Shown one piece after another: positions 1-64,000 of a stretch of DNA of 64,000 nt; positions within the stretch are counted from its first letter, which is position 1, and each line of letters begins with the position of its first letter. The position numbers and the translations under genes are program-made. Origin of the DNA: Mangrovibacillus cuniculi (GTDB taxonomy: Bacteria; Bacillota; Bacilli; Bacillales; R1DC41). The DNA is taken from contig NZ_CP049742.1 in the NCBI RefSeq assembly GCF_015482585.1, positions 826,501-890,500 on the forward strand, read 5' to 3'. The notes beneath the pieces are model-generated. The model was not told the origin of the DNA. It saw nothing but the letters and a program-made list of their open reading frames with translations, and did no database searches.

Positions 1-424
1 CTCTGATGAAATCTTTCTCCAAATACATGAAAATTGGAGATTTTGAAAGAATTTGTAACCGATTTGTCAAAAACTATTGAAAGTTTCGGCTATGTTTGCT
101 AGAAATATAGATGAAGATGTAAGCGTTTAGGTAGACAAATTTCCTCTTTCTCCTCTTCTATTATTACGGTAAAATGGATAATTGAACAGTGTAAACGGAA
201 TCGTGACACAAATGTTTCATAATTAACGTCCTAAATTTGTTCATAATTTCACAAATTAGAATGTATTTCAATTTAATTATGAACACATTATGGATTTTTG
301 TCTCGTTTCGTAGAATTAATGCGTCTAATCCAGTATAGTAGATAGTGGATCTAATTTCGAATAAAAACCTCTAAGAACAGTTTTAGTAGGTTAGAAATTG
401 GATAGATTGGAAGGAGGATTAAAT
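1..424. promoter_or_regulatory. Upstream region of ctaB with a candidate cre (CcpA) site
   Basis: No gene is visible in the first 424 bases. A site at 118-131 (TGTAAGCGTTTAGG) matches the CcpA operator consensus TGWAANCGNTNWCA at 12 of 14 positions. The ctaBCDEF genes of B. subtilis are known to be under catabolite control, so a cre site here would make sense, but this match is by eye only. In B. subtilis the divergent heme A synthase gene ctaA lies on this side; it would be just outside the window. I could not pick a convincing sigma-A promoter. Confidence 0.35.
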
Positions 425-1339
425 ATGTCGAATAGCCGAATTGCTTCTCATACATCTGAAAACAACGGTTCGACGATTCTTACAATGAAAGACTTCCTAG
501 CACTTATCAAAGTAGGAATAATTAACTCAAATTTAATTACTACGTTTACAGGCTTATGGCTTGCTATTACATTAACACAAACAAGCTTTTTGTCTTCGCT
601 AGATGTCGTTTTTTTAACCTTGGTGGGATCGGCATTAGTCATTGGAGGAGCTGCTAGCTTAAACAACTATATTGATCGTGATATAGATCCTCTTATGGAA
701 CGTACAAAAGAAAGACCAACTGTAACAGGTAAAGCTAGTCCTGGAAAAGTATTGACGATTGGAATTGTTTTAACTGTGTTAGGTGCTTCTATGCTCTTTG
801 CAGTAAATATAACAACAGGGCTTATTGGATTATTTGGCTCTTTTGCTTATGTAGGCCTATATACTTTATGGTCTAAGCGATATACTGTTCATAATACAGT
901 TGTTGGATCTATCTCTGGGGCAGTTCCGCCGTTAATTGGCTGGGCAGCAATTGATCCTGGATTACATCCGTTAGCTTGGATGTTATTTCTTTTAATGTTT
1001 GTGTGGCAGCCACCACATTTCTATGCTTTAGCTATGAGAAGAGTGGAAGAATATAGAGCTGCTGGCGTACCTATGTTACCAGTAGTCAAAGGATTCCACG
1101 TAACAAAAATTCATATCATCGTATGGGTAGCGCTATTATTACCATTACCATTCTTTATGGGAGAGATTGGAATCGGTTTTCAAATCCTAGCAACCCTTCT
1201 TAACATTGGATGGTTAGTCTTAGGTTTAAGTTATAAACGTTTTAAGGAAGATGTAAAATGGGCAACATTAATGTTTGTCTACTCTTTAAACTATTTAACT
1301 ATCCTTTTTGTTTCTATGGTGATCTTCACAATGATTTAA
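425..1339 (+). CDS. ctaB: Protoheme IX farnesyltransferase (heme O synthase)
   Basis: This 304-residue integral membrane enzyme adds a farnesyl group to heme B to make heme O, the precursor of heme A used by the oxidase encoded next door. It belongs to the UbiA prenyltransferase superfamily. The first aspartate-rich motif is seen as [19 protein letters not shown], and the second conserved segment around YTLWSKRYT follows, with about eight or nine hydrophobic segments. The ATG at 425 is preferred over the upstream in-frame ATG at 398 because AAGGAGGA ends 7 bases before it. It is followed by its own terminator hairpin and then ctaC, the order seen in B. subtilis. Confidence 0.96.
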
Positions 1340-1372
1340 GTTTTACGAACAACAGGGGAACTCTTTCAATTT

Positions 1373-1420
1373 AGACTCTGTTCTCTAAGGACCATTTCCT
1401 GATGGAACAGAGTCTGTTTT
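1373..1420 (+). terminator. Intrinsic terminator after ctaB
   Basis: An 11-bp perfect stem, AGACTCTGTTC paired with GAACAGAGTCT, is followed by GTTTTG. The loop is long (21 nt) and the T-run short, so this may be a partial terminator that sets the level of ctaC-F relative to ctaB. Confidence 0.6.
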
Positions 1421-1489
1421 GAAAATCCACATATATTGCACCATCCTTTACATGAGAGATTAGACACGAAAGAGGGGTTAGATGTTGCT

Positions 1490-2566
1490 ATGAAATGGCT
1501 ATCAAAATGGCGTGTGTTCTCGTTAGTTGCGATGTTGGCATTAGTCCTATCCGGATGTGGAGAAGCGTTTATCTCTACACTTCGACCAGCTGGAGAAGTC
1601 GCTCAAGAACAGTACGACTTGATGATTCTAAGTACCGTTATAATGGTTCTTGTCATCGTTGTTGTAACCGTTTTATATCTAATTGCGATTGTTCGCTTTA
1701 GAAGAAAAGATGAGAATTACATACCGAAACAAGTAGAGGGGAGCCATACGTTAGAGATCGTATGGACAGTTATTCCAATCATTTTACTACTTATTTTAAC
1801 AGTTCCGACTGTAGGGTTAACGTTCTATTTAGCTGATACTTCAGCAATTGAACAAACGAATGAAGAGGGAAAGTATGACGAGTTAGTTGTAAACGTTCGT
1901 GCTAACTTGTATTGGTGGGAGTTTGAATATCCAAACGAAGAAATCATTACAAGTCAAGACTTGGTAGTTCCAACCGATCGTCGTGTTTACTTCCAAATTA
2001 AAGCATCTGATGTAAAACATTCCTTCTGGATTCCTGCTGTTGGAGGAAAGATGGATACAAACGTTGATAACGTAAACAAGTTTTGGTTAGTGTTTGACAA
2101 CAACAGTGCAAATGAAGTAGACAACATTTTCTATGGAAAATGTGCTGAGTTATGTGGTCCTTCTCATGCTCTAATGGACTTTAAAGTTAAAGCGCTACCA
2201 CAAGCAGAATTTGATCAATGGGTAGCAGATATGCAAAATGCTGAAGAAGTAGTTCCAACTTCTGACTTAGCATTACAAGGTCAAGAAATTTTCAATCAAT
2301 CATGTATCGGATGTCACGCAGTGTCTCCAAAAGATGAAAAGCCAGAAACTGCACGTATTGCACCTAACTTAGCAAACTTTGCTGAGCGCGAACGCGTTGC
2401 GGGAGTTCTTGAACATAACGAAGAGTCAATTAAGAAATGGTTGAAAGACCCTGAGGAATGGAAACCAGGTAACTTAATGACAGATTCTTATGACGAACTA
2501 AATGACCAAGAGCTTGATGCGTTAACGGCTTATTTAATGAGTTTGAAAGTACAGGATCAACAATAG
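1490..2566 (+). CDS. ctaC: Cytochrome c oxidase subunit II (caa3 type) with fused cytochrome c domain
   Basis: This 358-residue protein is subunit II of the caa3 cytochrome c oxidase. It takes electrons from cytochrome c into the binuclear CuA centre. The start at 1490 gives a lipoprotein signal with lipobox LSGC, two transmembrane helices, and a CuA domain with the ligand cluster CAELCGPSHALMDF preceded by the KHSFWIP histidine. The C-terminal third is a covalent heme c domain with the motif CIGCH, which marks the caa3 class of Bacillus. An in-frame ATG at 1436 would only add residues before the signal peptide. Translation is probably coupled loosely to ctaD 20 bases downstream. Confidence 0.95.
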   Translation: MKWLSKWRVFSLVAMLALVLSGCGEAFISTLRPAGEVAQEQYDLMILSTVIMVLVIVVVTVLYLIAIVRFRRKDENYIPKQVEGSHTLEIVWTVIPIILLLILTVPTVGLTFYLADTSAIEQTNEEGKYDELVVNVRANLYWWEFEYPNEEIITSQDLVVPTDRRVYFQIKASDVKHSFWIPAVGGKMDTNVDNVNKFWLVFDNNSANEVDNIFYGKCAELCGPSHALMDFKVKALPQAEFDQWVADMQNAEEVVPTSDLALQGQEIFNQSCIGCHAVSPKDEKPETARIAPNLANFAERERVAGVLEHNEESIKKWLKDPEEWKPGNLMTDSYDELNDQELDALTAYLMSLKVQDQQ

Positions 2567-2586
2567 TGTAAGAAGGAGGGCTTTAC

Positions 2587-4482
2587 GTGAGCACGATTGC
2601 GCAAAAGAAAGGCTTCGGCGCAACTCTATGGGACTACTTAACCACAGTAGATCATAAGAAGATTGCCATTCTCTACTTAATAGCAGGTGGATTCTTCTTT
2701 GTTGTAGGGGGAATTGAAGCTTTATTAATTCGTATTCAGTTAGCAATCCCTAATAATGATTTCTTATCAGCTGGATTGTATAACGAAGTATTAACCATGC
2801 ATGGGACTACCATGATTTTCTTGGCAGCCATGCCATTATTATTCGCTTTTATGAACGCGGTTGTTCCTTTACAAATAGGAGCACGTGATGTTGCGTTTCC
2901 ATTCCTAAATTCTTTAGGTTTCTGGTTATTCTTCTTTGGAGGAGTATTCTTAAACTTATCTTGGTTCTTAGGTGGAGCTCCGGATGCAGGATGGACATCA
3001 TATGCATCACTTGCACTTGAATCTCCAGGTCATGGAATTGACTTCTATGTTCTTGGAGTACAGATTTCAGGAGCTGGTACCTTAATTGCCGGGATTAACT
3101 TCCTTGTAACAATTATTAACATGCGTGCTCCAGGTATGACATACATGCGTATGCCTCTATTTACTTGGACGACATTTGTTGCATCAGCATTAATTTTATT
3201 TGCGTTCCCTCCATTAACAGTAGGTTTATTCTTAATGTTATTTGACCGTATGTTTGGCTCTAACTTCTTTGTAGTTGAGGCTGGAGGAAATACAATCATC
3301 TGGGAGCACATGTTCTGGATTTTTGGTCACCCTGAAGTGTATATCTTGATTTTGCCAGCTTTCGGTATTTTCTCTGAAATTTTACCTGTATTTGCTCGTA
3401 AACGTTTGTTTGGATATTCATCCATGGTATTCGCAACTGTACTAATCGGTTTCTTAGGATTCATGGTTTGGGCTCACCACATGTTTACAGTAGGTTTAGG
3501 TGATATTGCTAATGCTATCTTTGCTGTAGCGACGATGGCGATTGCTGTTCCAACAGGTATTAAGATTTTTAACTGGATCTTTACGATCTGGGGAGGAAGT
3601 ATTAAATTTACGACGCCAATGCTTTATGCTTTAGCATTTATTCCTTCATTCGTTGCAGGGGGAGTTACAGGTATCATGAATGCTGCTGCACCTGCAGATT
3701 ACCAGTTCCATGATAGTTACTTTGTAGTAGCTCACTTCCACTATGTAATTGTAGGTGGAGTAGTACTAGCATTATTTGCTGGAGCTCACTTCTACTGGCC
3801 AACAATGTTTGGAACAATGCTAAACGAAACATTAGGTAAGATTACTTTCTGGTTATTTCTAATTGGTTTCCATGCAACATTCTTTATTCAACATTTCCTT
3901 GGATTAATGGGTATGCCACGCCGTGTCTACACGTTCTTAGATGGGCAAGGATGGGATTTATTTAATGCCATTTCTTCCATTGGTGCCGCATTCATGGGAA
4001 TAGCAGTTATTATCATGTTAATTAACGTGGTAAAAACGCAAGTGGATAATGTTCAAGTTGGTATGGATCCTTGGGAAGATGGACGTACGTTGGAATGGGC
4101 AATTCCATCTCCACCGCCGTTCTATAACTTTAAACAGCTTCCTTTAGTAAGAGGTTTAGATACTTGGTGGATTGAGAAGATGGAAGGTAAGAAAGAGTAT
4201 ACTCCAGCGGAACCTATTGGAGATATTCATATGCCGAATAATTCATTCATTCCGTTTATGACATCTCTTGGTTTGTTCATTGCTGCTTTTGGAGCTATGT
4301 ATCAAGCAGATCGTTTAGAAGATGGTACTAGAGTACACGAGTGGGCAATTCCGGTGTTAGTTATCGGTATGTTAATTACTTTATTGTCTATGTTAACTCG
4401 TTCACTTAAAGATGATCATGGTTACCATATCCATAAAGAAGACCTTCTAGAAGATGACGATAAAGGAGGGAAGGCACAATGA
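2587..4482 (+). CDS. ctaD: Cytochrome c oxidase subunit I
   Basis: This 631-residue membrane protein is the catalytic subunit that carries heme a and the heme a3-CuB centre and pumps protons. The heme-copper signature is clear: HPEVYILILPAFG contains the CuB histidine and the cross-linked tyrosine, WAHHMF supplies two more CuB histidines, and the HFHYVIVGG segment carries heme ligands. About 14 helices are present, with the C-terminal extension typical of Bacillus subunit I. The start is a GTG at 2587 after AAGGAGGGC. The last codons overlap the ATG of ctaE (ATGA), indicating translational coupling. Confidence 0.96.
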   Translation: MSTIAQKKGFGATLWDYLTTVDHKKIAILYLIAGGFFFVVGGIEALLIRIQLAIPNNDFLSAGLYNEVLTMHGTTMIFLAAMPLLFAFMNAVVPLQIGARDVAFPFLNSLGFWLFFFGGVFLNLSWFLGGAPDAGWTSYASLALESPGHGIDFYVLGVQISGAGTLIAGINFLVTIINMRAPGMTYMRMPLFTWTTFVASALILFAFPPLTVGLFLMLFDRMFGSNFFVVEAGGNTIIWEHMFWIFGHPEVYILILPAFGIFSEILPVFARKRLFGYSSMVFATVLIGFLGFMVWAHHMFTVGLGDIANAIFAVATMAIAVPTGIKIFNWIFTIWGGSIKFTTPMLYALAFIPSFVAGGVTGIMNAAAPADYQFHDSYFVVAHFHYVIVGGVVLALFAGAHFYWPTMFGTMLNETLGKITFWLFLIGFHATFFIQHFLGLMGMPRRVYTFLDGQGWDLFNAISSIGAAFMGIAVIIMLINVVKTQVDNVQVGMDPWEDGRTLEWAIPSPPPFYNFKQLPLVRGLDTWWIEKMEGKKEYTPAEPIGDIHMPNNSFIPFMTSLGLFIAAFGAMYQADRLEDGTRVHEWAIPVLVIGMLITLLSMLTRSLKDDHGYHIHKEDLLEDDDKGGKAQ

Positions 4483-5108
4483 ACGTAGAAGAAAAATTTA
4501 CCGTTAAAACGTGGCCTTCTTCTCCTGAAAAGGCGACGCTAGAAGCAAAGAATAAATTCTTAGGTTTCTGGTTCTTCCTTGGTGGAGAAACAGTACTATT
4601 TGCATCATTATTTGCAACGTATTTAGCTTTAAAAGATAGTGTTCCAAGTGAGTCACATAAACTTGCAAAAGATATTTTTGATATCGAGTTAGTTTTCATC
4701 GCTACGATGCTACTTTTATTTAGTTCTTTAACATCTGTTTATGCGATGTATCATATGAAGAACTACCACTTTAAGCGCATGCAAGCATGGCTAGCTATTA
4801 CTGTCTTACTAGGCTTAGCTTTCTTGGTTCTTGAAATTTATGAGTTCTATCATTATGTACATCACTATGATCATACATTTACATCAAGTGCCTTCGGATC
4901 TGCTTTCTACACGTTAGTTGGCTTCCATGGTGCCCACGTAGTGTTTGGATTATTATGGATTAGTACGTTAATGATTAGAAATGCTAAACGTGGTTTAAAC
5001 TTATACAATGCTCCGAAGTTCTATGTTGCTTCTTTATACTGGCACTTTATCGACGTTGTATGGGTATTTATCTTTACAGTAGTATACTTAATGGGAATGG
5101 TGGGATAA
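4479..5108 (+). CDS. ctaE: Cytochrome c oxidase subunit III
   Basis: This 209-residue protein with five hydrophobic segments is subunit III of the same oxidase, a structural subunit that stabilises subunit I. The segment GFHGAHVVFGL near residues 149-159 and the C-terminal YWHFIDVVWVFIF are family hallmarks. Its ATG overlaps the ctaD stop by four bases, and it is three bases from the next gene, so ctaD, ctaE and ctaF are read as one translational unit. Confidence 0.95.
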   Translation: MNVEEKFTVKTWPSSPEKATLEAKNKFLGFWFFLGGETVLFASLFATYLALKDSVPSESHKLAKDIFDIELVFIATMLLLFSSLTSVYAMYHMKNYHFKRMQAWLAITVLLGLAFLVLEIYEFYHYVHHYDHTFTSSAFGSAFYTLVGFHGAHVVFGLLWISTLMIRNAKRGLNLYNAPKFYVASLYWHFIDVVWVFIFTVVYLMGMVG

Positions 5109-5111
5109 CAT

Positions 5112-5441
5112 ATGGGAAATCATGTTGAAACAGGTAACCCGACCGTTGATTATGAATATCGTCGTCGTAAAAATCGCGAAGATATGAAGCATCAAGTTAT
5201 TTCCTTCGCATTAATGATTTTCTTAACGTTTGTTGCGTTTGCTGCAGTATACTTTGAAATGTCTGAGTGGTTTATCATTCCGACTATTCTATTACTTGCA
5301 GTAATCCAAGTAATATTCCAATTATATTATTTCATGCACATGAGCCATAAAGGACATGAAGCTGTCTCGTTGTTCTTGTACTCAGGTGTGTTAGTTGGAT
5401 TTATTACTGTATTAGCGTTTATGACAATCGTTTGGATTTAA
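5112..5441 (+). CDS. ctaF: Cytochrome c oxidase subunit IV
   Basis: This 109-residue protein has a charged N-terminus of about 28 residues and three transmembrane helices, the size and plan of bacterial subunit IV (COX4 pro family). The QLYYFMHMSHKGHE stretch between helices two and three is typical. It ends the oxidase operon, as a strong hairpin terminator follows within ten bases. Confidence 0.92.
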   Translation: MGNHVETGNPTVDYEYRRRKNREDMKHQVISFALMIFLTFVAFAAVYFEMSEWFIIPTILLLAVIQVIFQLYYFMHMSHKGHEAVSLFLYSGVLVGFITVLAFMTIVWI

Positions 5442-5449
5442 AGGAAAAA

Positions 5450-5497
5450 AGCTATCCATCATGTAGATCGTTCTACATGAATGGATGGCTTTTTTTA
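5450..5497 (+). terminator. Intrinsic terminator of the cta operon
   Basis: A long stem pairs AGCTATCCATCATGTAGA with TCTACATGAATGGATGGCT, with one small irregularity, and is followed by seven T residues. It closes the ctaB-F transcript before the separate ctaG promoter. Confidence 0.85.
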
Positions 5498-5613
5498 TGC
5501 TATAGACGATAGTTGTATGTCTGAGTTCTATCTAACATATTTAGAAGAAAGAGGGGAGAAAGAAGAACTTCACAAACTCTGTTAAAAGTTCATAGAGTTG
5601 TCAATAGCTTACA

Positions 5614-5642
5614 TTGAAAGCGTATTTACTGGAAGGTATAAT
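5614..5642 (+). promoter_or_regulatory. Sigma-A promoter of ctaG
   Basis: The -35 box TTGAAA at 5614-5619 is separated by 17 bp from a perfect -10 box TATAAT at 5637-5642. It lies 32 bp before the ctaG start, so ctaG has its own constitutive-type promoter. Confidence 0.75.
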
Positions 5643-5673
5643 AGAGTAAGAGTTTAGAGAGGTGGGTTACAAT

Positions 5674-6558
5674 ATGCCTATTAATATATTTGGCTTTGTT
5701 GCGCTCTGGAGTCCTTACTTATTAGCAGCAACGATTATTACATATTTAGGTACTATGTTTTACTTAACAAAGAAGAACAAACTTGATTCAGAACGGTACC
5801 CTATATCAATAAAACATATCATCTACTTAACTTTAACTTTTGCACTTTTCTATATTGTCAAAGGTTCTCCTATTGATTTATTAGGTCATATAACGTTCAC
5901 CATGCATATGACTCAAATGGGATTATTTTATTTATTACTGCCGCCACTGCTTATCGTATCTTTCCCTAATTGGTGGTGGAAACAGCTATTACAAATCCCC
6001 ATATTGTCTCAATTGTTTCATTTTTTTACGAAACCTTTGATTGCGCTAATAGTATTTAATGGAATGTTTTCTTTTTACCATATTCCATTAATCTTTGACG
6101 CTGTAAAAGTAGATGCAACACTTCACACTATCTACACTGTCGTACTATTTTTCTTTGCAATTTGTATGTGGTGGCCACTTGTAAACAAGCTAGAAGATGA
6201 ATATCAATTACACGGCTTGAAGAAAATCGGCTACATCTTTGCTGATGGAATTCTTTTAACACCTGCTTGTGCTTTAATTATATTTGCGAGTTCAGGTTTA
6301 TATTTAACATACAGTGACCCTCAAATGTGGTTAGATGCTATGGCGTTGTGTGTACCTGCTGGGGTTCTAGATGGGTTGTCTATTACTGGACCTGAATTAT
6401 TCCACTCAATGGGAATTGTAGAAGATCAGCGTACGGGTGGAGTAATCATGAAGGTTCTGCAAGAAATTATTTATGGTGTTGTACTAGGACAAGTTTTCTT
6501 TGCTTGGGCAAAGAAAGAGAGAGAAAAAGATGAAGTTTATCCAGATCAACTAGCCTAG
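5674..6558 (+). CDS. ctaG: Cytochrome c oxidase assembly factor CtaG (caa3_CtaG family)
   Basis: This 294-residue protein with about seven transmembrane helices is the Bacillus CtaG, needed for active caa3 oxidase and thought to help form the CuB site. It is unrelated to the proteobacterial Cox11 protein that shares the name. Histidine- and methionine-rich segments such as GHITFTMHMTQMG and FYHIP, plus late conserved carboxylates, fit metal handling. The ATG at 5674 has GGTGG eight bases upstream; a GTG at 5662 is too close to that site. Confidence 0.9.
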   Translation: MPINIFGFVALWSPYLLAATIITYLGTMFYLTKKNKLDSERYPISIKHIIYLTLTFALFYIVKGSPIDLLGHITFTMHMTQMGLFYLLLPPLLIVSFPNWWWKQLLQIPILSQLFHFFTKPLIALIVFNGMFSFYHIPLIFDAVKVDATLHTIYTVVLFFFAICMWWPLVNKLEDEYQLHGLKKIGYIFADGILLTPACALIIFASSGLYLTYSDPQMWLDAMALCVPAGVLDGLSITGPELFHSMGIVEDQRTGGVIMKVLQEIIYGVVLGQVFFAWAKKEREKDEVYPDQLA

Positions 6559-6578
6559 AGAGACAGGAGAGAGGTTAT

Positions 6579-7046
6579 ATGCCTGAATATATTCCAATTT
6601 TGCCGACTATCAGTACCTTTTTTATTCTTGCATCCGGTATTGCCGTGGCAATCGGATGGTGGCAAATTAGTAAAAGAAAGTTTCAACAGCATGAAAAAAC
6701 AATGATGGTTGCTGGTGTACTAGCGCTAATTTTCTTTATTACTTACTTAAGTAGAACCATTCTAATAGGAAATACACAATTTGGGGGACCAGATGGAATA
6801 AAGCTATTTTATACTGTTTTCTTAGTTTTCCATATTATATTGGCCACTATTGGTGGTGTGCTTGGTCTATTTTCGTTATTCTCTGGCTATAAAAAGAGAA
6901 TGGAAAGACACCGTAAACTTGGACCACTTACTAGCATTGTCTGGTTTGGTACTACTGTTACAGGTGTCACAGTTTATTTCCTGTTATATTGGATGTTTCC
7001 AGGTGGAGAAACAACTTCCGTTTTTCGAGCAATACTTGGTTATTAA
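6579..7046 (+). CDS. DUF420 family membrane protein (YozB-like)
   Basis: This 155-residue protein has four hydrophobic segments and short charged loops, matching the DUF420 family often found beside cytochrome oxidase genes. Conserved histidines lie in LVFHIILA and ERHRKLG, as expected for a possible heme or metal role, but no function has been shown that I know of. It starts 20 bases after ctaG with GGAGAGAGG upstream, so it is probably co-transcribed with ctaG. The assembly link is an inference from context. Confidence 0.8.
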   Translation: MPEYIPILPTISTFFILASGIAVAIGWWQISKRKFQQHEKTMMVAGVLALIFFITYLSRTILIGNTQFGGPDGIKLFYTVFLVFHIILATIGGVLGLFSLFSGYKKRMERHRKLGPLTSIVWFGTTVTGVTVYFLLYWMFPGGETTSVFRAILGY

Positions 7047-7052
7047 ATTAAA

Positions 7053-7084
7053 AGAACAGATTTCAATTGAAATCTGTTCTTTTT
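7053..7084. terminator. Bidirectional intrinsic terminator
   Basis: AAGAACAGATTTC and its complement GAAATCTGTTCTT form a near-perfect hairpin with a minimal loop and T-rich tails on both strands. It sits between the convergent DUF420 gene and the permease gene on the minus strand and can serve both. Confidence 0.8.
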
Positions 7085-7111
7085 ATGTTATTTGGTCAAC
7101 ACTGAGTTTCC

Positions 7112-8170
7112 TTAGATTTTAAAATTCCACTTAATAATGCCAGCTTCTTTAGCAGAGTTCCAAATGATAATAATTAATGGACCGACAACAAAGCCTAACA
7201 CTCCGATAATCTTTAAACCTAAGTACATAGCAATTAATGTTGCTAGAGGAGATAATCCAATGTGTGAACCCATAACTTTTGGTTCTACTGTTCGACGAAT
7301 AATCAATAGGATTACTGCCAAAACAGCTAGTTGTGCAGCTAATGTAGAGTTACCATTTATTAATTCCAATAAGGACCATGGAGCTAAAATAATGATAGAA
7401 CCTAATAATGGAATAAAATCAATAATCCAAATAATAATCGACATTAGTATGGCTATTTCCGGTGCAATAAATAGTAGCCCAATAAGGGATACAACGAAAA
7501 TAATGATACTTACTAGGAATTGAGCTTTTAAGAAACCAAAAATGACATAATTAAGACGGGAGGTCATAAAATTAACTTTGTCTGCTGTTTTTTCCGTCAG
7601 ATGTTGGAAGATACTCATTTTTAGCCTAGGAAGGTCCACCATAAATAAAAATAATGCTATTAAATAAACTAAGATACTAACTAAATAGTTAGGTATGTAT
7701 GCTAACAAAGCAGTCACTTTTTGAATATTTAACGTATTAGAAATGCTAGATTGAATGGATGCCAATAAGTTGTCAATTTGACCCGTAATGGTGTCTACAA
7801 CTTCTTTAGGCAAGTTTTCCGCAGCATTTGTAAATTCACGTTCATATGTTTGCCAGAGAATAGAGAGTTGATTCATATATCGAGGCGCTTGATCAATAAA
7901 ATTAACTGCTTCTGTAATTAATTTGGTTGAAATAAAGTACAGAGAGAAAGCTAATATTAATGTAAATAGTAAGAAGGTTATAACTACAGATAAGTTTCTT
8001 CTTTTCGTCCATTTATCTGTAAGTATCCGCACAATTGGCTCTAGAAAGAAAGCGGTAACGAGAGCTGAGATTAACGGCACAGAAACAGGAAGTATAATCC
8101 AAAGAAGAAGAATGGTTAATAGAACAGCTACGGTAATGATTAGGTTCTTTTTTGTCAAATATGCAGACAA
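7112..8170 (-). CDS. AI-2E family transporter (YtvI/YueF-like permease)
   Basis: This protein of 352 residues (start at TTG 8170) has the layout of the AI-2E transporter family, formerly PerM: an N-terminal pair of helices, a soluble middle region of about 100 residues, and six or so C-terminal helices. The family signature appears as IIWIIDFIPLLGSIIILAPW and VEPKVMGSHIGLSPLATLIAMYLG. In sporulating bacilli, relatives include YtvI, and some other members are sodium/proton antiporters; the substrate cannot be told from sequence. An ATG at 8239 is possible, but GAAAGGGG lies just before the TTG at 8170. It is not part of this locus in B. subtilis, and it runs against its neighbours. Confidence 0.75.
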   Translation of the reverse strand: MSAYLTKKNLIITVAVLLTILLLWIILPVSVPLISALVTAFFLEPIVRILTDKWTKRRNLSVVITFLLFTLILAFSLYFISTKLITEAVNFIDQAPRYMNQLSILWQTYEREFTNAAENLPKEVVDTITGQIDNLLASIQSSISNTLNIQKVTALLAYIPNYLVSILVYLIALFLFMVDLPRLKMSIFQHLTEKTADKVNFMTSRLNYVIFGFLKAQFLVSIIIFVVSLIGLLFIAPEIAILMSIIIWIIDFIPLLGSIIILAPWSLLELINGNSTLAAQLAVLAVILLIIRRTVEPKVMGSHIGLSPLATLIAMYLGLKIIGVLGFVVGPLIIIIWNSAKEAGIIKWNFKI

Positions 8171-8474
8171 CGGAGGACCCCTTTCTACAAATAATCTATT
8201 CTTTTTATTATAGTATGTTTTGACGTAAAAAGGTAGCACAGTGCGTTGGAATTTGAAAAATACTTAGCTACCGCTCGATAGGTATGTATCGTTCAATTGC
8301 TGTGGCTATTTGTGTATAAAAAAGAGGCTGGGACAAAACCCGAAAGTGACTGCACTGGGATTTCCGCTGCAGGGGGACGCTTTCCACGGGGCGGGTTGCT
8401 GAGCCTCCTCGTCGCTGAAGATGAACTGCACCCCAATTGTTGGACACACATTCCACAGTTGGAGGTGTGTTTTT

Positions 8475-8969
8475 TTGTCCCAATTTTCTAAAGAACAAAA
8501 GTTACTTGCTGTTTATCGATATCAAACTGAAAATGTAAGTTATCGCTCGTTATCCAAAGAACTAGGAATTGATCCTTCGGTCCTTCGACATTGGGTGGCA
8601 TTAGTTCACTATCATGGAGATACTGCGTTTTCCTTTCCCTATACAAACTATTCTTCAGCCTTTAAACTAAAAGTAATTAAATCCGTTAAAGGCTTGGACT
8701 ATTCTATTAGGAAAGCAGCTGCTATTTTTCAAATTCCTGATCCTTCTATGGTGCGTAAATGGATTAGGAAGTGGGAAAGTCAAGGATCCCAAGCCTTTCA
8801 AGAAGAAGTGAGGCTAGTAGACATGACCAAATCAAAAAATACCAAACAAGATAAACAATCAAATCCATCAATAGAAGAACTTCAAAAAGAACTGGATTAT
8901 CTGAGAATGGAAAATGCTTATTTAAAAAAGTTGAAAGCCTTAGTTCAGGAAAAATCACCAAAGAAATGA
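8475..8969 (+). CDS. IS150-like OrfA (helix-turn-helix DNA-binding protein)
   Basis: OrfA has 164 residues from the TTG at 8475, which follows GGAGG by nine bases. Two helix-turn-helix segments are seen (around SYRSLSKELGIDPSVLRHW and SIRKAAAIFQIPDPSMVRKW), then a leucine-zipper-like coiled coil near the C-terminus (IEELQKELDYLRMENAYLKK). It binds the element ends. Near its end the heptamer A AAA AAG (8924-8930) sits in phase for -1 slippage into the orfB frame. Confidence 0.88.
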   Translation: MSQFSKEQKLLAVYRYQTENVSYRSLSKELGIDPSVLRHWVALVHYHGDTAFSFPYTNYSSAFKLKVIKSVKGLDYSIRKAAAIFQIPDPSMVRKWIRKWESQGSQAFQEEVRLVDMTKSKNTKQDKQSNPSIEELQKELDYLRMENAYLKKLKALVQEKSPKK

Positions 8970-9820
8970 AAGCCAAGGTAATATATGAACTAAGGCATGA
9001 ATTCCCCGTTAAAGACCTAGTTAAAGTAGCTAGAATTTCAAGAAGCACTTACTATTTCATTGTGAAGTGTTGGCAAAGAAAAGATCCTGATCGAAAATGG
9101 AAACGACGCATTAAATTCATCTATAAAAAACATAAAGGTCGATTAGGATATAGACGAATTACAGACATTCTCCAAGAAAAGGGTCACTGTATAAACAAAA
9201 AGAAAGTCTATCGTATCATGGGTGATTTGGGGTTACGCTGTATAGTAAGAATGAAAAAATATCAATCGTACATCAGTGGGTTCGGAAAAGCTTCTGAAAA
9301 CATATTAAATCGTAATTTCCATGCCTCAAAGCCCAATCAAAAATGGGTGACAGATATTACGGAATTTAAACTATTTGGACAGAAACTATATTTCTCACCT
9401 ATATTAGATTTATTTAATGGTGAGATTATTTCCTATACCCTTCAAACAAGACCGACATACGATCTAGTAGAAGATATGATGCTCCAAGCCCTTACTCGTA
9501 AAAAAACAAGTGATGATTTATTAATTCACTCAGATCAGGGGTGGCATTATCGAATGCCCCAATATCGTCGATTATTGAAAGATCACAATATCACCCAAAG
9601 TATGTCTAGAAAAGGAAACTGTTACGATAACGCAGTTATAGAGAACTTCTTTGGGATATTTAAATCAGAATTTATACAGTTAGAACAATTTGAGAGTGTA
9701 GAGCACTTCATACATGAATTAGAAAATTACATTTTTTACTACAATAACTTAAGAATTAAATCGAAACTAAATAGAAAAAGCCCAGTTGCCTATAGAAGAA
9801 ATTATGAGCAAGCTGCTTAA
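8966..9820 (+). CDS. IS150-like OrfB transposase (DDE integrase domain)
   Basis: OrfB (284 residues) has an N-terminal HTH_21 region around residues 40-95 and an rve integrase core. The catalytic triad is visible: D in WVTDITEF, D in LIHSDQGWHY, and E in DNAVIENFFGIFKSE. The reading frame is open upstream to the slippery site, so the active enzyme is probably an OrfAB fusion made by -1 frameshifting. The ATG overlaps the orfA stop by four bases, which also allows some independent OrfB. Confidence 0.93.
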   Translation: MKAKVIYELRHEFPVKDLVKVARISRSTYYFIVKCWQRKDPDRKWKRRIKFIYKKHKGRLGYRRITDILQEKGHCINKKKVYRIMGDLGLRCIVRMKKYQSYISGFGKASENILNRNFHASKPNQKWVTDITEFKLFGQKLYFSPILDLFNGEIISYTLQTRPTYDLVEDMMLQALTRKKTSDDLLIHSDQGWHYRMPQYRRLLKDHNITQSMSRKGNCYDNAVIENFFGIFKSEFIQLEQFESVEHFIHELENYIFYYNNLRIKSKLNRKSPVAYRRNYEQAA

Positions 9821-10046
9821 ATAATCTGTGTCCAATTTCAGGGGGGCAGTTCAAAGAACGCTCCTGTGGGGTCTCAGTAACCCACCTATCCCGTAGGAGT
9901 CGCCCCCTTCCGCTCCAATCCCTAAGAATTATTCTTTAAATGCACTAATTCTGCAGTATTATGATCTTCAATACAACGCAAAAAAGGTACATTCGTTTTC
10001 TCGAAATGTACCTTTTTTGTTCTGTCCCAGCCTCTTTTTCTTTAAC

Positions 10047-10406
10047 TTAATGAGCAAAGTGTTCTACTTCTTTTTTAATATCAGCAAGAAGTTTTTCACA
10101 TTGCTTTACTAAACTAGAAGGGAAGTTTTCACCTTCACCATATTCTACTCCGTGAGGGTAATAATGCTTTCCTAATAATGGTGTCATTAGTTGAATAATT
10201 GCAGTATGAGCACCAACATCTCCTTCAACTGCGTGGCCAAAGACGCGAAGGTAATATACATCCCCTTTTAATTCAAACTTTCTGTCATATGTAACTCGTT
10301 CATAATCCCATTGACCCGCACGAACTAGACCATGATGGTGCATCACTTCGTCTAATCGTTCAATTTCGGATTTTAATTGCTCTAATCCTGTATTTTCAAA
10401 TTTCAT
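10047..10406 (-). CDS. ylbA: YugN-like family protein
   Basis: This 119-residue soluble protein matches the YugN/YlbA family by pattern, for example ELKGDVYYLRVFGHAVEGDV and HYYPHGVEYGEGE. No biochemical function is established. The start at 10406 follows GGAGGGG; an upstream in-frame ATG at 10433 lacks such a site. In B. subtilis ylbA also lies next to ctaG, but ylbB, which usually follows, is absent here. Its 3' end comes within ten bases of the family-1 repeat end. Confidence 0.75.
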   Translation of the reverse strand: MKFENTGLEQLKSEIERLDEVMHHHGLVRAGQWDYERVTYDRKFELKGDVYYLRVFGHAVEGDVGAHTAIIQLMTPLLGKHYYPHGVEYGEGENFPSSLVKQCEKLLADIKKEVEHFAH

Positions 10407-10665
10407 CCCTTGCCCCTCCTTTACAAAAAACACTAAATAAGTGTCTTACACTCTATATTATAATAGATTATTTATACGAAAGATTCAATATAGAAAAGCG
10501 CTTACCTAGGAAAGTAAGTAAAGTATTGGTAATGAAGTCTATCCAATAGAAATAAGTGTTAGTTCTATTTTCTCTAGTAATACATAAGAATAGCAATAAG
10601 AAAATATCAAAGATTATAGATTCTGAATAGATAGTGAGTTTGTAAAGAAATCTACCATTCATTCG

Positions 10666-10674
10666 TGTTATAAT
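10666..10674 (+). promoter_or_regulatory. Extended -10 promoter of ylbC
   Basis: TGTTATAAT at 10666-10674 is an extended -10 element (TG-N-TATAAT), 32 bp before the ylbC start. No good -35 box is seen at 17 bp, which is common for extended -10 promoters. Confidence 0.55.
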
Positions 10675-10706
10675 AGAATGAGTTATAGGTAAGAGGAGGC
10701 CACCTA

Positions 10707-11771
10707 TTGAAACTATTGATTCGTTTATTGGCAATTGTTGTTATTTTTTTATTATTCCAAGTTTATCAAGAGTGGACAAGTGTACCTTCATCTCCATTGT
10801 CAGGTAGTGATACGGTTCATGATCCGGAACCAACAGATGAGATTGAATCTGATCAAGAAGGTAATAGTCAACCTGAAAAAGAACTTGAAGGTATTTTTCA
10901 ATATATGGATAAGCCTGTCGCAAATTTATTAAAAGATTATGGGGAACCCTCTAGAGTGGATCCTTCTCCTTATGGCTATCAATGGTGGATATATGACCAA
11001 GATCCCAATACTTATTTCCAAGTAGGTGTTGAAGCGAATAAAATTGTAACCGTTTATGCATTAGGACCAAAAGTTAATGTGGAACCATACAAAATTGGTC
11101 AGCCTCTTGAAGATATTTATCGTTCAACCATGCTTACGACGGAATTAGTGATTGACCATGAGATGGGTTCTTATCAATTTGAATTAACAGAAGAAGATCT
11201 TAACATTCGTCCGCTAGTAGAGATGGGAGACTTGTATGTACAGCTTTATATTGATAAAGTTGCGGGGAACTTATCAAGTGTTCGCTTAATGAATAAAGAT
11301 GTGTTAATTAGGCAAAGGCCATACGAACTCCTCTATCGTGGAGAGTTACTAGAAGTTAAAGAACCCACGGAAGAAGAGTGGGTGGAGATTGCAGAAGCAG
11401 CAGAGAAACAGGTCTTATCTATCACAAATGCAATGAGGCATAAATTTAATCTTAATTCATTAGAGTGGGATGATGAAACGTCTGAAGTTGCATTTAAACA
11501 TAGTGAAGATATGGCACTAAATAATTTCTTTGATCATGAGTCACCTAATTCGGGTGATTTAGGTGATCGATTAGCTGAAGGAAATATTTTCTTTAATGCA
11601 GCAGGTGAAAATATCGCCGCTCATTATTTAGATGCACCAGCAGCAATGGAAGGTTGGTTAAATTCAGAAGGGCACCGTAAAACCATGTTAGAGCCAGATT
11701 TCACGCATCTTGGGGTGGGTGTCTATGAGAAATACTATACTCAAAACTTCTTAGAGAAAGACTGGGAGTAA
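10707..11771 (+). CDS. ylbC: Secreted CAP-domain (SCP/PR1-like) protein
   Basis: This 354-residue protein has an N-terminal membrane anchor or signal (LLIRLLAIVVIFLLFQVY), a middle CAP-associated domain (about residues 65-200) and a C-terminal CAP domain. The CAP motifs HSEDMALNNFFDHESP and GENIAA, and the final HLGVGVYEKYY, are clear, with histidines expected in the cleft. B. subtilis YlbC has the same plan; its exact role is not known. The start is TTG at 10707 with GAGGAGG eight bases upstream; no nearby ATG is in frame. Confidence 0.85.
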   Translation: MKLLIRLLAIVVIFLLFQVYQEWTSVPSSPLSGSDTVHDPEPTDEIESDQEGNSQPEKELEGIFQYMDKPVANLLKDYGEPSRVDPSPYGYQWWIYDQDPNTYFQVGVEANKIVTVYALGPKVNVEPYKIGQPLEDIYRSTMLTTELVIDHEMGSYQFELTEEDLNIRPLVEMGDLYVQLYIDKVAGNLSSVRLMNKDVLIRQRPYELLYRGELLEVKEPTEEEWVEIAEAAEKQVLSITNAMRHKFNLNSLEWDDETSEVAFKHSEDMALNNFFDHESPNSGDLGDRLAEGNIFFNAAGENIAAHYLDAPAAMEGWLNSEGHRKTMLEPDFTHLGVGVYEKYYTQNFLEKDWE

Positions 11772-11804
11772 CAAAGTCTATATGAATTAAATTTGCTTGC
11801 GCAA

Positions 11805-12060
11805 AACATAAAAAGGTACATTCAACATTCTGAATGTACCTTTTTGGTGATAATAACTTAGGAATTTTAAATAAAATACTACTGCAGAATTAGTGCTTAG
11901 TGTAATCAAACGTCGCGATTAGAGGGGAAGGGGGCGACTCCTACGGCATAGGTGGGTTACTGAGACCCCTAAGGAGCTTCAACGAGAAGATGCCGTGTCT
12001 AGCTGCAAATGCGCAACTGCTCTGGAAACTCCGAAGGCTCTGTACAGTCACTTTTAGTTT
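11805..12060. repeat. Family-1 palindromic repeat, copy 2
   Basis: Starting just after ylbC, it begins with the hairpin AAGGTACATTC/GAATGTACCTT (11810-11847), which followed by T residues can terminate ylbC. Then come CTGCAGAATTAGTGC, GGGGGCGACTCCTAC, GGTGGGTTACTGAGACCCC and a right part (TGTCTAGCTGCAAATGCGCA) that resembles the start of the 124-bp family-2 repeat. The outer GGCTGGGACA end found in copy 1 is missing. Confidence 0.75.
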
Positions 12061-12090
12061 GAATCAAATCGTTATGATTTAAAACGTTAC

Positions 12091-12582
12091 TTACCAGCTC
12101 TTTGGGATAAACGCAAAGCTAGCTGTTGCATATGCTATTTGCTTTCCGTTTTCTAATTTAGCTGAAGAACCTAGCACCATAGTCGTTTGACCGTGATGAA
12201 TGATATGTACGTCCGCTGTTACGTTTTTCCCTATTCCTGGAGCTGTAAAATGAATGTTTAATTGGGTAGTAACAGCAGCAAAACCTTCTTTAGCTAATTT
12301 GTTAGCCATTGTTCCCATAGCAGAATCAATTAATGTAGTTGTCATTCCTCCATGAAGAATACCTAGGGAATTATGTGTTATTTCTGAAATAGGTATTGTC
12401 ATTTTCAATGATTCCTCTGAGATATCCGTATGTAAATCAAACAAACTACTTAACCAACTTTGTTTTGGTTCCTCAACTTGTCTCTCTATACCCTTTAATA
12501 ATCTTTCTATCGTAGCAAGATCTGATGGATTTGCACGCTCTATAAGTTTGTTAAAACGGTCTTGTACTATTTCCTTACTCAT
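12091..12582 (-). CDS. Hotdog-fold thioesterase (PaaI-like)
   Basis: This 163-residue protein has a 45-residue helical N-terminus and a C-terminal hotdog domain. The PaaI-type signature is seen at LGILHGGMTTTLIDSAMGTMA, with the HGG and the following aspartate typical of acyl-CoA thioesterases of this class, and then LNIHFTAPGIGKNVTADV. The substrate cannot be predicted. It is transcribed away from ylbD; a GAGGA sits ahead of the ATG. I give no gene symbol. Confidence 0.78.
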   Translation of the reverse strand: MSKEIVQDRFNKLIERANPSDLATIERLLKGIERQVEEPKQSWLSSLFDLHTDISEESLKMTIPISEITHNSLGILHGGMTTTLIDSAMGTMANKLAKEGFAAVTTQLNIHFTAPGIGKNVTADVHIIHHGQTTMVLGSSAKLENGKQIAYATASFAFIPKSW

Positions 12583-12679
12583 TTATAGATCCTCACTTTT
12601 TCTATTTGGATAGGCACTAATCATTTCTTCTTATCATACATTATCATATTGAAAAGGTATATGTAATGGGGTGATAAAT

Positions 12680-13099
12680 GTGACGAAAGAACAAAGAAAA
12701 GAGCAGTTCAAAAAATTTGTTCGGTCCCATCCTGGATTAAAAAATGAGGTGGATAGTGGAAATAAGACGTGGAGAACCTTATTTGATGAATGGGAATTGT
12801 TCGGGGAAGATGATCCGATGTGGAATGACTACTCTACTTCTCCGCAAAAAGATAAAGTTACTCCAACAAAAACAGAGACGAAGAGCGAGGACTCATCATC
12901 TGGTCTTGTTTCCCAACTAACTTCTATGGTAAAGAATATGGATGGCGAGCAAATGAATCAACACTTGGATTCTTTGAATCGTGCGATTGGTGCAATCCAA
13001 GGAATTTTAGGCCAGTTTCAGGGTACGAACAAATCAACAGAAACAAGAAGTACTACAGAACCTGCAAAAAAGAATCCATTTTCTTTTCGCCAAGACTAA
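12680..13099 (+). CDS. ylbD: YlbD family putative spore coat protein
   Basis: This 139-residue hydrophilic protein matches YlbD by its N-terminus (REQFKKFVRSHPGLKNEV style), the WRTLFDEWELFGEDDPMW segment and the position before ylbE. The second half is rich in Ser, Thr and Gln with a short helical stretch. The family is listed as coat-associated in Bacillus, but the basis is modest. I chose the GTG at 12680 because GGGGTGAT precedes it; a GTG at 12671 is also in frame. Confidence 0.75.
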   Translation: MTKEQRKEQFKKFVRSHPGLKNEVDSGNKTWRTLFDEWELFGEDDPMWNDYSTSPQKDKVTPTKTETKSEDSSSGLVSQLTSMVKNMDGEQMNQHLDSLNRAIGAIQGILGQFQGTNKSTETRSTTEPAKKNPFSFRQD

Positions 13100-13111
13100 G
13101 GAGGAGATTGA

Positions 13112-13354
13112 ATGCGATCTGATATGCTGACGTATATACGATCTAATAAAGATTACGTTCAATTTATTCATGAGCAACCAATGTGGTATAGAACGTTAAG
13201 TCGTAGGCCAGATCTTTTAGAACAGTTTGAAATAGCTTCTATTAATCATTTGCAAAAGACTATTCCTCATCGAGTACAAAAATTTGAAAATAACGTACAA
13301 ATGGCAAATATGATGATGAATATGTTCTATATGTTTAACCAATCGGGTGAATAA
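13112..13354 (+). CDS. ylbE: YlbE-like protein
   Basis: This 80-residue protein matches the YlbE family in length (about 79 residues) and in segments such as FIHEQPMWYRTLSRRPDLLEQFE. The C-terminus is methionine- and asparagine-rich (NVQMANMMMNMFYMFNQ). The function is unknown. It follows ylbD by 12 bases with GGAGGAG upstream, so the two are co-translated. Confidence 0.8.
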   Translation: MRSDMLTYIRSNKDYVQFIHEQPMWYRTLSRRPDLLEQFEIASINHLQKTIPHRVQKFENNVQMANMMMNMFYMFNQSGE

Positions 13355-13396
13355 AGTCTTTGTTCATCGTATACGCTAGGGAGAAAAGGAGCGTGT

Positions 13397-13747
13397 ATGA
13401 TGAAAAAAATACTGTCGATTAGTATCTTTTGCTTGTTACTTATAATAGGTTCTATATCTCCTGTTTCTGCAAAGTCTCCGAATACTTTCACTGTTAATCA
13501 TCTTGTTCAACAACAAGACGTGTATGTAGATTGTTATGTAGAAGGTGTGACATTGTCTGGCTTAGGAAAAGGAAAGAAAGCAAAGGCAGTCGTTTCTATA
13601 GATGGTATTGTTGTAGGACAATTCCATCAAGCTGCTTTTATCCTAAAGGACGTGTCTAAAGGAGAGCATATTTTAACTGTCGAAATAAAAGAACGAACAG
13701 GTAAGTCACTTGGGATGAAAAAAGACCTTCCTATCAGTGTTCAATAA
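13397..13747 (+). CDS. Small secreted protein of unknown function
   Basis: I do not recognise this 116-residue protein. It has a clear Sec signal peptide (MMKKILSISIFCLLLIIG, with cleavage likely after SPVSA) and leaves a mature domain of about 90 residues rich in beta-prone segments (KAKAVVSIDGIVVGQFHQAAFI). The mature part could be a small Ig-like or beta-sandwich fold. AAAGGAG lies upstream of the double ATG. B. subtilis has no equivalent between ylbE and ylbF as far as I recall. It is probably in the ylbD-ylbE transcript. Confidence 0.7.
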   Translation: MMKKILSISIFCLLLIIGSISPVSAKSPNTFTVNHLVQQQDVYVDCYVEGVTLSGLGKGKKAKAVVSIDGIVVGQFHQAAFILKDVSKGEHILTVEIKERTGKSLGMKKDLPISVQ

Positions 13748-13803
13748 CAGACATATGACAACTACCTCTATCCCATGATAAACTGGAAAGTGGAGGTGGG
13801 CAC

Positions 13804-14247
13804 ATGCTTGCTACAATGGAAAGATTAGAAGTATTAGATACAGCCGATGCATTAGCAGAAGCGATACTTTCATCAGATATAGTAGAAGAGTATCGTTTGA
13901 CATATAAGGAACTAAAGACAAACAAAGAAACACAAAAGAAAGTTAAAGCATTTATGTACTATAAAGAACGATATGAGGAAGTAGTTCGATTCGGGAAATA
14001 CCACCCTGATTATAAAGAAGTCATGAAACGTATCCGTGAAGTAAAGAGAGAAATGGATATGGATGATTGTGTAGCTGCATTTCGAAGAGCAGAAACAGAT
14101 TTGCAACAACTTCTAGATGAGATCAGTGTAAAAATCGGTCATTCGGTTTCTAAAGGTATTAAAGTACCAACAGGAAATCCGTTTTGGGATAGTGGCGGTT
14201 GTAGTGGTGGATGTTCTACAGGAGGCTCTTGTGGCTGTTCAGCCTAA
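13804..14247 (+). CDS. ylbF: RicF (YlbF), Fe-S protein of the RicAFT complex
   Basis: This 147-residue helical protein is a Com_YlbF family member. In B. subtilis RicF, with RicA (YmcA) and RicT (YaaT), forms a complex carrying [4Fe-4S] clusters that affects competence, sporulation, biofilm formation and RNase Y-dependent mRNA maturation. The C-terminal tail GGCSGGCSTGGSCGCSA holds four cysteines, in line with its role in cluster binding. The first 115 residues form the alpha-helical hairpin domain (ADALAEAILSSDIVEEYR). GGAGGTGG lies upstream of the ATG. Confidence 0.92.
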   Translation: MLATMERLEVLDTADALAEAILSSDIVEEYRLTYKELKTNKETQKKVKAFMYYKERYEEVVRFGKYHPDYKEVMKRIREVKREMDMDDCVAAFRRAETDLQQLLDEISVKIGHSVSKGIKVPTGNPFWDSGGCSGGCSTGGSCGCSA

Positions 14248-14324
14248 GAGTCTTTATTTCTGTTTGAAAGTTTAGATAATAGTGTGCTAGACTAAAGAAA
14301 ATGTAATGTACGAGGAGAAAAGCG

Positions 14325-14597
14325 ATGATTGAGCGTCAAGGAATTATTGTATGGCTTTATAGTCTAAAGCATGCTAAATCACTACGTCGATTCGGAAATG
14401 TAATTTATACATCTAAACGTTTAAAATACGTAGTAATTTATAATAACGCAGAAGACCATGAAAAATTAGTTGCAAAGATGGAAAATTTAAACTTTGTTCG
14501 CAAAGTAGATTCTTCCTTTAAGCCAATGATTAAAACGGAATATGAGAACTCTAAACCCGACAAAGCAAAAGAGTATGATTATAAAATGGGCTTTTAA
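14325..14597 (+). CDS. ylbG: YlbG family protein (DUF2129)
   Basis: This 90-residue protein equals B. subtilis YlbG in length and sits at the same place after ylbF. Key features are GIIVWLYSLKHAKSLRRFGNV and YNNAEDHEKLVAKMENLNFVRKVD, a small alpha/beta fold of unknown function found in bacilli and lactobacilli. It is followed directly by a strong terminator. Confidence 0.9.
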   Translation: MIERQGIIVWLYSLKHAKSLRRFGNVIYTSKRLKYVVIYNNAEDHEKLVAKMENLNFVRKVDSSFKPMIKTEYENSKPDKAKEYDYKMGF

Positions 14598-14601
14598 TAA
14601 A

Positions 14602-14644
14602 AAGTGTCTAGAACAATCTAGTTATTGTTCTAGACACTTTTTTG
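14602..14644 (+). terminator. Intrinsic terminator after ylbG
   Basis: AGTGTCTAGAACAAT pairs with ATTGTTCTAGACACT across a six-base loop and is followed by TTTTT. Confidence 0.88.
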
Positions 14645-14677
14645 TTGCGGGGGCAGGGAACGATTAGACTCCCTCTT

Positions 14678-15064
14678 TTACATCCCAATCAAGTACCTAT
14701 TCATGCGTAATATTCCTATTAAATGCTGAAAATACAATTCTTTTTCGTGGAATGTATGAGATGGTTTTACTTCAAGTATATGTGGTGTTTTACCTACTTC
14801 TCTCGCCCAACCTTCAATCATTTCGTGTCTCTTTGTTTTTTGACTTTTGTTGAACGAAATCCCTTCCCGACAATAATAAATTGGTTGAAAATCACCAGTA
14901 GTTGTAGGTGTAAGAATTAATCCTACAGAAAGTTTTTCTTTGTCGTTAATAGTAGTCTTAAACAATAATAAGTGTTGGACACGGTCTTTTTGTGATCGAA
15001 GAATTGCCTCTAGCTCATATAAATCAGAATACCCTTCTCCTAATTCTATAAAGCGTTGAATCAT
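14678..15064 (-). CDS. Conserved Bacillus protein of unknown function
   Basis: I do not recognise a characterised family for this 128-residue soluble protein. It starts MIQRFIELGEGYSDLYELEAIL, then has an alternating pattern suggesting an alpha/beta fold (HLLLFKTTINDKEKLSVGLILTP), and ends with a helical stretch (HEKELYFQHLIGILRMNRYLIGM). AAGAGGAAA lies upstream of the ATG at 15064. It is convergent with ylbG and divergent from the exported protein gene that follows. Confidence 0.65.
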   Translation of the reverse strand: MIQRFIELGEGYSDLYELEAILRSQKDRVQHLLLFKTTINDKEKLSVGLILTPTTTGDFQPIYYCREGISFNKSQKTKRHEMIEGWAREVGKTPHILEVKPSHTFHEKELYFQHLIGILRMNRYLIGM

Positions 15065-15206
15065 TAATTTTCCTCTTTTCTTTCTTAAATTCTTCTTCTA
15101 TATTATCACGAGTGTAGAAAAAACTCGAAATTGTTTAGAAAGTAGTGACGAATTAAAAGTATTTTTGATATGTTAGTCATAACAAGTAAATAAAGGGAGA
15201 AATTAC

Positions 15207-16616
15207 ATGAATCGATTGTCACTCTTCATGACAGCATTGTTATTAGTTACTATCGGAGCCTTTAGTTACCTTCAGTGGACAAGTTATCAAGATGTGAATG
15301 GTGGATATGCTGAAAATAAAGTGGTATGGGAATTTTCAGTTGTTCATGATAATAATGTATTGACGATTGAACAATATTCTCAAGACGTGCCAGCTGGAGT
15401 CTATACCGTAAATTGGCCAGAAGATACATTGGACGTTCAATGTATGCAAGAGGAAGCGATTTGCGAGTGGGATTCTGAATCCAAAGAGACAGTAAATATA
15501 ACGGATTCCCCAGTTTTATTTACGTATGTTATTCCTTTATCTAATAAGGAGACAGAAGGAATAATTTTGCGTGATTGGAGTGTAATGTTAGAAGAAGTAA
15601 AGACGAAAGAAGTCACTATTTCTATTACACAAAGACAATATAGAGATGGAGTATGGATTGCTGCTTTAGGTACGAATGGAAAAGTAAGTAAAGAACTTAT
15701 CACATTTTATGAATATCAAGGAGATTTTGTATCTCCGCTTGTCTTCCATCCAACTTCTTTACAAGTCAATTACATTGGATCTGATCTTACAATTTGGTCA
15801 GAAAAAGAAGTGGACATACCACAAGAAAAAGATGATCTTTTATTAAAAGAAGACATTAAATTAAAGCCAATTTCCCTGATTGTATCAAATGAGTTAGAAT
15901 TATTCGAAAGTGAACGGTTACTCGTGGTCTCTTCAGAGGAAAATTTAATAGAGTTACGTGAAAAGAGAATTAGTCAATGGATGCAAAGTAAATGGAAAGA
16001 TGATGCTAAGTGGCAATCTGATATTTTTGTTGCTGACGTGTTAGGTGTAGATTTACCTAGCTCAAAGCGTAAGAATATGAAAAATGAATTGGAAGCTACG
16101 TTAACACCTAAACAATATGAAGCACTTATTTCTAGCATTTTCACTGCTCCTAAAAACAGCATTAATCCCGTTGCATTAGATGAATTTGTACATGACATAG
16201 TTGGCCAAGAGACTAATTTCTTTACAGTGAACGCAAATGGGGATGTACCACTTGTTCCTTTTTTTACAAGAAAAGATAAGCCTCTTACTTATCAAGGAAG
16301 TGAATTAGAAGGTATTTCTGTCCAATACTTTCGCAATAAACCTGTTGTTCCGTTTGAAGAATTTTTAAAAGAAATTGGTTATGAAGTAACTCAAGTTTCG
16401 CAGGAATCGGCGTATATCCTAGAAAGAGGTGGAAACAGGTATCGATTCTTTACAAATCAAAATATCTTTATTTTGAACGAAGAAGACTATGGTTTGTTAG
16501 AAAACCCATTACTTCGACTTGGAGATACCATTTATATCGAAACCGGATGGTTAGAACAATTTTTTTCTATAACTGTTGAGGAGAATGAGACAAACTATGA
16601 GGTGGTTGGATTGTAA
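15207..16616 (+). CDS. Exported protein with C-terminal copper-amine-oxidase-N-like domain
   Basis: This 469-residue protein has one N-terminal hydrophobic helix (LSLFMTALLLVTIGAFSYL) that serves as signal or anchor. The rest is acidic and extracellular. The last 80 residues (VPFEEFLKEIGYEVTQVS, then RFFTNQNIFILNEEDYGLL and a final IYIETGWLEQFF) follow the pattern of the copper amine oxidase N-like cell-wall domain seen in Firmicute surface proteins. The middle 300 residues are not recognised. GGGAG precedes the ATG. B. subtilis lacks a gene at this spot, as far as I recall. Confidence 0.6.
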   Translation: MNRLSLFMTALLLVTIGAFSYLQWTSYQDVNGGYAENKVVWEFSVVHDNNVLTIEQYSQDVPAGVYTVNWPEDTLDVQCMQEEAICEWDSESKETVNITDSPVLFTYVIPLSNKETEGIILRDWSVMLEEVKTKEVTISITQRQYRDGVWIAALGTNGKVSKELITFYEYQGDFVSPLVFHPTSLQVNYIGSDLTIWSEKEVDIPQEKDDLLLKEDIKLKPISLIVSNELELFESERLLVVSSEENLIELREKRISQWMQSKWKDDAKWQSDIFVADVLGVDLPSSKRKNMKNELEATLTPKQYEALISSIFTAPKNSINPVALDEFVHDIVGQETNFFTVNANGDVPLVPFFTRKDKPLTYQGSELEGISVQYFRNKPVVPFEEFLKEIGYEVTQVSQESAYILERGGNRYRFFTNQNIFILNEEDYGLLENPLLRLGDTIYIETGWLEQFFSITVEENETNYEVVGL

Positions 16617-16660
16617 TTGGTGATCTTTTGATGAGATTTATGTAAGAGAGGATTACGTTG

Positions 16661-16885
16661 CTTTCTTTCGTTTGTTTGGGTTTGTTGCGTAGTTATTTTA
16701 TAGTAAGGAGACTCATCTAAGTACGGACCACACTGCTTTCTTTCGTTTGTTTGGGTTTGTTGCGTGGTGATCTTATAGTAAGGAGACTCATCTAAGTACG
16801 GACCACACTGCTTTCTTTCGTTTGTTTGGGTTTGTTGCGTGGTGATTTTATAATAAGGAGACTCATCTAAGTACGGACCACATCA
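16661..16885. repeat. Three tandem 75-bp repeats
   Basis: The unit starts CTTTCTTTCGTTTGTTTGGG and recurs at 16661, 16736 and 16811, exactly 75 bp apart, with only a few differences. Each unit ends with GACTCATCTAAGTACGG and ACCAC. The third copy runs on into a complete three-stem motif; the first two break off inside its second stem. No open reading frame is convincing here. Confidence 0.9.
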
Positions 16886-16920
16886 CGTGGTCAACGATGA
16901 GTTGTTACGTCACGTAACAA
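16862..16920 (+). repeat. Family-3 three-stem motif, copy A
   Basis: P1 is CTCATC (16862-16867) paired with GATGAG (16896-16901). Within it are the joining segment TAAGTACG, hairpin P2 GACCAC-ATCAC-GTGGTC (16876-16892) and AAC. P3, TTGTTACGTCACGTAACAA (16902-16920), follows at once. Stems are perfect. It abuts the terminator of the minus-strand small RNA. Confidence 0.8.
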
Positions 16921-17058
16921 AAAATCCCCATGGAAACCATGGGGGTCCTTCTATATCCTTAGAGGAAAGAAGGTAAAGGGAGAGGAGAAACCGGAGGAAG
17001 AACTTATGGGGAAACGTAAGTCTTCTCCGCGGTTGGCAACACCAACCAAATGATGTTG
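16918..17058 (-). ncRNA. csfG: Probable CsfG-type forespore small RNA
   Basis: A transcript of about 140 nt is predicted on the minus strand between ylbG and ylbH (rsmD), where the sporulation-specific small RNA CsfG maps in B. subtilis (known from the literature). A sigma-F-like promoter (GTATA at 17090-17094, 14 bp, GGTGATAATGG at 17065-17075) leads into it. The RNA would have a 5' hairpin GTTGG-TGTTG-CCAAC, long pyrimidine-rich stretches with anti-Shine-Dalgarno-like CCTCC, and a perfect terminator CCCCATGG-TTT-CCATGGGG followed by A and six T (16919-16944). I do not remember the CsfG sequence well enough to align it. Confidence 0.6.
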
Positions 17059-17064
17059 TTACTA

Positions 17065-17094
17065 CCATTATCACCGTAAATCAGAAGTCTATAC
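17065..17094 (-). promoter_or_regulatory. Sigma-F-like (forespore) promoter of the small RNA
   Basis: Read on the minus strand: -35 GTATA, 14 bp, then GGTGATAATGG, which matches the sigma-F -10 consensus GGNNANANTNT at 10 of 11 positions. The same spacing is found at the sigG promoter in this window. Confidence 0.6.
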
Positions 17095-17196
17095 ATTATT
17101 TAGCAATTTAATTTATTTGCTATTGACTTGGGTACTTTTTCTTTTTCGATTCCTATGGTAGGATGGTAGGGAATTTGTCGAAGAGTAGGTGTCAAG

Positions 17197-18264
<1,068 letters not shown>

Positions 18265-18266
<2 letters not shown>

Positions 18267-18325
18267 GTTACATGATCAGTAATAACTCATCGTTAGACAC
18301 GTGATGTGGCTTTCTCTTAGAAGAG
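18265..18325 (-). repeat. Family-3 three-stem motif, copy B
   Basis: Read on the minus strand: P1 CTCTTC/GATGAG with one mismatch, TAAGAGAA, P2 with loop ATCAC and one mismatch, AAC, and P3 ending GTAACAA. It fills the space between the coaD terminator and the ylbJ stop, sharing two bases with the T-run. Confidence 0.6.
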
Positions 18326-18330
18326 TCTGC

Positions 18331-19545
18331 TTACACACTCTTTATTCTTCGCCACAATAAAATGGTGTATAGAGATAGAGAGAAGATGGTAATAATTGGT
18401 CCAAAGGTCACAAACCATTGATAAACAGACGATGCGATTTCTTGCACATTTTGCTGAAATACAGGTATTGCAGTAGATGGGACGTCGTTATATTGAAATT
18501 TAGAAAATACCACTTTCCATAACACTAACGTAATGATACTTGCAAATACGCCGTGCATAATTCTTGCCATAAAGAAAGGCTTAAATCGAATATCTGTTTC
18601 TGCTAATATACTAGCAACTTGTGCTTGGACACTAAAGCCACTAAATGCAAGAATAAAGCTTGTCACAATCGCTTGTTGAAGTAAAGTGGCTGTCTCCACC
18701 TGACTAGTTAATTGACTTCCAAGAGTTATTTCAAAGATTCCGGATATATAAGCCATTGTCATAGCTGGATCTAATCCCAATAAAGTAAAAATAGGCTTTA
18801 AGTTTTCAGCAAAAAAAGGAGTAACGTGTAGTAAAAAGAGTAGTTTATTCAATACAGAAAACAAAATAATAAAGCCACCAATCATTAGTAATGATTGAAT
18901 GCTAGAAGAAACAGCCTCTCCAAGTAACTTTCCAATAGGCTTATTGTTATTCATCCGAGTCTTATGCATGACTCGTAACGCTTCTTTAATCGAAAACTTA
19001 GATTTATCAATAGGATGATCAATTTCATCTCTTCCATGAAATCGCATAAACATACCAACAAAGATATTTCCGGCATAGTGAGCTATAGCTAGTAAAATTC
19101 CGAGTGTTGGGTTAAAAAAGAATCCGACAGACACAGCACCAAAAATAAACAATGGATTCGAGCAGTTTGTAAAAGAAACTAATCGTTCTGCTTCAATTCT
19201 AGTTAAGGTTCCTTCCTTTCTTAACCTAGCTGTTAATTTTGCTCCGGAAGGGAAACCAGATGCCATACCCATTGCCCAAACAAATCCCCCAACTCCAGGC
19301 ACCTTAAATAACGGTCGCATTAGAGGCTCTAACAGGATACCAATAAAGCGAACAACACCTAAGCTAATCATCATTTCTGAAACAATAAAAAATGGTAATA
19401 ATGATGGAAAGACTATCTCCCACCACATATGGAGTCCTCTTGTTGAGGCTTGGAAAGAGTCTTGCGGAAATAAAATCAATGAAACAGCCAAAAGTAATAC
19501 TGCGGATGCGAGTGTAATTGTTTGTACTTTACTTGTAGTAATCAA
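18331..19545 (-). CDS. ylbJ: Sporulation integral membrane protein YlbJ
   Basis: YlbJ is a polytopic membrane protein with two Gate (nucleoside-recognition) domains, needed for heat-resistant spores in B. subtilis and produced in the mother cell under sigma-E. This 404-residue homologue has about ten hydrophobic segments and the motifs WAMGMASGFPSGAKLTARLRKEG and GSQL in the second repeat. The start codon is TTG at 19545 with AGGGGG upstream. It points against coaD and ylbK, as in B. subtilis. I see no confident sigma-E promoter. Confidence 0.88.
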   Translation of the reverse strand: MITTSKVQTITLASAVLLLAVSLILFPQDSFQASTRGLHMWWEIVFPSLLPFFIVSEMMISLGVVRFIGILLEPLMRPLFKVPGVGGFVWAMGMASGFPSGAKLTARLRKEGTLTRIEAERLVSFTNCSNPLFIFGAVSVGFFFNPTLGILLAIAHYAGNIFVGMFMRFHGRDEIDHPIDKSKFSIKEALRVMHKTRMNNNKPIGKLLGEAVSSSIQSLLMIGGFIILFSVLNKLLFLLHVTPFFAENLKPIFTLLGLDPAMTMAYISGIFEITLGSQLTSQVETATLLQQAIVTSFILAFSGFSVQAQVASILAETDIRFKPFFMARIMHGVFASIITLVLWKVVFSKFQYNDVPSTAIPVFQQNVQEIASSVYQWFVTFGPIITIFSLSLYTILLWRRIKSV

Positions 19546-19729
19546 AAATGTAGCCCCCTACAAAGAAAATCAAAGTTTTATGAATTGTGATCTTAAGTTT
19601 GGTAAAATATGATAGACACGAACTTTTATATAATTAAAACCACGTTTTGCTTGTCCTTATCTGTATCAATATACTCATAGGTTTCAAAAATAGACCATAC
19701 GTTAAGAACAGTGGAATGGAGGAGTGAAG

Positions 19730-20518
19730 ATGGATTATCCGAAAGTTGGATTGGCTCTAGGTTCAGGTGGTGCTAGAGGATTTGCCCATATTGGAGTAGT
19801 AAAAGTTCTCCAAGAAGAGGGTATCCCCATTCATTTTATCGCTGGCAGTAGTATGGGGGCATTAGTGGGGGCATTGTTGGCAGTGGGGCATGATATGGAC
19901 CAACTATATAAAATGTCTAATTCCTTTAGAAGGAAATTCTTCATGGACTTTACTGTACCAAATATGGGATTCATATCTGGTTCAAGAATAAAAGAATTTA
20001 TTCGTATTTTTTCTCATCAAAAAAACATAGAAGATTGTCAAACCCCTTTGGCGATTGTAGCCACAGACTTAATCAAAGGGGAAAAGGTAGTCTTTAGAGA
20101 AGGGCCAATTGATCAAGCTGTTCGAGCGTCTATCTCTATTCCTGGTATATTTGTTCCAGAAAAATGGGATGGTAAATTATTAGTAGATGGTGGGGTCATC
20201 GACCGAGTTCCCGTTTCAGTCGTAAGAGAGATGGGGGCAGACCTTGTAATAAGTGTTGATGTCTCCCATGTTAAAAGAGATGCAGAAATTAATAATATTT
20301 ATGATGTAATTATGCAAAGTATCGACATCATGCAATTAGAAGTAGCTCATAGAAGAGAAATTGATTCTGATATAATGATAAAACCAAAAGTGGGAAAGTA
20401 TAGCTCAAGAGCCTTTACAAATATCCAAGAAATTATCAGTGTTGGGGAAGAGGAAGCAAGGAAGCACTTGCCAAAAATTAGAGAAGCAATAGAGCATTGG
20501 GGGGAACATTTGAAGTGA
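19730..20518 (+). CDS. ylbK: Patatin-like phospholipase family protein
   Basis: This 262-residue protein has the full patatin set: the oxyanion loop LGSGGARGFAHIGV, the nucleophile elbow AGSSMGALVG with the catalytic serine, and the DGG dyad aspartate in LLVDGGVIDRVP. It is related to bacterial RssA/NTE-like hydrolases and is presumed to act on lipid esters; the substrate is unknown. The ATG at 19730 follows GGAGG by seven bases; a GTG two codons earlier is too close. It overlaps ylbL by four bases. Confidence 0.88.
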   Translation: MDYPKVGLALGSGGARGFAHIGVVKVLQEEGIPIHFIAGSSMGALVGALLAVGHDMDQLYKMSNSFRRKFFMDFTVPNMGFISGSRIKEFIRIFSHQKNIEDCQTPLAIVATDLIKGEKVVFREGPIDQAVRASISIPGIFVPEKWDGKLLVDGGVIDRVPVSVVREMGADLVISVDVSHVKRDAEINNIYDVIMQSIDIMQLEVAHRREIDSDIMIKPKVGKYSSRAFTNIQEIISVGEEEARKHLPKIREAIEHWGEHLK

Positions 20519-21555
20519 AAGGCAAAAAAGCAGGCTTCATTTTTTTACTTTTATGTATCACTGCATTTCTTGTATTATATCCACTACCTTACTACATTTC
20601 TAAACCAGGATTTGCACATGAATTGGATGGAGTAGTAACCGTTCAGGAAGCGGATGAGGATCGTGGTCAGTTCTTTTATACAACCGTTTCCATGATGAAA
20701 GCCACACCGGTGACCTATTTAGTAGAAAAAATGAAAAATAGTAATAATATGGTTCCGATAAATCAAGTTAGATTAGAAGAAGAAACGGATGAAGAGTTTC
20801 ATGTACGACAATTACAGTACATGAATCAATCCAAAAACCATGCTATCCAAGCTGCGTTCAATAAAAGTGGCGATATCTACGAAGAGGTGACCAATGGAGT
20901 CTATATTCTTGGAGTGATTGGAACTGCACCTGCAGCGGAATTCTTAAAGGCTGGTGACTTGTTACTGAAGGTAGATAACCAAACAATATCTTCATCAGAA
21001 ATGTTTATCTCTTATGTACAGAAAAAGTCAGAAGGTGACCAGGTTTCGCTACAAGTCATGCGAGGAAAAGAAACGTTTTCTGAAACAATTTCTCTTACTA
21101 CTTTAGAAGAGACAGGGAAAATTGGCTTAGGTATCTCATTGGTAGAAGATAAACAAATAAAACCTGAACGAAAAGTCACATTTCAAACAGATCAAGTTGG
21201 TGGTCCTTCTGCAGGGCTAATGTTCGCGCTAGAAATATATAACCAACTAGTACCAGAGGACATCTCTAACGGCAATTTAATAGCAGGTACAGGTGAACTG
21301 TTCGAAGATGGTAAAGTCGGAAGAATAGGTGGAATCAAACATAAAGTAGTAGCGGCTTCAAGAGCTGGAGCAGAGTACTTTATTGCTCCAAATGATAAGG
21401 TGAGTCCCGAACTAACAGAAAAATACCCAGAAATCAAAAGTAATGCTAAAGAAGCAGCGGAAGCAATAGAGGAAGAAGGATTAAAGATTAAATTATTACC
21501 AGTAGAGTCATTTGAAGAAGCACTTCAAGTACTAGAAAACCTACCTAAGAAATAA
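20515..21555 (+). CDS. ylbL: PDZ and Lon-type (S16) membrane protease YlbL (SepM-like)
   Basis: This 346-residue protein has an N-terminal transmembrane helix, a PDZ domain in the middle (around VYILGVIGTAPAAEFLKAGDLLLKV, described in two parts) and a C-terminal Lon-like protease domain. The Ser-Lys dyad is visible as serine in GGPSAGLMFALE and lysine in GGIKHKVVAAS. B. subtilis YlbL has been linked to cleavage of the SOS division inhibitor YneA, and streptococcal SepM processes a pheromone. The GTG at 20515 overlaps the ylbK stop (GTGA) and gives the usual length. Confidence 0.9.
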   Translation: MKGKKAGFIFLLLCITAFLVLYPLPYYISKPGFAHELDGVVTVQEADEDRGQFFYTTVSMMKATPVTYLVEKMKNSNNMVPINQVRLEEETDEEFHVRQLQYMNQSKNHAIQAAFNKSGDIYEEVTNGVYILGVIGTAPAAEFLKAGDLLLKVDNQTISSSEMFISYVQKKSEGDQVSLQVMRGKETFSETISLTTLEETGKIGLGISLVEDKQIKPERKVTFQTDQVGGPSAGLMFALEIYNQLVPEDISNGNLIAGTGELFEDGKVGRIGGIKHKVVAASRAGAEYFIAPNDKVSPELTEKYPEIKSNAKEAAEAIEEEGLKIKLLPVESFEEALQVLENLPKK

Positions 21556-21605
21556 AAAAAGCTGTTCCTAAAGTGAGATTAATCGCTATGGGAACAGCTT
21601 TTTTT
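21556..21605 (+). terminator. Intrinsic terminator after ylbL
   Basis: AAAAAGCTGTTCC pairs with GGGAACAGCTTTTT across a long loop of about 20 nt, and the T-run is seven long. The A-rich left arm makes it able to work on both strands, towards ylbM as well. Confidence 0.8.
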
Positions 21606-21668
21606 GAGGTTTAACCAGTAAAAAGACATTATGGGAACGGGATGTTACTTGTGCTTAGTTACGTCTCT

Positions 21669-22883
21669 TTACTTTTGGATAAAGGGTATTTGCTTAAATT
21701 CTCGTGCACCTTCCGCCACCTGCATAGTGGACAAATATCCTAATGAATAGGCATATGCCGCTCGTTGATCTATTTGTAGTAAGGATTCTTTTCCTTGAGA
21801 GAAAGTTGATAAGATTGGAAGTGTAAATGATTCTTTGTTTTCTTTTATGTATCTTCTACCATTGGAAGATGCAGCTAACAGTCTAGCATAAGTAGGTAGC
21901 TTGGATAAATGATGATTTGCTTCCTGTTTATCTATGTGTAAAAGTAAATAAACCAACGTGCGTTGAATTCTATTCCAAGTGTATCTTTTGGTTTTAACTA
22001 GTTCCATGAAGTGAGGAAAATGTACTGCATGTATAGCGGCATGTTGGAGTCTTGATTCTAATCCTTCCTCCATACCATAAATGGTTGATAAAACAGGAAT
22101 TGGTGTAGTGATAAGTTTACTTCTAACTATTGGATACAGTGATTCCCAAGTCATTAATGGTTTTTCGTTTTCTACATATGCCGTTATTTCTGAGTAAGAG
22201 CTAGGAGGAACATATTGAGACCATTCCCTGCTATCGTTAAGTATAGCTTTTCTAATAGCAGTTGCAGATGCTATAAAGGAGTGTTCTAATTCTTCATCGT
22301 GATAGTTTGCGTGCTTCCTTTTTATCGTTTCCGCTTTTATAAGTGGGTTAATTTTTTGGATAGCTTCTATGTATGCTAAACCTAAACGGTTATTCGGTTG
22401 TCGGATATCTAGCATTTGAAGATGATTTTCGGTTGAAACAGATTCGAGTGCTAAATCATATGCTTTTGGAAAAGAATGACCTTCCTGCAAAAAATCTTTT
22501 ACTTTACAATCAATAGAATGCTGAAATTCTTTTTCTAACTTAATGTGTTCAGTGAAGTCTTGTACTTCTCCATGCTCACTTCCAAAACAAATAGATTTTA
22601 CTCCTAAAGCATTTAAAATGCCCACACTTCCTCTAGCAAAATTATGGGAGGATTGAACAGCAAATAACGTTGGTAGCTCTATAACAATGTCTACACCGCC
22701 TAAGATTGCCATCTTGGCTCTTTCCCACTTCGGTAATAGGGCAGGTTCTCCGCGTTGTAAAAACGCACCGCTCATCACTGCGATTAGAATATCTGCATTT
22801 GTTTTTTCTCTAGATGATTGGGCATGAAAGTAGTGCCCATTATGAAATGGATTGTATTCGACAATTAACCCTGTAGCTTTCAT
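21669..22883 (-). CDS. ylbM: tRNA(Met) cytidine acetate ligase TmcAL (YlbM)
   Basis: TmcAL makes N4-acetylcytidine at the wobble base of elongator tRNA-Met from acetate and ATP. This 404-residue protein starts with the nucleotidyltransferase motif GLIVEYNPFHNGHYFH, followed by VMSGAFLQRGEPALLPKWER and a C-terminal helical domain for tRNA. All these are family signatures. It is convergent with ylbL and separated from ylbN by a repeat-rich gap of 728 bases. Confidence 0.93.
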   Translation of the reverse strand: MKATGLIVEYNPFHNGHYFHAQSSREKTNADILIAVMSGAFLQRGEPALLPKWERAKMAILGGVDIVIELPTLFAVQSSHNFARGSVGILNALGVKSICFGSEHGEVQDFTEHIKLEKEFQHSIDCKVKDFLQEGHSFPKAYDLALESVSTENHLQMLDIRQPNNRLGLAYIEAIQKINPLIKAETIKRKHANYHDEELEHSFIASATAIRKAILNDSREWSQYVPPSSYSEITAYVENEKPLMTWESLYPIVRSKLITTPIPVLSTIYGMEEGLESRLQHAAIHAVHFPHFMELVKTKRYTWNRIQRTLVYLLLHIDKQEANHHLSKLPTYARLLAASSNGRRYIKENKESFTLPILSTFSQGKESLLQIDQRAAYAYSLGYLSTMQVAEGAREFKQIPFIQK

Positions 22884-23046
22884 TTTTCAACCTCATCTCG
22901 ACATTTATTTTCCTTTTATGTTATCTTGTTTTAGTAAGAATGAAAAGCTACGCCAATACATAACAGATTGATGATGTTTTAATCGTTACATTTTTGTTTA
23001 CAATGAAGCGTATCAGTTCTTTTTATAAAGTTGATTATATTTTCTG

Positions 23047-23080
23047 TGCCGCGGCTGAATGCGCGGCGTAAGCTTTTGTT
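23047..23080. repeat. Remnant of a family-2 repeat end
   Basis: GCCGCGGCTGAATGCGC followed by GGCGTAAGCTTTTG copies the right end of the 124-bp repeats that lie 100 bp downstream. Only this end is left, fused to a family-3 motif. Confidence 0.6.
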
Positions 23081-23136
23081 ACGTGACCGGTAACAACTCG
23101 GTGTTGACCACGTGATGTGGTCTGATCTTAACCGAG
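23076..23136 (-). repeat. Family-3 three-stem motif, copy C
   Basis: Read on the minus strand: P1 CTCGGT/ACCGAG (all six pairs kept but three differ from copy A), TAAGATCA, P2 GACCAC-ATCAC-GTGGTC, AAC, and P3 TTGTTAC/GTAACAA with loop CGGTCAC. Confidence 0.75.
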
Positions 23137-23161
23137 TATCCTTAATAATTACTTAGGTTTT

Positions 23162-23533
23162 CGTGGTGTCTAGCTTCCGGTGCGCAGATGCTCGGCAAAC
23201 TCAGATGGCCCTGTGGTGGCTGAGGAGCTGCCTCCTCGGTCCCTCCAAGTTTGCTGCCGCATCTAAACGCGCGCCTTCAGCTTTTCGTGGTGTCTAGCTT
23301 CCGGTGCGCAACCGCTTGGGAAACTCTGAAAGCCCTCCGGTGGTTGAGGAACTACCTCCTCGGTCTTCCAGAGTTTCCTGCCGCGGCTGAACGCGCGCCG
23401 TACGCTTTTCGTGGTGTCTAGCTTCCGGTGCGCAGATGCTCGGCAAACTCAGATGGCCCTGTGGTGGCTGAGGAGCTGCCTCCTCGGTCCCTCCAAGTTT
23501 GCTGCCGCATCTGAACGCGCGCCGTACGCTTTT
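23162..23533. repeat. Three tandem 124-bp hairpin repeats (family 2)
   Basis: Units begin at 23162, 23286 and 23410, each exactly 124 bp, with CGTGGTGTCTAGCTTCCGGT at the start and CGCGCG then GCTTTTC at the end. Units 1 and 3 are nearly identical; unit 2 differs at many places but keeps the long inverted repeat (GCAAACT/AGTTTGC in units 1 and 3; GGAAACTCTG/CAGAGTTTCC in unit 2). G+C content is far above the local average. No coding region is supported. Confidence 0.9.
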
Positions 23534-23554
23534 CTATGATGTAAAGAAAATATA

Positions 23555-23583
23555 TTGACAAACTAATTCTGCAATACTATAAT
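23555..23583 (+). promoter_or_regulatory. Sigma-A promoter of ylbN-rpmF
   Basis: A consensus -35 TTGACA at 23555-23560 and consensus -10 TATAAT at 23578-23583 are 17 bp apart. This is the strongest promoter seen in the window, fitting a ribosomal protein operon. Its spacer, ACTAATTCTGCAATAC, matches a conserved block of the family-1 repeat. Confidence 0.88.
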
Positions 23584-23611
23584 TACTTTTGTTGCATTGG
23601 GAGTGATCTTG

Positions 23612-24163
23612 ATGAAATGGTCCACGGTTCAGTTACAAAAATATCGTGATAAAGGGATTGCCATTGACGAACACATTCACATAGCCAATGAAATGAAAGC
23701 ACTCAATCCGGAGATTCTTGATGTGTCCCCTCTACACGTAAAAGGGCGCGGAGATGTATCAGCGGATTCAGTATCCTTTCATTTAACCATTGAGGGAACT
23801 TTGGTTTTACCTTGTTCTCGGACGTTGGTAGATGTAAATGTTCCCGTTCATGTTGAAACAAGAGAGACTTTCTTATTAAAGACCTCTATGTTTGATGAAG
23901 ACATGATTGATCGTCAAGAGGAACTACACGAAGTTAAGGGTGAGACAGTAGACCTTCTTCCTATCATACGAGAGATTCTTCTCTTAGAAATACCGATGCA
24001 AGTATTTAGTGAAGAAGCAAAACGTTCTGATTCCTTACCATCCGGTCAAGACTGGGAGGTAATGACGGAAGAAGAACGGGAAACGGCTTTGGAGGAAGAG
24101 GAACCAAAAGTTGATCCTCGATTAGCCGGTCTTGCTGGATTATTTAACAAAGACAACGAATGA
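23612..24163 (+). CDS. ylbN: DUF177 (YceD) family protein
   Basis: This 183-residue protein belongs to the YceD/DUF177 family, nearly always encoded just before rpmF, and linked in other organisms to 23S rRNA accumulation. The core is VKGRGDVSADSVSFHLTIEG and LVLPCSRTLVDVNVPV; the acidic C-terminus ends DPRLAGLAGLFNKD, where family members often end. The ATG at 23612 follows GGGAG; a TTG at 23597 would leave no binding site. Confidence 0.88.
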   Translation: MKWSTVQLQKYRDKGIAIDEHIHIANEMKALNPEILDVSPLHVKGRGDVSADSVSFHLTIEGTLVLPCSRTLVDVNVPVHVETRETFLLKTSMFDEDMIDRQEELHEVKGETVDLLPIIREILLLEIPMQVFSEEAKRSDSLPSGQDWEVMTEEERETALEEEEPKVDPRLAGLAGLFNKDNE

Positions 24164-24214
24164 TAAAAGGAAATACAATTTTCCTTCAGTAGGTCTATTA
24201 AGGAGGTGGGAACA

Positions 24215-24388
24215 ATGGCAGTACCATTTAGAAGAACATCTAAAACAGCTAAACGTAAACGTCGTACTCATTTCAAGTTAGCAGTTCCTGGTATGGTTGC
24301 ATGCCCTAACTGTGGTGAAATGAAACTATCACACCGCGTTTGTAAATCATGCGGAACATACAAAGGGAAAGAAGTTGCAAGTAACTAA
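24215..24388 (+). CDS. rpmF: 50S ribosomal protein L32 (zinc-binding form)
   Basis: This 57-residue basic protein starts [19 protein letters not shown] and has the zinc ribbon CPNCG (near residue 29) and CKSCG (near 42), so it is the C+ form. AGGAGGTGGG lies six bases before the ATG. A GTG at 24206 falls inside this Shine-Dalgarno sequence. It ends the ylbN-rpmF transcript at a strong terminator. Confidence 0.97.
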
Positions 24389-24401
24389 TTTTTCTTTGAT
24401 A

Positions 24402-24439
24402 AAAGCGTAAAGAGACCATGGCTCTTTACGCTTTTTTTT
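24402..24439 (+). terminator. Intrinsic terminator after rpmF
   Basis: AAAGCGTAAAGAG pairs perfectly with CTCTTTACGCTTT around a six-base loop and is followed by a long T-run. Confidence 0.92.
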
Positions 24440-24483
24440 GTGCTAAAATGTAAGTTGGAAGTACAAATGAAGGAGTAGGGATC

Positions 24484-25233
24484 ATGGACTATCGAGTAGA
24501 ATTACAAGACGATATATATACATTTACAATAAATAGACCTAATAAACGGAATGCCATAAGTTTATCTGTGTTACAAGGATTAAAACAAACGATTGCAGAA
24601 ATAAAGAGCACTCCTACAGTGAAGATGTTAATCATCAAAGGCGAAGGCGAAGATGCATTTTGTTCTGGTGGAGATGTAGAATACTTTCACCAATTTGCTA
24701 AAGGAGAAGAGATTAAGCCAATATTTCTTGAGGCTGCAGCTATTTTATTTGATCTAGCAACGTGTCCAATCCTTACTATTGCAGATTTAGAAGGACACAC
24801 TTTAGGAGGTGGGGCGGAACTTGCTGCCGCCTGTGATCTTCGAATACTGAGAAAAGGGTCAAAAGTAGCGTGGATACAAGGAAGGATTGGTATTTCCACA
24901 GGATGGGGAGGAGCAAACTTATTATTTGAAAGAGTCAATAAACCATATGCCATGAAATGGTTGACCTCTACAAAAGTAATTACAGAAGAAGACCTAATAC
25001 ACTCTGGCTTCATACAACATATCTATGAAGATTCTAAAGAACGAAATGAGATAATAGCAAATTATAAGCAACAACACGTAGAGGTGATTCGATCCTATAA
25101 GGCTACTTTGGTGGATGGATTACATAGTCATCTAGTAGTTAACATGAAAAAAGAGGTAGAGAGGTGTTCTATGTTGTGGGAGAACCCTACGCATATGGAA
25201 GCGGTAGAACATTTTCTTTCAAAAAAACAATAG
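24484..25233 (+). CDS. Enoyl-CoA hydratase/isomerase family protein
   Basis: This 249-residue crotonase-fold protein has the CoA-binding and oxyanion-hole segments NRPNKRNAIS, AFCSGGDVEYF and GHTLGGGAELAAACDLR. Instead of the two glutamates of classic hydratases (one per catalytic loop), I see GGAELAAA for the first but only RIGISTGWGG at the second site, so it may be an isomerase, hydrolase or decarboxylase. It stands alone between rpmF and rsfA and is followed 5 kb later by an acyl-CoA carboxylase operon. B. subtilis lacks it here. Confidence 0.75.
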   Translation: MDYRVELQDDIYTFTINRPNKRNAISLSVLQGLKQTIAEIKSTPTVKMLIIKGEGEDAFCSGGDVEYFHQFAKGEEIKPIFLEAAAILFDLATCPILTIADLEGHTLGGGAELAAACDLRILRKGSKVAWIQGRIGISTGWGGANLLFERVNKPYAMKWLTSTKVITEEDLIHSGFIQHIYEDSKERNEIIANYKQQHVEVIRSYKATLVDGLHSHLVVNMKKEVERCSMLWENPTHMEAVEHFLSKKQ

Positions 25234-25342
25234 TGCGTGGTAAAACATTTATATGAAACCAAACTTTTATCCCATCTTTTTTAGTCTATGAGTTCTAGTA
25301 TGAGCATACGTATGAACAAAAGGGAAAAAGGGGGAACTTAGA

Positions 25343-25912
25343 ATGGTTTCAACAAGACAAGATGCTTGGACACAAGAGGAAGATTTACTATTAGCAGAAG
25401 TAGTATTACGTTGTATTCGGGAAGGTGGAACTCAACTTCAAGCATTTGAGGAAGTAGGAAGAAAACTATCAAGAACAGCAGCTGCTTGTGGATTTAGATG
25501 GAATTCGGCAATTCGTAAACAATATAAAAATGGTATTGAAGTAGCAAAAAAACAAAGGAAAAAAGCAAAACACGCTATCCATCATTCTCACTCCTTACCA
25601 GATAAAGAAAAGCCATTACAGGAAGAATCGAAGGAAGCGGACCTTCCCTTTAATTTCAATGAAGTTGTAACGTATCTTCGTTCGTTATATGAAAAAGCTA
25701 CTGATGAAAACGGAAGATCTTCTGAAGATGTAGAGAAGCTATTGGTTCAATCGAGAGAACAGGAAGAAGCCTATAAGTCTTTATTAGCGGCGTATCATCA
25801 ATTAGAAGATGAATATAAAGAACTAATTGCCTTTTTGGATAAAGCGCTAAACAGAACTACGTCTAAAGAAACACCTTTAACCATTCGTTCTAATGGATAC
25901 ATTCAGCGCTAA
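25343..25912 (+). CDS. rsfA: Prespore-specific transcriptional regulator RsfA
   Basis: RsfA (YlbO) tunes the sigma-F regulon in the forespore. This 189-residue protein has an N-terminal Myb/SANT-like DNA-binding domain ([22 protein letters not shown] ... [15 protein letters not shown]) and a C-terminal coiled coil (about residues 125-170). AAAAAGGGGG precedes the ATG. A forespore promoter would be expected upstream, but the candidate boxes I saw (CATACGTA near 25305) do not fit well. In B. subtilis it also sits after rpmF. Confidence 0.9.
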
Positions 25913-25955
25913 GAGAATCTATTACTTAAGTAAACTAAAAAATATTAGGGACAGT

Positions 25956-26008
25956 AAAAAGCCCAGCCGTACCCCAAAAAGTTGGGGAAAGCTGGGCTTT
26001 TTATTTTT
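25956..26008. terminator. Bidirectional intrinsic terminator between rsfA and ylbP
   Basis: AAAAAGCCCAGC pairs with GCTGGGCTTTTT, and an inner stem CCCCAA/TTGGGG extends it. A- and T-runs on either side let it serve both convergent genes. Confidence 0.9.
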
Positions 26009-26036
26009 AAAAATTAAGAATAAATGGCGTACATGG

Positions 26037-26513
26037 TTACATAGCTTCGTCTGTTAAAGAAGAACTATCTGCAGGTTGCCATAACAATGGATTTTCTCCT
26101 AAATCTCTTTCCATTTGATAGTCCGCGCTTGTAAAGCCAAGAGAAGTCCAGAATTCGTGTGATTGAACTCTTGGGTTAGTTTTTATCGGCAGGTTAAATG
26201 ACTTAGCATAATCTACTAAAGCTTTTCCGTAACCTTTTCGTTGGTATTGTGGTAAAACTTCTAATTTCCATACCTCTAAATAATCTTGAGGAGGATTAAA
26301 GTATTTATCGTATTTAGCATCTCGTTTATAGAGGCTCATACGTGCGACTAGTTTGTCTCCAAAATAGATTCCGTAAAAAGGAGAGATACTATCGTTTTCA
26401 ATAATATTAGATTGTAAGTCCTCCATCATTGATAGTTCTTGAATTCCATATTCACGAAATTTTTTAAATTCTTCTAGCGTTTTATAGTTTACATGTAAAC
26501 GTTCTACTTTCAT
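26037..26513 (-). CDS. ylbP: GNAT family N-acetyltransferase YlbP
   Basis: This 158-residue protein has the GNAT core with the acetyl-CoA loop QYQRKGYGKALVDYA (near residues 100-114) after the WKLEVLP strand. The C-terminal HEFWTSLGFTSADYQM is typical of the fold. The substrate is not known. The ATG at 26513 is preferred over a GTG one codon earlier because AAAGGGGAT is better spaced. Position opposite rsfA matches B. subtilis ylbP. Confidence 0.88.
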   Translation of the reverse strand: MKVERLHVNYKTLEEFKKFREYGIQELSMMEDLQSNIIENDSISPFYGIYFGDKLVARMSLYKRDAKYDKYFNPPQDYLEVWKLEVLPQYQRKGYGKALVDYAKSFNLPIKTNPRVQSHEFWTSLGFTSADYQMERDLGENPLLWQPADSSSLTDEAM

Positions 26514-26715
26514 CACTCTATCCCCTTTACAAACTTATAGTATAGTCCCCTACATGCTTGAATACAATGTGTTGACGGCTACTTAAATTGTATCCGCTTT
26601 CACTTGGTGTGGCAAGAGAAACAGAGGTTAATGCCATCTAATTAAGAGTATTCGTATACTAAAATTATCAAACTTTTCAGTTAGTTGCAACTATCGTTAA
26701 GGATGTGATGAGGTA

Positions 26716-28041
26716 GTGAAATGGTTAATTGTAAATCGGGGAGAATGTGCTAGTAGGATTATTAGGACAGCGAAAAAGTGGGGAATTGAGACCGTCTGCG
26801 TTTATAGCGCTATTGACCAGCCTTTACCGTATGTAAAGGAAGCGGACCATGCTGTTTTACTGCCAGGGAATAGAGCTGATGAGAGTTATATGAACAAAGA
26901 TGTTATTATTTCCATTGCTAAAGAGTGTCATGTCGATATGATCCATCCAGGATATGGGTTTTTATCCGAAGATCCTTCGTTCGCTCAAATGGTTAGAGAT
27001 AATGGTATGGAATTTATTGGTCCTTCGAAGTCTGCTTTAGAGCTCTTAGGTAATAAGCGAAAAGCGAAAGAACAAGCTGAACAACTGGGAATTCCAATTA
27101 TACCTGGGGTGTTAACACAAATAGAAAGCGATGAAGATATTGAGCGCTTAGCAACTAGTATTGGCTTTCCTCTGATGATTAAAGCGGTTATGGGTGGAGG
27201 AGGTATGGGTATTGTCCAATGTTCAAATTTGAATGAATTAAAAGCAAAGTGGCTTCAAGTGGAGAAGTTATCTCAACGTCTATTTCATTCATCCGAATTG
27301 ATTTTAGAGAAATATATCGAATCTGCTAGGCATATAGAAGTACAAGTTATCGGTGACAAAAATGGTAACGTAATGACGGTAGGGGAAAGAGAGTGCTCTA
27401 TTCAAAGAAGGCGACAGAAGTTAGTGGAAGAAGCTCCTGTTAAGAGTATATCTGAATCATGTTTAAGAAAGTTACGTGAAGCGAGTATCTCACTTGCTAC
27501 TTCTATCGAATTTTACGGCATAGGTACTGTAGAGTTTTTAGTTACCAAAGATGAAGAATACTTCTTTATGGAAATGAACCCAAGGCTTCAAGTAGAACAT
27601 GGAGTTACAGAGTTGGTAACAGGTATTGATTTAGTAGAAACACAATGGAGAATAGCAAATGGAGAGTCTATAACAGGTCATCAATCTGACATTCCTCATA
27701 AAGGACATGCAATACAAGTTAGGGTATATGCGGAAGATTCTAAAACTGGATACCCATCACCAGGTAAAGTCAGTTACTGTAGTTACGGAGAAATAAAGAA
27801 TAGAAGATTAGAAAGAACTTATGAAACAGGTACCACGATTCCTCCTTTTTATGATCCGTTAATAGCGAAATTGATTGTTTTCACTAATACTCGGTTAGAA
27901 GCCATAACGGAATTAGAAAAATGGTTAACAGAGTTGGATATTCAAGGGGTAAAGACGAATATTGATGTCTTACAAACTATTTTATGCCACAAAGATGTAA
28001 GAGAAAACAGCATTTATACAGCGTGGTTACAAACTATTTAG
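26716..28041 (+). CDS. Biotin carboxylase subunit of an acyl-CoA carboxylase
   Basis: This 441-residue ATP-grasp enzyme carboxylates biotin with bicarbonate and ATP. Clear motifs are the N-terminal NRGECASRIIRTAKKWGIETV, the glycine loop MIKAVMGGGGMGIV, ECSIQRRRQKLVEEAP, and the active-site MEMNPRLQVEHGVTELVTG. The start is GTG at 26716 after GATGAGG. It opens a compact three-gene operon with a separate small carrier protein and a fused carboxyltransferase, the usual plan of propionyl/acetyl-CoA-type carboxylases rather than the AccABCD set. Confidence 0.9.
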   Translation: MKWLIVNRGECASRIIRTAKKWGIETVCVYSAIDQPLPYVKEADHAVLLPGNRADESYMNKDVIISIAKECHVDMIHPGYGFLSEDPSFAQMVRDNGMEFIGPSKSALELLGNKRKAKEQAEQLGIPIIPGVLTQIESDEDIERLATSIGFPLMIKAVMGGGGMGIVQCSNLNELKAKWLQVEKLSQRLFHSSELILEKYIESARHIEVQVIGDKNGNVMTVGERECSIQRRRQKLVEEAPVKSISESCLRKLREASISLATSIEFYGIGTVEFLVTKDEEYFFMEMNPRLQVEHGVTELVTGIDLVETQWRIANGESITGHQSDIPHKGHAIQVRVYAEDSKTGYPSPGKVSYCSYGEIKNRRLERTYETGTTIPPFYDPLIAKLIVFTNTRLEAITELEKWLTELDIQGVKTNIDVLQTILCHKDVRENSIYTAWLQTI

Positions 28042-28052
28042 GGGGAAGAGAA

Positions 28053-28271
28053 ATGGAAATGAAATCACCAATGACTGGTACGATGTATAAAGTAGAAGTT
28101 TCGGTGGGAGATCATATTACAGTGAACGATGTATGTTTTATCTTAGAATCTATGAAGATGGAGATACCAGTACAAGCAGAACGACAAGGGAAAGTAATAT
28201 CTATTGAAAAAATAGAAGGCGACTTCGTCCAAGAGGGGGATGTGCTGCTAGTATTGGAGGTAACAGAATGA
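28053..28271 (+). CDS. Biotinyl (biotin carboxyl carrier) domain protein
   Basis: This is a free-standing 72-residue biotinyl domain. The biotinylated lysine is in the motif ESMKMEIP near residue 33, and the rest is the beta-barrel with VEVSVGDHITVNDVCFIL and GDFVQEGDVLLVLE. Small carriers of this length are found in YngHB-type systems of Bacillus. The ATG at 28053 is chosen because GGGGAAGAG lies just before it. Its last codons overlap the start of the carboxyltransferase gene by four bases. Confidence 0.9.
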   Translation: MEMKSPMTGTMYKVEVSVGDHITVNDVCFILESMKMEIPVQAERQGKVISIEKIEGDFVQEGDVLLVLEVTE

Positions 28272-29773
28272 ATCAAGAATGGAAAGAGTGGAGAGAAAAG
28301 ATAGAAGAGGCTGGCTGGAAGTCACCTAATCAATCCAATAGTGCATCCGAAAAATGGTCGGTTAGAAAGAGAATTGAAGCATTAGTAGGGGAGACGTTTG
28401 TAGAGGACGGGTGGAACGCTAATCTACTAGATGACAAACTTCCAGCAGATGGGGTTGTGACTGGAATGGGGAAAATTGGTGACCAGAAAGTGTGTATTAT
28501 TGCCAATGACCCCAAAGTGAAAGCTGGATCGTGGGGAGAAAAAACAGTAGAAAAAATGATACGTCTTCAGGAGACAGCAGAAAGATTAAAGTTGCCTATC
28601 TTTTATTTAATTGATTCTGGTGGAGCTAGAATTACAGATCAATTGAAAATGTTTCCCAATCGAAGAGGTGCAGGGAAGATATTTCACCAACAAATAAATT
28701 TATCTGGATATGTACCTCAAATATGTGTGTTGTTTGGTCCGTCCGCTGCAGGGGGAGCTTATATTCCTGCTTTTTGTGACATTGTCATTATGATAGAAGG
28801 AAATGCTTCTATGTACTTAGGGTCTCCAAGGATGGCGGAAAAGGTAATAGGGGAGAAAGTTAGTTTAGAAGAGATGGGCGGAGCTAGAATGCATTGCACA
28901 ATTAGTGGGTGTGGCGATGTTTTAGCACAGAATGAAGAAGAAGGTATTGAGCTAGCTAAGAAATACGTCACTCTGTTAGCGTCCTTAAAAACTAGTGGGC
29001 TGCCACCAAAAGTCGGGGAGAGAAAGCTTTCAGAAATTATTCCAAATCATGAACATGCTCCATTCTGCATGTATCAGTTCATTGATGGCTTGGTGGACGA
29101 AGATTCCTTCTTTGAGCTGAAAAAGTTATTTGCTCCAGAAGTCATTACCGGTTTTGCTAGAATAGATGGTAGATTAGTTGGAATTATTGCTAATCAACCT
29201 AAAGTAAAAGGTGGTGTACTGTTTGTCGATTCAGCTGATAAAGGAGCAAGGTTCATGCAACTTTGTGACGCCTATTCCGTACCGATGTTATTTTTGGCGG
29301 ATATCCCAGGATTCATGATTGGTTCTCAAGTAGAAAAATCAGGTATCATTCGTCACGGTGCTAAGTGGATTGCGGCAATGAGTTCTGCAAACGTACCAAA
29401 AATATCCGTTATTGTCCGAAAGGCATATGGCGCTGGGTTGTATGCTATGGCTGGTCCCGCGTTTGAACCAGATTGCTGCATAGCTCTACCATCAGCAAAG
29501 ACTGCTGTAATGGGTCCGGAAGCGGCAGTGCAAGCAGTCTTTGCAAAAAAAATAGAATCCATTATCGATCCATCTGAGAGGATAGACTTTGTACAACAAG
29601 AAATAAATAAATATCGAGAAGATGTGTCGCTAGAAAGAGTAGCAGATGAAATGATTATTGACGATGTAGTCCAGCCGGATGATTTGAGAGATTCATTGAT
29701 AAAGCGTTTTGCTTTTTATGAAACCTCCAATAGAAAAAGATTAGAAAAAAAGAGAATGATTTTTCCAGTTTAA
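28268..29773 (+). CDS. Acyl-CoA carboxylase carboxyltransferase (beta) subunit
   Basis: This 501-residue protein with both crotonase-like halves moves the carboxyl group from biotin to an acyl-CoA. N-half motifs include YLIDSGGARITDQLKMFPNR and FGPSAAGGAYIPAFCD; the C-half has FLADIPGFMIGSQVEKSGIIRHGAKWI (in part) and the second oxyanion segment KAYGAGLYAMAGPAF. Substrate preference (propionyl-, methylcrotonyl- or other acyl-CoA) cannot be fixed by eye. It ends the operon; a terminator follows ten bases later. Confidence 0.88.
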   Translation: MNQEWKEWREKIEEAGWKSPNQSNSASEKWSVRKRIEALVGETFVEDGWNANLLDDKLPADGVVTGMGKIGDQKVCIIANDPKVKAGSWGEKTVEKMIRLQETAERLKLPIFYLIDSGGARITDQLKMFPNRRGAGKIFHQQINLSGYVPQICVLFGPSAAGGAYIPAFCDIVIMIEGNASMYLGSPRMAEKVIGEKVSLEEMGGARMHCTISGCGDVLAQNEEEGIELAKKYVTLLASLKTSGLPPKVGERKLSEIIPNHEHAPFCMYQFIDGLVDEDSFFELKKLFAPEVITGFARIDGRLVGIIANQPKVKGGVLFVDSADKGARFMQLCDAYSVPMLFLADIPGFMIGSQVEKSGIIRHGAKWIAAMSSANVPKISVIVRKAYGAGLYAMAGPAFEPDCCIALPSAKTAVMGPEAAVQAVFAKKIESIIDPSERIDFVQQEINKYREDVSLERVADEMIIDDVVQPDDLRDSLIKRFAFYETSNRKRLEKKRMIFPV

Positions 29774-29782
29774 ATAAACGTT

Positions 29783-29824
29783 AGCTACTAAAGGGGGACT
29801 AAATCACTTTTAGTAGCTTTTTTT
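29783..29824 (+). terminator. Intrinsic terminator of the carboxylase operon
   Basis: AGCTACTAAA pairs with TTTAGTAGCT across a loop of about 15 nt, followed by seven T residues. Confidence 0.82.
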
Positions 29825-29904
29825 CTTTGTTTTAACAGATAATTTGGTAAAATAGACTCATCATCTATTTAGCAGCTTTAGCATCTAGGAAAGGTGAGGG
29901 CAAA

Positions 29905-30783
29905 ATGAACATTACGATTATTGGCGGTGGATCACTCGGCCTACTGTTTGGATATTTTTTAAGCTTTTCTAACAAAGTAGAATTTGTTGTGCGTTCAACT
30001 AAACAATATGAGTCTTTAACTCATAATGGCTTGCTTGCAGAAAGAAGAGAGACTGTAAAAAAAGCAAAACATATACATACAAATCTTTTATTACCTCGTA
30101 GTTACAAAACTGATTTAGTTATTGTAGCCGTTAAGTCCTATCATATATCTTCCGTTTTACCGCTTATTCAACAATACGGACCGCAAACACCCCTATTATT
30201 TATTCAAAACGGAATGAGTCATTTAACCGATATTAAGCAACTCCCTCACGGAAAAGTCGCGTTAGCAACAGTAGAGCACGGTGCAGCAAGAAAAAATGAC
30301 TATACAGTCCGCATTAATGGAATTGGGAAAACTAATTTGGCAAATTACAGAGGAGAAATGAAAGACCTTCTTTTTTCGGTATTCTCGCCTCTAGAAAATG
30401 AATTTCCATGGGAATGGAACGAGGATTATGAAGTGATGATGGCGAAGAAATTAATAGTAAACGCTGTCATCAACCCTTTGACAGGCGTTTTAAAATGCAA
30501 AAATGGTGTTTTACTAAATAATCCGCACTACACTTCCCTTACAGAAGGATTGTTTAATGAGGTTATGACAGCCTTCCCAATGTTAAACAAACAAGAAGAG
30601 TGGCGAAATTTAATTGGAATCCTTCAGTCAACCAAAGATAATACATCTTCCATGCTTTCAGACTTGATTCACAATAGGAAAACAGAAATCGATGGCATAT
30701 TACTACCCATTAAGAGTAAAGAAAGACCTTTAACTGAAGCGTTATACCATGCCATAAAAGGATTAGAAAAGGAGAGTGTGTAA
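29905..30783 (+). CDS. panE: 2-Dehydropantoate 2-reductase family protein
   Basis: PanE (YlbQ in B. subtilis) reduces ketopantoate to pantoate with NADPH on the way to coenzyme A. This 292-residue protein has the nucleotide-binding loop IIGGGSLGLLFG at the N-terminus, KSYHISSVLPLI, LFIQNGMSH, and the C-terminal domain with KKLIVNAVINPLTGVLKCKNG, where lysine is the expected catalytic residue. It is shorter than the usual 300, but complete. It precedes the DUF3397 gene and bshC, matching the B. subtilis order ylbQ-yllA. Confidence 0.82.
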   Translation: MNITIIGGGSLGLLFGYFLSFSNKVEFVVRSTKQYESLTHNGLLAERRETVKKAKHIHTNLLLPRSYKTDLVIVAVKSYHISSVLPLIQQYGPQTPLLFIQNGMSHLTDIKQLPHGKVALATVEHGAARKNDYTVRINGIGKTNLANYRGEMKDLLFSVFSPLENEFPWEWNEDYEVMMAKKLIVNAVINPLTGVLKCKNGVLLNNPHYTSLTEGLFNEVMTAFPMLNKQEEWRNLIGILQSTKDNTSSMLSDLIHNRKTEIDGILLPIKSKERPLTEALYHAIKGLEKESV

Positions 30784-30787
30784 GTTA

Positions 30788-31174
30788 GTGGAAAACATTG
30801 TGATATTTATTTTGTTTTTATTTATTATTGCGCCGTTATTTGTATACATAATTGTTTTTACCATTGCAAAACAATTAACAAAAAAACACAAGAAATCTGT
30901 AACGTTGGCATTAGACATGACAACTGTATTTCTAGTGGTGGGTGTTACCGTTCTTTTTTCCTCTATCTTTCAGTATCCTTTAATTTGGTGGAGCATGTTA
31001 TTATTCTTACTTTTAGTAGTTATCCTAGCGGTTCATCAAAGGCTTACGAAAATAGATATTATTTATCCTGTTATCTTGAAGAGAGTATGGAGAATTCATT
31101 TTTTGGTATATGCCATAGCTCACTTTTTACTAATTATCACAGGAATTGTTTTTTCCATTAGAAGCGGATTGTAA
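30788..31174 (+). CDS. DUF3397 family membrane protein
   Basis: This 128-residue protein has four hydrophobic segments (ENIVIFILFLFIIAPLFVYI; LALDMTTVFLVVGVTVLF; LIWWSMLLFLLLVVI; and a last one). DUF3397 proteins often lie just upstream of bshC in bacilli; their role is not known. The GTG at 30788 is chosen because AAAAGGAGAG lies 11 bases upstream and earlier GTG codons fall inside it. Confidence 0.75.
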   Translation: MENIVIFILFLFIIAPLFVYIIVFTIAKQLTKKHKKSVTLALDMTTVFLVVGVTVLFSSIFQYPLIWWSMLLFLLLVVILAVHQRLTKIDIIYPVILKRVWRIHFLVYAIAHFLLIITGIVFSIRSGL

Positions 31175-31249
31175 GCACATTTTTTTCTTTTCCTAAATTG
31201 GAGTGCTATACTTTAGAAACGAATGCCTGTAAAGAAAGGAAATCCCGAC

Positions 31250-32877
31250 ATGCAACTGGATAAGATCAGAGTAGAAGAAAAAAATCTCTTCTATCAAACA
31301 TATGTAAATACACCTAGTAAACTAGCCTCATTCTTTGATTATGGTGTGACGGATGAAGAGTTAAAACGTCGTGCTGGCGACTTGAAAAATAGAGAGTACA
31401 ATCGAGAAGATTTAGCTGATCATATTAAGTCTTTCATGGGGAAGTATCACTTAACTCAAATGTTCAACAGTCTTTGGAAAAACTGAAAAAACCTGATAGC
31501 GTAGTAGTAGTCGGAGGACAGCAAGCTGGAATTCTTACTGGTCCAATGTATACGTTACACAAAATTATTTCTATTATTGTATTGGCTCGACAGCAAGAAG
31601 AGAAATTAGGGATACCAGTTGTTCCAGTATTTTGGATAGCTGGAGAAGATCACGATATTCTAGAGGTTAATCATCTATTTGTTGAAAAAGATAAAAAGCT
31701 CAAAAAACTTCAAATAGCTCCTAATACCCTATCTAAAAAAATGGTTTCTGATGAAATAATTAGCCAGGATGATTTTGAAAAAGTATTAAGAGATCTTGTT
31801 GAATCACTTGGTGAAACACAACATACTAAAGAGCTGGTGAAATTTTTGCGCTCTAGTTTTAAGGAGAACAACACGTATACCGAATGGTTCTCTACGTTGA
31901 TCAATACTTGGTTTGCTGACTATGGTTTGTTGCTAATAGATGCAGCTGATTCTTCTATTCGTGCATTAGAGGTACCTTTTTTCCATCGGTTGATTGATAA
32001 ATCTTCTGAAATTACGAACGCTGTTTTAGATCAACAGGAAACTTTATGTGCTAGTGGATATCAGAAGACATTAGAGATTAAGGAAGACGCAACAAATTTA
32101 TTCTTATATGAAGACCAAGAACGAGAGCTTTTATCATTTGATAAAGATAAAGCAGCTTTTGCTTCAAGTAGCAAAATTTATACAAAAGAGGAACTTAGAC
32201 AACTCGTAGAAATAGCTCCTTCTAAACTCAGTAATAATGTTGTCACACGACCATTGATGCAGGAATTTCTGCTACCAACCCTAGCTTTTATTGCTGGTCC
32301 AGGAGAAGTGTCCTATTGGGGAGAGTTGCAGACTGCTTTCCATGAAGTAGGGTTTACTATGCCTCCTGTTGTCCCTAGACTTCACATTTCCTGGGTAGAT
32401 AGGAGAATGGAACAGAGCTTGAGAGATCTGGAAATGCCTATTGAACAAGCAATTAGTGGTGAGGTTTCTGTTAAAAGAGAAAAAGCGTTTAAAGCTTTGC
32501 AAGACCAAGAACTTTTACATCAGATAGATCATATGAAAGAAATGTTTGATAAAGAATTTGCGGCAATCGAGGAACGCATTCAATCCAAACACACATCTTT
32601 AGTTCCTATTATGAAGAAGAACAAAGAGTATCACTATCGCCAATTAGATTTCTTGATAAATAAATCAGTCAAACAAGTGGAACGAGACCATGCTGAATTA
32701 TTAGAGAGATATAATCGCTTGGAGAGAATGCTGCATCCGTTTGAAGGGTATCAAGAACGAATTTGGAATATTACCTACTTTTTAAATAAGTATGGGTTTT
32801 CTATCATCCCAAAACTGATGGATCAACCATTCGAATTTAAAGGAGATCATTATTTGTTACTGATGTCAGGTGAATAA
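31250..32877 (+). pseudogene. bshC: Bacillithiol biosynthesis cysteine-adding enzyme, single-base frameshift
   Basis: BshC adds cysteine to glucosaminyl-malate in the last step of bacillithiol synthesis. The gene is read in two frames: residues MQLDKIRVEEKNLFYQTYVN through KYHLTQ from 31250, then the rest from EKLKKPDSVVVVGGQQAGIL to the stop at 32877. At 31458-31460 three A residues stand where four would restore ACT CAA AAT GTT CAA CAG and a single 542-residue protein, close to the 539 of B. subtilis. All later motifs (GPMYTLHKIISIIVLA, FWIAGEDHD) are intact. Either a sequencing error in a homopolymer or a recent null mutation. The ATG at 31250 follows AAAGGA. Confidence 0.9.
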
Positions 32878-32884
32878 AAGTTTC

Positions 32885-32939
32885 AAAAAAAAGAGGTTGA
32901 AATCACGGACTATATCGTTGATTTCTGCCTCTTTTTTTT
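32885..32939 (+). terminator. Intrinsic terminator after bshC
   Basis: AAAAAAGAGG pairs with CCTCTTTTTT, with an inner AAATCA/TGATTT stem, and ends in a run of eight T residues. Confidence 0.85.
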
Positions 32940-33314
32940 GTGCTTGTGTAAGGAACTTTTTTGGAATAGCACACAAAGTTGTTGGAGAGAAAATGATGTG
33001 TAAGGTGTCTTGGTTGTTCAAGAAAACAACCATCAATCATCTGACACTAAATGAAAAACGTTACTCCATTTTACCCCTTTTTAAAAAAATCTTTTCTCCA
33101 CTATTCGCCAAAGGGAGTGTTTTTTTGTGATTACATCCTAGTATTCTCTAACTTTTTACAGCAATTGTAAGAATAAAGAGTGAAATTGTCTACAAAAGAC
33201 GAAGGAAAAATCGCATAAACTAGAGGGTTTTCCTTACAAAAAAGAGAATCGAGAAATTAGTGGTGAAAAGTGGGGGGATGTGGTACATTAAACGTAGAAA
33301 GTGGGGGAACGGAT
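32940..33314 (+). promoter_or_regulatory. Intergenic region before mraZ (no gene supported)
   Basis: This 375-base gap should hold the promoter of the mra/dcw cluster. An open frame from 32870 to 33130 runs across the bshC terminator and has no start signal or family likeness, so I do not annotate it. Possible -35/-10 pairs occur near 33180-33220, but none is convincing. GTGGGGG at 33300-33306 is the ribosome binding site of mraZ. Confidence 0.4.
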
Positions 33315-33746
33315 ATGTTTATGGGTGAATTTCAACATAACATAGATCCAAAAGGCCGACTGATTATCCCAGCTAAATTCCGTGAACTACTTGGGGAAAC
33401 CTTTGTAATCACAAGGGGACTAGATCAGTGTTTATTTGGCTACCCTCTAAATGAATGGCAAGTTGTTGAAGAAAAGCTGAAAAAGCTACCCATGACGAAA
33501 AAAGATGCACGTGCATTTACTCGATTCTTTTTCTCTGGTGCATCTGAATGTGAACTGGACAAGCAAGGAAGAGTAAATATACCAACAACGTTAACGTCTT
33601 ATGCAAAACTAGACAAAGAGTGTGTTGTAATAGGAGTATCAAGTCGTATTGAAATATGGGATAAAACAACATGGGAATCTTATTTTGAAGAATCAGAGGA
33701 TTCTTTCGCTGAAATTGCAGAGAATATGATTGATTTTGATATATAA
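33315..33746 (+). CDS. mraZ: Transcriptional regulator MraZ
   Basis: MraZ is a ring-forming DNA-binding protein that regulates its own dcw operon by binding repeats in front of the gene. This 143-residue protein has the two SpoVT/AbrB-like halves: [20 protein letters not shown] at the start and [20 protein letters not shown] in the second half, each with the DxxGR signature. The ATG at 33315 gives the family N-terminus and follows GTGGGGG; in-frame codons before it add nothing conserved. Confidence 0.95.
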
Positions 33747-33792
33747 ACCATGCAACTTGTCATCACAGAAGAAGAAGAAGGTGTTAGGAAGA

Positions 33793-34728
33793 ATGTTTAA
33801 TCATACAACAGTACTATTAAAAGAAACGGTTGATGGTCTAGCTATCAAACCGAATGGAATTTATGTAGATTGCACGCTTGGTGGAGCCGGTCATAGTAGC
33901 TACTTGTTAAGTCAGTTATCTGATGAAGGGCATCTTTATTGTTTTGACCAAGATGATGCTGCAATAGCTCACGCGAAAAATTTGTTAGCTCCATTTGAAG
34001 GTAAATTTACTATTATAAAATCAAACTTTCGATACATCTCAGAAGAGTTAGAGAAATTGGGTGTAACAGAAGTGGATGGTGTGTTATATGATCTAGGTGT
34101 TTCATCTCCTCAGTTAGATACACCAGAAAGAGGATTTAGTTACCACCATGATGCACCACTGGATATGAGAATGGACCAAGATGCAATGCTATCAGCTTAT
34201 GATGTGGTAAATCAATGGCCATATGAAAGACTTGTATCTATCTTTTTTAAATACGGAGAAGAGAAGTTTTCTAAGCAAATTGCACGAAAGATTGAAGCGG
34301 CAAGAGAAATCGAACCGATTAAAACTACCGCAGAATTAGTGGAACTAATAAAAGAGGGGATTCCAGCTCCTGCTAGAAGAAAAGGTGGACATCCTGCCAA
34401 AAGGATTTTTCAGGCAATACGGATAGCAGTAAATGATGAGTTAGGTGTTTTTGAGGAGTCTCTTGAGAAAGCAATTTCTATTTTAAAGAAGAATGGACGT
34501 ATATCGGTTATTACTTTCCATTCACTAGAAGATAGAATTTGTAAATCTACCTTTAAAGAGAAGTCATCTGGCCCAGAGTTACCACCAGGTCTTCCAATGA
34601 TTCCAAAAGAGTATGAACCAGAGCTTAAACTAATTACGAGAAAACCCATTACGGCGAGTGAAACCGAATTAGAAGAAAATAATAGAGCAAGATCTGCCAA
34701 GCTTAGGATTGCAGAGAAGAATAAATAA
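33793..34728 (+). CDS. rsmH: 16S rRNA (cytosine(1402)-N(4))-methyltransferase
   Basis: RsmH (MraW) methylates N4 of C1402 in 16S rRNA. At 311 residues it equals the B. subtilis length. N-terminal [13 protein letters not shown], the SAM site [24 protein letters not shown], and the C-terminal [11 protein letters not shown] are all family signatures. The start at 33793 is preferred over the ORF extension upstream because the conserved protein begins MFNHTTVLL. It lies between mraZ and ftsL, the standard order. Confidence 0.96.
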
Positions 34729-34745
34729 AAAAGGAGGAGTTAATC

Positions 34746-35117
34746 GTGAAAAATTCAGCGGCAAAACATATAGATACATACTCACAACCAGTCGAACAAC
34801 AAACAAAGTTAACTAAATCTGTTTCCATACCTAAAGTGAAAAAAGGAATAACACCTGGTGAAGGGGTTCTGCTTGTATTATTCCTTGTGTTTTTTGCCGT
34901 GATTGGCACGAAAGTAGTCGCGGTTTCTTCTTCTGTATATGAAACAAACGCAGCAATCCAAGAGACGAAAAGTGAAATCGCTGCACAAGAAAAAGTAAAT
35001 ACTGATTTAAAGATTGAAGTTAGTGAATTAAGTACATACGAAAGAATATGGGAAAAAGCAAAGGCTAGTGGTCTTGAAATAAATGAAAATAATGTAAAGG
35101 TCGTGGAAAAACCATGA
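34746..35117 (+). CDS. ftsL: Cell division protein FtsL
   Basis: FtsL is a bitopic divisome protein that works with DivIC and FtsB-like partners to recruit and activate septal peptidoglycan synthesis. This 123-residue protein has a basic cytoplasmic N-terminus of about 38 residues, one membrane helix (EGVLLVLFLVFFAVIGTKVV), then an extracellular coiled coil. The start is GTG at 34746 after AAGGAGGAG. It overlaps pbpB by four bases (ATGA). Sequence conservation is low in this family, so position supports the call. Confidence 0.9.
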   Translation: MKNSAAKHIDTYSQPVEQQTKLTKSVSIPKVKKGITPGEGVLLVLFLVFFAVIGTKVVAVSSSVYETNAAIQETKSEIAAQEKVNTDLKIEVSELSTYERIWEKAKASGLEINENNVKVVEKP

Positions 35118-37303
35118 ACAAACGACCAGGTATGAATAAAGGAGCAATGGGACTAGCAATTTTTTTCTCTGCGCTCTTTTTTCTTTTATTCGGGAGATTT
35201 ATATTCATTCAAGTGACAGGAGAAGTAGATGGAAGAATCCTTGCTGAAGGGGCTGAACGTCTTTATAAGAGAATGGAAACCATAGATGCAAAACGAGGTA
35301 CCATTTATGATGAAAATGGTGAAGTGATTGCGGAAGATACATATTCTTATAAAATCGTAGCAGTTCTAGATAAATCCTTGGAAAATCGTCATGTAGAAGA
35401 TCCTGCGGATACTGCTGACAAACTCGCTCCAATATTAGATATGGAAAGGGAAGACCTATACAATAGGTTATCAAGTGATAAGAAGCAAATTGAATTTGGA
35501 TCTGCTGGAAGAGATTTAACACCAGAGCAACGCAAACAAATTGAGGAACTTAATATAACCGGTATCAACTTTATTAGAGATGCAAAAAGATTTTATCCTA
35601 ACGGAGTCTTTTCCTCTCACTTAATTGGGTATGCACAACCTAAAGAAAATAAAGATGGTGAGATAGAATATATAGGTCAAATGGGGATTGAGCAAACATA
35701 TAACGACATGTTAACAGGTGTTGATGGGAAATATAATTTTCAAGCGGATGCATGGAATATCATCCTTCCAAATTCCGAAGAACTTTTGGAAGAGCCAAAA
35801 GACGGAAAAGATATTTACATGACATTAAATAAGCACATTCAGACATTTTTAGAAGATGCTATGAATCAAGTACAACAAGAATATGAGCCAGTCAAAATGA
35901 TGGCAATAGTGGCAGAAGCGAAGACAGGAAAGGTCGTAGGATTAGCGCAGCGTCCCACTTTTGAAGCAAATACAAGGGATGGAATAAACAATTCGTGGCA
36001 CAATGAAGTAATAGAAAGCTCCTTTGAACCAGGTTCTACAATGAAAATTTTTACTCTAGCTTCTGCTATTGAAGAAGATAGTTTTAATGGTAATGCAACG
36101 TATAAATCAGGTACATACCAGATTGGTAGCGATAGAATCAGAGATCATAATGGTGGACGTGGTTGGGGAGAGATTACCTATTTGGAAGGTTTTCAACGTT
36201 CCTCTAACGTAGCCATGGCTAATCTACTAAATAATATGGGACATGAAACATTTAGAAAATATTTAGATAAATTTAGATTTGGTGTTCCAACAGGAATTGA
36301 GCTACCTGGAGAAGCATCAGGTTCAATTGTATACAATTATGAGTTAGATAGAATTACAACTGCGTTTGGACAAGGTACAACCGTTAATGCTTTACAGATG
36401 GTACAAGCAATGACGGCTATTACAAATAACGGAAAAATGATGAAACCTTATCTAATAGATCGTATTGTGGACCCTTATACCCAAAAGGTGAAAGAAACAA
36501 AACCAACTGTTGTTGATACGCCAATTTCCAAAGAAACTGCAAAAAAGACGTTAGATATCATGGAGACGGTTGTTTCTTCTGAAGCTGGTACAGGGAAAGC
36601 GTATCAATTAGATGGATATTCCGTTGCTGGTAAAACAGGTACAGCGCAGATATGGGATCCCTCTACTAATCGTTACATGAAAGGTTGGGATAATTATATC
36701 TTTTCATTTATGGGAACAGCTCCAGCTGAAGACCCAGAGCTAATTATGTATGTGATGGTGCAACAACCAAATTTAGACGATGAAAAATATGAAAATGGTG
36801 CTGTACCAGTTTCTAAAATATTTAATCCAGTAATGAAAAATAGTCTACAATATTTGACTATTACTCCCACTACTGCAAAAGCCGCGAAAACGATTGAATT
36901 ACCTAGCTTTGAAGGAAACAAAGTAACGGATGTCCAAAAACAACTAGGTGAAGAAGGGGTTCAAACAATTATTATAGGTAATGGCTCAAAAGTGACACAT
37001 CAATTACCTGTTGAAGGAGAGAAGATTTTAGCAGGAGGCAAAGTCATACTAAGAACAGACGGTGATTTATCTGTTCCCGATATGATTGGTTGGTCTAAAA
37101 GAGATGTGTTGAAAGTAGCGGAGATTGCCGAATTACCTTTTAATTTTGTGGGACAAGGGTATGCTGTTAAACAAAGTTTAAAGCCTAATTCTCCAGTAAA
37201 AGAAGGAGATCCTTTGGTAGTCAACTTTAATACGCAAGAACAAATAATTAAAGAAGAAAATAGAGAACCGAAGGAACCGGAAGAGGATGCACCTTTAAAC
37301 TAA
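35114..37303 (+). CDS. pbpB: Penicillin-binding protein 2B (septal transpeptidase)
   Basis: PBP2B is the class B transpeptidase of the divisome. This 729-residue protein has an N-terminal membrane anchor, a dimerisation/pedestal domain, a transpeptidase domain and two C-terminal PASTA modules. The active-site motifs are SSFEPGSTMKIF (SxxK), RSSNVAM (SxN) and AGKTGTAQIW (KTG). PASTA regions are around residues 595-655 and 656-712. It ends in a run of acidic residues. It follows ftsL directly, as in B. subtilis. Confidence 0.95.
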   Translation: MNKRPGMNKGAMGLAIFFSALFFLLFGRFIFIQVTGEVDGRILAEGAERLYKRMETIDAKRGTIYDENGEVIAEDTYSYKIVAVLDKSLENRHVEDPADTADKLAPILDMEREDLYNRLSSDKKQIEFGSAGRDLTPEQRKQIEELNITGINFIRDAKRFYPNGVFSSHLIGYAQPKENKDGEIEYIGQMGIEQTYNDMLTGVDGKYNFQADAWNIILPNSEELLEEPKDGKDIYMTLNKHIQTFLEDAMNQVQQEYEPVKMMAIVAEAKTGKVVGLAQRPTFEANTRDGINNSWHNEVIESSFEPGSTMKIFTLASAIEEDSFNGNATYKSGTYQIGSDRIRDHNGGRGWGEITYLEGFQRSSNVAMANLLNNMGHETFRKYLDKFRFGVPTGIELPGEASGSIVYNYELDRITTAFGQGTTVNALQMVQAMTAITNNGKMMKPYLIDRIVDPYTQKVKETKPTVVDTPISKETAKKTLDIMETVVSSEAGTGKAYQLDGYSVAGKTGTAQIWDPSTNRYMKGWDNYIFSFMGTAPAEDPELIMYVMVQQPNLDDEKYENGAVPVSKIFNPVMKNSLQYLTITPTTAKAAKTIELPSFEGNKVTDVQKQLGEEGVQTIIIGNGSKVTHQLPVEGEKILAGGKVILRTDGDLSVPDMIGWSKRDVLKVAEIAELPFNFVGQGYAVKQSLKPNSPVKEGDPLVVNFNTQEQIIKEENREPKEPEEDAPLN

Positions 37304-37352
37304 ATATAAATAATCTTATCTCTATTAAAAATAGATTAAGAGAACATAGATA

Positions 37353-37388
37353 AACAGGTGCGTTCTTATAAAATGCACCTGTTTTTTT
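37353..37388 (+). terminator. Intrinsic terminator after pbpB
   Basis: AAACAGGTGC pairs with GCACCTGTTT across an 11-base loop, followed by T residues. It separates the vegetative pbpB transcript from spoVD. Confidence 0.85.
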
Positions 37389-37514
37389 ATGTTAAAGGTA
37401 TTTGATTGCTTTATAAATTGCTACATGCAGTCACTTTGGTGTTTGTTTTTGTAACTCTAAGTTTTACTATATGATTTACCACAAAAATACCGTTCTAACT
37501 CACAATGGTACAAG

Positions 37515-37522
37515 CATACATT
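37515..37522 (+). promoter_or_regulatory. Candidate sigma-E -10 element of spoVD
   Basis: CATACATT at 37515-37522 matches the sigma-E -10 consensus CATACANT and would start transcription about 25 bases before the spoVD start. The -35 region is weak, so the call relies partly on the known sigma-E control of spoVD in B. subtilis. Confidence 0.45.
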
Positions 37523-37552
37523 CTAAAGAATGGGTAAGGGAGGTACGTACGA

Positions 37553-39475
37553 ATGGCGAAAAGAGTGTCTAATGTTACAGTGAGAAAAAGACTTGCCTTT
37601 GTGTTATTAGCAGGATTATTAATTTTTTCTATTATTGATATTCGACTAGGTTTTGTGCAATTGGTGAAAGGTGACTGGCTGATGGACGGTGCGCGTGATC
37701 TTTGGGGAAGGAATATAAAATTTGAACCAGAAAGAGGAAAAATTGTTGATAGAAATGGTGTAGAATTAGCCACCAATCAAAGTTCACCTACCGTTTATGT
37801 TGTACCAAGACAAGTGAAAGATCCAGCTTCGACAGCGGATGCTCTTGCTACAATATTAGGGGCGTCTAAAGAAGAGATCTATAAGGAGATAACAAAGAAA
37901 GAATCAAATATTCGATTAAAATCAGGGAGAAAGATTTCCTACGAACTAGCCACAAAAATAAAAAATCTAGACATTGAAGGGGTCTATGTAGCGGAAGACT
38001 CCACTCGATATTATCCTAATGGGAGTTACCTTTCTCATGTACTAGGCTTTGCTGGTATAGATAATCAAGGTTTAATGGGTCTTGAATTAGAATATGATAA
38101 GGAACTTAGTGGAGAAGTGGGGAGTGTTCAAATATACTCGACTGCTAAGGGAGAGAAAATGCCTGGAATGACAGATGATTATGAAGAACCAAAAGATGGA
38201 CTGAATTTAGGCTTAACTATAGACACCAATGTACAAACCATTATTGAAAGAGAACTAGATTTAGCCACTGCTAAATATAATCCTGACGGGGCAGTTGCGA
38301 TTGCTATGGATCCTAACACAGGAGAAATATTAGGGATGTCTAGCCGTCCAACATTTAATCCTAGTAATTTTAGAGATGTATCGCCTGATATTTATAATAG
38401 AAATCTACCGATTTGGTCGACGTATGAGCCTGGGTCGACATTTAAAATAATAACTTTAGCTGCAGCTCTTGAAGAAGGTAAAGTAGATTTAGAAAAAGAA
38501 AAGTTTCATGACCCAGGTTATGTTGAAGTGGCAGGTGCTACACTTCATTGTTGGAAGCGAGGGGGCCACGGCACACAAACATTCTTAGAAGTTGTGCAAA
38601 ATTCTTGTAACCCGGGTTTTGTTGAGTTAGGACAGCGTTTAGGTAAAGAGAAACTTTTTGACTATATTCATGACTTTGGTTTTGGAGAAAAAACAGGAAT
38701 TGACCTTCAAGGAGAAGGAAGCGGTATTCTATTTAAGTTAGATAGAGTTGGTCCTGTCGAGCTAGCAACTACCGCATTTGGTCAAGGTGTAGCTGTTACA
38801 CCAATTCAGCAAGTTGCAGCAGTAGCAGCTGCAGTAAACGGTGGAACGTTGTATCAACCGTTTGTTGCCAAAGAATTGACGGATCCTAGAACTGGTGAAA
38901 CAGTTATGCAGAAATCACCAGTCGCAAAAAGGAAAGTCATTTCAGAGGAAACCTCTAAAGAGATTCGCTACGCATTAGAGAGTGTTGTTGCACAAGGTAC
39001 AGGTAAAGGTGCGTTTGTGGAAGGGTATCGTGTAGGTGGAAAGACAGGAACAGCCCAAAAAGCAGTAAATGGTAGATATTTAGAAAATAACCACATTGTT
39101 TCATTTATTGGTTTTGCACCAGCGGATGACCCTCAAATTGTCGTATATGTTGCAGTTGATAATCCTAAAGGAACTGTTCAATTTGGTGGAGTAGTAGCAG
39201 CTCCAATTGTTGGGAACATTATTGAGGATAGTATGATGGCTTTAAATGTAAAACCAAGGAAGGATCAAATTGAAAAAGTTCCGTCACCCATTGACCCTCC
39301 TACTATTGAAGTGCCTGATTTAACTGGAATGACAAAAAAAGAAATCATTCAACAATTTTGGGATCTAAAATTAGACGCATCAGGTGTGGGTGAAAAGGTC
39401 ATTTCACAAAGTCCATCCGCAGGGACGAAAGTAGCAGCTGGATCAACAGTAAGGGTATTCTTAGGAGAAAATTAG
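37553..39475 (+). CDS. spoVD: Stage V sporulation protein D (sporulation-specific PBP)
   Basis: SpoVD is a class B penicillin-binding protein needed for spore cortex synthesis, working with the polymerase SpoVE. This 640-residue protein has an N-terminal anchor (LAFVLLAGLLIFSIIDIRLGF), a dimerisation domain, a transpeptidase domain with EPGSTFKI (SxxK), NSCN (SxN) and GGKTGTAQ (KTG), and a single PASTA module at residues 580-640. The two cysteines in the active-site region (HCWKRG and NSCNPG) recall those that are redox-controlled by StoA in B. subtilis. AAGGGAGGT precedes the ATG. Confidence 0.93.
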   Translation: MAKRVSNVTVRKRLAFVLLAGLLIFSIIDIRLGFVQLVKGDWLMDGARDLWGRNIKFEPERGKIVDRNGVELATNQSSPTVYVVPRQVKDPASTADALATILGASKEEIYKEITKKESNIRLKSGRKISYELATKIKNLDIEGVYVAEDSTRYYPNGSYLSHVLGFAGIDNQGLMGLELEYDKELSGEVGSVQIYSTAKGEKMPGMTDDYEEPKDGLNLGLTIDTNVQTIIERELDLATAKYNPDGAVAIAMDPNTGEILGMSSRPTFNPSNFRDVSPDIYNRNLPIWSTYEPGSTFKIITLAAALEEGKVDLEKEKFHDPGYVEVAGATLHCWKRGGHGTQTFLEVVQNSCNPGFVELGQRLGKEKLFDYIHDFGFGEKTGIDLQGEGSGILFKLDRVGPVELATTAFGQGVAVTPIQQVAAVAAAVNGGTLYQPFVAKELTDPRTGETVMQKSPVAKRKVISEETSKEIRYALESVVAQGTGKGAFVEGYRVGGKTGTAQKAVNGRYLENNHIVSFIGFAPADDPQIVVYVAVDNPKGTVQFGGVVAAPIVGNIIEDSMMALNVKPRKDQIEKVPSPIDPPTIEVPDLTGMTKKEIIQQFWDLKLDASGVGEKVISQSPSAGTKVAAGSTVRVFLGEN

Positions 39476-39524
39476 TAGGAATGCGTTTTCAATTTTTCTA
39501 ATATAGGTCAAGAGAGATATTTTC

Positions 39525-39565
39525 AAGGGGAGATGGTGATTTTCATAGCATCTCCCCTTATTTTT
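39525..39565 (+). terminator. Intrinsic terminator after spoVD
   Basis: AAGGGGAGATG pairs with CATCTCCCCTT (one base shifted loop) and is followed by ATTTTT. Confidence 0.82.
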
Positions 39566-39613
39566 CGATAAAATGGAAGTTGGTATGATTTATTTTTTGA
39601 AAGGACGTTTTAA

Positions 39614-41083
39614 ATGAATATTCATGAACTTGTACAATCCCTTCCTGGTGTTCGCTTTGAAGGTGACAATATTAATATAACAAGTATTGAACATGATTCT
39701 AGAAAGGTACAAAGTGGGAGCTTATTTGTATGTGTTAATGGATTAACAGTCGATGGGCATAACTTTGTAGGAAAAGCTATTGAAAATGGAGCGGTAGCTA
39801 TTGTAGCAGAGAGAGAAGTCGATGCTACGGTACCGGTAATCATGGTGAATGACTCTAGCCGTTCCTTAAGCATACTAGCAGATACATTTTACAACTCTCC
39901 AACTTCTTCTTTTTCTTTAGTGGGAGTAACTGGAACAAATGGTAAGACGACAGTAACTCACTTAATTGAAAAGATTGCGAAAGATCGTGGAGAGAAAACA
40001 GGGTTATTAGGAACCATGTATCGTAAAATCGGTGAGAAAGTACTTCCTTCCACCCACACGACTCCAGATGTCGTAACGTTGCAAAAGACATTTTTAGAAA
40101 TGAAAGAAGAACATGTAACGGTAGCTGCTATGGAGGTTTCTTCCCATGCATTAGTACAAGGTAGAGTTCATGGTTGTGATTTTGATGTTGCTGTTTTCAC
40201 TAACTTGACCCAAGACCACTTAGACTACCATGGAACAATGGAGGAGTATGCTCATGCAAAATCTCTTCTTTTCTCCCAACTAGGGAACGCATATAAAAAA
40301 CCATTGAAGTATGCAGTTATTAATCTTGACGACGACTACGCTGAGATAATGTTACAAGCAACAGCTGTCCCTGTTTTTACATACAGTTTAGAAGACAAAC
40401 GTGCACACTTCTCTGTAACTAACATTCAAACGTCTAATACAGGTACAAAATTCACTCTTCATTCACCTGAAGGTACAAAAAGAGTCACTATCCAAATGGT
40501 TGGGTTATTCTCTATCTATAATGTTTTAGCGGCTCTGGCAACAGGTTATGCATTAGGATATGACCTAGATGAGATGATTGTTTCACTTGGTGAGGTGAAA
40601 GGTGTACCTGGGAGATTCGAATTAGTGAATGCAGGGCAAGACTTTACTATTATTGTAGATTATGCCCATACTCCAGACAGCTTAGAAAATGTCTTATCTA
40701 CTATTAATTCATTTGCAAAACAACAAATTATTACTGTTGTAGGTTGTGGTGGAGATCGTGATCGTACGAAAAGGCCAAAAATGGCAAAGGTTGCAAGTGA
40801 CCTTTCATCTAAAGTCATCTTAACTTCTGATAACCCAAGAACAGAAGACCCCGAAGTAATTTTAGAGGAAATGTTACCTGGTGTGACAAAGGATAATGCT
40901 TCTGTCATAGTAGATAGAAAAGAAGCGATTGAAAAAGCAATCTCACTAGCTAATCCTGGAGACATTATCTTAATTGCAGGTAAAGGACATGAAACGTATC
41001 AGGAAATAAATGGGGTTAGAACAAACTTCGATGATCGAGAAGTTTCCAAAGAAGCAGTAGTTTTTACTCAAAAAAATAAATGA
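39614..41083 (+). CDS. murE: UDP-MurNAc-tripeptide synthetase
   Basis: MurE adds the third amino acid to the peptidoglycan precursor. The 489-residue protein has the ATP loop GVTGTNGKTTVTHL (near residue 108) and the C-terminal motif SDNPRTEDP, the DNPR signature of enzymes that use meso-diaminopimelate rather than lysine. It thus predicts A1-gamma type peptidoglycan. FTNLTQDHLDYHGTMEEY is also conserved. AAAGGACG precedes the ATG. Confidence 0.96.
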   Translation: MNIHELVQSLPGVRFEGDNINITSIEHDSRKVQSGSLFVCVNGLTVDGHNFVGKAIENGAVAIVAEREVDATVPVIMVNDSSRSLSILADTFYNSPTSSFSLVGVTGTNGKTTVTHLIEKIAKDRGEKTGLLGTMYRKIGEKVLPSTHTTPDVVTLQKTFLEMKEEHVTVAAMEVSSHALVQGRVHGCDFDVAVFTNLTQDHLDYHGTMEEYAHAKSLLFSQLGNAYKKPLKYAVINLDDDYAEIMLQATAVPVFTYSLEDKRAHFSVTNIQTSNTGTKFTLHSPEGTKRVTIQMVGLFSIYNVLAALATGYALGYDLDEMIVSLGEVKGVPGRFELVNAGQDFTIIVDYAHTPDSLENVLSTINSFAKQQIITVVGCGGDRDRTKRPKMAKVASDLSSKVILTSDNPRTEDPEVILEEMLPGVTKDNASVIVDRKEAIEKAISLANPGDIILIAGKGHETYQEINGVRTNFDDREVSKEAVVFTQKNK

Positions 41084-41187
41084 CTTCTTCCAAGTAGGAC
41101 AGTCACATAAGATACTAAGTAGATATGAGGGATTAGAAATGATTTGTATTGAACGAACAAACATGAAGCAAAGAAAGGAGAAGACAC

Positions 41188-42161
41188 ATGCTTGAACAAG
41201 TTATGATATTCACATTAGTAATGGCATTCTTAGTAACAGTTGTCTTATCTCCTTTCTTTATTCCGTTCTTAAGAAGATTAAAATTCGGACAAAGTATTAG
41301 AGAAGAAGGACCTAAGTCACATCAAAAGAAATCTGGTACTCCTACAATGGGGGCATTGTTTTTATTCTTTCCATTGTCTTAACTACCATTGTTATGACAG
41401 GGAAATTTACAGACTTAAGTGCACACACAATGATTCTATTATTGGTATTAGTTGGATTCGGCTTGTTAGGATTTTTAGATGACTTTATTAAGGTAGTACT
41501 AAAAAGAAACTTAGGTTTAACTTCTAAGCAAAAGTTGTTTGGACAGATAATAATATCCGTCATCTTTTTCTTGGTTTTAAAACAAACAGGGTTTGATACT
41601 ACTATAAGTATCCCTTTAACGGAAATTTCATTTGACCTTGGATGGCTGTATAGTCTGCTAATTATTTTTTGGCTAGTTGGATTCTCAAATGCAGTAAACT
41701 TAACAGACGGATTAGATGGTCTTGTTTCTGGTACTTCTGCTGTTGCATTTGGTGCTTTTGCAGTATTAGCCTGGAATGCAAGTCAGTTGGATGTTGCTAT
41801 TTTCTCTATTGCAGTGGTAGGTGCTGTTTTAGGTTTCTTAGTATTTAATGCTAATCCAGCCAAGATCTTTATGGGAGATACAGGTTCGTTAGCTTTAGGT
41901 GGAGCAATCGCTGCAATTGCTATTTTAACTAAACTGGAAATTTTACTAATTTTAATTGGTGGAGTTTTTGTCATAGAAACATTATCCGTTATCATTCAAG
42001 TTGCTTCATTTAAGTTAACAGGAAAAAGAGTGTTTCGAATGGCACCACTTCATCATCATTATGAATTAGTAGGATGGTCTGAGTGGAGAGTAGTTGTGAC
42101 TTTTTGGGTAGTTGGTTTACTATTAGCAGCTTTAGGTATTTATATTGAAGTGTGGGTGTAA
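41188..42161 (+). pseudogene. mraY: Phospho-MurNAc-pentapeptide translocase, single-base frameshift
   Basis: MraY transfers phospho-MurNAc-pentapeptide to undecaprenyl phosphate to make lipid I. The first frame (from 41188) gives [19 protein letters not shown] and GTPTMG, then breaks; the second frame gives TTIVMTGKF onward, with [32 protein letters not shown] and [10 protein letters not shown] intact. Five G residues at 41349-41353 where six are expected explain the break; one more G restores ATG GGG GGC ATT GTT and a 324-residue protein. MraY is essential and I see no second copy in the window, so a sequencing error is likelier than true loss. Confidence 0.92.
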
Positions 42162-42164
42162 ACA

Positions 42165-43514
42165 ATGAAAATGATAAGCGAATATACACATAAAAAAGTC
42201 TTAGTTGTGGGTTTAGCGAAAAGTGGCGTTAGCGCTTCTACCTTATTACATTCGTTAGGAGCATTTGTAACCGTAAACGACTTTAAGCCTTTTTCCGAAA
42301 ACCATGATGCTCAATCCTTATTAGAAAAAGGAATTACTGTTATTTGTGGCCATCACCCTGTGGAACTGTTAGAAGAGGGTTTTGAATTAGTTGTAAAGAA
42401 TCCTGGCATACCATATAACAATCCAATGATTCAAAAAGCAGTTGAAAAAGGAATTCCAGTAATTACAGAAGTAGAACTGGCTTACCAAGTATCAGAAGCT
42501 CCAATCATTGGAATTACAGGTACAAATGGCAAGACCACTACAACTACTCTATTATTTGAGATGTTAGTAGAATCAAATAAGCGTCCGTTGATTGCCGGTA
42601 ATATCGGTACTGTGGCTTCGGAAGTGGCAAAAGACGCTACGAGTGAAGATACGATGGTAGTGGAACTTTCTTCTTTCCAACTCATGGGGATTCAAACGTT
42701 TAGACCAAGAATTGCAATCATCACAAATATTTATGAGGCACACTTAGATTACCACGCTTCTCTAGAAGAATACGAACAAGCTAAAATTGCTTTACTTTCT
42801 AATCAAGTAGAGGAAGACTGGGTAGTTTATAATGCGGATCAAGAACATGTAGACCGATATGTTCAAAGTGCAGGTGCTCAAAAAGTTCCTTTTAGCAGAA
42901 AGAAAAAAGTAGATGGTGCTTATGTTGATAGAGGTTTCGTGTACTTTAAGAATGAAGAAGTGATAGCGATAGATGAGATTGCTTTAGCTGGTACACATAA
43001 TTTAGAAAATGTTCTTGCTGCTACTGCAGCTGCCTTAACATGGGGTAGTTCTTTAGAAGCTGTCAGAACTGTTCTTCGAAGATTTAATGGTGTGAAGCAT
43101 CGAACGCAATTCGTAGCAGATATTCAAGGTAGAAAATTCTACAACGATTCCAAAGCAACCAATATTTTAGCAACAAAAAGTGCATTAGAAGGGTTCACCA
43201 CTCCTGTTGTTTTACTTGCTGGAGGATTAGATCGAGGAAATGAATTTGATGAACTAATTCCCTACTTTAAAAATGTAAAAGGGTTAATTACGTTTGGAGA
43301 AACAGCAGAAAAACTTGAACGCGTTGGGAAAGAAGCGGGGATAAAACACATTCAACGTGTCGATAATGTGGCTAAGGCTGTCCCTGTTGCTTATGAAATA
43401 TCAGAAGAAAATGATACTATTCTTCTTTCTCCAGCTTGTGCAAGTTGGGATCAATATAAGACTTTTGAGATTCGTGGTGATATTTTCATAGATGCGGTGC
43501 ATAAACTGAAATAA
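42165..43514 (+). CDS. murD: UDP-N-acetylmuramoylalanine--D-glutamate ligase
   Basis: MurD adds D-glutamate to UDP-MurNAc-L-alanine. This 449-residue ligase has the N-terminal uracil-binding region (KKVLVVGLAKSGVSASTLLH), the ATP loop GITGTNGKTTTTTLLFEML, EAHLDYHASLEEYEQAK and the C-terminal LSPACASWDQYKTFEIRGD. It begins three bases after mraY, so the two are translated together. Confidence 0.96.
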   Translation: MKMISEYTHKKVLVVGLAKSGVSASTLLHSLGAFVTVNDFKPFSENHDAQSLLEKGITVICGHHPVELLEEGFELVVKNPGIPYNNPMIQKAVEKGIPVITEVELAYQVSEAPIIGITGTNGKTTTTTLLFEMLVESNKRPLIAGNIGTVASEVAKDATSEDTMVVELSSFQLMGIQTFRPRIAIITNIYEAHLDYHASLEEYEQAKIALLSNQVEEDWVVYNADQEHVDRYVQSAGAQKVPFSRKKKVDGAYVDRGFVYFKNEEVIAIDEIALAGTHNLENVLAATAAALTWGSSLEAVRTVLRRFNGVKHRTQFVADIQGRKFYNDSKATNILATKSALEGFTTPVVLLAGGLDRGNEFDELIPYFKNVKGLITFGETAEKLERVGKEAGIKHIQRVDNVAKAVPVAYEISEENDTILLSPACASWDQYKTFEIRGDIFIDAVHKLK

Positions 43515-43575
43515 GGGCTTGTCCGCAAAGATCAAACAGGGCGAGCGCTAATTTGTTGCTCGAGGTGTCGCATTT

Positions 43576-44676
43576 ATGCCCTTTAAAAAATCGAATCCAG
43601 ACTTTATTTTATTGCTAGTAACATTTACGCTATTGGCGATTGGCCTCATTATGGTTTACAGTGCTAGTGCCGTTTGGGCTGATTACAAATTTAATGACTC
43701 TTTTTACTTTGCTAAAAGACAAATGCTCTTTGCTGGTGTTGGAATCGTCGCGATGTTCTTCATTATGAACGTGGAATATTGGGTGTGGCGAAAGTGGTCA
43801 AAAGTATTGGTGATTATTTGCTTTATTCTACTTGTAGCCGTTTTGATACCTGGTGTAGGGATGACAAGGAATGGGTCTACGAGTTGGATTGGAGTAGGAG
43901 CCTTTTCTATACAGCCTTCTGAATTTATGAAACTTGCGATGATTGCCTTTTTAGCCAAGTTTTTATCAGAAAATCAAAAGCATATTATTACAGTGAAGAA
44001 AGGCCTATTCCCATCTTTAGGATTAGTTTTTCTTGCTTTTGGAATGATCATGCTTCAGCCCGATTTAGGGACAGGAACTGTAATGGTTGGGACATGCGTA
44101 GTTATGATCTTTGTAGCGGGTGCTAGAATCGCGCATTTCGCATTTCTTGGGTTACTGGGAGTCGCTGGTTTTGTTGGATTAGTACTTTCTGCACCATACA
44201 GAATGAAGAGGATTACCTCTTTCTTAGATCCATGGTCTGATCCATTAGGTAGCGGGTTTCAAATTATCCAATCTCTATATGCTATTGGACCAGGTGGATT
44301 GTTTGGACTAGGATTAGGGGAAAGTAGACAAAAGTTCTTTTACTTACCGGAACCACAAACTGATTTTATATTTGCAATATTAGCAGAGGAACTCGGGTTC
44401 ATTGGAGGCACACTCATCTTGTTGCTGTTTGGGGTATTGCTTTGGAGAGGGGTAAGGGTAGCATTAGGTGCACCCGATCTCTATGGTACCTTTATTGCAA
44501 TAGGTATTATCTCTATGGTAGCTATTCAAGTAATGATCAATGTAGGTGTTGTGACAGGGATGATGCCAGTTACAGGTATCACTCTACCATTCTTGAGTTA
44601 CGGTGGTTCTTCTTTGACATTAATGCTAATGGCTGTAGGTGTTCTACTGAATGTTAGTCGATATGCTAAATTGTAA
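43576..44676 (+). CDS. spoVE: SEDS glycosyltransferase SpoVE
   Basis: SpoVE is the SEDS-family peptidoglycan polymerase used for the spore cortex, partner of SpoVD. This 366-residue protein equals the B. subtilis length and has ten helices. Conserved points are MVYSASAVWA near the start, IGVGAFSIQPSEFMKLAMIAF, the extracellular loop with WSDPLGSGFQIIQSLYAIGPGGLFG (in two parts), and TGITLPFLSYGGSSL at the end. By position it is SpoVE rather than FtsW. murG, expected next, is absent. Confidence 0.9.
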   Translation: MPFKKSNPDFILLLVTFTLLAIGLIMVYSASAVWADYKFNDSFYFAKRQMLFAGVGIVAMFFIMNVEYWVWRKWSKVLVIICFILLVAVLIPGVGMTRNGSTSWIGVGAFSIQPSEFMKLAMIAFLAKFLSENQKHIITVKKGLFPSLGLVFLAFGMIMLQPDLGTGTVMVGTCVVMIFVAGARIAHFAFLGLLGVAGFVGLVLSAPYRMKRITSFLDPWSDPLGSGFQIIQSLYAIGPGGLFGLGLGESRQKFFYLPEPQTDFIFAILAEELGFIGGTLILLLFGVLLWRGVRVALGAPDLYGTFIAIGIISMVAIQVMINVGVVTGMMPVTGITLPFLSYGGSSLTLMLMAVGVLLNVSRYAKL

Positions 44677-45153
44677 ATCACGTACATCTTTAAAACTGTA
44701 GTACGAAAGAGGTTGGGACAATACTAAAAAAGGTACATTCGGAAAAAACGAATGTACCTTTTTTGCGCTGCATTTGAATTAATAATATTGCAGAATTAGT
44801 GCTTTTATTGAATATTTTTTGGGATTGGAGCGGAAGGGGGCGACTCCTACGGGAAAGGTGGGTTACTGAGACCCCACAGGAGCGTACGCAAAGTGATGCC
44901 GTGTCCAGCTGAAGCGGAAATCCCGGTGCAGTAACTTTTTGGTTTAATTTAGCAATAAAAAATTACGTAAGAACACAGACAATCTAAAAAAGAATATACT
45001 AAACACATGAAAAATGTTCCTATTTGTCCATCGAAGTAGCTATTTTTTCTATTCTTATAGGATCTAAAGTGTGTTTCGTGCATTTTTTTAGTATAATGAC
45101 CTGTATACATTGAATGTCTAAGAAAAGGAATGTCTGAATTAGGAGTTGTTATT
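44677..45153. other. Gap between spoVE and murB where murG normally lies
   Basis: These 477 bases hold a family-1 repeat copy (44706-44945) and a short A+T-rich stretch with the murB promoter region, but no trace of murG coding sequence in any frame (no GGTGGHV-type N-terminus). A TATAAT at 45092-45097 may be the -10 of murB. Confidence 0.8.
44706..44945. repeat. Family-1 palindromic repeat, copy 3
   Basis: It begins AAAGAGGTTGGGACA, then the hairpin AAAAGGTACATTC/GAATGTACCTTTT (44727-44764), which can terminate spoVE. Next come TGCAGAATTAGTGC, GGATTGGAGCGGAAGGGGGC, GACTCCTACGGG, GGTGGGTTACTGAGACCCCA and a right end TCCAGCTGAAGCGGAAATCC. Both halves of the element are present, so this is the simplest full copy. 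Confidence 0.82.
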
Positions 45154-46071
45154 GTGAAAGAATGGATGAAAGAAATTCAAAATGCTAACGTAGGTATTGT
45201 AAAAATAAATGAAGAATTAGCAAGTCACACTACTATGAAGGTTGGAGGACCAGCAGATATTCTAGTTGAGCCTGATTCATTGCAGTCTTTAAAAAAAGTA
45301 ATGGAGATTGTAAGAAAACACAACACACCATGGACAGCTATTGGAAGAGGTTCTAATCTTCTAGTTCACGATGGTGGAATTGAAGGAGTAGTGATTAAGT
45401 TAGGAAAAGGAATTGATCACCTGGAGGAAAATGGGGATAAAATGGTGGTTGGCGCAGGATATTCCCTTATTGTCTTAGCTACTCAATTAAGTAGGAAAGG
45501 CTTAAAAGGTCTTGAGTTTGCAGCAGGGATTCCAGGATCTCTTGGTGGAGCGGTCTACATGAATGCAGGCGCTCATGGTTCTGATATGTCTCAGATTGTT
45601 ACGAAAGTACACATTCTTTTTGAAGACGGAACAATGGAATGGCTAACAAACGACGAAATGAAGTTTGCTTATAGAACATCTGTTTTACAACAAGAAAGAC
45701 CTGGAATTGTACTAGAGGCTGAATTACTTTTAGAGCCAGGAGATAAAACAGAGATTACAGACCAACTGAAAAAGAATAAAGATTATCGTAGAGATACACA
45801 ACCTTGGAATCATCCTTGTGCTGGAAGTATTTTCCGTAATCCACTTCCAAAATACGCAGGTCAACTTGTTGAATCTAGTGGGTTAAAGGGTCATCAAGTT
45901 GGTGGGGCAAGAATATCTGATATGCATGGGAATTTTATTGTGAATGCAGGCGGTGCTAAAGCTCAAGATGTGTTAAACTTAATTCAACATATAAAAGGAA
46001 AAATTAAGGAAGAACATGATGTGGAGATGCATACAGAAGTAGAGATTATTGGTAGAGAATCAAAAGAATAA
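45154..46071 (+). CDS. murB: UDP-N-acetylenolpyruvoylglucosamine reductase
   Basis: MurB is a flavoenzyme that reduces UDP-GlcNAc-enolpyruvate to UDP-MurNAc. Motifs in this 305-residue protein are NHTTMK-like [35 protein letters not shown] for FAD, the [20 protein letters not shown] loop, CAGSIFRNP with the catalytic serine region, and the C-terminal HTEVEIIG. It is a type II enzyme like that of B. subtilis. I chose GTG 45154 (GGAG eight bases upstream) because it gives the family N-terminus; ATG 45130 is also in frame. Confidence 0.94.
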
Positions 46072-46113
46072 TCACCATATTAATTTAACGGGTAGAGGGA
46101 GTGTAATCGCGGG

Positions 46114-46908
46114 ATGTCAGAGAAAAAAATAGTGCAATTAGAAGACCGCGTACCCAAATTAAAAGTTCAACGTAGAAGAAGGGCTAACCGACGATTTTAT
46201 GTTTTGGTATTGATTCTTTCCATACTAATTGTTGGGGTTGCGTATTTGCAATCCCCTTTTAGTCGTGTTCAAGCAATTAACATAAATGGGAATGTTTTTT
46301 TAACAGATGAGGAAATTTTGGGTGCTATCGCTATTTCACCTGGAGACAGTATTTGGAGTATGAAAAAAGAAGCTGTCATTACACAACTGAAAGAACAACC
46401 AGAAATAAAAGATGCGATAATTGAGCGTAAATTACCTTCTACACTAACTATTACAGTAACGGAATATCGACCTGTAGCATTTGTTATGGAAGAATCAGAA
46501 TTTGTCCCCATCCTAGAAACTGGACAACCTTTAACAAAAGGTAGTGACGCAATTCAAGCGATTGACGCCCCATTATTATCAAACTTTAAGGATAAAGCTG
46601 TTAGAGAGAAATTAGTAGAAGAATTAAGTAAATTAGACTCATCCGTGCGATCGTCTATTTCAGAAATAACGTCTACGCCACGTGAAACAGATCCATATAA
46701 TATTACTATGTTTATGAACGATGGTTTTGAAGTTAGAGCATCGATTTTAACATTTCGTGAAAAGTTAAATTATTATCCAACGATTGTTAATCAGTTAAAT
46801 CCTGATATTAGAGGGTATATAGACCTTGAAGTTGGGACGTTCTTTAAATCGTATGAAACACCTCAAGTAGAAGGGGAGGGGACTAATGAAGAAGAGAGTA
46901 GCGAGTAA
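46114..46908 (+). CDS. divIB: Cell division protein DivIB (FtsQ)
   Basis: DivIB joins FtsL and DivIC in the divisome and is important at higher temperature and in sporulation. This 264-residue protein has a basic cytoplasmic N-terminus of about 30 residues, one membrane helix (RFYVLVLILSILIVGVAYL), the POTRA domain (VQAININGNVFLTDEEIL onward) and the beta domain. The tail after residue 250 is acidic. Its 3' end overlaps the next gene by 23 bases. Confidence 0.92.
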   Translation: MSEKKIVQLEDRVPKLKVQRRRRANRRFYVLVLILSILIVGVAYLQSPFSRVQAININGNVFLTDEEILGAIAISPGDSIWSMKKEAVITQLKEQPEIKDAIIERKLPSTLTITVTEYRPVAFVMEESEFVPILETGQPLTKGSDAIQAIDAPLLSNFKDKAVREKLVEELSKLDSSVRSSISEITSTPRETDPYNITMFMNDGFEVRASILTFREKLNYYPTIVNQLNPDIRGYIDLEVGTFFKSYETPQVEGEGTNEEESSE

Positions 46909-47593
46909 ACAAGTAATATTTGCTATTATCTCTCTTGTATTAGGTTTTATATTAGCCTTTTCTTACAGTGCGGCAAGGGAAAAACTAAGTGGTGCACCAC
47001 CTGTTTCGAACAGACAATACCTAGAAGAAGAACAGTTAAGAGCAGATTTAATCGGGATACAAGAGAAGAATAGACAATTACAACAAGAATTATTTCTACA
47101 ACAAGATTCTTTACGAGAGATGGAACAAGAGTTTTCCAAGGATACACAAGTATACAGAAATATGGTGGAAGATGCAGAGAAACTAAGGATGTATCTTGGG
47201 AAAGTGAAGATTAGTGGTGCAGGTGTAAATGTTACTTTAGAAGATGCGGAATATGATCCGAGTGATCCTAATGTTAATAATTATATTGTACATGAAAGGC
47301 ATGTATTTAAAGTAATTAATGAATTATACATAGCTGGTGCTTCGGCAGTTGCAATAAATGGACAAAGAATTTCACATCAATCCTACATCGTTTGCACTGG
47401 ACCGGTCATTACAGTAGATGGTGTACAACATCCGGCTCCTTTTGTCATTTCGGCAATTGGGGATGCAGATGTCTTACTTTCTGCCTTAAACTTAGTAGGC
47501 GGAGTGAAAGATCAATTAGTAAATGATCAGATTGTGGTGAAATTAGAACAAAATCAAAATTTGACTTTTGATGCAGTTTTTCGTGAGTCCTAA
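46886..47593 (+). CDS. ylxW: DUF881 family protein YlxW
   Basis: This 235-residue protein has one N-terminal membrane helix, a coiled coil (about residues 45-105: EEEQLRADLIGIQEKNRQLQ), and a C-terminal DUF881 domain with LYIAGASAVAINGQRISHQS. The function is unknown; DUF881 genes sit beside division genes in many Gram-positives. The ATG, inside divIB, follows GGGGAGGGG, so translation is coupled. Confidence 0.85.
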   Translation: MKKRVASKQVIFAIISLVLGFILAFSYSAAREKLSGAPPVSNRQYLEEEQLRADLIGIQEKNRQLQQELFLQQDSLREMEQEFSKDTQVYRNMVEDAEKLRMYLGKVKISGAGVNVTLEDAEYDPSDPNVNNYIVHERHVFKVINELYIAGASAVAINGQRISHQSYIVCTGPVITVDGVQHPAPFVISAIGDADVLLSALNLVGGVKDQLVNDQIVVKLEQNQNLTFDAVFRES

Positions 47594-47622
47594 AATAATC
47601 ATGTGATGAAAGGGAAGTTAGA

Positions 47623-48345
47623 ATGAAACGAAAAATTAGCACACGCTTCACTCTTATAACTTTACTAATAGGCTTTATGGTTGCTATCCAATTTCGTTCC
47701 GTTCAAAGTCCAGAAATCCGTGATACAAGAGATATATGGGAACTCAGACAAGCTATTTCGGAACAGCGAGCAATTCAATCACAACTTCTTGCAGAAGTTA
47801 GCTCAGTAGAGTCAAATATTAAAACATTTGAAAATGAAAGAGTAGATAGCAAAGAAGAAGCATTACGTAAAACGTTAGACAGTTTAGAGAAAGAAGCAGG
47901 ACTTACTGAGGTAACTGGACCAGGTATAATGTTGACATTTGAACCTTTGAAAGAAGAGCTTCTATTTGGTCAAACTACACCTTCTATTACTCCTGAATTA
48001 CTAGATCGACTGGTGAATGAGTTGAATTTATATCAAGCGAAAGAAATTTCTATTGATGGACAAAGAGTCATCAACACTACTGTGATAAGAGACATAAATG
48101 GAGAGACAAAAGTGGATAACCATTCATTACGATCTTTTCCTTTTACTATTATAGTACTTACACGTGATATGAAGTCAGCAAACGAACTTTATAATCGAAT
48201 TAGTGTTGCAAATGTCATTGATGATTTTTTTATTGATAATTTAACGGTTAGAATTGATGAACCAAAACGCGGTTTAACAGTTCCAGCTTACAATCAACCA
48301 TTAAGAATTCGCCATATGGAAATAGTAGAAGAAAAAGGAGAATAA
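47623..48345 (+). CDS. ylxX: DUF881 family protein YlxX
   Basis: A paralogue of the preceding gene: 240 residues with an N-terminal helix (FTLITLLIGFMVAIQF), a coiled coil around residues 40-95 and a DUF881 domain with YQAKEISIDGQRVINTTVIR. The two genes likely arose by tandem duplication, as in B. subtilis. AAGGGAAG precedes the ATG. Confidence 0.85.
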   Translation: MKRKISTRFTLITLLIGFMVAIQFRSVQSPEIRDTRDIWELRQAISEQRAIQSQLLAEVSSVESNIKTFENERVDSKEEALRKTLDSLEKEAGLTEVTGPGIMLTFEPLKEELLFGQTTPSITPELLDRLVNELNLYQAKEISIDGQRVINTTVIRDINGETKVDNHSLRSFPFTIIVLTRDMKSANELYNRISVANVIDDFFIDNLTVRIDEPKRGLTVPAYNQPLRIRHMEIVEEKGE

Positions 48346-48348
48346 AGT

Positions 48349-48699
48349 ATGTGGCTGCCGATTTTAGGTTTAATAATAGGAATTGTACTAGGCCTTTCCG
48401 CAGATATTAGTGTTCCTGACCAATATTCTAATTATTTATCTATTGCTGTACTTGCAGCTTTAGATACACTTTTTGGAGGTATAAGGGCCCATCTACAAGG
48501 AGTATATGATGATAAAGTCTTTGTTTCGGGTTTCTTTTTTAACATTATCTTAGCAGCAAGTTTAGCTTTTCTAGGAGTACATCTTGGTGTAGACTTATAT
48601 TTAGCGGCTGTATTTGCTTTTGGAGTTCGACTATTTCAAAATATAGCAGTAATTAGAAGGCTAGCAATTACAAAATGGTCCTCAAAAGTTGAAAAATGA
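48349..48699 (+). CDS. sbp: Small basic protein Sbp (DUF1290)
   Basis: This 116-residue membrane protein with three or four helices matches the small basic protein family: PILGLIIGIVLGLSADISVP, then AVLAALDTLFGGIRAHLQG and FFFNIILAASLAFLGVHLG. It is conserved between the DUF881 genes and ftsA in bacilli, yet its function is unknown. Three bases separate it from ylxX. Confidence 0.88.
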   Translation: MWLPILGLIIGIVLGLSADISVPDQYSNYLSIAVLAALDTLFGGIRAHLQGVYDDKVFVSGFFFNIILAASLAFLGVHLGVDLYLAAVFAFGVRLFQNIAVIRRLAITKWSSKVEK

Positions 48700-48925
48700 T
48701 GTTAAAATAGCAGGATAATTTCTATAAACGTCGAATTAATTAGAAAAGTCATAGTTATAACAATTTTTCTTTAATCAGTTAAACTTCTTTTACTAGTAAC
48801 TGGTTAAATATGTTATACTACTATCTGACAAATAGTAAATTTAGATAGTAAATGTTAATGTAAAGATATTAAAAGGAATAATGATCTTTTGATCATGGTC
48901 ATGCGCGTGAAGGAGGTGCCGCAGA
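48700..48925 (+). promoter_or_regulatory. Promoter region of ftsA-ftsZ
   Basis: In these 226 bases TGTTATACT (48811-48819) is an extended -10 element. B. subtilis has several promoters here, including a sigma-H one; AAAGGAATA near 48871-48879 fits a sigma-H -35, but no matching -10 follows at the right distance, so I do not claim it. GGAGGTG precedes ftsA. Confidence 0.4.
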
Positions 48926-50221
48926 ATGAACAACCAAGAATATTATATTTCGTTAGACATCGGTACATCCAGCGTAAAAGTGATACTCTGTGAGATGGTA
49001 CAAGATTCATTGACCATTATCGGTGTTGGAAATGTTCGTTCTCAAGGAATTAAAAAGGGATTAATAGTAGATATGGAAGCTACTGTTCAATCTATTCGAA
49101 AAGCTGTAGAAAAAGCGGAAAGAGTAGTTGGAGCAACTATTCGTGATGTTATTGTCACCATACCTGCTACACAAGCAACTATACAACCTTCTGATAGTTT
49201 ACTTTTATTACCAGAACAAAATCACGAGATTACTAGTGAAGATATTGGTAAGGTTATAGAAGGTGCACAAATTATTTCTATTCCACCGGAAAAAGAGATT
49301 ATTAACTTTGTACCGGAACAATTTCTAGTAGATGAAATTGATGAAATATTAGATCCGCGAGGAATGACTGGTAAAAGATTAGAAGTAGAAGGCTTCCTTA
49401 CATTAACATCTAAAACGATGTTACATAACATGCTTCGTGCAGTTGAGAAAGCAGGTTTAAATACGCTAGATATCGTCCTTCAACCATTAGGTGCCGGAAT
49501 GATGGCACTGTCAGATGACGAGAGGGAACATGGCGTAGCTTTAGTGGATATCGGTGGAGGTTCTACAACCGTCTCCCTATTCTATCGTGGGCATTTACAA
49601 CATACCTTCTCCATTCCAATTGGAGGAGAGAGAATTACTAGTGACCTAGCTATAGGATTATCTACATCTCAAGATGAAGCAGAGTTAATAAAACGAAAAT
49701 ACGGTCATGCCTTTGTTGATGATGCTTCTGACGAAGTATATTTTAGTGTACCTAAAGTCGGAAGTGATCAACATCAACAATTCAATCAAGTCGAAGTGGC
49801 TGATATGATTGAAGCTAGATTAGAAGAGTTGTTTTATTTTATTCAAGACGAACTTGCTAGGTTAAATGTAAGAGACTTACCTGGAGGGTTTGTTTTAACA
49901 GGTGGGGTAGTAAACTTACCCGGTGTATTGGACTTAGCTCAAGAAGTATTAAAAAACCGAACCAGAGCTGCAGTTCCAGATTATCTTGGAGTGCGTGAAC
50001 CAGAATACACAACTAGTATAGGAACGATCTTGTTTGCTCACCAAATGGCCAAGCTTCAAGGTATTTCCTTAACAGTTAATACTTCTCCAAACTCTGAAAG
50101 TGGGGAAGTCAAATCAAATAAAAATACGAAACCAGTAAAACAAAAGAACACAATGCAAGATGAAGAAAAAGACGATAAACCTTCAGCAATGAAGAGATTG
50201 TTAGGATACTTTTTTGATTAA
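48926..50221 (+). CDS. ftsA: Cell division protein FtsA
   Basis: FtsA is the actin-like protein that ties FtsZ filaments to the membrane. This 431-residue protein has phosphate-1 motif SLDIGTSSVKVILCE, the SHS2 (1C) domain around residues 85-165, phosphate-2 VALVDIGGGSTTVSLF and the adenosine motif GGFVLTGGVVNLPGV. The C-terminus MKRLLGYFFD is the amphipathic membrane-targeting helix, reached through a charged linker. It has GAAGGAGGTG upstream. Confidence 0.96.
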   Translation: MNNQEYYISLDIGTSSVKVILCEMVQDSLTIIGVGNVRSQGIKKGLIVDMEATVQSIRKAVEKAERVVGATIRDVIVTIPATQATIQPSDSLLLLPEQNHEITSEDIGKVIEGAQIISIPPEKEIINFVPEQFLVDEIDEILDPRGMTGKRLEVEGFLTLTSKTMLHNMLRAVEKAGLNTLDIVLQPLGAGMMALSDDEREHGVALVDIGGGSTTVSLFYRGHLQHTFSIPIGGERITSDLAIGLSTSQDEAELIKRKYGHAFVDDASDEVYFSVPKVGSDQHQQFNQVEVADMIEARLEELFYFIQDELARLNVRDLPGGFVLTGGVVNLPGVLDLAQEVLKNRTRAAVPDYLGVREPEYTTSIGTILFAHQMAKLQGISLTVNTSPNSESGEVKSNKNTKPVKQKNTMQDEEKDDKPSAMKRLLGYFFD

Positions 50222-50272
50222 TTAGTAAAGAAGATTTGTTCGTGTAATGATCACGAAATAGGAGGATCAGTC

Positions 50273-51424
50273 ATGTTGGAGTTTGATACGAATCTAGATC
50301 AATTAGCTACAATTAAAGTTATTGGTGTCGGCGGTGGCGGTAACAACGCTGTAAACCGAATGATTGAACATGGAGTTCAAGGTGTAGAATTTATTGCTGT
50401 AAATACAGATGCACAAGCGTTAAACCTATCAAAAGCAGAAGTGAAAATGCAGATTGGTGCAAAATTAACTCGTGGTCTTGGAGCAGGTGCTAACCCTGAA
50501 GTTGGGAAAAAAGCAGCTGAAGAAAGTCGTGAGCAAATCGAGGAAGTTTTAGGCGGAGCGGATATGGTATTCGTCACTGCTGGAATGGGTGGAGGAACAG
50601 GAACTGGTGCTGCACCTGTAATCGCACAGATTGCAAAAGAACTTGGAGCACTTACAGTTGGTGTTGTTACAAGACCATTTACTTTCGAAGGTAGAAAGCG
50701 TCAAACACAAGCAGCAAATGGAATCGCAGCAATGAAAGAAGCTGTTGATACACTAATCGTGATTCCTAATGATCGTCTACTAGAAATCGTAGACAAGAGT
50801 ACTCCAATGCTTGAAGCATTCCGTGAAGCGGATAATGTTCTTCGACAAGGTGTACAAGGTATCTCTGATTTAATTGCTACTCCTGGATTAATCAACCTTG
50901 ACTTTGCTGATGTGAAAACAATCATGTCTAACAAAGGGTCTGCTCTAATGGGTATTGGTGTAGCTACTGGTGAAAACCGTGCGGAAGAAGCTGCGAAAAA
51001 AGCTGTTTCCTCTCCATTACTAGAAACAAAAATTACTGGAGCACAAGGTGTCCTAATGAATATCACTGGTGGTACAAACCTTAGCCTTTATGAGGTTCAA
51101 GAAGCCGCAGATATCGTAGCAAATGCTTCAGATGCAGAAGTAAATATGATTTTCGGATCTGTTATTAATGAAAACCTAAAAGATGAGATTGTCGTAACTG
51201 TTATCGCAACAGGCTTTAACGAAGAAGCTATTCAAATGTCTTCAACTAGAGGTGGAAAGCAAACCATCATGGGTGGAGCTCGTCAGACACAAACAAGACA
51301 AGAAGCTGCCCCTGTTAGAGAGGAAGCGCCAGTGGAACAGCCAACGCGTGCTGCTAATTCATCTTCTCAAGAAGAAGCGTTAGATATTCCAGCGTTCCTA
51401 CGAAACAGAAACCGTCGTCGCTAA
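50273..51424 (+). CDS. ftsZ: Cell division protein FtsZ
   Basis: FtsZ is the tubulin-like GTPase that forms the division ring. This 383-residue protein has [17 protein letters not shown] at the start, the tubulin signature [13 protein letters not shown] (near residue 104), the synergy segment [19 protein letters not shown], a variable linker rich in Gln, Arg and Glu, and the C-terminal tail [14 protein letters not shown] that binds FtsA, SepF and other partners. It is 51 bases from ftsA and ends at a terminator. Confidence 0.98.
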
Positions 51425-51470
51425 TGTAATTCAAGAACTAGCAGAGAACGAAAAATTGGAAATTATAAAA

Positions 51471-51510
51471 AAAAACAGGTGATTCTGATATGATTCACCT
51501 GTTTTTTTTT
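51471..51510 (+). terminator. Intrinsic terminator after ftsZ
   Basis: AAACAGGTGA and TTCACCTGTTT form the stem, with a run of nine T residues after it and an A-run before it. Confidence 0.9.
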
Positions 51511-51759
51511 ATGGATAATTTCAAAAACAGAAATTATGATTCAATACAAAATCCCTATGCAATCAAAATTAATTACTTCTCCTAATCCGACAATATTAGC
51601 ACCTTCAAAATAGTAGTCTGACAGAATTCGCCCGAACTTCTAAAAAACTTCATAAAAACTCTCTCATAATGTGACAGCATTTCCCATACAATTTTAATAA
51701 GATAAACCTATACACTTTCTACTAGTAAATTTGGCAACTCAATTTAGGAGTGAAAAGGA
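51511..51759 (+). promoter_or_regulatory. Upstream region of spoIIGA with Spo0A-box-like sites
   Basis: This 249-base gap holds three same-strand GACA-containing sites, TCCGACA near 51576, TCTGACA near 51617 and TGTGACA near 51670, one or two mismatches from TTCGACA, the reverse of the Spo0A box. The spoIIG operon of B. subtilis is activated by Spo0A at a sigma-A promoter with an unusually long 22-bp spacer; GTGACA followed by an A+T-rich -10 region about 22 bp later would fit that plan. This is a weak call by eye. Confidence 0.35.
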
Positions 51760-52707
51760 TTGACCATTTACGCTGATGCTATCTGGGTATTGAACTTTGG
51801 GATGGACAGCCTATTACTATGGATGACAGCTAGATTCTTGAAGCGGAAAATAGGTGTTTTAAGAATTTTGTTAGGTGGTTTTATTGGATCTTCCATTGTA
51901 CTATTCTCGTTTTTTCCTTCATTAGACTGGACGCAAAGTATACCTAGTAAAATTGCTTTATCTTTTCTTATGATACTAGCTACTTTTGGTCGTTCTAGAA
52001 TAAAGACCTTCCTTAAGAGACTTTTTACATTTTATTTAGCAACATTTTTAGCAGGAGGTGCTTTGTTAGGTATTCACTACTTGATTACTTTCGAATTGTC
52101 ATTTCAAGCAGCATATCATTTAGCGAACCAAAAGGGATTTGGTGATCCAGTAAGTTGGTTGTTTATTATTCTGGTTTTACCTCTTGTTTGGTTTTTCTCA
52201 ACTGGAACAGTTCGTACATTAGAAACAACTAAAATTCAACATGACCAAAAATTTACGGTGAGTCTTTCGTTAGGAGAATTTCATTGGAAAGGGACTGGAT
52301 TATTAGACACTGGTAATAAAGCGTGTGATCCCGTTTCTGGTACACCAGTTATTGTTGTATCTATAAAAGATTCAAAAGAGTTGTTTCCAAAAGAATTTGT
52401 TCATTGGGTATCTCAAGAAGACGAGCAATTACATCACTTAGAAGAGTTATCCGATTCCCTAAAAGATAAAATTAGAATGATTCCGGCAACATCGTTAGGT
52501 AGACAAAACCAGTTATTAATTGGATTTAAGGCAGATGAGGTAGAAATTCTCTCTGAAAAAGAATATATGCGTGCTAAACGCGTTTTATTAGTGTTTACCA
52601 TGAGGTCATTATCTGCAGACAAAGAATTTGATGTCATTTTACATCAGAAAATGTTCCAAGAAGCACAGGTGATATCAGAAACAGAAATGATTGCCACATT
52701 ATCTTAA
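51760..52707 (+). CDS. spoIIGA: Sigma-E processing peptidase SpoIIGA
   Basis: SpoIIGA is the membrane-embedded aspartic protease that removes the pro-sequence of sigma-E after a signal from the forespore. The 315-residue protein has five N-terminal membrane helices (residues 1-150) and a C-terminal cytoplasmic protease domain with the catalytic motif [12 protein letters not shown] and later [16 protein letters not shown]. The start is TTG at 51760 with GGAG nine bases upstream. It is followed by sigE 13 bases later, the conserved spoIIG operon. Confidence 0.94.
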
Positions 52708-52720
52708 AGGGGGAGTTAAC

Positions 52721-53440
52721 ATGAAAACATTGCGCTTACGTTTACAGTATTTTTGGACAAAATTATTAATGAAATTAGGGATTAAGTCTGACGAGATATA
52801 CTACATTGGAGGAAGCGAAGCACTTCCACCACCTTTGTCTAAAGAAGAAGAAGAATTATTGCTCGGTAAATTGCCAGGTGGGGATAAAACAGCAAGATCT
52901 CTTTTAATTGAACGTAATTTAAGATTGGTAGTTTACATCGCTAGGAAATTCGAAAATACAGGGATAAATATAGAAGATTTAATTAGTATTGGAACTATTG
53001 GATTAATTAAAGCGGTCAATACGTTTAATCCTGAGAAAAAAATTAAGCTTGCTACATATGCATCGAGATGTATTGAAAATGAAATTTTGATGTACTTAAG
53101 AAGAAATAATAAAATCCGGTCGGAAGTTTCCTTTGACGAACCGTTAAATATCGATTGGGATGGAAATGAGTTACTGTTGTCAGATGTGTTAGGTACGGAA
53201 GAAGATATAATAACAAAAGATTTAGAGGCGAATGTAGATCGTAAACTATTGTTTAATGCGCTACATCAATTAACGGAGAGAGAGAAACAAATCATGGAGC
53301 TGCGTTTTGGTTTGCAAGGACAGGAAGAGATGACACAAAAAGATGTAGCCGATTTACTGGGTATCTCTCAATCATACATTTCCCGCCTAGAAAAAAGAAT
53401 TATCAAGCGTTTGAAAAAAGAATTTAATAAAATGGTTTAA
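52721..53440 (+). CDS. sigE: RNA polymerase sigma-E (mother-cell, early)
   Basis: Sigma-E directs early mother-cell transcription. It is made as an inactive 239-residue precursor, the same length as in B. subtilis. The amphipathic pro-sequence ([20 protein letters not shown]) is intact, and the processing region [17 protein letters not shown] is nearly identical to the known one. Regions 2 ([20 protein letters not shown]) and 4 ([20 protein letters not shown]) are clear. The ATG at 52721 follows AAAGGGGGAG; an earlier in-frame ATG at 52691 lies inside spoIIGA. Confidence 0.97.
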
Positions 53441-53893
53441 AGAAGAGGCTGAGACCAAAGTGAAAAGGTACATTCGAAATAACGAATGTACCTTTTGAAC
53501 GTTTTATATTATAAAACTGCAGAATTAGTGCCTATACATAATAAGTCTTTGGTATTGGAGCGGAAGGGGGCGACTCCTACGGGAAAGGTGGGTTACTGAG
53601 ACCCCACAGGAGCATGAACTACCGCGACGAGAGCGATGTCTAGCTCCAGGTGCGCAGATGCTCGGCAAACTCAGATGGCCCTGTGGTGGCTGAATTGTGG
53701 GACCTTCTGCTAAATACCGGTGACATCACGTCACCAACGCAGAAGACAGTACCTCACGTACAAGCCCTCGGTCCCTCCAAGTTTGCTTCCGCATCTAAAC
53801 GCGCGCCTTCCGCTTTTCAATACAGCAACCCACCCCGTGGAAAGCGTCCCCCTGGAGCGGAAATCCCTGTGCAGTCTCTTTTGGTTTTTTCAT
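53441..53893. repeat. Family-1 repeat, copy 4, with nested family-2 and family-3 repeats
   Basis: The family-1 element starts AGAAGAGGCTGAGACC right at the sigE stop, with the GGTACATTC/GAATGTACC hairpin (53462-53495) and the usual internal blocks. At about 53638 a family-2 unit begins (TGTCTAGCTCCAGGTGCGCA), and its centre is replaced by a family-3 motif (53705-53761); the family-2 right half (CCTCGGTCCCTCC to CGCGCG) resumes near 53766. The family-1 right end (GTGGAAAGCG, GGAGCGGAAATCCC) closes at 53893. Short open frames here are not genes. Confidence 0.8.
53705..53761 (+). repeat. Family-3 three-stem motif, copy D
   Basis: P1 TTCTGC/GCAGAA, joining segment TAAATACC, P2 GGTGAC-ATCAC-GTCACC and AAC repeat the layout of copy A with changed but still paired stems. 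P3 is reduced to GTAC-CTCAC-GTAC. Confidence 0.7.
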
Positions 53894-54047
53894 AGCCACT
53901 TTTAATGACTAGTGTTAACGAAAAACACATTATTTCTATCTCAATATAAAATTTTCCAAGATATTTTTTCTATTTAAAACCCCTTATATAACAAGAAAAA
54001 AGGACGAATTAGAATGACTTGGATTTTTGTTTGATGTTGGACATACT

Positions 54048-54077
54048 GCATAAAAATTCCTCCCAAGGAGATACTGA
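54048..54077 (+). promoter_or_regulatory. Sigma-F promoter of sigG
   Basis: GCATA (54048-54052), 14 bp, then GGAGATACTGA (54067-54077), matching GGNNANANTNT at 10 of 11. In B. subtilis sigG is first transcribed by sigma-F. Start of transcription is expected near 54084. Confidence 0.65.
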
Positions 54078-54104
54078 CCTTGAACATCAGCTCCTAGTGG
54101 GAGG
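54059..54104 (+). promoter_or_regulatory. Hairpin that masks the sigG ribosome binding site
   Basis: CCTCCCAAGGAG (54059-54070) pairs with CTCCT-AG-TGGGAGG (54091-54104), 12 bp with a 2-nt bulge. The right arm contains the Shine-Dalgarno sequence GGGAGGG of sigG. The left arm lies upstream of the predicted sigma-F start, so only longer read-through RNA would carry it. Confidence 0.7.
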
Positions 54105-54112
54105 GAAACATC

Positions 54113-54889
54113 ATGACAAGAAACAAAGTGGAAATCTGTGGAGTAGATACGTCGAAGTTACCTGTATTAAAAAATGAGGAAATGCGTGAGTTATTTCGTC
54201 AAATGCAATCAGGTGAGACGTATGCTCGAGAAAAGTTAGTAAACGGAAATTTACGACTTGTTCTTAGTGTAATACAAAGGTTTAACAATCGAGGAGAATT
54301 TGTGGATGATTTATTCCAAGTTGGATGCATTGGGTTAATGAAGTCTATTGATAACTTTGATTTAGGACAAAATGTAAAATTCTCTACTTACGCTGTACCG
54401 ATGATAATTGGAGAAATAAGACGTTACTTACGTGATAATAACCCAATTCGAGTGTCTAGATCATTGCGTGATATTGCTTATAAAGCACTACAAGTAAGAG
54501 AACGTTTAATGGCTTTAACTTCTAAGGAACCTACTGCAGAAGAAATTGCAAAAGAGCTTGATGTGTCACATGAAGAAATTGTATTTGCTTTAGATGCTAT
54601 CCAAGATCCTGTTTCATTGTTTGAGCCTATTTATAACGATGGAGGAGATCCTATCTTTGTCATGGATCAGCTCAGTGATGAAAAAAATCGTGATATTCAA
54701 TGGATTGAAGAGATTGCTTTAATGGAAGGCCTTAGAAGGTTAAATGAACGAGAGAAACTAATTATTAGGAAACGTTTCTTTCAAGGGAAGACCCAAATGG
54801 AAGTCGCTGATGAAATTGGAATTTCGCAGGCACAAGTATCTCGATTAGAAAAAGCAGCTATTAAACAAATGAATAAAAACATTCAGTGA
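54113..54889 (+). CDS. sigG: RNA polymerase sigma-G (forespore, late)
   Basis: Sigma-G drives late forespore transcription after engulfment. This 258-residue protein starts MTRNKVEICGVDTSKLPVLK, the typical region with no pro-sequence, and has region 2 (LRLVLSVIQRFNNRGEFVDD), region 3 and region 4 (GISQAQVSRLEKAAIKQMNK). In B. subtilis sigG lies close behind sigE; here 672 bases of repeats separate them. A strong ribosome binding site is present but can be paired in a hairpin. Confidence 0.97.
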   Translation: MTRNKVEICGVDTSKLPVLKNEEMRELFRQMQSGETYAREKLVNGNLRLVLSVIQRFNNRGEFVDDLFQVGCIGLMKSIDNFDLGQNVKFSTYAVPMIIGEIRRYLRDNNPIRVSRSLRDIAYKALQVRERLMALTSKEPTAEEIAKELDVSHEEIVFALDAIQDPVSLFEPIYNDGGDPIFVMDQLSDEKNRDIQWIEEIALMEGLRRLNEREKLIIRKRFFQGKTQMEVADEIGISQAQVSRLEKAAIKQMNKNIQ

Positions 54890-54908
54890 AGACTTGAAAT
54901 GCTATTTA

Positions 54909-54951
54909 AACACATGAAATCCAGTTGTAATAAGGATTTCATGTGTTTTTT
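54909..54951 (+). terminator. Intrinsic terminator after sigG
   Basis: ACACATGAAATCC pairs perfectly with GGATTTCATGTGT (13 bp) across an 11-base loop, followed by TTTTT. Confidence 0.9.
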
Positions 54952-54998
54952 CTATTTGGGTATGGTAAACTGAATGTAAAAATGAGTTGGTGATAACG

Positions 54999-55814
54999 AT
55001 GAATCAAACGTTTCACTTAGCTGATCCATCTTTTTTCGTCATACAACCATGGCGTAACGTAGAAGGATTAACAGCAGGCTTTACAACTAGAAACGGCGGA
55101 GTGGGAAAACAAGCTTTTAAATCCAACAATTTAGCATTTCATGTGGAAGATGACTCTAAAACAGTTAAAACAAATAGAGAAAGGTTATCTTTAAAGTTGA
55201 ATTTTCCATTGCAGGATTGGGTCTCTGCAAAGCAAGTACATGAAGCAAGTATTTTAGAAGTAAAGTCTTCCCATAGAGGACAAGGTGCTACAGAACTTAC
55301 TTCTGCTTTACCTAACATCGATGGATACTGGACAAAAGAAAAGAATATTTTATTAACCTCTGCCTACGCAGATTGTATTCCGCTATATTTTTTACATAAA
55401 AACAGCAATAAAATAGGTCTCGCTCATGCTGGCTGGAAAGGTACAGCAGCTGGTATAGGAATTAATTTACTGAAAGAGTGGGAAAAAGAAGGAATTCAGC
55501 CTTCTGAAGTGGAAGTTGTCATTGGACCAGGTATTTGTTCTGCTTGTTATGAGGTTGATACGAAGGTCATTCAAGCAATGGATTCGTGGCTTGATGCAAA
55601 AAATAGAAACAACCTTATTAAACAAACTAGTGAAAGTCATTTTCACATCGATTTATCTGGTATCAACGAGCTACAATTAATAAATCATGGAGTTAACCCT
55701 TCATTCATCTATCGTACAAATTTTTGCACTTGTTGTGATGATTTATTCTTTTCTCATAGAAGAGATCAAGGGACAACGGGGAGAATGCTTAGTTTTATTG
55801 GATGGAAGGTGTAA
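54999..55814 (+). CDS. ylmD: YfiH/LACC1-type purine nucleoside phosphorylase family protein
   Basis: This 271-residue protein belongs to the Cu-oxidase_4 (YfiH) family, whose members act on purine nucleosides (phosphorylase and adenosine deaminase activities in LACC1-like proteins). The zinc-site residues are seen in HAGWKGTAAGIGINLL, CSACYEVDTKV and the earlier ASAKQVHEASIL-like WVSAKQVHEASI. The ATG at 54999 follows GGTGAT; a GTG four codons earlier is possible. It forms a tight ylmD-ylmE-sepF-ylmG string. Confidence 0.9.
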   Translation: MNQTFHLADPSFFVIQPWRNVEGLTAGFTTRNGGVGKQAFKSNNLAFHVEDDSKTVKTNRERLSLKLNFPLQDWVSAKQVHEASILEVKSSHRGQGATELTSALPNIDGYWTKEKNILLTSAYADCIPLYFLHKNSNKIGLAHAGWKGTAAGIGINLLKEWEKEGIQPSEVEVVIGPGICSACYEVDTKVIQAMDSWLDAKNRNNLIKQTSESHFHIDLSGINELQLINHGVNPSFIYRTNFCTCCDDLFFSHRRDQGTTGRMLSFIGWKV

Positions 55815-55817
55815 AAG

Positions 55818-56501
55818 ATGCAAGTAAAAGATAAAAAAGCTGTTATCGACAAAAGAATTTTGGAAGCATGTACGCGTGCAAATAGAGATAGAAAAGACAT
55901 TCATGTTATTGCGGTAACCAAGTATGTTTCTAATGAAAGAACGCTAGAGGCAGTTCAAGCTGGTATACAGCATCTTGGTGAAAATAGAATTGAAGGGTTG
56001 CTAGCTAAGCAAAACGTGTTAAAAGAGGAGAAACAGCTCGAATGGCATTTTATTGGTACCTTGCAATCTAGAAAAGTGAAAGAAGTTATTGGTAGTGTAG
56101 ACTACATTCACTCTTTAGATCGTATTTCTATCGCTAAGGAAATAGAAAAAAGATCTTTCCACACAGTTAACTGCTTTGTACAAGTGAATGTTTCTTCAGA
56201 AGAGTCTAAACATGGGTTAAGTCCAACTGAAATAATTCCTTTTATCGAAAAACTAAGAGAGTTTCCTAAAGTTAAAGTAATTGGATTAATGACAATGGCT
56301 CCAAATACTAACGATGAATCAACTTTAAGGGAATGCTTTAAACAATTAAGAGAAATAAGAGATACGATAATAGAAATGGAATTCTCTCATGCACCATGTA
56401 AAGAACTATCAATGGGAATGTCTAATGATTTTGAAATAGCGATAGAAGAAGGTGCGACATACATAAGAATTGGTACTTCATTAGTAGGTGAGGAGGAGTA
56501 A
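55818..56501 (+). CDS. ylmE: YggS family pyridoxal phosphate homeostasis protein
   Basis: This 227-residue PLP-binding barrel protein belongs to the YggS/PLPBP family, which buffers PLP and affects amino acid balance. The Schiff-base lysine is in [12 protein letters not shown], and later motifs are [38 protein letters not shown] and the phosphate loop [17 protein letters not shown] with [11 protein letters not shown]. It lies three bases after ylmD and two before sepF. In B. subtilis it has the same place upstream of sepF. Confidence 0.94.
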
Positions 56502-56503
56502 AA

Positions 56504-56989
56504 ATGGGAATTAAATCGAAATTCAAGTCATATTTTTGGTTAGATGAAGAAGAACTTGATGAAACAGAAGTGGAACAACCAAAACAACCAAGACAAGCAA
56601 CAGAAGAATCAAAAGTTCAAGAACCAATTCCACAAATAAAGTCTAAGCAAACTGCTAGAAAGGAAAACGTTGTGAACCTACAAAGTGTACAAAAAGCAAC
56701 AGGAGCAAAAATGGTTTTATTAGAACCAAGAGTGTATGCAGAGGCTCAAGAGATTGCGGATCACCTTAGAAGTAAAAGGGTGGTTGTTGTTAATTTACAA
56801 CGTGTCTCTCATGACCAAGCAGTAAGGATTGTTGACTTCTTAAGTGGTACAGTATATGCAATTGATGGCGATATTCAACGTATAGGTATGGATATATTCT
56901 TATGTTCTCCAGACAACGTAGAAGTATCTGGTTCTATTACAGAATGGGTACAAAATGAGACAACAAATGATATGAGGTGGAACTACTAG
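56504..56989 (+). CDS. sepF: Cell division protein SepF
   Basis: SepF binds FtsZ bundles and the membrane and helps form a proper septum. This 161-residue protein has the N-terminal amphipathic membrane helix (GIKSKFKSYFWLD), an acidic and Gln-rich linker (residues 20-65), and the globular core (MVLLEPRVYAEAQEIADHLR; VVVNLQRVSHDQAVRIVDFL; GTVYAIDGDIQRIGMDIFL) that dimerises and binds FtsZ. It abuts ylmG. Confidence 0.95.
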   Translation: MGIKSKFKSYFWLDEEELDETEVEQPKQPRQATEESKVQEPIPQIKSKQTARKENVVNLQSVQKATGAKMVLLEPRVYAEAQEIADHLRSKRVVVVNLQRVSHDQAVRIVDFLSGTVYAIDGDIQRIGMDIFLCSPDNVEVSGSITEWVQNETTNDMRWNY

Positions 56990-57250
56990 ATGGATGCAAT
57001 TGGAAATATTATATTAACATTAATACGATTTTATTCTTATGCTTTAATTGGCTATATCCTAATGTCATGGTTTCCCCAAGCGCGTGAAACTGCGATTGGC
57101 CAATTCTTAGCGCGAATTTGCGAGCCATATTTAGAGCCGTTTCGTAAAGTGATACCACCACTTGGTATGATTGATATTTCACCTATCGTTGCAATTTTAG
57201 TATTAAACTTTGCTATGGAAGGCGTAGCGGCTGTATTTAGAATGTTCTAA
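56990..57250 (+). CDS. ylmG: YggT family membrane protein YlmG
   Basis: This 86-residue protein has two membrane helices and the conserved [19 protein letters not shown] and [21 protein letters not shown] of the YggT/YlmG family, associated with division genes in Gram-positives and with nucleoid distribution in plastids. The start directly follows the sepF stop. Function in bacilli is unknown. Confidence 0.92.
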
Positions 57251-57255
57251 AAAAA

Positions 57256-57298
57256 GAAGGAAGAAGGCTCCTATACGCCAGATTCCTTCTTTTTTCTT
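57256..57298 (+). terminator. Intrinsic terminator after ylmG
   Basis: AAAAGAAGGAA pairs with TTCCTTCTTTT across a loop of about 17 nt and a T-run follows. Confidence 0.78.
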
Positions 57299-57427
57299 TT
57301 GGTTATAATTTTCACGTCCATTTCCATAACGAACTTCCTGATTACTATTTTACGGACTAGTTTGACGAATAAATGTAACATTATATCATGACACTAAAAT
57401 GTGTTTATGAAGAAAGTAGAGGGATAT

Positions 57428-58204
57428 ATGAGTTCTATTTATCAGCATTTTCGACCAGAAGAAGCACCTTTTATAGATAAAGTAACCTCATGGATAGAGC
57501 AAGTAGAAATACAATATGCACCAAAACTAACAGACTTTTTGGATCCGAGACAAATGCAAATTGTCCAAATGATGGTAGGAACAAAAGGAGAAGTAAAAGT
57601 AGATTTTCATGGCGGTAATGAGACGCTAGAACGAAAAAGAGCGCTACTTTACCCGAGCTACTATCAACCTGTAGAATCTGACTACCAATTACAAGCATTT
57701 AAGATTACATATCCCTCTAAATTTGTAACGATAGAACATAGACAAATTTTAGGATCATTAATGAATGTAGGGTTAAAAAGAGAAAAGTTTGGAGATATCC
57801 TATTTCATGAAGAGGTGTGGTATTGCATAGTCGCCCATGAAGTAAGTGATTATGTAAGACTGCAATTAAATGCCGTTGGAAAAACAAAAGTGGATGTTAG
57901 TGAATGTAGTTTGGTTGAGATCCCCAGTTTTAAAGAGGAGTGGCAAGAGAAAAAACTAACAGTAAGCTCTTTGAGGCTAGATGTCATTGTTTCTAACATT
58001 TACTCCACTTCCAGACAAAAAGCAGCTGAATATATTCAATCTGGGCTAGTAAAGGTAAATTGGCAACAGACGGATCAAGTATCATTTGTTTGTGAAGCGG
58101 GAGATGTTATTTCTGTTAGGAGAAAAGGGCGATCAACCATAGTTGCCATAGAAGGACATACGAAAAAAGACAAAATTAAAGTAACAGTTGGTGTAAAAAA
58201 ATAA
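57428..58204 (+). CDS. ylmH: S4-domain RNA-binding protein YlmH
   Basis: This 258-residue protein has an N-terminal domain (SIYQHFRPEEAPFIDKVTSW), a middle alpha/beta domain with LDPRQMQIVQ and GDILFHEEVWYCIVAHEVSDY, and a C-terminal S4 RNA-binding domain (LRLDVIVSNIYSTSRQKAAE). B. subtilis YlmH has been described as a ribosome quality-control factor that binds obstructed 50S subunits. The ATG at 57428 gives the family N-terminus and follows TAGAGGG. It has its own promoter region after the ylmG terminator. Confidence 0.92.
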   Translation: MSSIYQHFRPEEAPFIDKVTSWIEQVEIQYAPKLTDFLDPRQMQIVQMMVGTKGEVKVDFHGGNETLERKRALLYPSYYQPVESDYQLQAFKITYPSKFVTIEHRQILGSLMNVGLKREKFGDILFHEEVWYCIVAHEVSDYVRLQLNAVGKTKVDVSECSLVEIPSFKEEWQEKKLTVSSLRLDVIVSNIYSTSRQKAAEYIQSGLVKVNWQQTDQVSFVCEAGDVISVRRKGRSTIVAIEGHTKKDKIKVTVGVKK

Positions 58205-58312
58205 ACAGAAAAAAGAGGATTATTCACACATATTGTCGAAATAAAGTTATAATTAAAGAAATCTTGTTGATGCAAAATCAATAGAATGCAAAATTAGCTG
58301 GAGGTGCTATTT

Positions 58313-58831
58313 ATGCCGTTAACACCATTAGATATACATAACAAAGAATTTAGTCGAGGATTCCGAGGCTATGATGAAGATGAAGTAAATGAATTCTTAG
58401 ATCAAATCATTAAAGACTATGAAATTATTTTACGTGAAAAGAAAGAATTAGAAGAAAAACTATATGGCATGACAGAACGCCTAGGTCACTTTACAAATAT
58501 CGAAGAAACGTTAAATAAATCGATTATTGTTGCACAAGAAGCAGCCGAGGAAGTGAGAAGAAATTCACAAAAAGAAGCAAAATTAATTGTCCGTGAAGCG
58601 GAGAAGAATGCAGATCGTATCGTGAATGAGTCACTTACAAAAGCACGCAGAATCGCAATGGAAATTGAAGAGTTGAAAAAGCAGTCGAAAGTATTCCGAA
58701 ACCGTTTTAAGATGCTTATAGAAGCACAATTAGATCTTTTAGGAAACGACGATTGGGATACACTAATGGAAATGGACGTCGATACAACGGAGTTAAAACG
58801 TCTAGAAGAACAAGAAGTTCCCACTAGATAA
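58313..58831 (+). CDS. divIVA: Cell pole and septum protein DivIVA
   Basis: DivIVA marks negatively curved membranes at poles and septa and recruits MinJ, RacA and others. This 172-residue protein starts MPLTPLDIHNKEFSRGFRGY, the lipid-binding domain, with EDEVNEFLDQIIKDYE, and then continues as coiled coils to about residue 155. The ATG at 58313 follows GGAGGTG. It is the last gene of the ylm cluster, before ileS, as in B. subtilis. Confidence 0.96.
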   Translation: MPLTPLDIHNKEFSRGFRGYDEDEVNEFLDQIIKDYEIILREKKELEEKLYGMTERLGHFTNIEETLNKSIIVAQEAAEEVRRNSQKEAKLIVREAEKNADRIVNESLTKARRIAMEIEELKKQSKVFRNRFKMLIEAQLDLLGNDDWDTLMEMDVDTTELKRLEEQEVPTR

Positions 58832-58851
58832 GGGAAAGTAATGAGATAATC

Positions 58852-58880
58852 TTGATTTTTTCTTCTGTTTTGACTATAAT
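58852..58880 (+). promoter_or_regulatory. Sigma-A promoter of the ileS T-box transcript
   Basis: TTGATT (58852-58857), 17 bp, TATAAT (58875-58880). Transcription would start near 58887, giving a leader of about 335 nt. Confidence 0.75.
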
Positions 58881-58886
58881 CATTTT

Positions 58887-59140
58887 CATCAAAAGAATTA
58901 AATATTGCTAACATGATGATGAGGACAGTAACTTATGGAGTACTTAAAGCGAATCGAGGGTGGTGGAAGCTCGATAGAACGATATAAGCGAACATCACCT
59001 CTGAGTATAGAAAGCGAACGGTAACTAGTAGCTGGAAACGACTTGTCCACGATACGGACTCTTGAGTGGTAGTCTAGCTACCATAAGGGTGGTACCGCGG
59101 GAGGCTCTCTCGTCCCTTTTTGGGATGAGGGAGTTTTTTT
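58887..59140 (+). promoter_or_regulatory. T-box leader for isoleucine
   Basis: This leader controls ileS by sensing uncharged tRNA-Ile. The T-box sequence AAGGGTGGTACCGCGG is at 59085-59100. The specifier loop is in GCGAACATCACCTCTGAG, where ATC is the isoleucine codon, and AGTATAGAAAGCG follows. The terminator at 59105-59140 pairs CTCTCTCGTCCC with GGGATGAGGGAG and has seven T residues. A short open frame across this region is not a gene. Confidence 0.95.
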
Positions 59141-59221
59141 GTTACTTTCATAAATGGGATTTAGCTAATCTCATTTTGCCACCAACCAATACTTATGAAC
59201 TAACTAAAGGAGTGGAACGCT

Positions 59222-62005
59222 TTGAATTACAAAGATACATTGCAAATGCCAAAGACGGATTTCCCAATGCGTGGGGGATTACCAACAAGAGAACCTCAAA
59301 TTCAAGAAAAATGGTCTGAGATGGACATTTACCAAAAGGTTCAAGATAGAACAAAAAATAAACCTATGTTTGTTCTGCATGATGGTCCTCCATATGCGAA
59401 CGGTGATATTCACATGGGGCATGCGATGAACAAAGTAATTAAAGATTTTATTGTTCGTTATAAGTCCATGTCAGGGTTTAATGCACCATATGTACCTGGA
59501 TGGGATACACATGGTTTACCAATTGAACAAGCGTTAACAAATAAGGGTGTCAAGCGCAAAGAAATGACGACAGCTGAGTTCCGTAAGCTTTGTGCAGAAT
59601 ATGCGTGGGAACAAATTAATAATCAAAGAGAACAGTTTAAGCGTTTAGGCGTTCGTGGTGATTGGGAAAATCCGTACGTAACACTTGATCCAGCTTATGA
59701 AGCTCGCCAAATTAAACTATTTGGTGAGATGGCAAACAGAGGATTCATTTATAAAGGATTAAAACCAGTTTATTGGTCCCCTTCAAGTGAATCAGCTTTA
59801 GCAGAAGCGGAAATCGAGTACCAAGATAAACGATCTCCATCTATCTATGTAGGATTTGAAGTTCAAGATGGAAAAGGAGTGTTGGAGCAAGGAACTAGTG
59901 TCATGATTTGGACGACAACTCCTTGGACAATTCCTTCCAACTTAGCTATTGCAGTTCATGAGGACTTATCTTATGCGGTTGTATCATCAACTCAAGGGAC
60001 TTTTGTGGTAGCAGAGGAATTAGTAGCTACAGTAGTAGAAGCAGCAGAGTTAGAAGATGCGAAAGTACTAAAAGTAGTAAAAGGATCAGAACTGGAAGGA
60101 GTTCAAACAAAGCATCCATTATATGATCGAGTATCTCCAATAGTGATTGGTCATCATGTTACGACTGATTCAGGTACAGGATGTGTACACATTGCACCGG
60201 GTCACGGGGAAGACGACTTTATCATAGGTCAAAAATATGGCTTAGAAGTGTTCTGTCCTATTGATGAGAAAGGTTGTTTTACGAACGAAGTACCTAAATA
60301 TCAAGGTGTATTCTATGATGAGGCAAATAAAGCCATTACAGAACGTCTTGGTGAGCTTGGTGCATTAGTTAAGCTACAATTCATTACTCACTCGTATCCA
60401 CATGATTGGCGTACAAAAAAACCAGTGATTTTCCGCGCAACAGCTCAATGGTTTGCATCCATTGATAAAATTCGTGAAGATTTATTAAAAGCTGTAAATG
60501 AAACAAGCTGGTTACCTAAATGGGGAGAAACTCGCCTATTTAACATGGTAAGGGACCGTGGAGATTGGTGTATCTCTCGTCAACGTGTATGGGGCGTTCC
60601 AATCCCTGTTTTCTATGCAGAAAATGGAGAAGAAATTATTACTCCTGAAACGATTGAACATGTTTCTAACTTGTTCCGTGAGCATGGTTCAACAGTATGG
60701 TTTGAAAAAGATGCGAAAGAATTATTACCAGAAGGATTTACTCATCCTGGAAGCCCTAATGGAAAATTCACAAAAGAGCAAGACATTATGGATGTATGGT
60801 TCGACTCTGGGTCATCCCACCAAGCGGTGCTAGATGAGCGTTCTGATTTACAATACCCTGCAGATGTATACTTCGAAGGTTCTGACCAATATCGTGGTTG
60901 GTTTAACTCTTCTTTAACAACTGGAGTAGCTTTAACTGGTAAAGCACCATATAAAACAGTCATCAGCCATGGTTTCACACTTGATGGTCAAGGAAGAAAA
61001 ATGAGTAAATCACTTGGTAACGTAATTCTTCCTTCTAAAGTGATGGATCATCTAGGTGCGGATATTTTACGTCTATGGGTAGCATCAGTAGATTATCAAG
61101 CTGATGTACGTGTAACAGATGCTAACTTTAAACAAGTTGCGGAAGTTTACCGCAAGATTCGTAATACATTCCGATTCCTATTAGGAAACTTACATGACTT
61201 CTCACCAAGTAAAGATGCCCTAGCATTTGAAGACCTTCGTGAAGTAGATCAATTTATGATGGTGAAGTTAAATGAATTGGTAGAAAAAGTTCGTAATCAT
61301 TATGAAAAATACGAATTCTTAAGTATCTACCATGCAATCAATAATTTCTGTACACAAGAGTTAAGTTCGTTCTACATGGATTTCTCGAAAGATGTGTTAT
61401 ATATTGAAGCTCCTACAAGTCATGAGCGTCGTGCTATGCAAACCGTAATGTATGAAACATTAATGAAGTTAGTAGTTTTAACTACACCAATTCTATCTCA
61501 TACGACACAAGAGATTTGGGAGTTCATTCCAGAGGTTACTGTGGAAAGTCCACAACTTCTAGATATGCCTGAAGTGGTAAAGTACGAAAATGCCTCCGCA
61601 TTAGTAGCAAAATTTGATGCGTTCTTAGATATTCGTGATGATGTCTTAAAAGCGCTAGAAGAAGCACGTAATAGTAAATTAATCGGTAAATCATTACAAG
61701 CGCATGTAACGATTTACGCGGATGAAAGTGAATTTAATTTATTGCATTCTATCCAAGAAAGTCTTGAACAGTTATTTATTATTTCTGCTTTCACACTGGT
61801 ACAAGGAAAAGATAAGGCGCCAAGTGATGCTCTAGCTCTAGAAAAAGTAACTGTTGCAGTTGCTCCTGCAAAAGGCGAAACATGTGCAAGAAGTTGGAAA
61901 GTTTCAGAAGATGTGGGTCAAGATCCAGATTTCCCTGATTTAAACCTACACAATGCTAAGATTGTAAAAGAGCATTATGCACATTTACTTAACCAAGAAG
62001 GATAA
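59222..62005 (+). CDS. ileS: Isoleucyl-tRNA synthetase
   Basis: IleRS charges tRNA-Ile and edits valine. This 927-residue class I enzyme starts [17 protein letters not shown] (TTG codon, AAAGGAG upstream), has HIGH as HMGH ([11 protein letters not shown]), the editing domain with [13 protein letters not shown] and HGEDDF, and KMSKSLGN. The zinc-binding C-terminus is degenerate: where CxxCW and a second CxxC are expected, this protein reads [14 protein letters not shown] and then [15 protein letters not shown], so three of four cysteines are gone. Otherwise complete. Confidence 0.96.
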
Positions 62006-62012
62006 GTAATGA

Positions 62013-62047
62013 AGTGGCCGAAAAGATAATTTGTCTTTTCGGCTTTC
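62013..62047 (+). terminator. Intrinsic terminator after ileS
   Basis: GCCGAAAAGA pairs with TCTTTTCGGC across a seven-base loop, followed by TTTCT. The T-run is short. Confidence 0.75.
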
Positions 62048-62090
62048 TGCATTTAATAGTCATTAATAAGTTTTATCTTGGGATGTGCAG

Positions 62091-62231
62091 GATTTTTGGC
62101 TCATTCGTGTGAAACATAGTTTCACACGCCTTTTAGCATAGCTGAAAGGTAACAAAAAAATACTCAAGCCAGCGAGAGAGCTAGCTTTCTCAAAGGGCTT
62201 GAGTACTTTCTTGTTAAATGAGCCAAAAATC
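62091..62231. repeat. Cloverleaf-forming inverted-repeat element between ileS and lspA
   Basis: A perfect 15-bp terminal inverted repeat (GATTTTTGGCTCATT at 62091-62105 and its complement at 62217-62231) encloses three further stems: CGTGTGAAA/TTTCACACG (9 bp), CCTTTTAGC/GCTGAAAGG (9 bp with one G-T), and TACTCAAGCC/GGCTTGAGTA (10 bp) with an inner GAGAGAG/GCTTTCTC arm. There is no reading frame or T-run. It could be a structured RNA, a small mobile element without genes, or both. Confidence 0.7.
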
Positions 62232-62335
62232 ATCTATTGTTAAACATTCTATCGCAATAAGTAGTTTCAATTCCTTGGTTGTGCTACAATGCTATGAGTA
62301 CAAGTTTACAATTGTTAAGTAGGAGTGGACGGAAT

Positions 62336-62821
62336 ATGTGGATATTTTATGCGATAGCAGCGTTAGTAGTTATCTTAGATCAATTAACTAAATGGCTAGT
62401 AGTACAATATATGGAACTTGCAGAATCTATTGAGATTATTCCAAATCTACTCTACATAACTTCACATCGAAATCGCGGAGCTGCTTGGGGGATTTTACAA
62501 GGACAAATGTGGTTTTTCTACATTGTGACGGTGGTAGTTGTGGCAGCGTTAGTTTTTTATCTACATCGTCACGCGAAGGGAAAAGTCCTATTAGGCACTA
62601 GTATAGGGTTTATGCTAGGTGGTGCGATAGGTAACTTTATTGATCGACTTTTCCGAAAAGAAGTAGTTGACTTTGTCAATACGTATATTGGTTCTTATAA
62701 TTTCCCTATTTTTAATGTGGCTGATGCCGCGTTAACAGTAGGTGTCGTCTTATTATTTATTGAAATGCTTCGCGAGGAATGGCAAGCGAAAAAGGAGAAG
62801 AAAAATGGAACAACAGCATGA
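62336..62821 (+). CDS. lspA: Prolipoprotein signal peptidase II
   Basis: LspA cleaves signal peptides of lipoproteins such as CtaC at the lipobox. The 161-residue protein has four membrane helices and the conserved DQLTKWLVV (domain A), [24 protein letters not shown], and [11 protein letters not shown] with the catalytic aspartates D in VVDFVNTY and D in NVADA. The ATG at 62336 is preceded by AGGAGTGG. Its 3' end overlaps the next gene by 17 bases. Confidence 0.96.
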
Positions 62822-63713
62822 TTGGACAATTACAGAAGAGCATAAAGGAGAACGAATTGATAAATGGTTATCAAGCGTTCAATCTGAGTGGTCTCGTTCT
62901 CAAGTACAAACTTGGGTAAAAGATGGAAACGTATTAGTAAATAACGAACAAGTAAAAACAAACTATAAAGTTCAACTCAACGATGTAGTTACTGTTTCTC
63001 CACCAGAAGTAGTGGAATTAGACGTGGAAGCAGAAGAAATGGATTTAGATATTTACTATGAAGATCAAGACGTATTAGTTGTGAATAAACCAAGAGGTAT
63101 GGTGGTTCATCCTGCACCAGGGCATGTAACGGGTACATTGGTAAACGGTCTAATGGCACACTGTAAAGACCTGTCTGGTATCAATGGTGTAATGAGACCA
63201 GGTATTGTTCACCGTATTGATAAGGACACTTCTGGTTTATTAATGGTTGCAAAAAATGACTTGGCGCATGAGTCTTTAGTTAATCAATTGGTAGAAAAAT
63301 CAGTAACGCGAAAATATGTTGCTCTTGTTCACGGGAACATTTCTCATGATTATGGAACGATTGATGCCCCTATTGGCCGTGATCCAGAAGAAAGACAAAG
63401 TATGACGGTAATTGATAAAGGAAAACATGCCGTTACACATTTTCACGTATTAGATAGACTTGAACAGTTTACTATAGTAGAATGCCAATTAGAAACAGGA
63501 CGTACGCATCAAATTCGTGTACACATGAAATATATTGGCTTCCCGTTAGCTGGTGATCCCAAATATGGGCCAAGAAAAACAATAGATTTCCCTGGTCAAG
63601 CGTTACACGCTCGTACACTTGGTTTTGTTCATCCGAGAACAGGAGAGTATATGGAATTTGAAGCTCCTTTACCTGAAGATATGAAAACCTTAATAGATAA
63701 ATTGAAGAAATAA
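62805..63713 (+). CDS. ylyB: RluA/RluD family 23S rRNA pseudouridine synthase
   Basis: This 302-residue enzyme has an N-terminal S4 domain ([20 protein letters not shown]) and the RluA catalytic domain with [15 protein letters not shown], whose aspartate is the nucleophile, then [19 protein letters not shown]. It is the B. subtilis YlyB homologue that sits between lspA and pyrR. The exact uridines modified are not known from sequence. AAAAGGAGAAG precedes the ATG, which lies within lspA, so the genes are coupled. Confidence 0.93.
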
Positions 63714-63715
63714 GG

Positions 63716-63744
63716 TTGACGAGTTACACAATTTACGTTAATCT
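63716..63744 (+). promoter_or_regulatory. Sigma-A promoter of the pyr operon
   Basis: TTGACG (63716-63721), 17 bp, TAATCT (63739-63744). It begins three bases after the ylyB stop. Confidence 0.65.
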
Positions 63745-63749
63745 GATGT

Positions 63750-64000
<251 letters not shown>

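What the first reader, a model, noticed from the sequence alone, without database searches (positions are those of the whole stretch)
16862..16920. A compact three-stem motif repeated four times with covarying stems
Copies lie at 16862-16920 (+), 18265-18325 (-), 23076-23136 (-) and 53705-53761 (+). In motif orientation all four have: a 6-bp stem P1; an 8-nt joining segment starting TAA (TAAGTACG, TAAGAGAA, TAAGATCA, TAAATACC); a 17-nt hairpin P2 whose loop is ATCAC in every copy; AAC; the 3' side of P1; then hairpin P3, with TCAC in its loop in three copies. P1 changes but stays paired in three copies (CTCATC/GATGAG, CTCGGT/ACCGAG, TTCTGC/GCAGAA). P2 does so too (GACCAC/GTGGTC against GGTGAC/GTCACC). 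Conserved loops with compensated stems suggest selection on a folded RNA or single-stranded DNA. I do not recognise it as a known family.
Basis: partly seen in the sequence, partly recalled or inferred. Interest (0 to 1): 0.78.

Follow-up and report, generated by a model that had tools for sequence, protein, structure and literature searches.

The report
Hairpin repeats inserted behind transcription terminators
The four motifs are copies of a short folded repeat, a variant of a known Rfam family listed as a small RNA, and in this bacterium it looks like a mobile DNA element that lands, in a fixed orientation, right behind transcription terminators.

Summary
In detail: all four copies exist, with P1, P2, P3 and real covariation (12 of 18 pairs change on both sides in 24 copies). 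It is not unknown: Rfam RF01690, Bacillaceae-1 ("Gene; sRNA"), hits three of four over its cut-off. The genome carries at least 148 copies. Their loops read RTCAC where the Rfam consensus has UCCU; a strict pattern for the ATCAC form gives 75 matches here and none in 396 other genomes of the order.

New is the placement. Of 133 copies of the common type, 113 are followed at once by a stable hairpin, against 33 preceded by one; typically an A-run lies between, i.e. hairpin plus T-tract on the other strand. The A-run belongs to the host: in 12 relatives the ylbH leader has A-run plus hairpin with no element at that junction, and repeat arrays show empty and filled junctions. Stem mismatches are near symmetric (57 G.T, 48 A.C), so no sign of an RNA strand.

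I read it as a REP-like mobile DNA element targeting hairpin plus T-tract. Its enzyme is unidentified: no reverse transcriptase or DUF772 match, and one Y1 transposase gene without copies around it.

The parts
16853..16923 (+). Copy 1, common type (A). Element proper about 16857-16918 (GGAGACTC...GTAAC); ends at the A-run of the ylbH leader
   Evidence: R1 93.1 bits; RF01690 41.8 bits at 16851-16918
16919..16944 (.). Host target of copy 1: A-run (16919-16924) and hairpin 16926-16944 at the start of the ylbH leader; read on the - strand it is hairpin plus T-tract
   Evidence: RF00516 at 16915-17032; terminator-like site on the - strand at 16944-16926; same A-run plus hairpin in 12 relatives
16659..16882 (+). 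Tandem array of three 75-bp units, each with the 5' half of the element, running into copy 1
   Evidence: Tandem Repeats Finder, 96% matches; 5'-half pattern hits at C1:843207 and C1:843282
18262..18334 (-). Copy 2, type A, decayed; lies between the convergent genes ylbJ (-, ends 18331) and coaD (+, ends 18251)
   Evidence: R1 78.3 bits; ORFs; gene names are from my reading of the translations
18230..18266 (.). Hairpin and A-run between copy 2 and coaD: the terminator-like site behind which copy 2 sits
   Evidence: read from sequence
23073..23145 (-). Copy 3, type A, in the last junction of an array of the long repeat; AAAA at 23158-23161 and at 23074-23077
   Evidence: R1 95.0 bits; RF01690 38.3 bits; sequence
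23158..23534 (.). Array of three units (124 bp) of the long dispersed repeat (LR); its two inner junctions read CACCACGAAAAGC and lack the element
   Evidence: Tandem Repeats Finder; sequence
53696..53766 (+). Copy 4, type B, inside one LR copy, between the ORFs 52691-53440 and 54113-54889 (both read as sigma factors)
   Evidence: R1 62.3 bits; RF01690 36.6 bits; five type-B copies identical over 66 nt in the genome

Best explanation
The motif is a lineage-specific variant of the repeat that Rfam calls Bacillaceae-1, and in this genome it behaves as a small non-autonomous mobile DNA element of about 64-70 bp (REP-like), not as an ordinary sRNA gene. Shown: at least 148 copies, sharp ends, a strongly preferred site (an A-run directly followed by a hairpin on the motif strand, i.e. 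hairpin plus T-tract on the other strand, mostly terminators of opposite-strand genes), fixed orientation to that site, and filled/empty comparisons at one orthologous site and two repeat arrays. Inferred: the element folds as single-stranded DNA into P1-P2-P3; an unidentified enzyme acting in trans recognises the two RTCAC loops and joins the element to an A-tract next to a DNA hairpin. The change of both loops from the UCCU form to RTCAC across the family in this genome would then be co-evolution with, or a switch of, that enzyme.
For: (1) Placement: of 133 type-A copies, the 50 nt directly after the motif fold to -9 kcal/mol or better in 113, against 33 of 133 directly before, 34 of 133 and 34 of 132 one window further out; a stem of 8 bp or more starting within 8 nt occurs in 64 of 133, against 10 of 133 on the mirrored 5' side and 3.8% of shuffles. 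(2) Orientation: an opposite-strand gene ends 0-70 nt past the motif's 3' end in 67 of 147 copies, a same-strand gene starts there in 4 of 147. (3) Orthologous site: the ylbH leader was found in 12 of 14 named loci scanned; in all 12 it opens with an A-run and hairpin, with unrelated DNA in front; in the window the element ends exactly at that A-run. (4) Arrays: the window's LR junctions read GAAAAGC where empty; the filled one has AAAA on both sides of the insert; the array at C1:1371 kb shows the same (three empty, one filled). (5) Site need not be a gene end: two copies lie directly behind the regulatory hairpin of opposite-strand T-box leaders (C1:1914992, 1962293; T-box recognised by me from the sequence). 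(6) Strand test: 57 G.T against 48 A.C mismatches in the stems of 114 distinct copies (p 0.44), while the ylbH leader control gives 20 against 6.
Against: No enzyme was found and no recent transposition between close strains could be tested, because no genome of the same family is held. Type-A copies are rarely identical (of the common type only one duplicated locus, present as a tandem pair, and one other pair match over 66 nt), so activity may be past. The array comparison is imperfect: the filled junction in the window carries 12 further bases, and AAAA on both sides may be a duplication or a split A-run. Selection against other landing sites could sharpen the bias. In the classical family, outside the loop-closing pair, mismatches are 7 G.T to 2 A.C, and the loop-closing pair is G.U in 24 cells (26 sequences), which leans towards RNA there. 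About half of the adjacent hairpins (48 of 95) also have a T-rich stretch on the motif strand, so they could serve a motif-strand transcript.
Confidence: 0.72

Rival explanations
1. A functional RNA: the element is transcribed on the motif strand, in the 3' UTR of the upstream gene before a bidirectional terminator, or as an sRNA as Rfam files it, and its loops bind a protein.
For: Rfam type 'Gene; sRNA'; Weinberg et al. 2010 rate it 'Y' as an RNA (Table 1 passage). In 36 of 147 copies the genes on both sides converge, and in 13 of 147 a same-strand ORF ends within -6 to +10 nt of the motif start. Half of the hairpins could terminate motif-strand transcripts (48 of 95). Classical copies show G.U at the loop-closing pair.
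Against: In 97 of 147 copies the ORF on the 5' side is on the opposite strand, so no obvious motif-strand transcript exists (crude ORF calls). Stem mismatches are symmetric in this genome. Copy number varies from 0 to at least 31 within an unnamed genus.
Confidence: 0.12
2. A mobile repeat that has been put to use: copies behind terminators serve as insulators, supercoil sinks (as proposed for REP/BIME in E. coli, recalled) or back-up stops, and selection keeps them there.
For: The very regular position behind terminators and persistence of degenerate copies there.
Against: Many copies are decayed (scores run down from 97.6 to 28 bits), copy 2 barely folds, and the ATCAC form was seen in one of 397 genomes.
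Confidence: 0.1
3. Insertion is not targeted; copies survive only where harmless, i.e. between a terminator and the next gene.
For: Intergenic gaps behind terminators are plausible safe sites.
Against: The register is too exact: A-runs of 5 or more by my count in 100 of 133, then a hairpin; the same register in the ylbH leader, LR arrays and T-box leaders, which are not gene ends.
Confidence: 0.05

Closest known systems
Bacillaceae-1 RNA, Rfam RF01690 (Weinberg et al. 2010, PMC2864571, Table 1 passage seen)
   Same: AAGGA start, P1, TAAG joint, P2, AAC, P1', P3; three of the four window copies over the gathering score; 24 copies over it in the genome
   Different: Both loops are RTCAC instead of UCCU; here mostly stand-alone next to A-run plus hairpin, whereas the copies I read from G031, G079 and G100 look embedded in larger repeats (read by eye)
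REP elements and their RAYT transposases (PMC2817692, PMC3733652, passages seen)
   Same: Short, high-copy, intergenic, palindromic, stems kept by complementary changes
   Different: No GTAG or CGTC head recognised; more complex (three stems, two like loops); the only Y1_Tnp gene has no copies in its 3.3-kb locus and no match within 30 kb
Group IIC introns (PMC10190682, passages seen; terminator preference recalled and listed papers)
   Same: Target is a DNA stem-loop plus a short tract next to it
   Different: 70 bp without ribozyme domains; no reverse transcriptase match in the genome
IS1272 (IS1182 family) stem-loop replacing transposition (PMC5678879, passages seen)
   Same: Inverted repeats are the target, no common target sequence
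   Different: Here the hairpin is kept and the insertion is beside it; no DUF772 match in the genome
MITEs such as bcr1 of Bacillus cereus (named in PMC3733652 passage)
   Same: Small, non-coding, dispersed, folded
   Different: No terminal inverted repeats seen at the two ends; no parent IS found

Membership tests
Bacillaceae-1 (RF01690) | Score over the Rfam gathering cut-off (35 bits) | tested here: met
   3 of 4 window copies; 24 of 31 matches at E <= 0.001 in the genome; copy 2 not met
Bacillaceae-1 (RF01690) | P1-P2-P3 architecture with TAAG and AAC joints | tested here: met
   alignments; pair counts
Bacillaceae-1 (RF01690) | Loop consensus RUCCU in both hairpins | tested here: not met
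   P2 loop ATCAC in 99 of the copies tallied by position, P3 mostly GTCAC, TTCAC or ATCAC; Rfam consensus shows CGUCCUG and CaUCCUG
Bacillaceae-1 (RF01690) | Expressed small RNA | not testable with these tools
   no transcript data
REP element with RAYT | Copies flanking a Y1 (RAYT) transposase gene in inverted orientation | tested here: not met
   one Y1_Tnp gene; no element in L039 by loop pattern. Across 150 genomes RF01690 occurs in 65 of 124 with and 13 of 26 without Y1_Tnp (six of the 26 deduced by subtraction)
REP element with RAYT | High-copy intergenic palindrome with preserved pairing | tested here: met
   11 of 147 lie inside an ORF of my crude caller, most of these in repeats
Group IIC intron or derivative | Reverse transcriptase / maturase in the genome | tested here: not met
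   PF00078 none (assembly 98% complete)
IS1182/IS1272-type mobilised element | Transposase with DUF772 and replacement of the target hairpin | tested here: not met
   PF05598 none; target hairpins retained
MITE | Target site duplication | tested here: inconclusive
   AAAA on both sides in two arrays; the usual 5' flank is only about AA

The most novel reading that the evidence does not exclude
Bacillaceae-1 as a whole is not an sRNA gene family but a class of single-stranded-DNA hairpin elements moved by a still unknown enzyme, whose recognition or cleavage signature is the shared loop of both hairpins; each lineage changes loop and enzyme together, and in this lineage the element has left the larger repeats and become a terminator-seeking element. 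Hint: several broken 5' halves stop directly behind the loop (ATCAC| at C1:1298289, 1298443, 1353567, 1962246, 1050916; ATAAC| at 1051050), and one UCCU-type copy behind GTCCT (L258); but that scan asked for the loop, and other partial arrays break elsewhere (window 16707 and 16782, C1:1914844, C1:697 kb).
Probability: 0.35. Interest if true: 0.78.

Novelty: new variant of a known kind. Interest (0 to 1): 0.55.

Why it matters
If right, an Rfam sRNA family should be re-read as mobile DNA, and covariation alone should not be taken as proof of an RNA. It also gives a small, countable case of targeting to DNA hairpin plus T-tract, a site type otherwise known from group IIC introns, without a reverse transcriptase in the genome. 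The clean loop change in one lineage offers a handle for finding the enzyme.

Tried and rejected
Rejected: unknown RNA family (Rfam hit). RAYT mobilisation (no copies at the gene, no association across genomes). Group II reverse transcriptase and DUF772 transposases: no match. Autonomous copies with a gene inside: half-element searches gave 111 3' halves and 116 5' halves, 100 listed each; among those listed I saw no 5' half separated from its 3' half by a gene, and nine listed 3' halves are not in the list. Plasmids: blastn with one UCCU-type and one ATCAC-type copy found nothing. Replication strand: copies fit a two-switch strand pattern in 127 of 147, but I chose the switch points by eye from the same data; of 67 copies near an opposite-strand gene end 63 fit and 4 do not, and those 4 follow the gene. 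First scan for broken copies used a faulty pattern and was discarded; the replacement required the loop. A scan for further 5' halves gave only chance-like hits. An automatic fold of 130 aligned copies gave no structure in the sense strand and only four pairs in the antisense, an alignment failure; I relied on fixed positions.

Limits: gene neighbours come from a crude ORF caller (80 aa or more, longest first). One of 148 matches (C1:2933167, E 0.004) was not fetched. Fetched DNA surrounds known copies, so '9 of 27 LR starts carry the element' is not a genome-wide rate. A-run lengths below 5 include cases such as AAAAG, which my counter scores 0. R1 misses UCCU-type copies (it did not report that of L040). 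L059 has a UCCU-type copy about 220 nt behind its ylbH leader on the other strand, not at the A-run.

Literature: 'Bacillaceae-1' (11 papers) and 'RF01690' (5 papers) in the held open-access library; passages of PMC2864571, PMC8208703, PMC9029176 seen. Together I met no statement that this family is mobile or terminator-linked, but I read passages only, no supplements, and most subscription papers are not held. That the motif has been noted next to rRNA operons is recalled, not seen.

Full report
What is there. The four copies and their stems are as described. A model of 24 copies shows strong covariation and finds 148 matches in the 3.15-Mb genome, a lower bound since only 150 candidates were scored. 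Rfam names the motif: RF01690, Bacillaceae-1, over the cut-off for copies 1, 3 and 4 and for 24 places in the genome.

How it differs from the family. Rfam's consensus loops contain UCCU. Here the P2 loop is ATCAC and the P3 loop mostly GTCAC, TTCAC or ATCAC. A strict pattern of the ATCAC form gives 75 matches in this genome and none in 396 other genomes of the order. In G031, twelve or more listed copies share the same score of 77.9 bits. The UCCU-type copies that I read from G031, G079 and G100 appear to sit inside larger dispersed repeats.

Where the copies sit. I fetched 147 of the 148 and called ORFs crudely. Neighbour strands relative to the motif, 5' side then 3' side: (-,-) 79, (+,-) 36, (-,+) 14, (+,+) 11, with no 3' neighbour in 7. 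An opposite-strand gene ends within 70 nt of the 3' end in 67, a same-strand gene starts there in 4. Ten copies are type B, inside a longer repeat (LR); 133 are type A; four are nested or irregular. Behind type A comes, as a rule, an A-run and then a hairpin: 113 of 133 fold to -9 kcal/mol or better in the next 50 nt, against 33 of 133 on the 5' side. Read from the other strand this is hairpin plus T-tract, the form of an intrinsic terminator. The 5' end is sharp at AAGGA.

The A-run is the host's. The ylbH leader (RF00516) was found in 12 of 14 named loci scanned. In all 12 it begins with an A-run and a hairpin, and the DNA before it differs between relatives; in the window the element ends exactly there. 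The coaD-ylbJ gap is 79 nt with copy 2; in 27 relatives it ranges from 1 to 393 nt by my ORF calls, with no R1 match in any of the 36 relatives' loci except one elsewhere in L059. In the window's LR array two junctions read CACCACGAAAAGC and the third carries copy 3 between AAAA and AAAA; at C1:1371 kb three empty junctions and one filled show the same. Two further copies lie directly behind the regulatory hairpin of opposite-strand T-box leaders. Together these show insertion at a pre-existing site, though without strain-level proof.

RNA or DNA. In this genome stem mismatches are 57 G.T against 48 A.C in 114 distinct copies, not different from even (p 0.44). The ylbH leader, taken as an RNA control, gives 20 against 6. 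For 26 UCCU-type copies the count is 7 against 2 outside the loop-closing pair, too few to decide and leaning the other way; the loop-closing pair is often G.U. So the DNA reading is supported for this genome and open for the family.

Mechanism. Shown: dispersal, sharp ends, site preference, fixed orientation. Inferred: single-stranded DNA folding, a trans-acting enzyme, and the loops as its signature. No reverse transcriptase and no DUF772 protein was found. The one Y1 transposase gene has no copies around it, and Y1 presence does not go with RF01690 presence: 65 of 124 against 13 of 26. Partial copies that stop behind the loop hint at the loop as a joining point, but the scan was biased and counter-examples exist.

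Verdict. A known Rfam family in a new, lineage-specific form, best read as a terminator-seeking mobile DNA repeat.

Noticed in passing
L039 (C1:2434935-2438222): The genome's only Y1_Tnp (RAYT-like, 195 aa) gene lies next to an array of another repeat (GGCTT.GGCGACTTGCCG...), which may be that enzyme's own REP; the same repeat is seen beside the copies at C1:132 and C1:382052.
   Followed up: partly
window 23158-23534 and 53600-53830: Long dispersed repeat (LR, about 124 bp, TCTAGCTCCAGG...GCGCGCCTTCCGCTTTTC) with its own nested complementary arms, in tandem arrays; similar-looking ends occur in the repeats that hold Bacillaceae-1 in other genomes.
   Followed up: partly
C1:1914600-1915120 (L011) and C1:1962000-1962420 (L010): Copies and partial arrays inserted behind the regulatory hairpin of T-box leaders on the opposite strand, i.e. 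inside a leader ahead of the controlled gene; T-box recognised from its sequence, not by a search of these loci.
   Followed up: no
C1:2582934, 844762 (window 18334) and 11 others: In 13 of 147 copies a same-strand ORF ends within -6 to +10 nt of the element's start; in the two I read, the stop codon is the TAA at the element's own 5' end.
   Followed up: partly
C1:1050700-1051350, 1298050-1298620, 1352950-1353720, 1817950-1818480: Nested and tandem arrays of element halves and extra hairpins, with the last complete copy next to the hairpin.
   Followed up: partly
L053:3979-5923: A group II intron (RF02003, RF00029) a few kb upstream of ylbH in Neobacillus rhizophilus.
   Followed up: no
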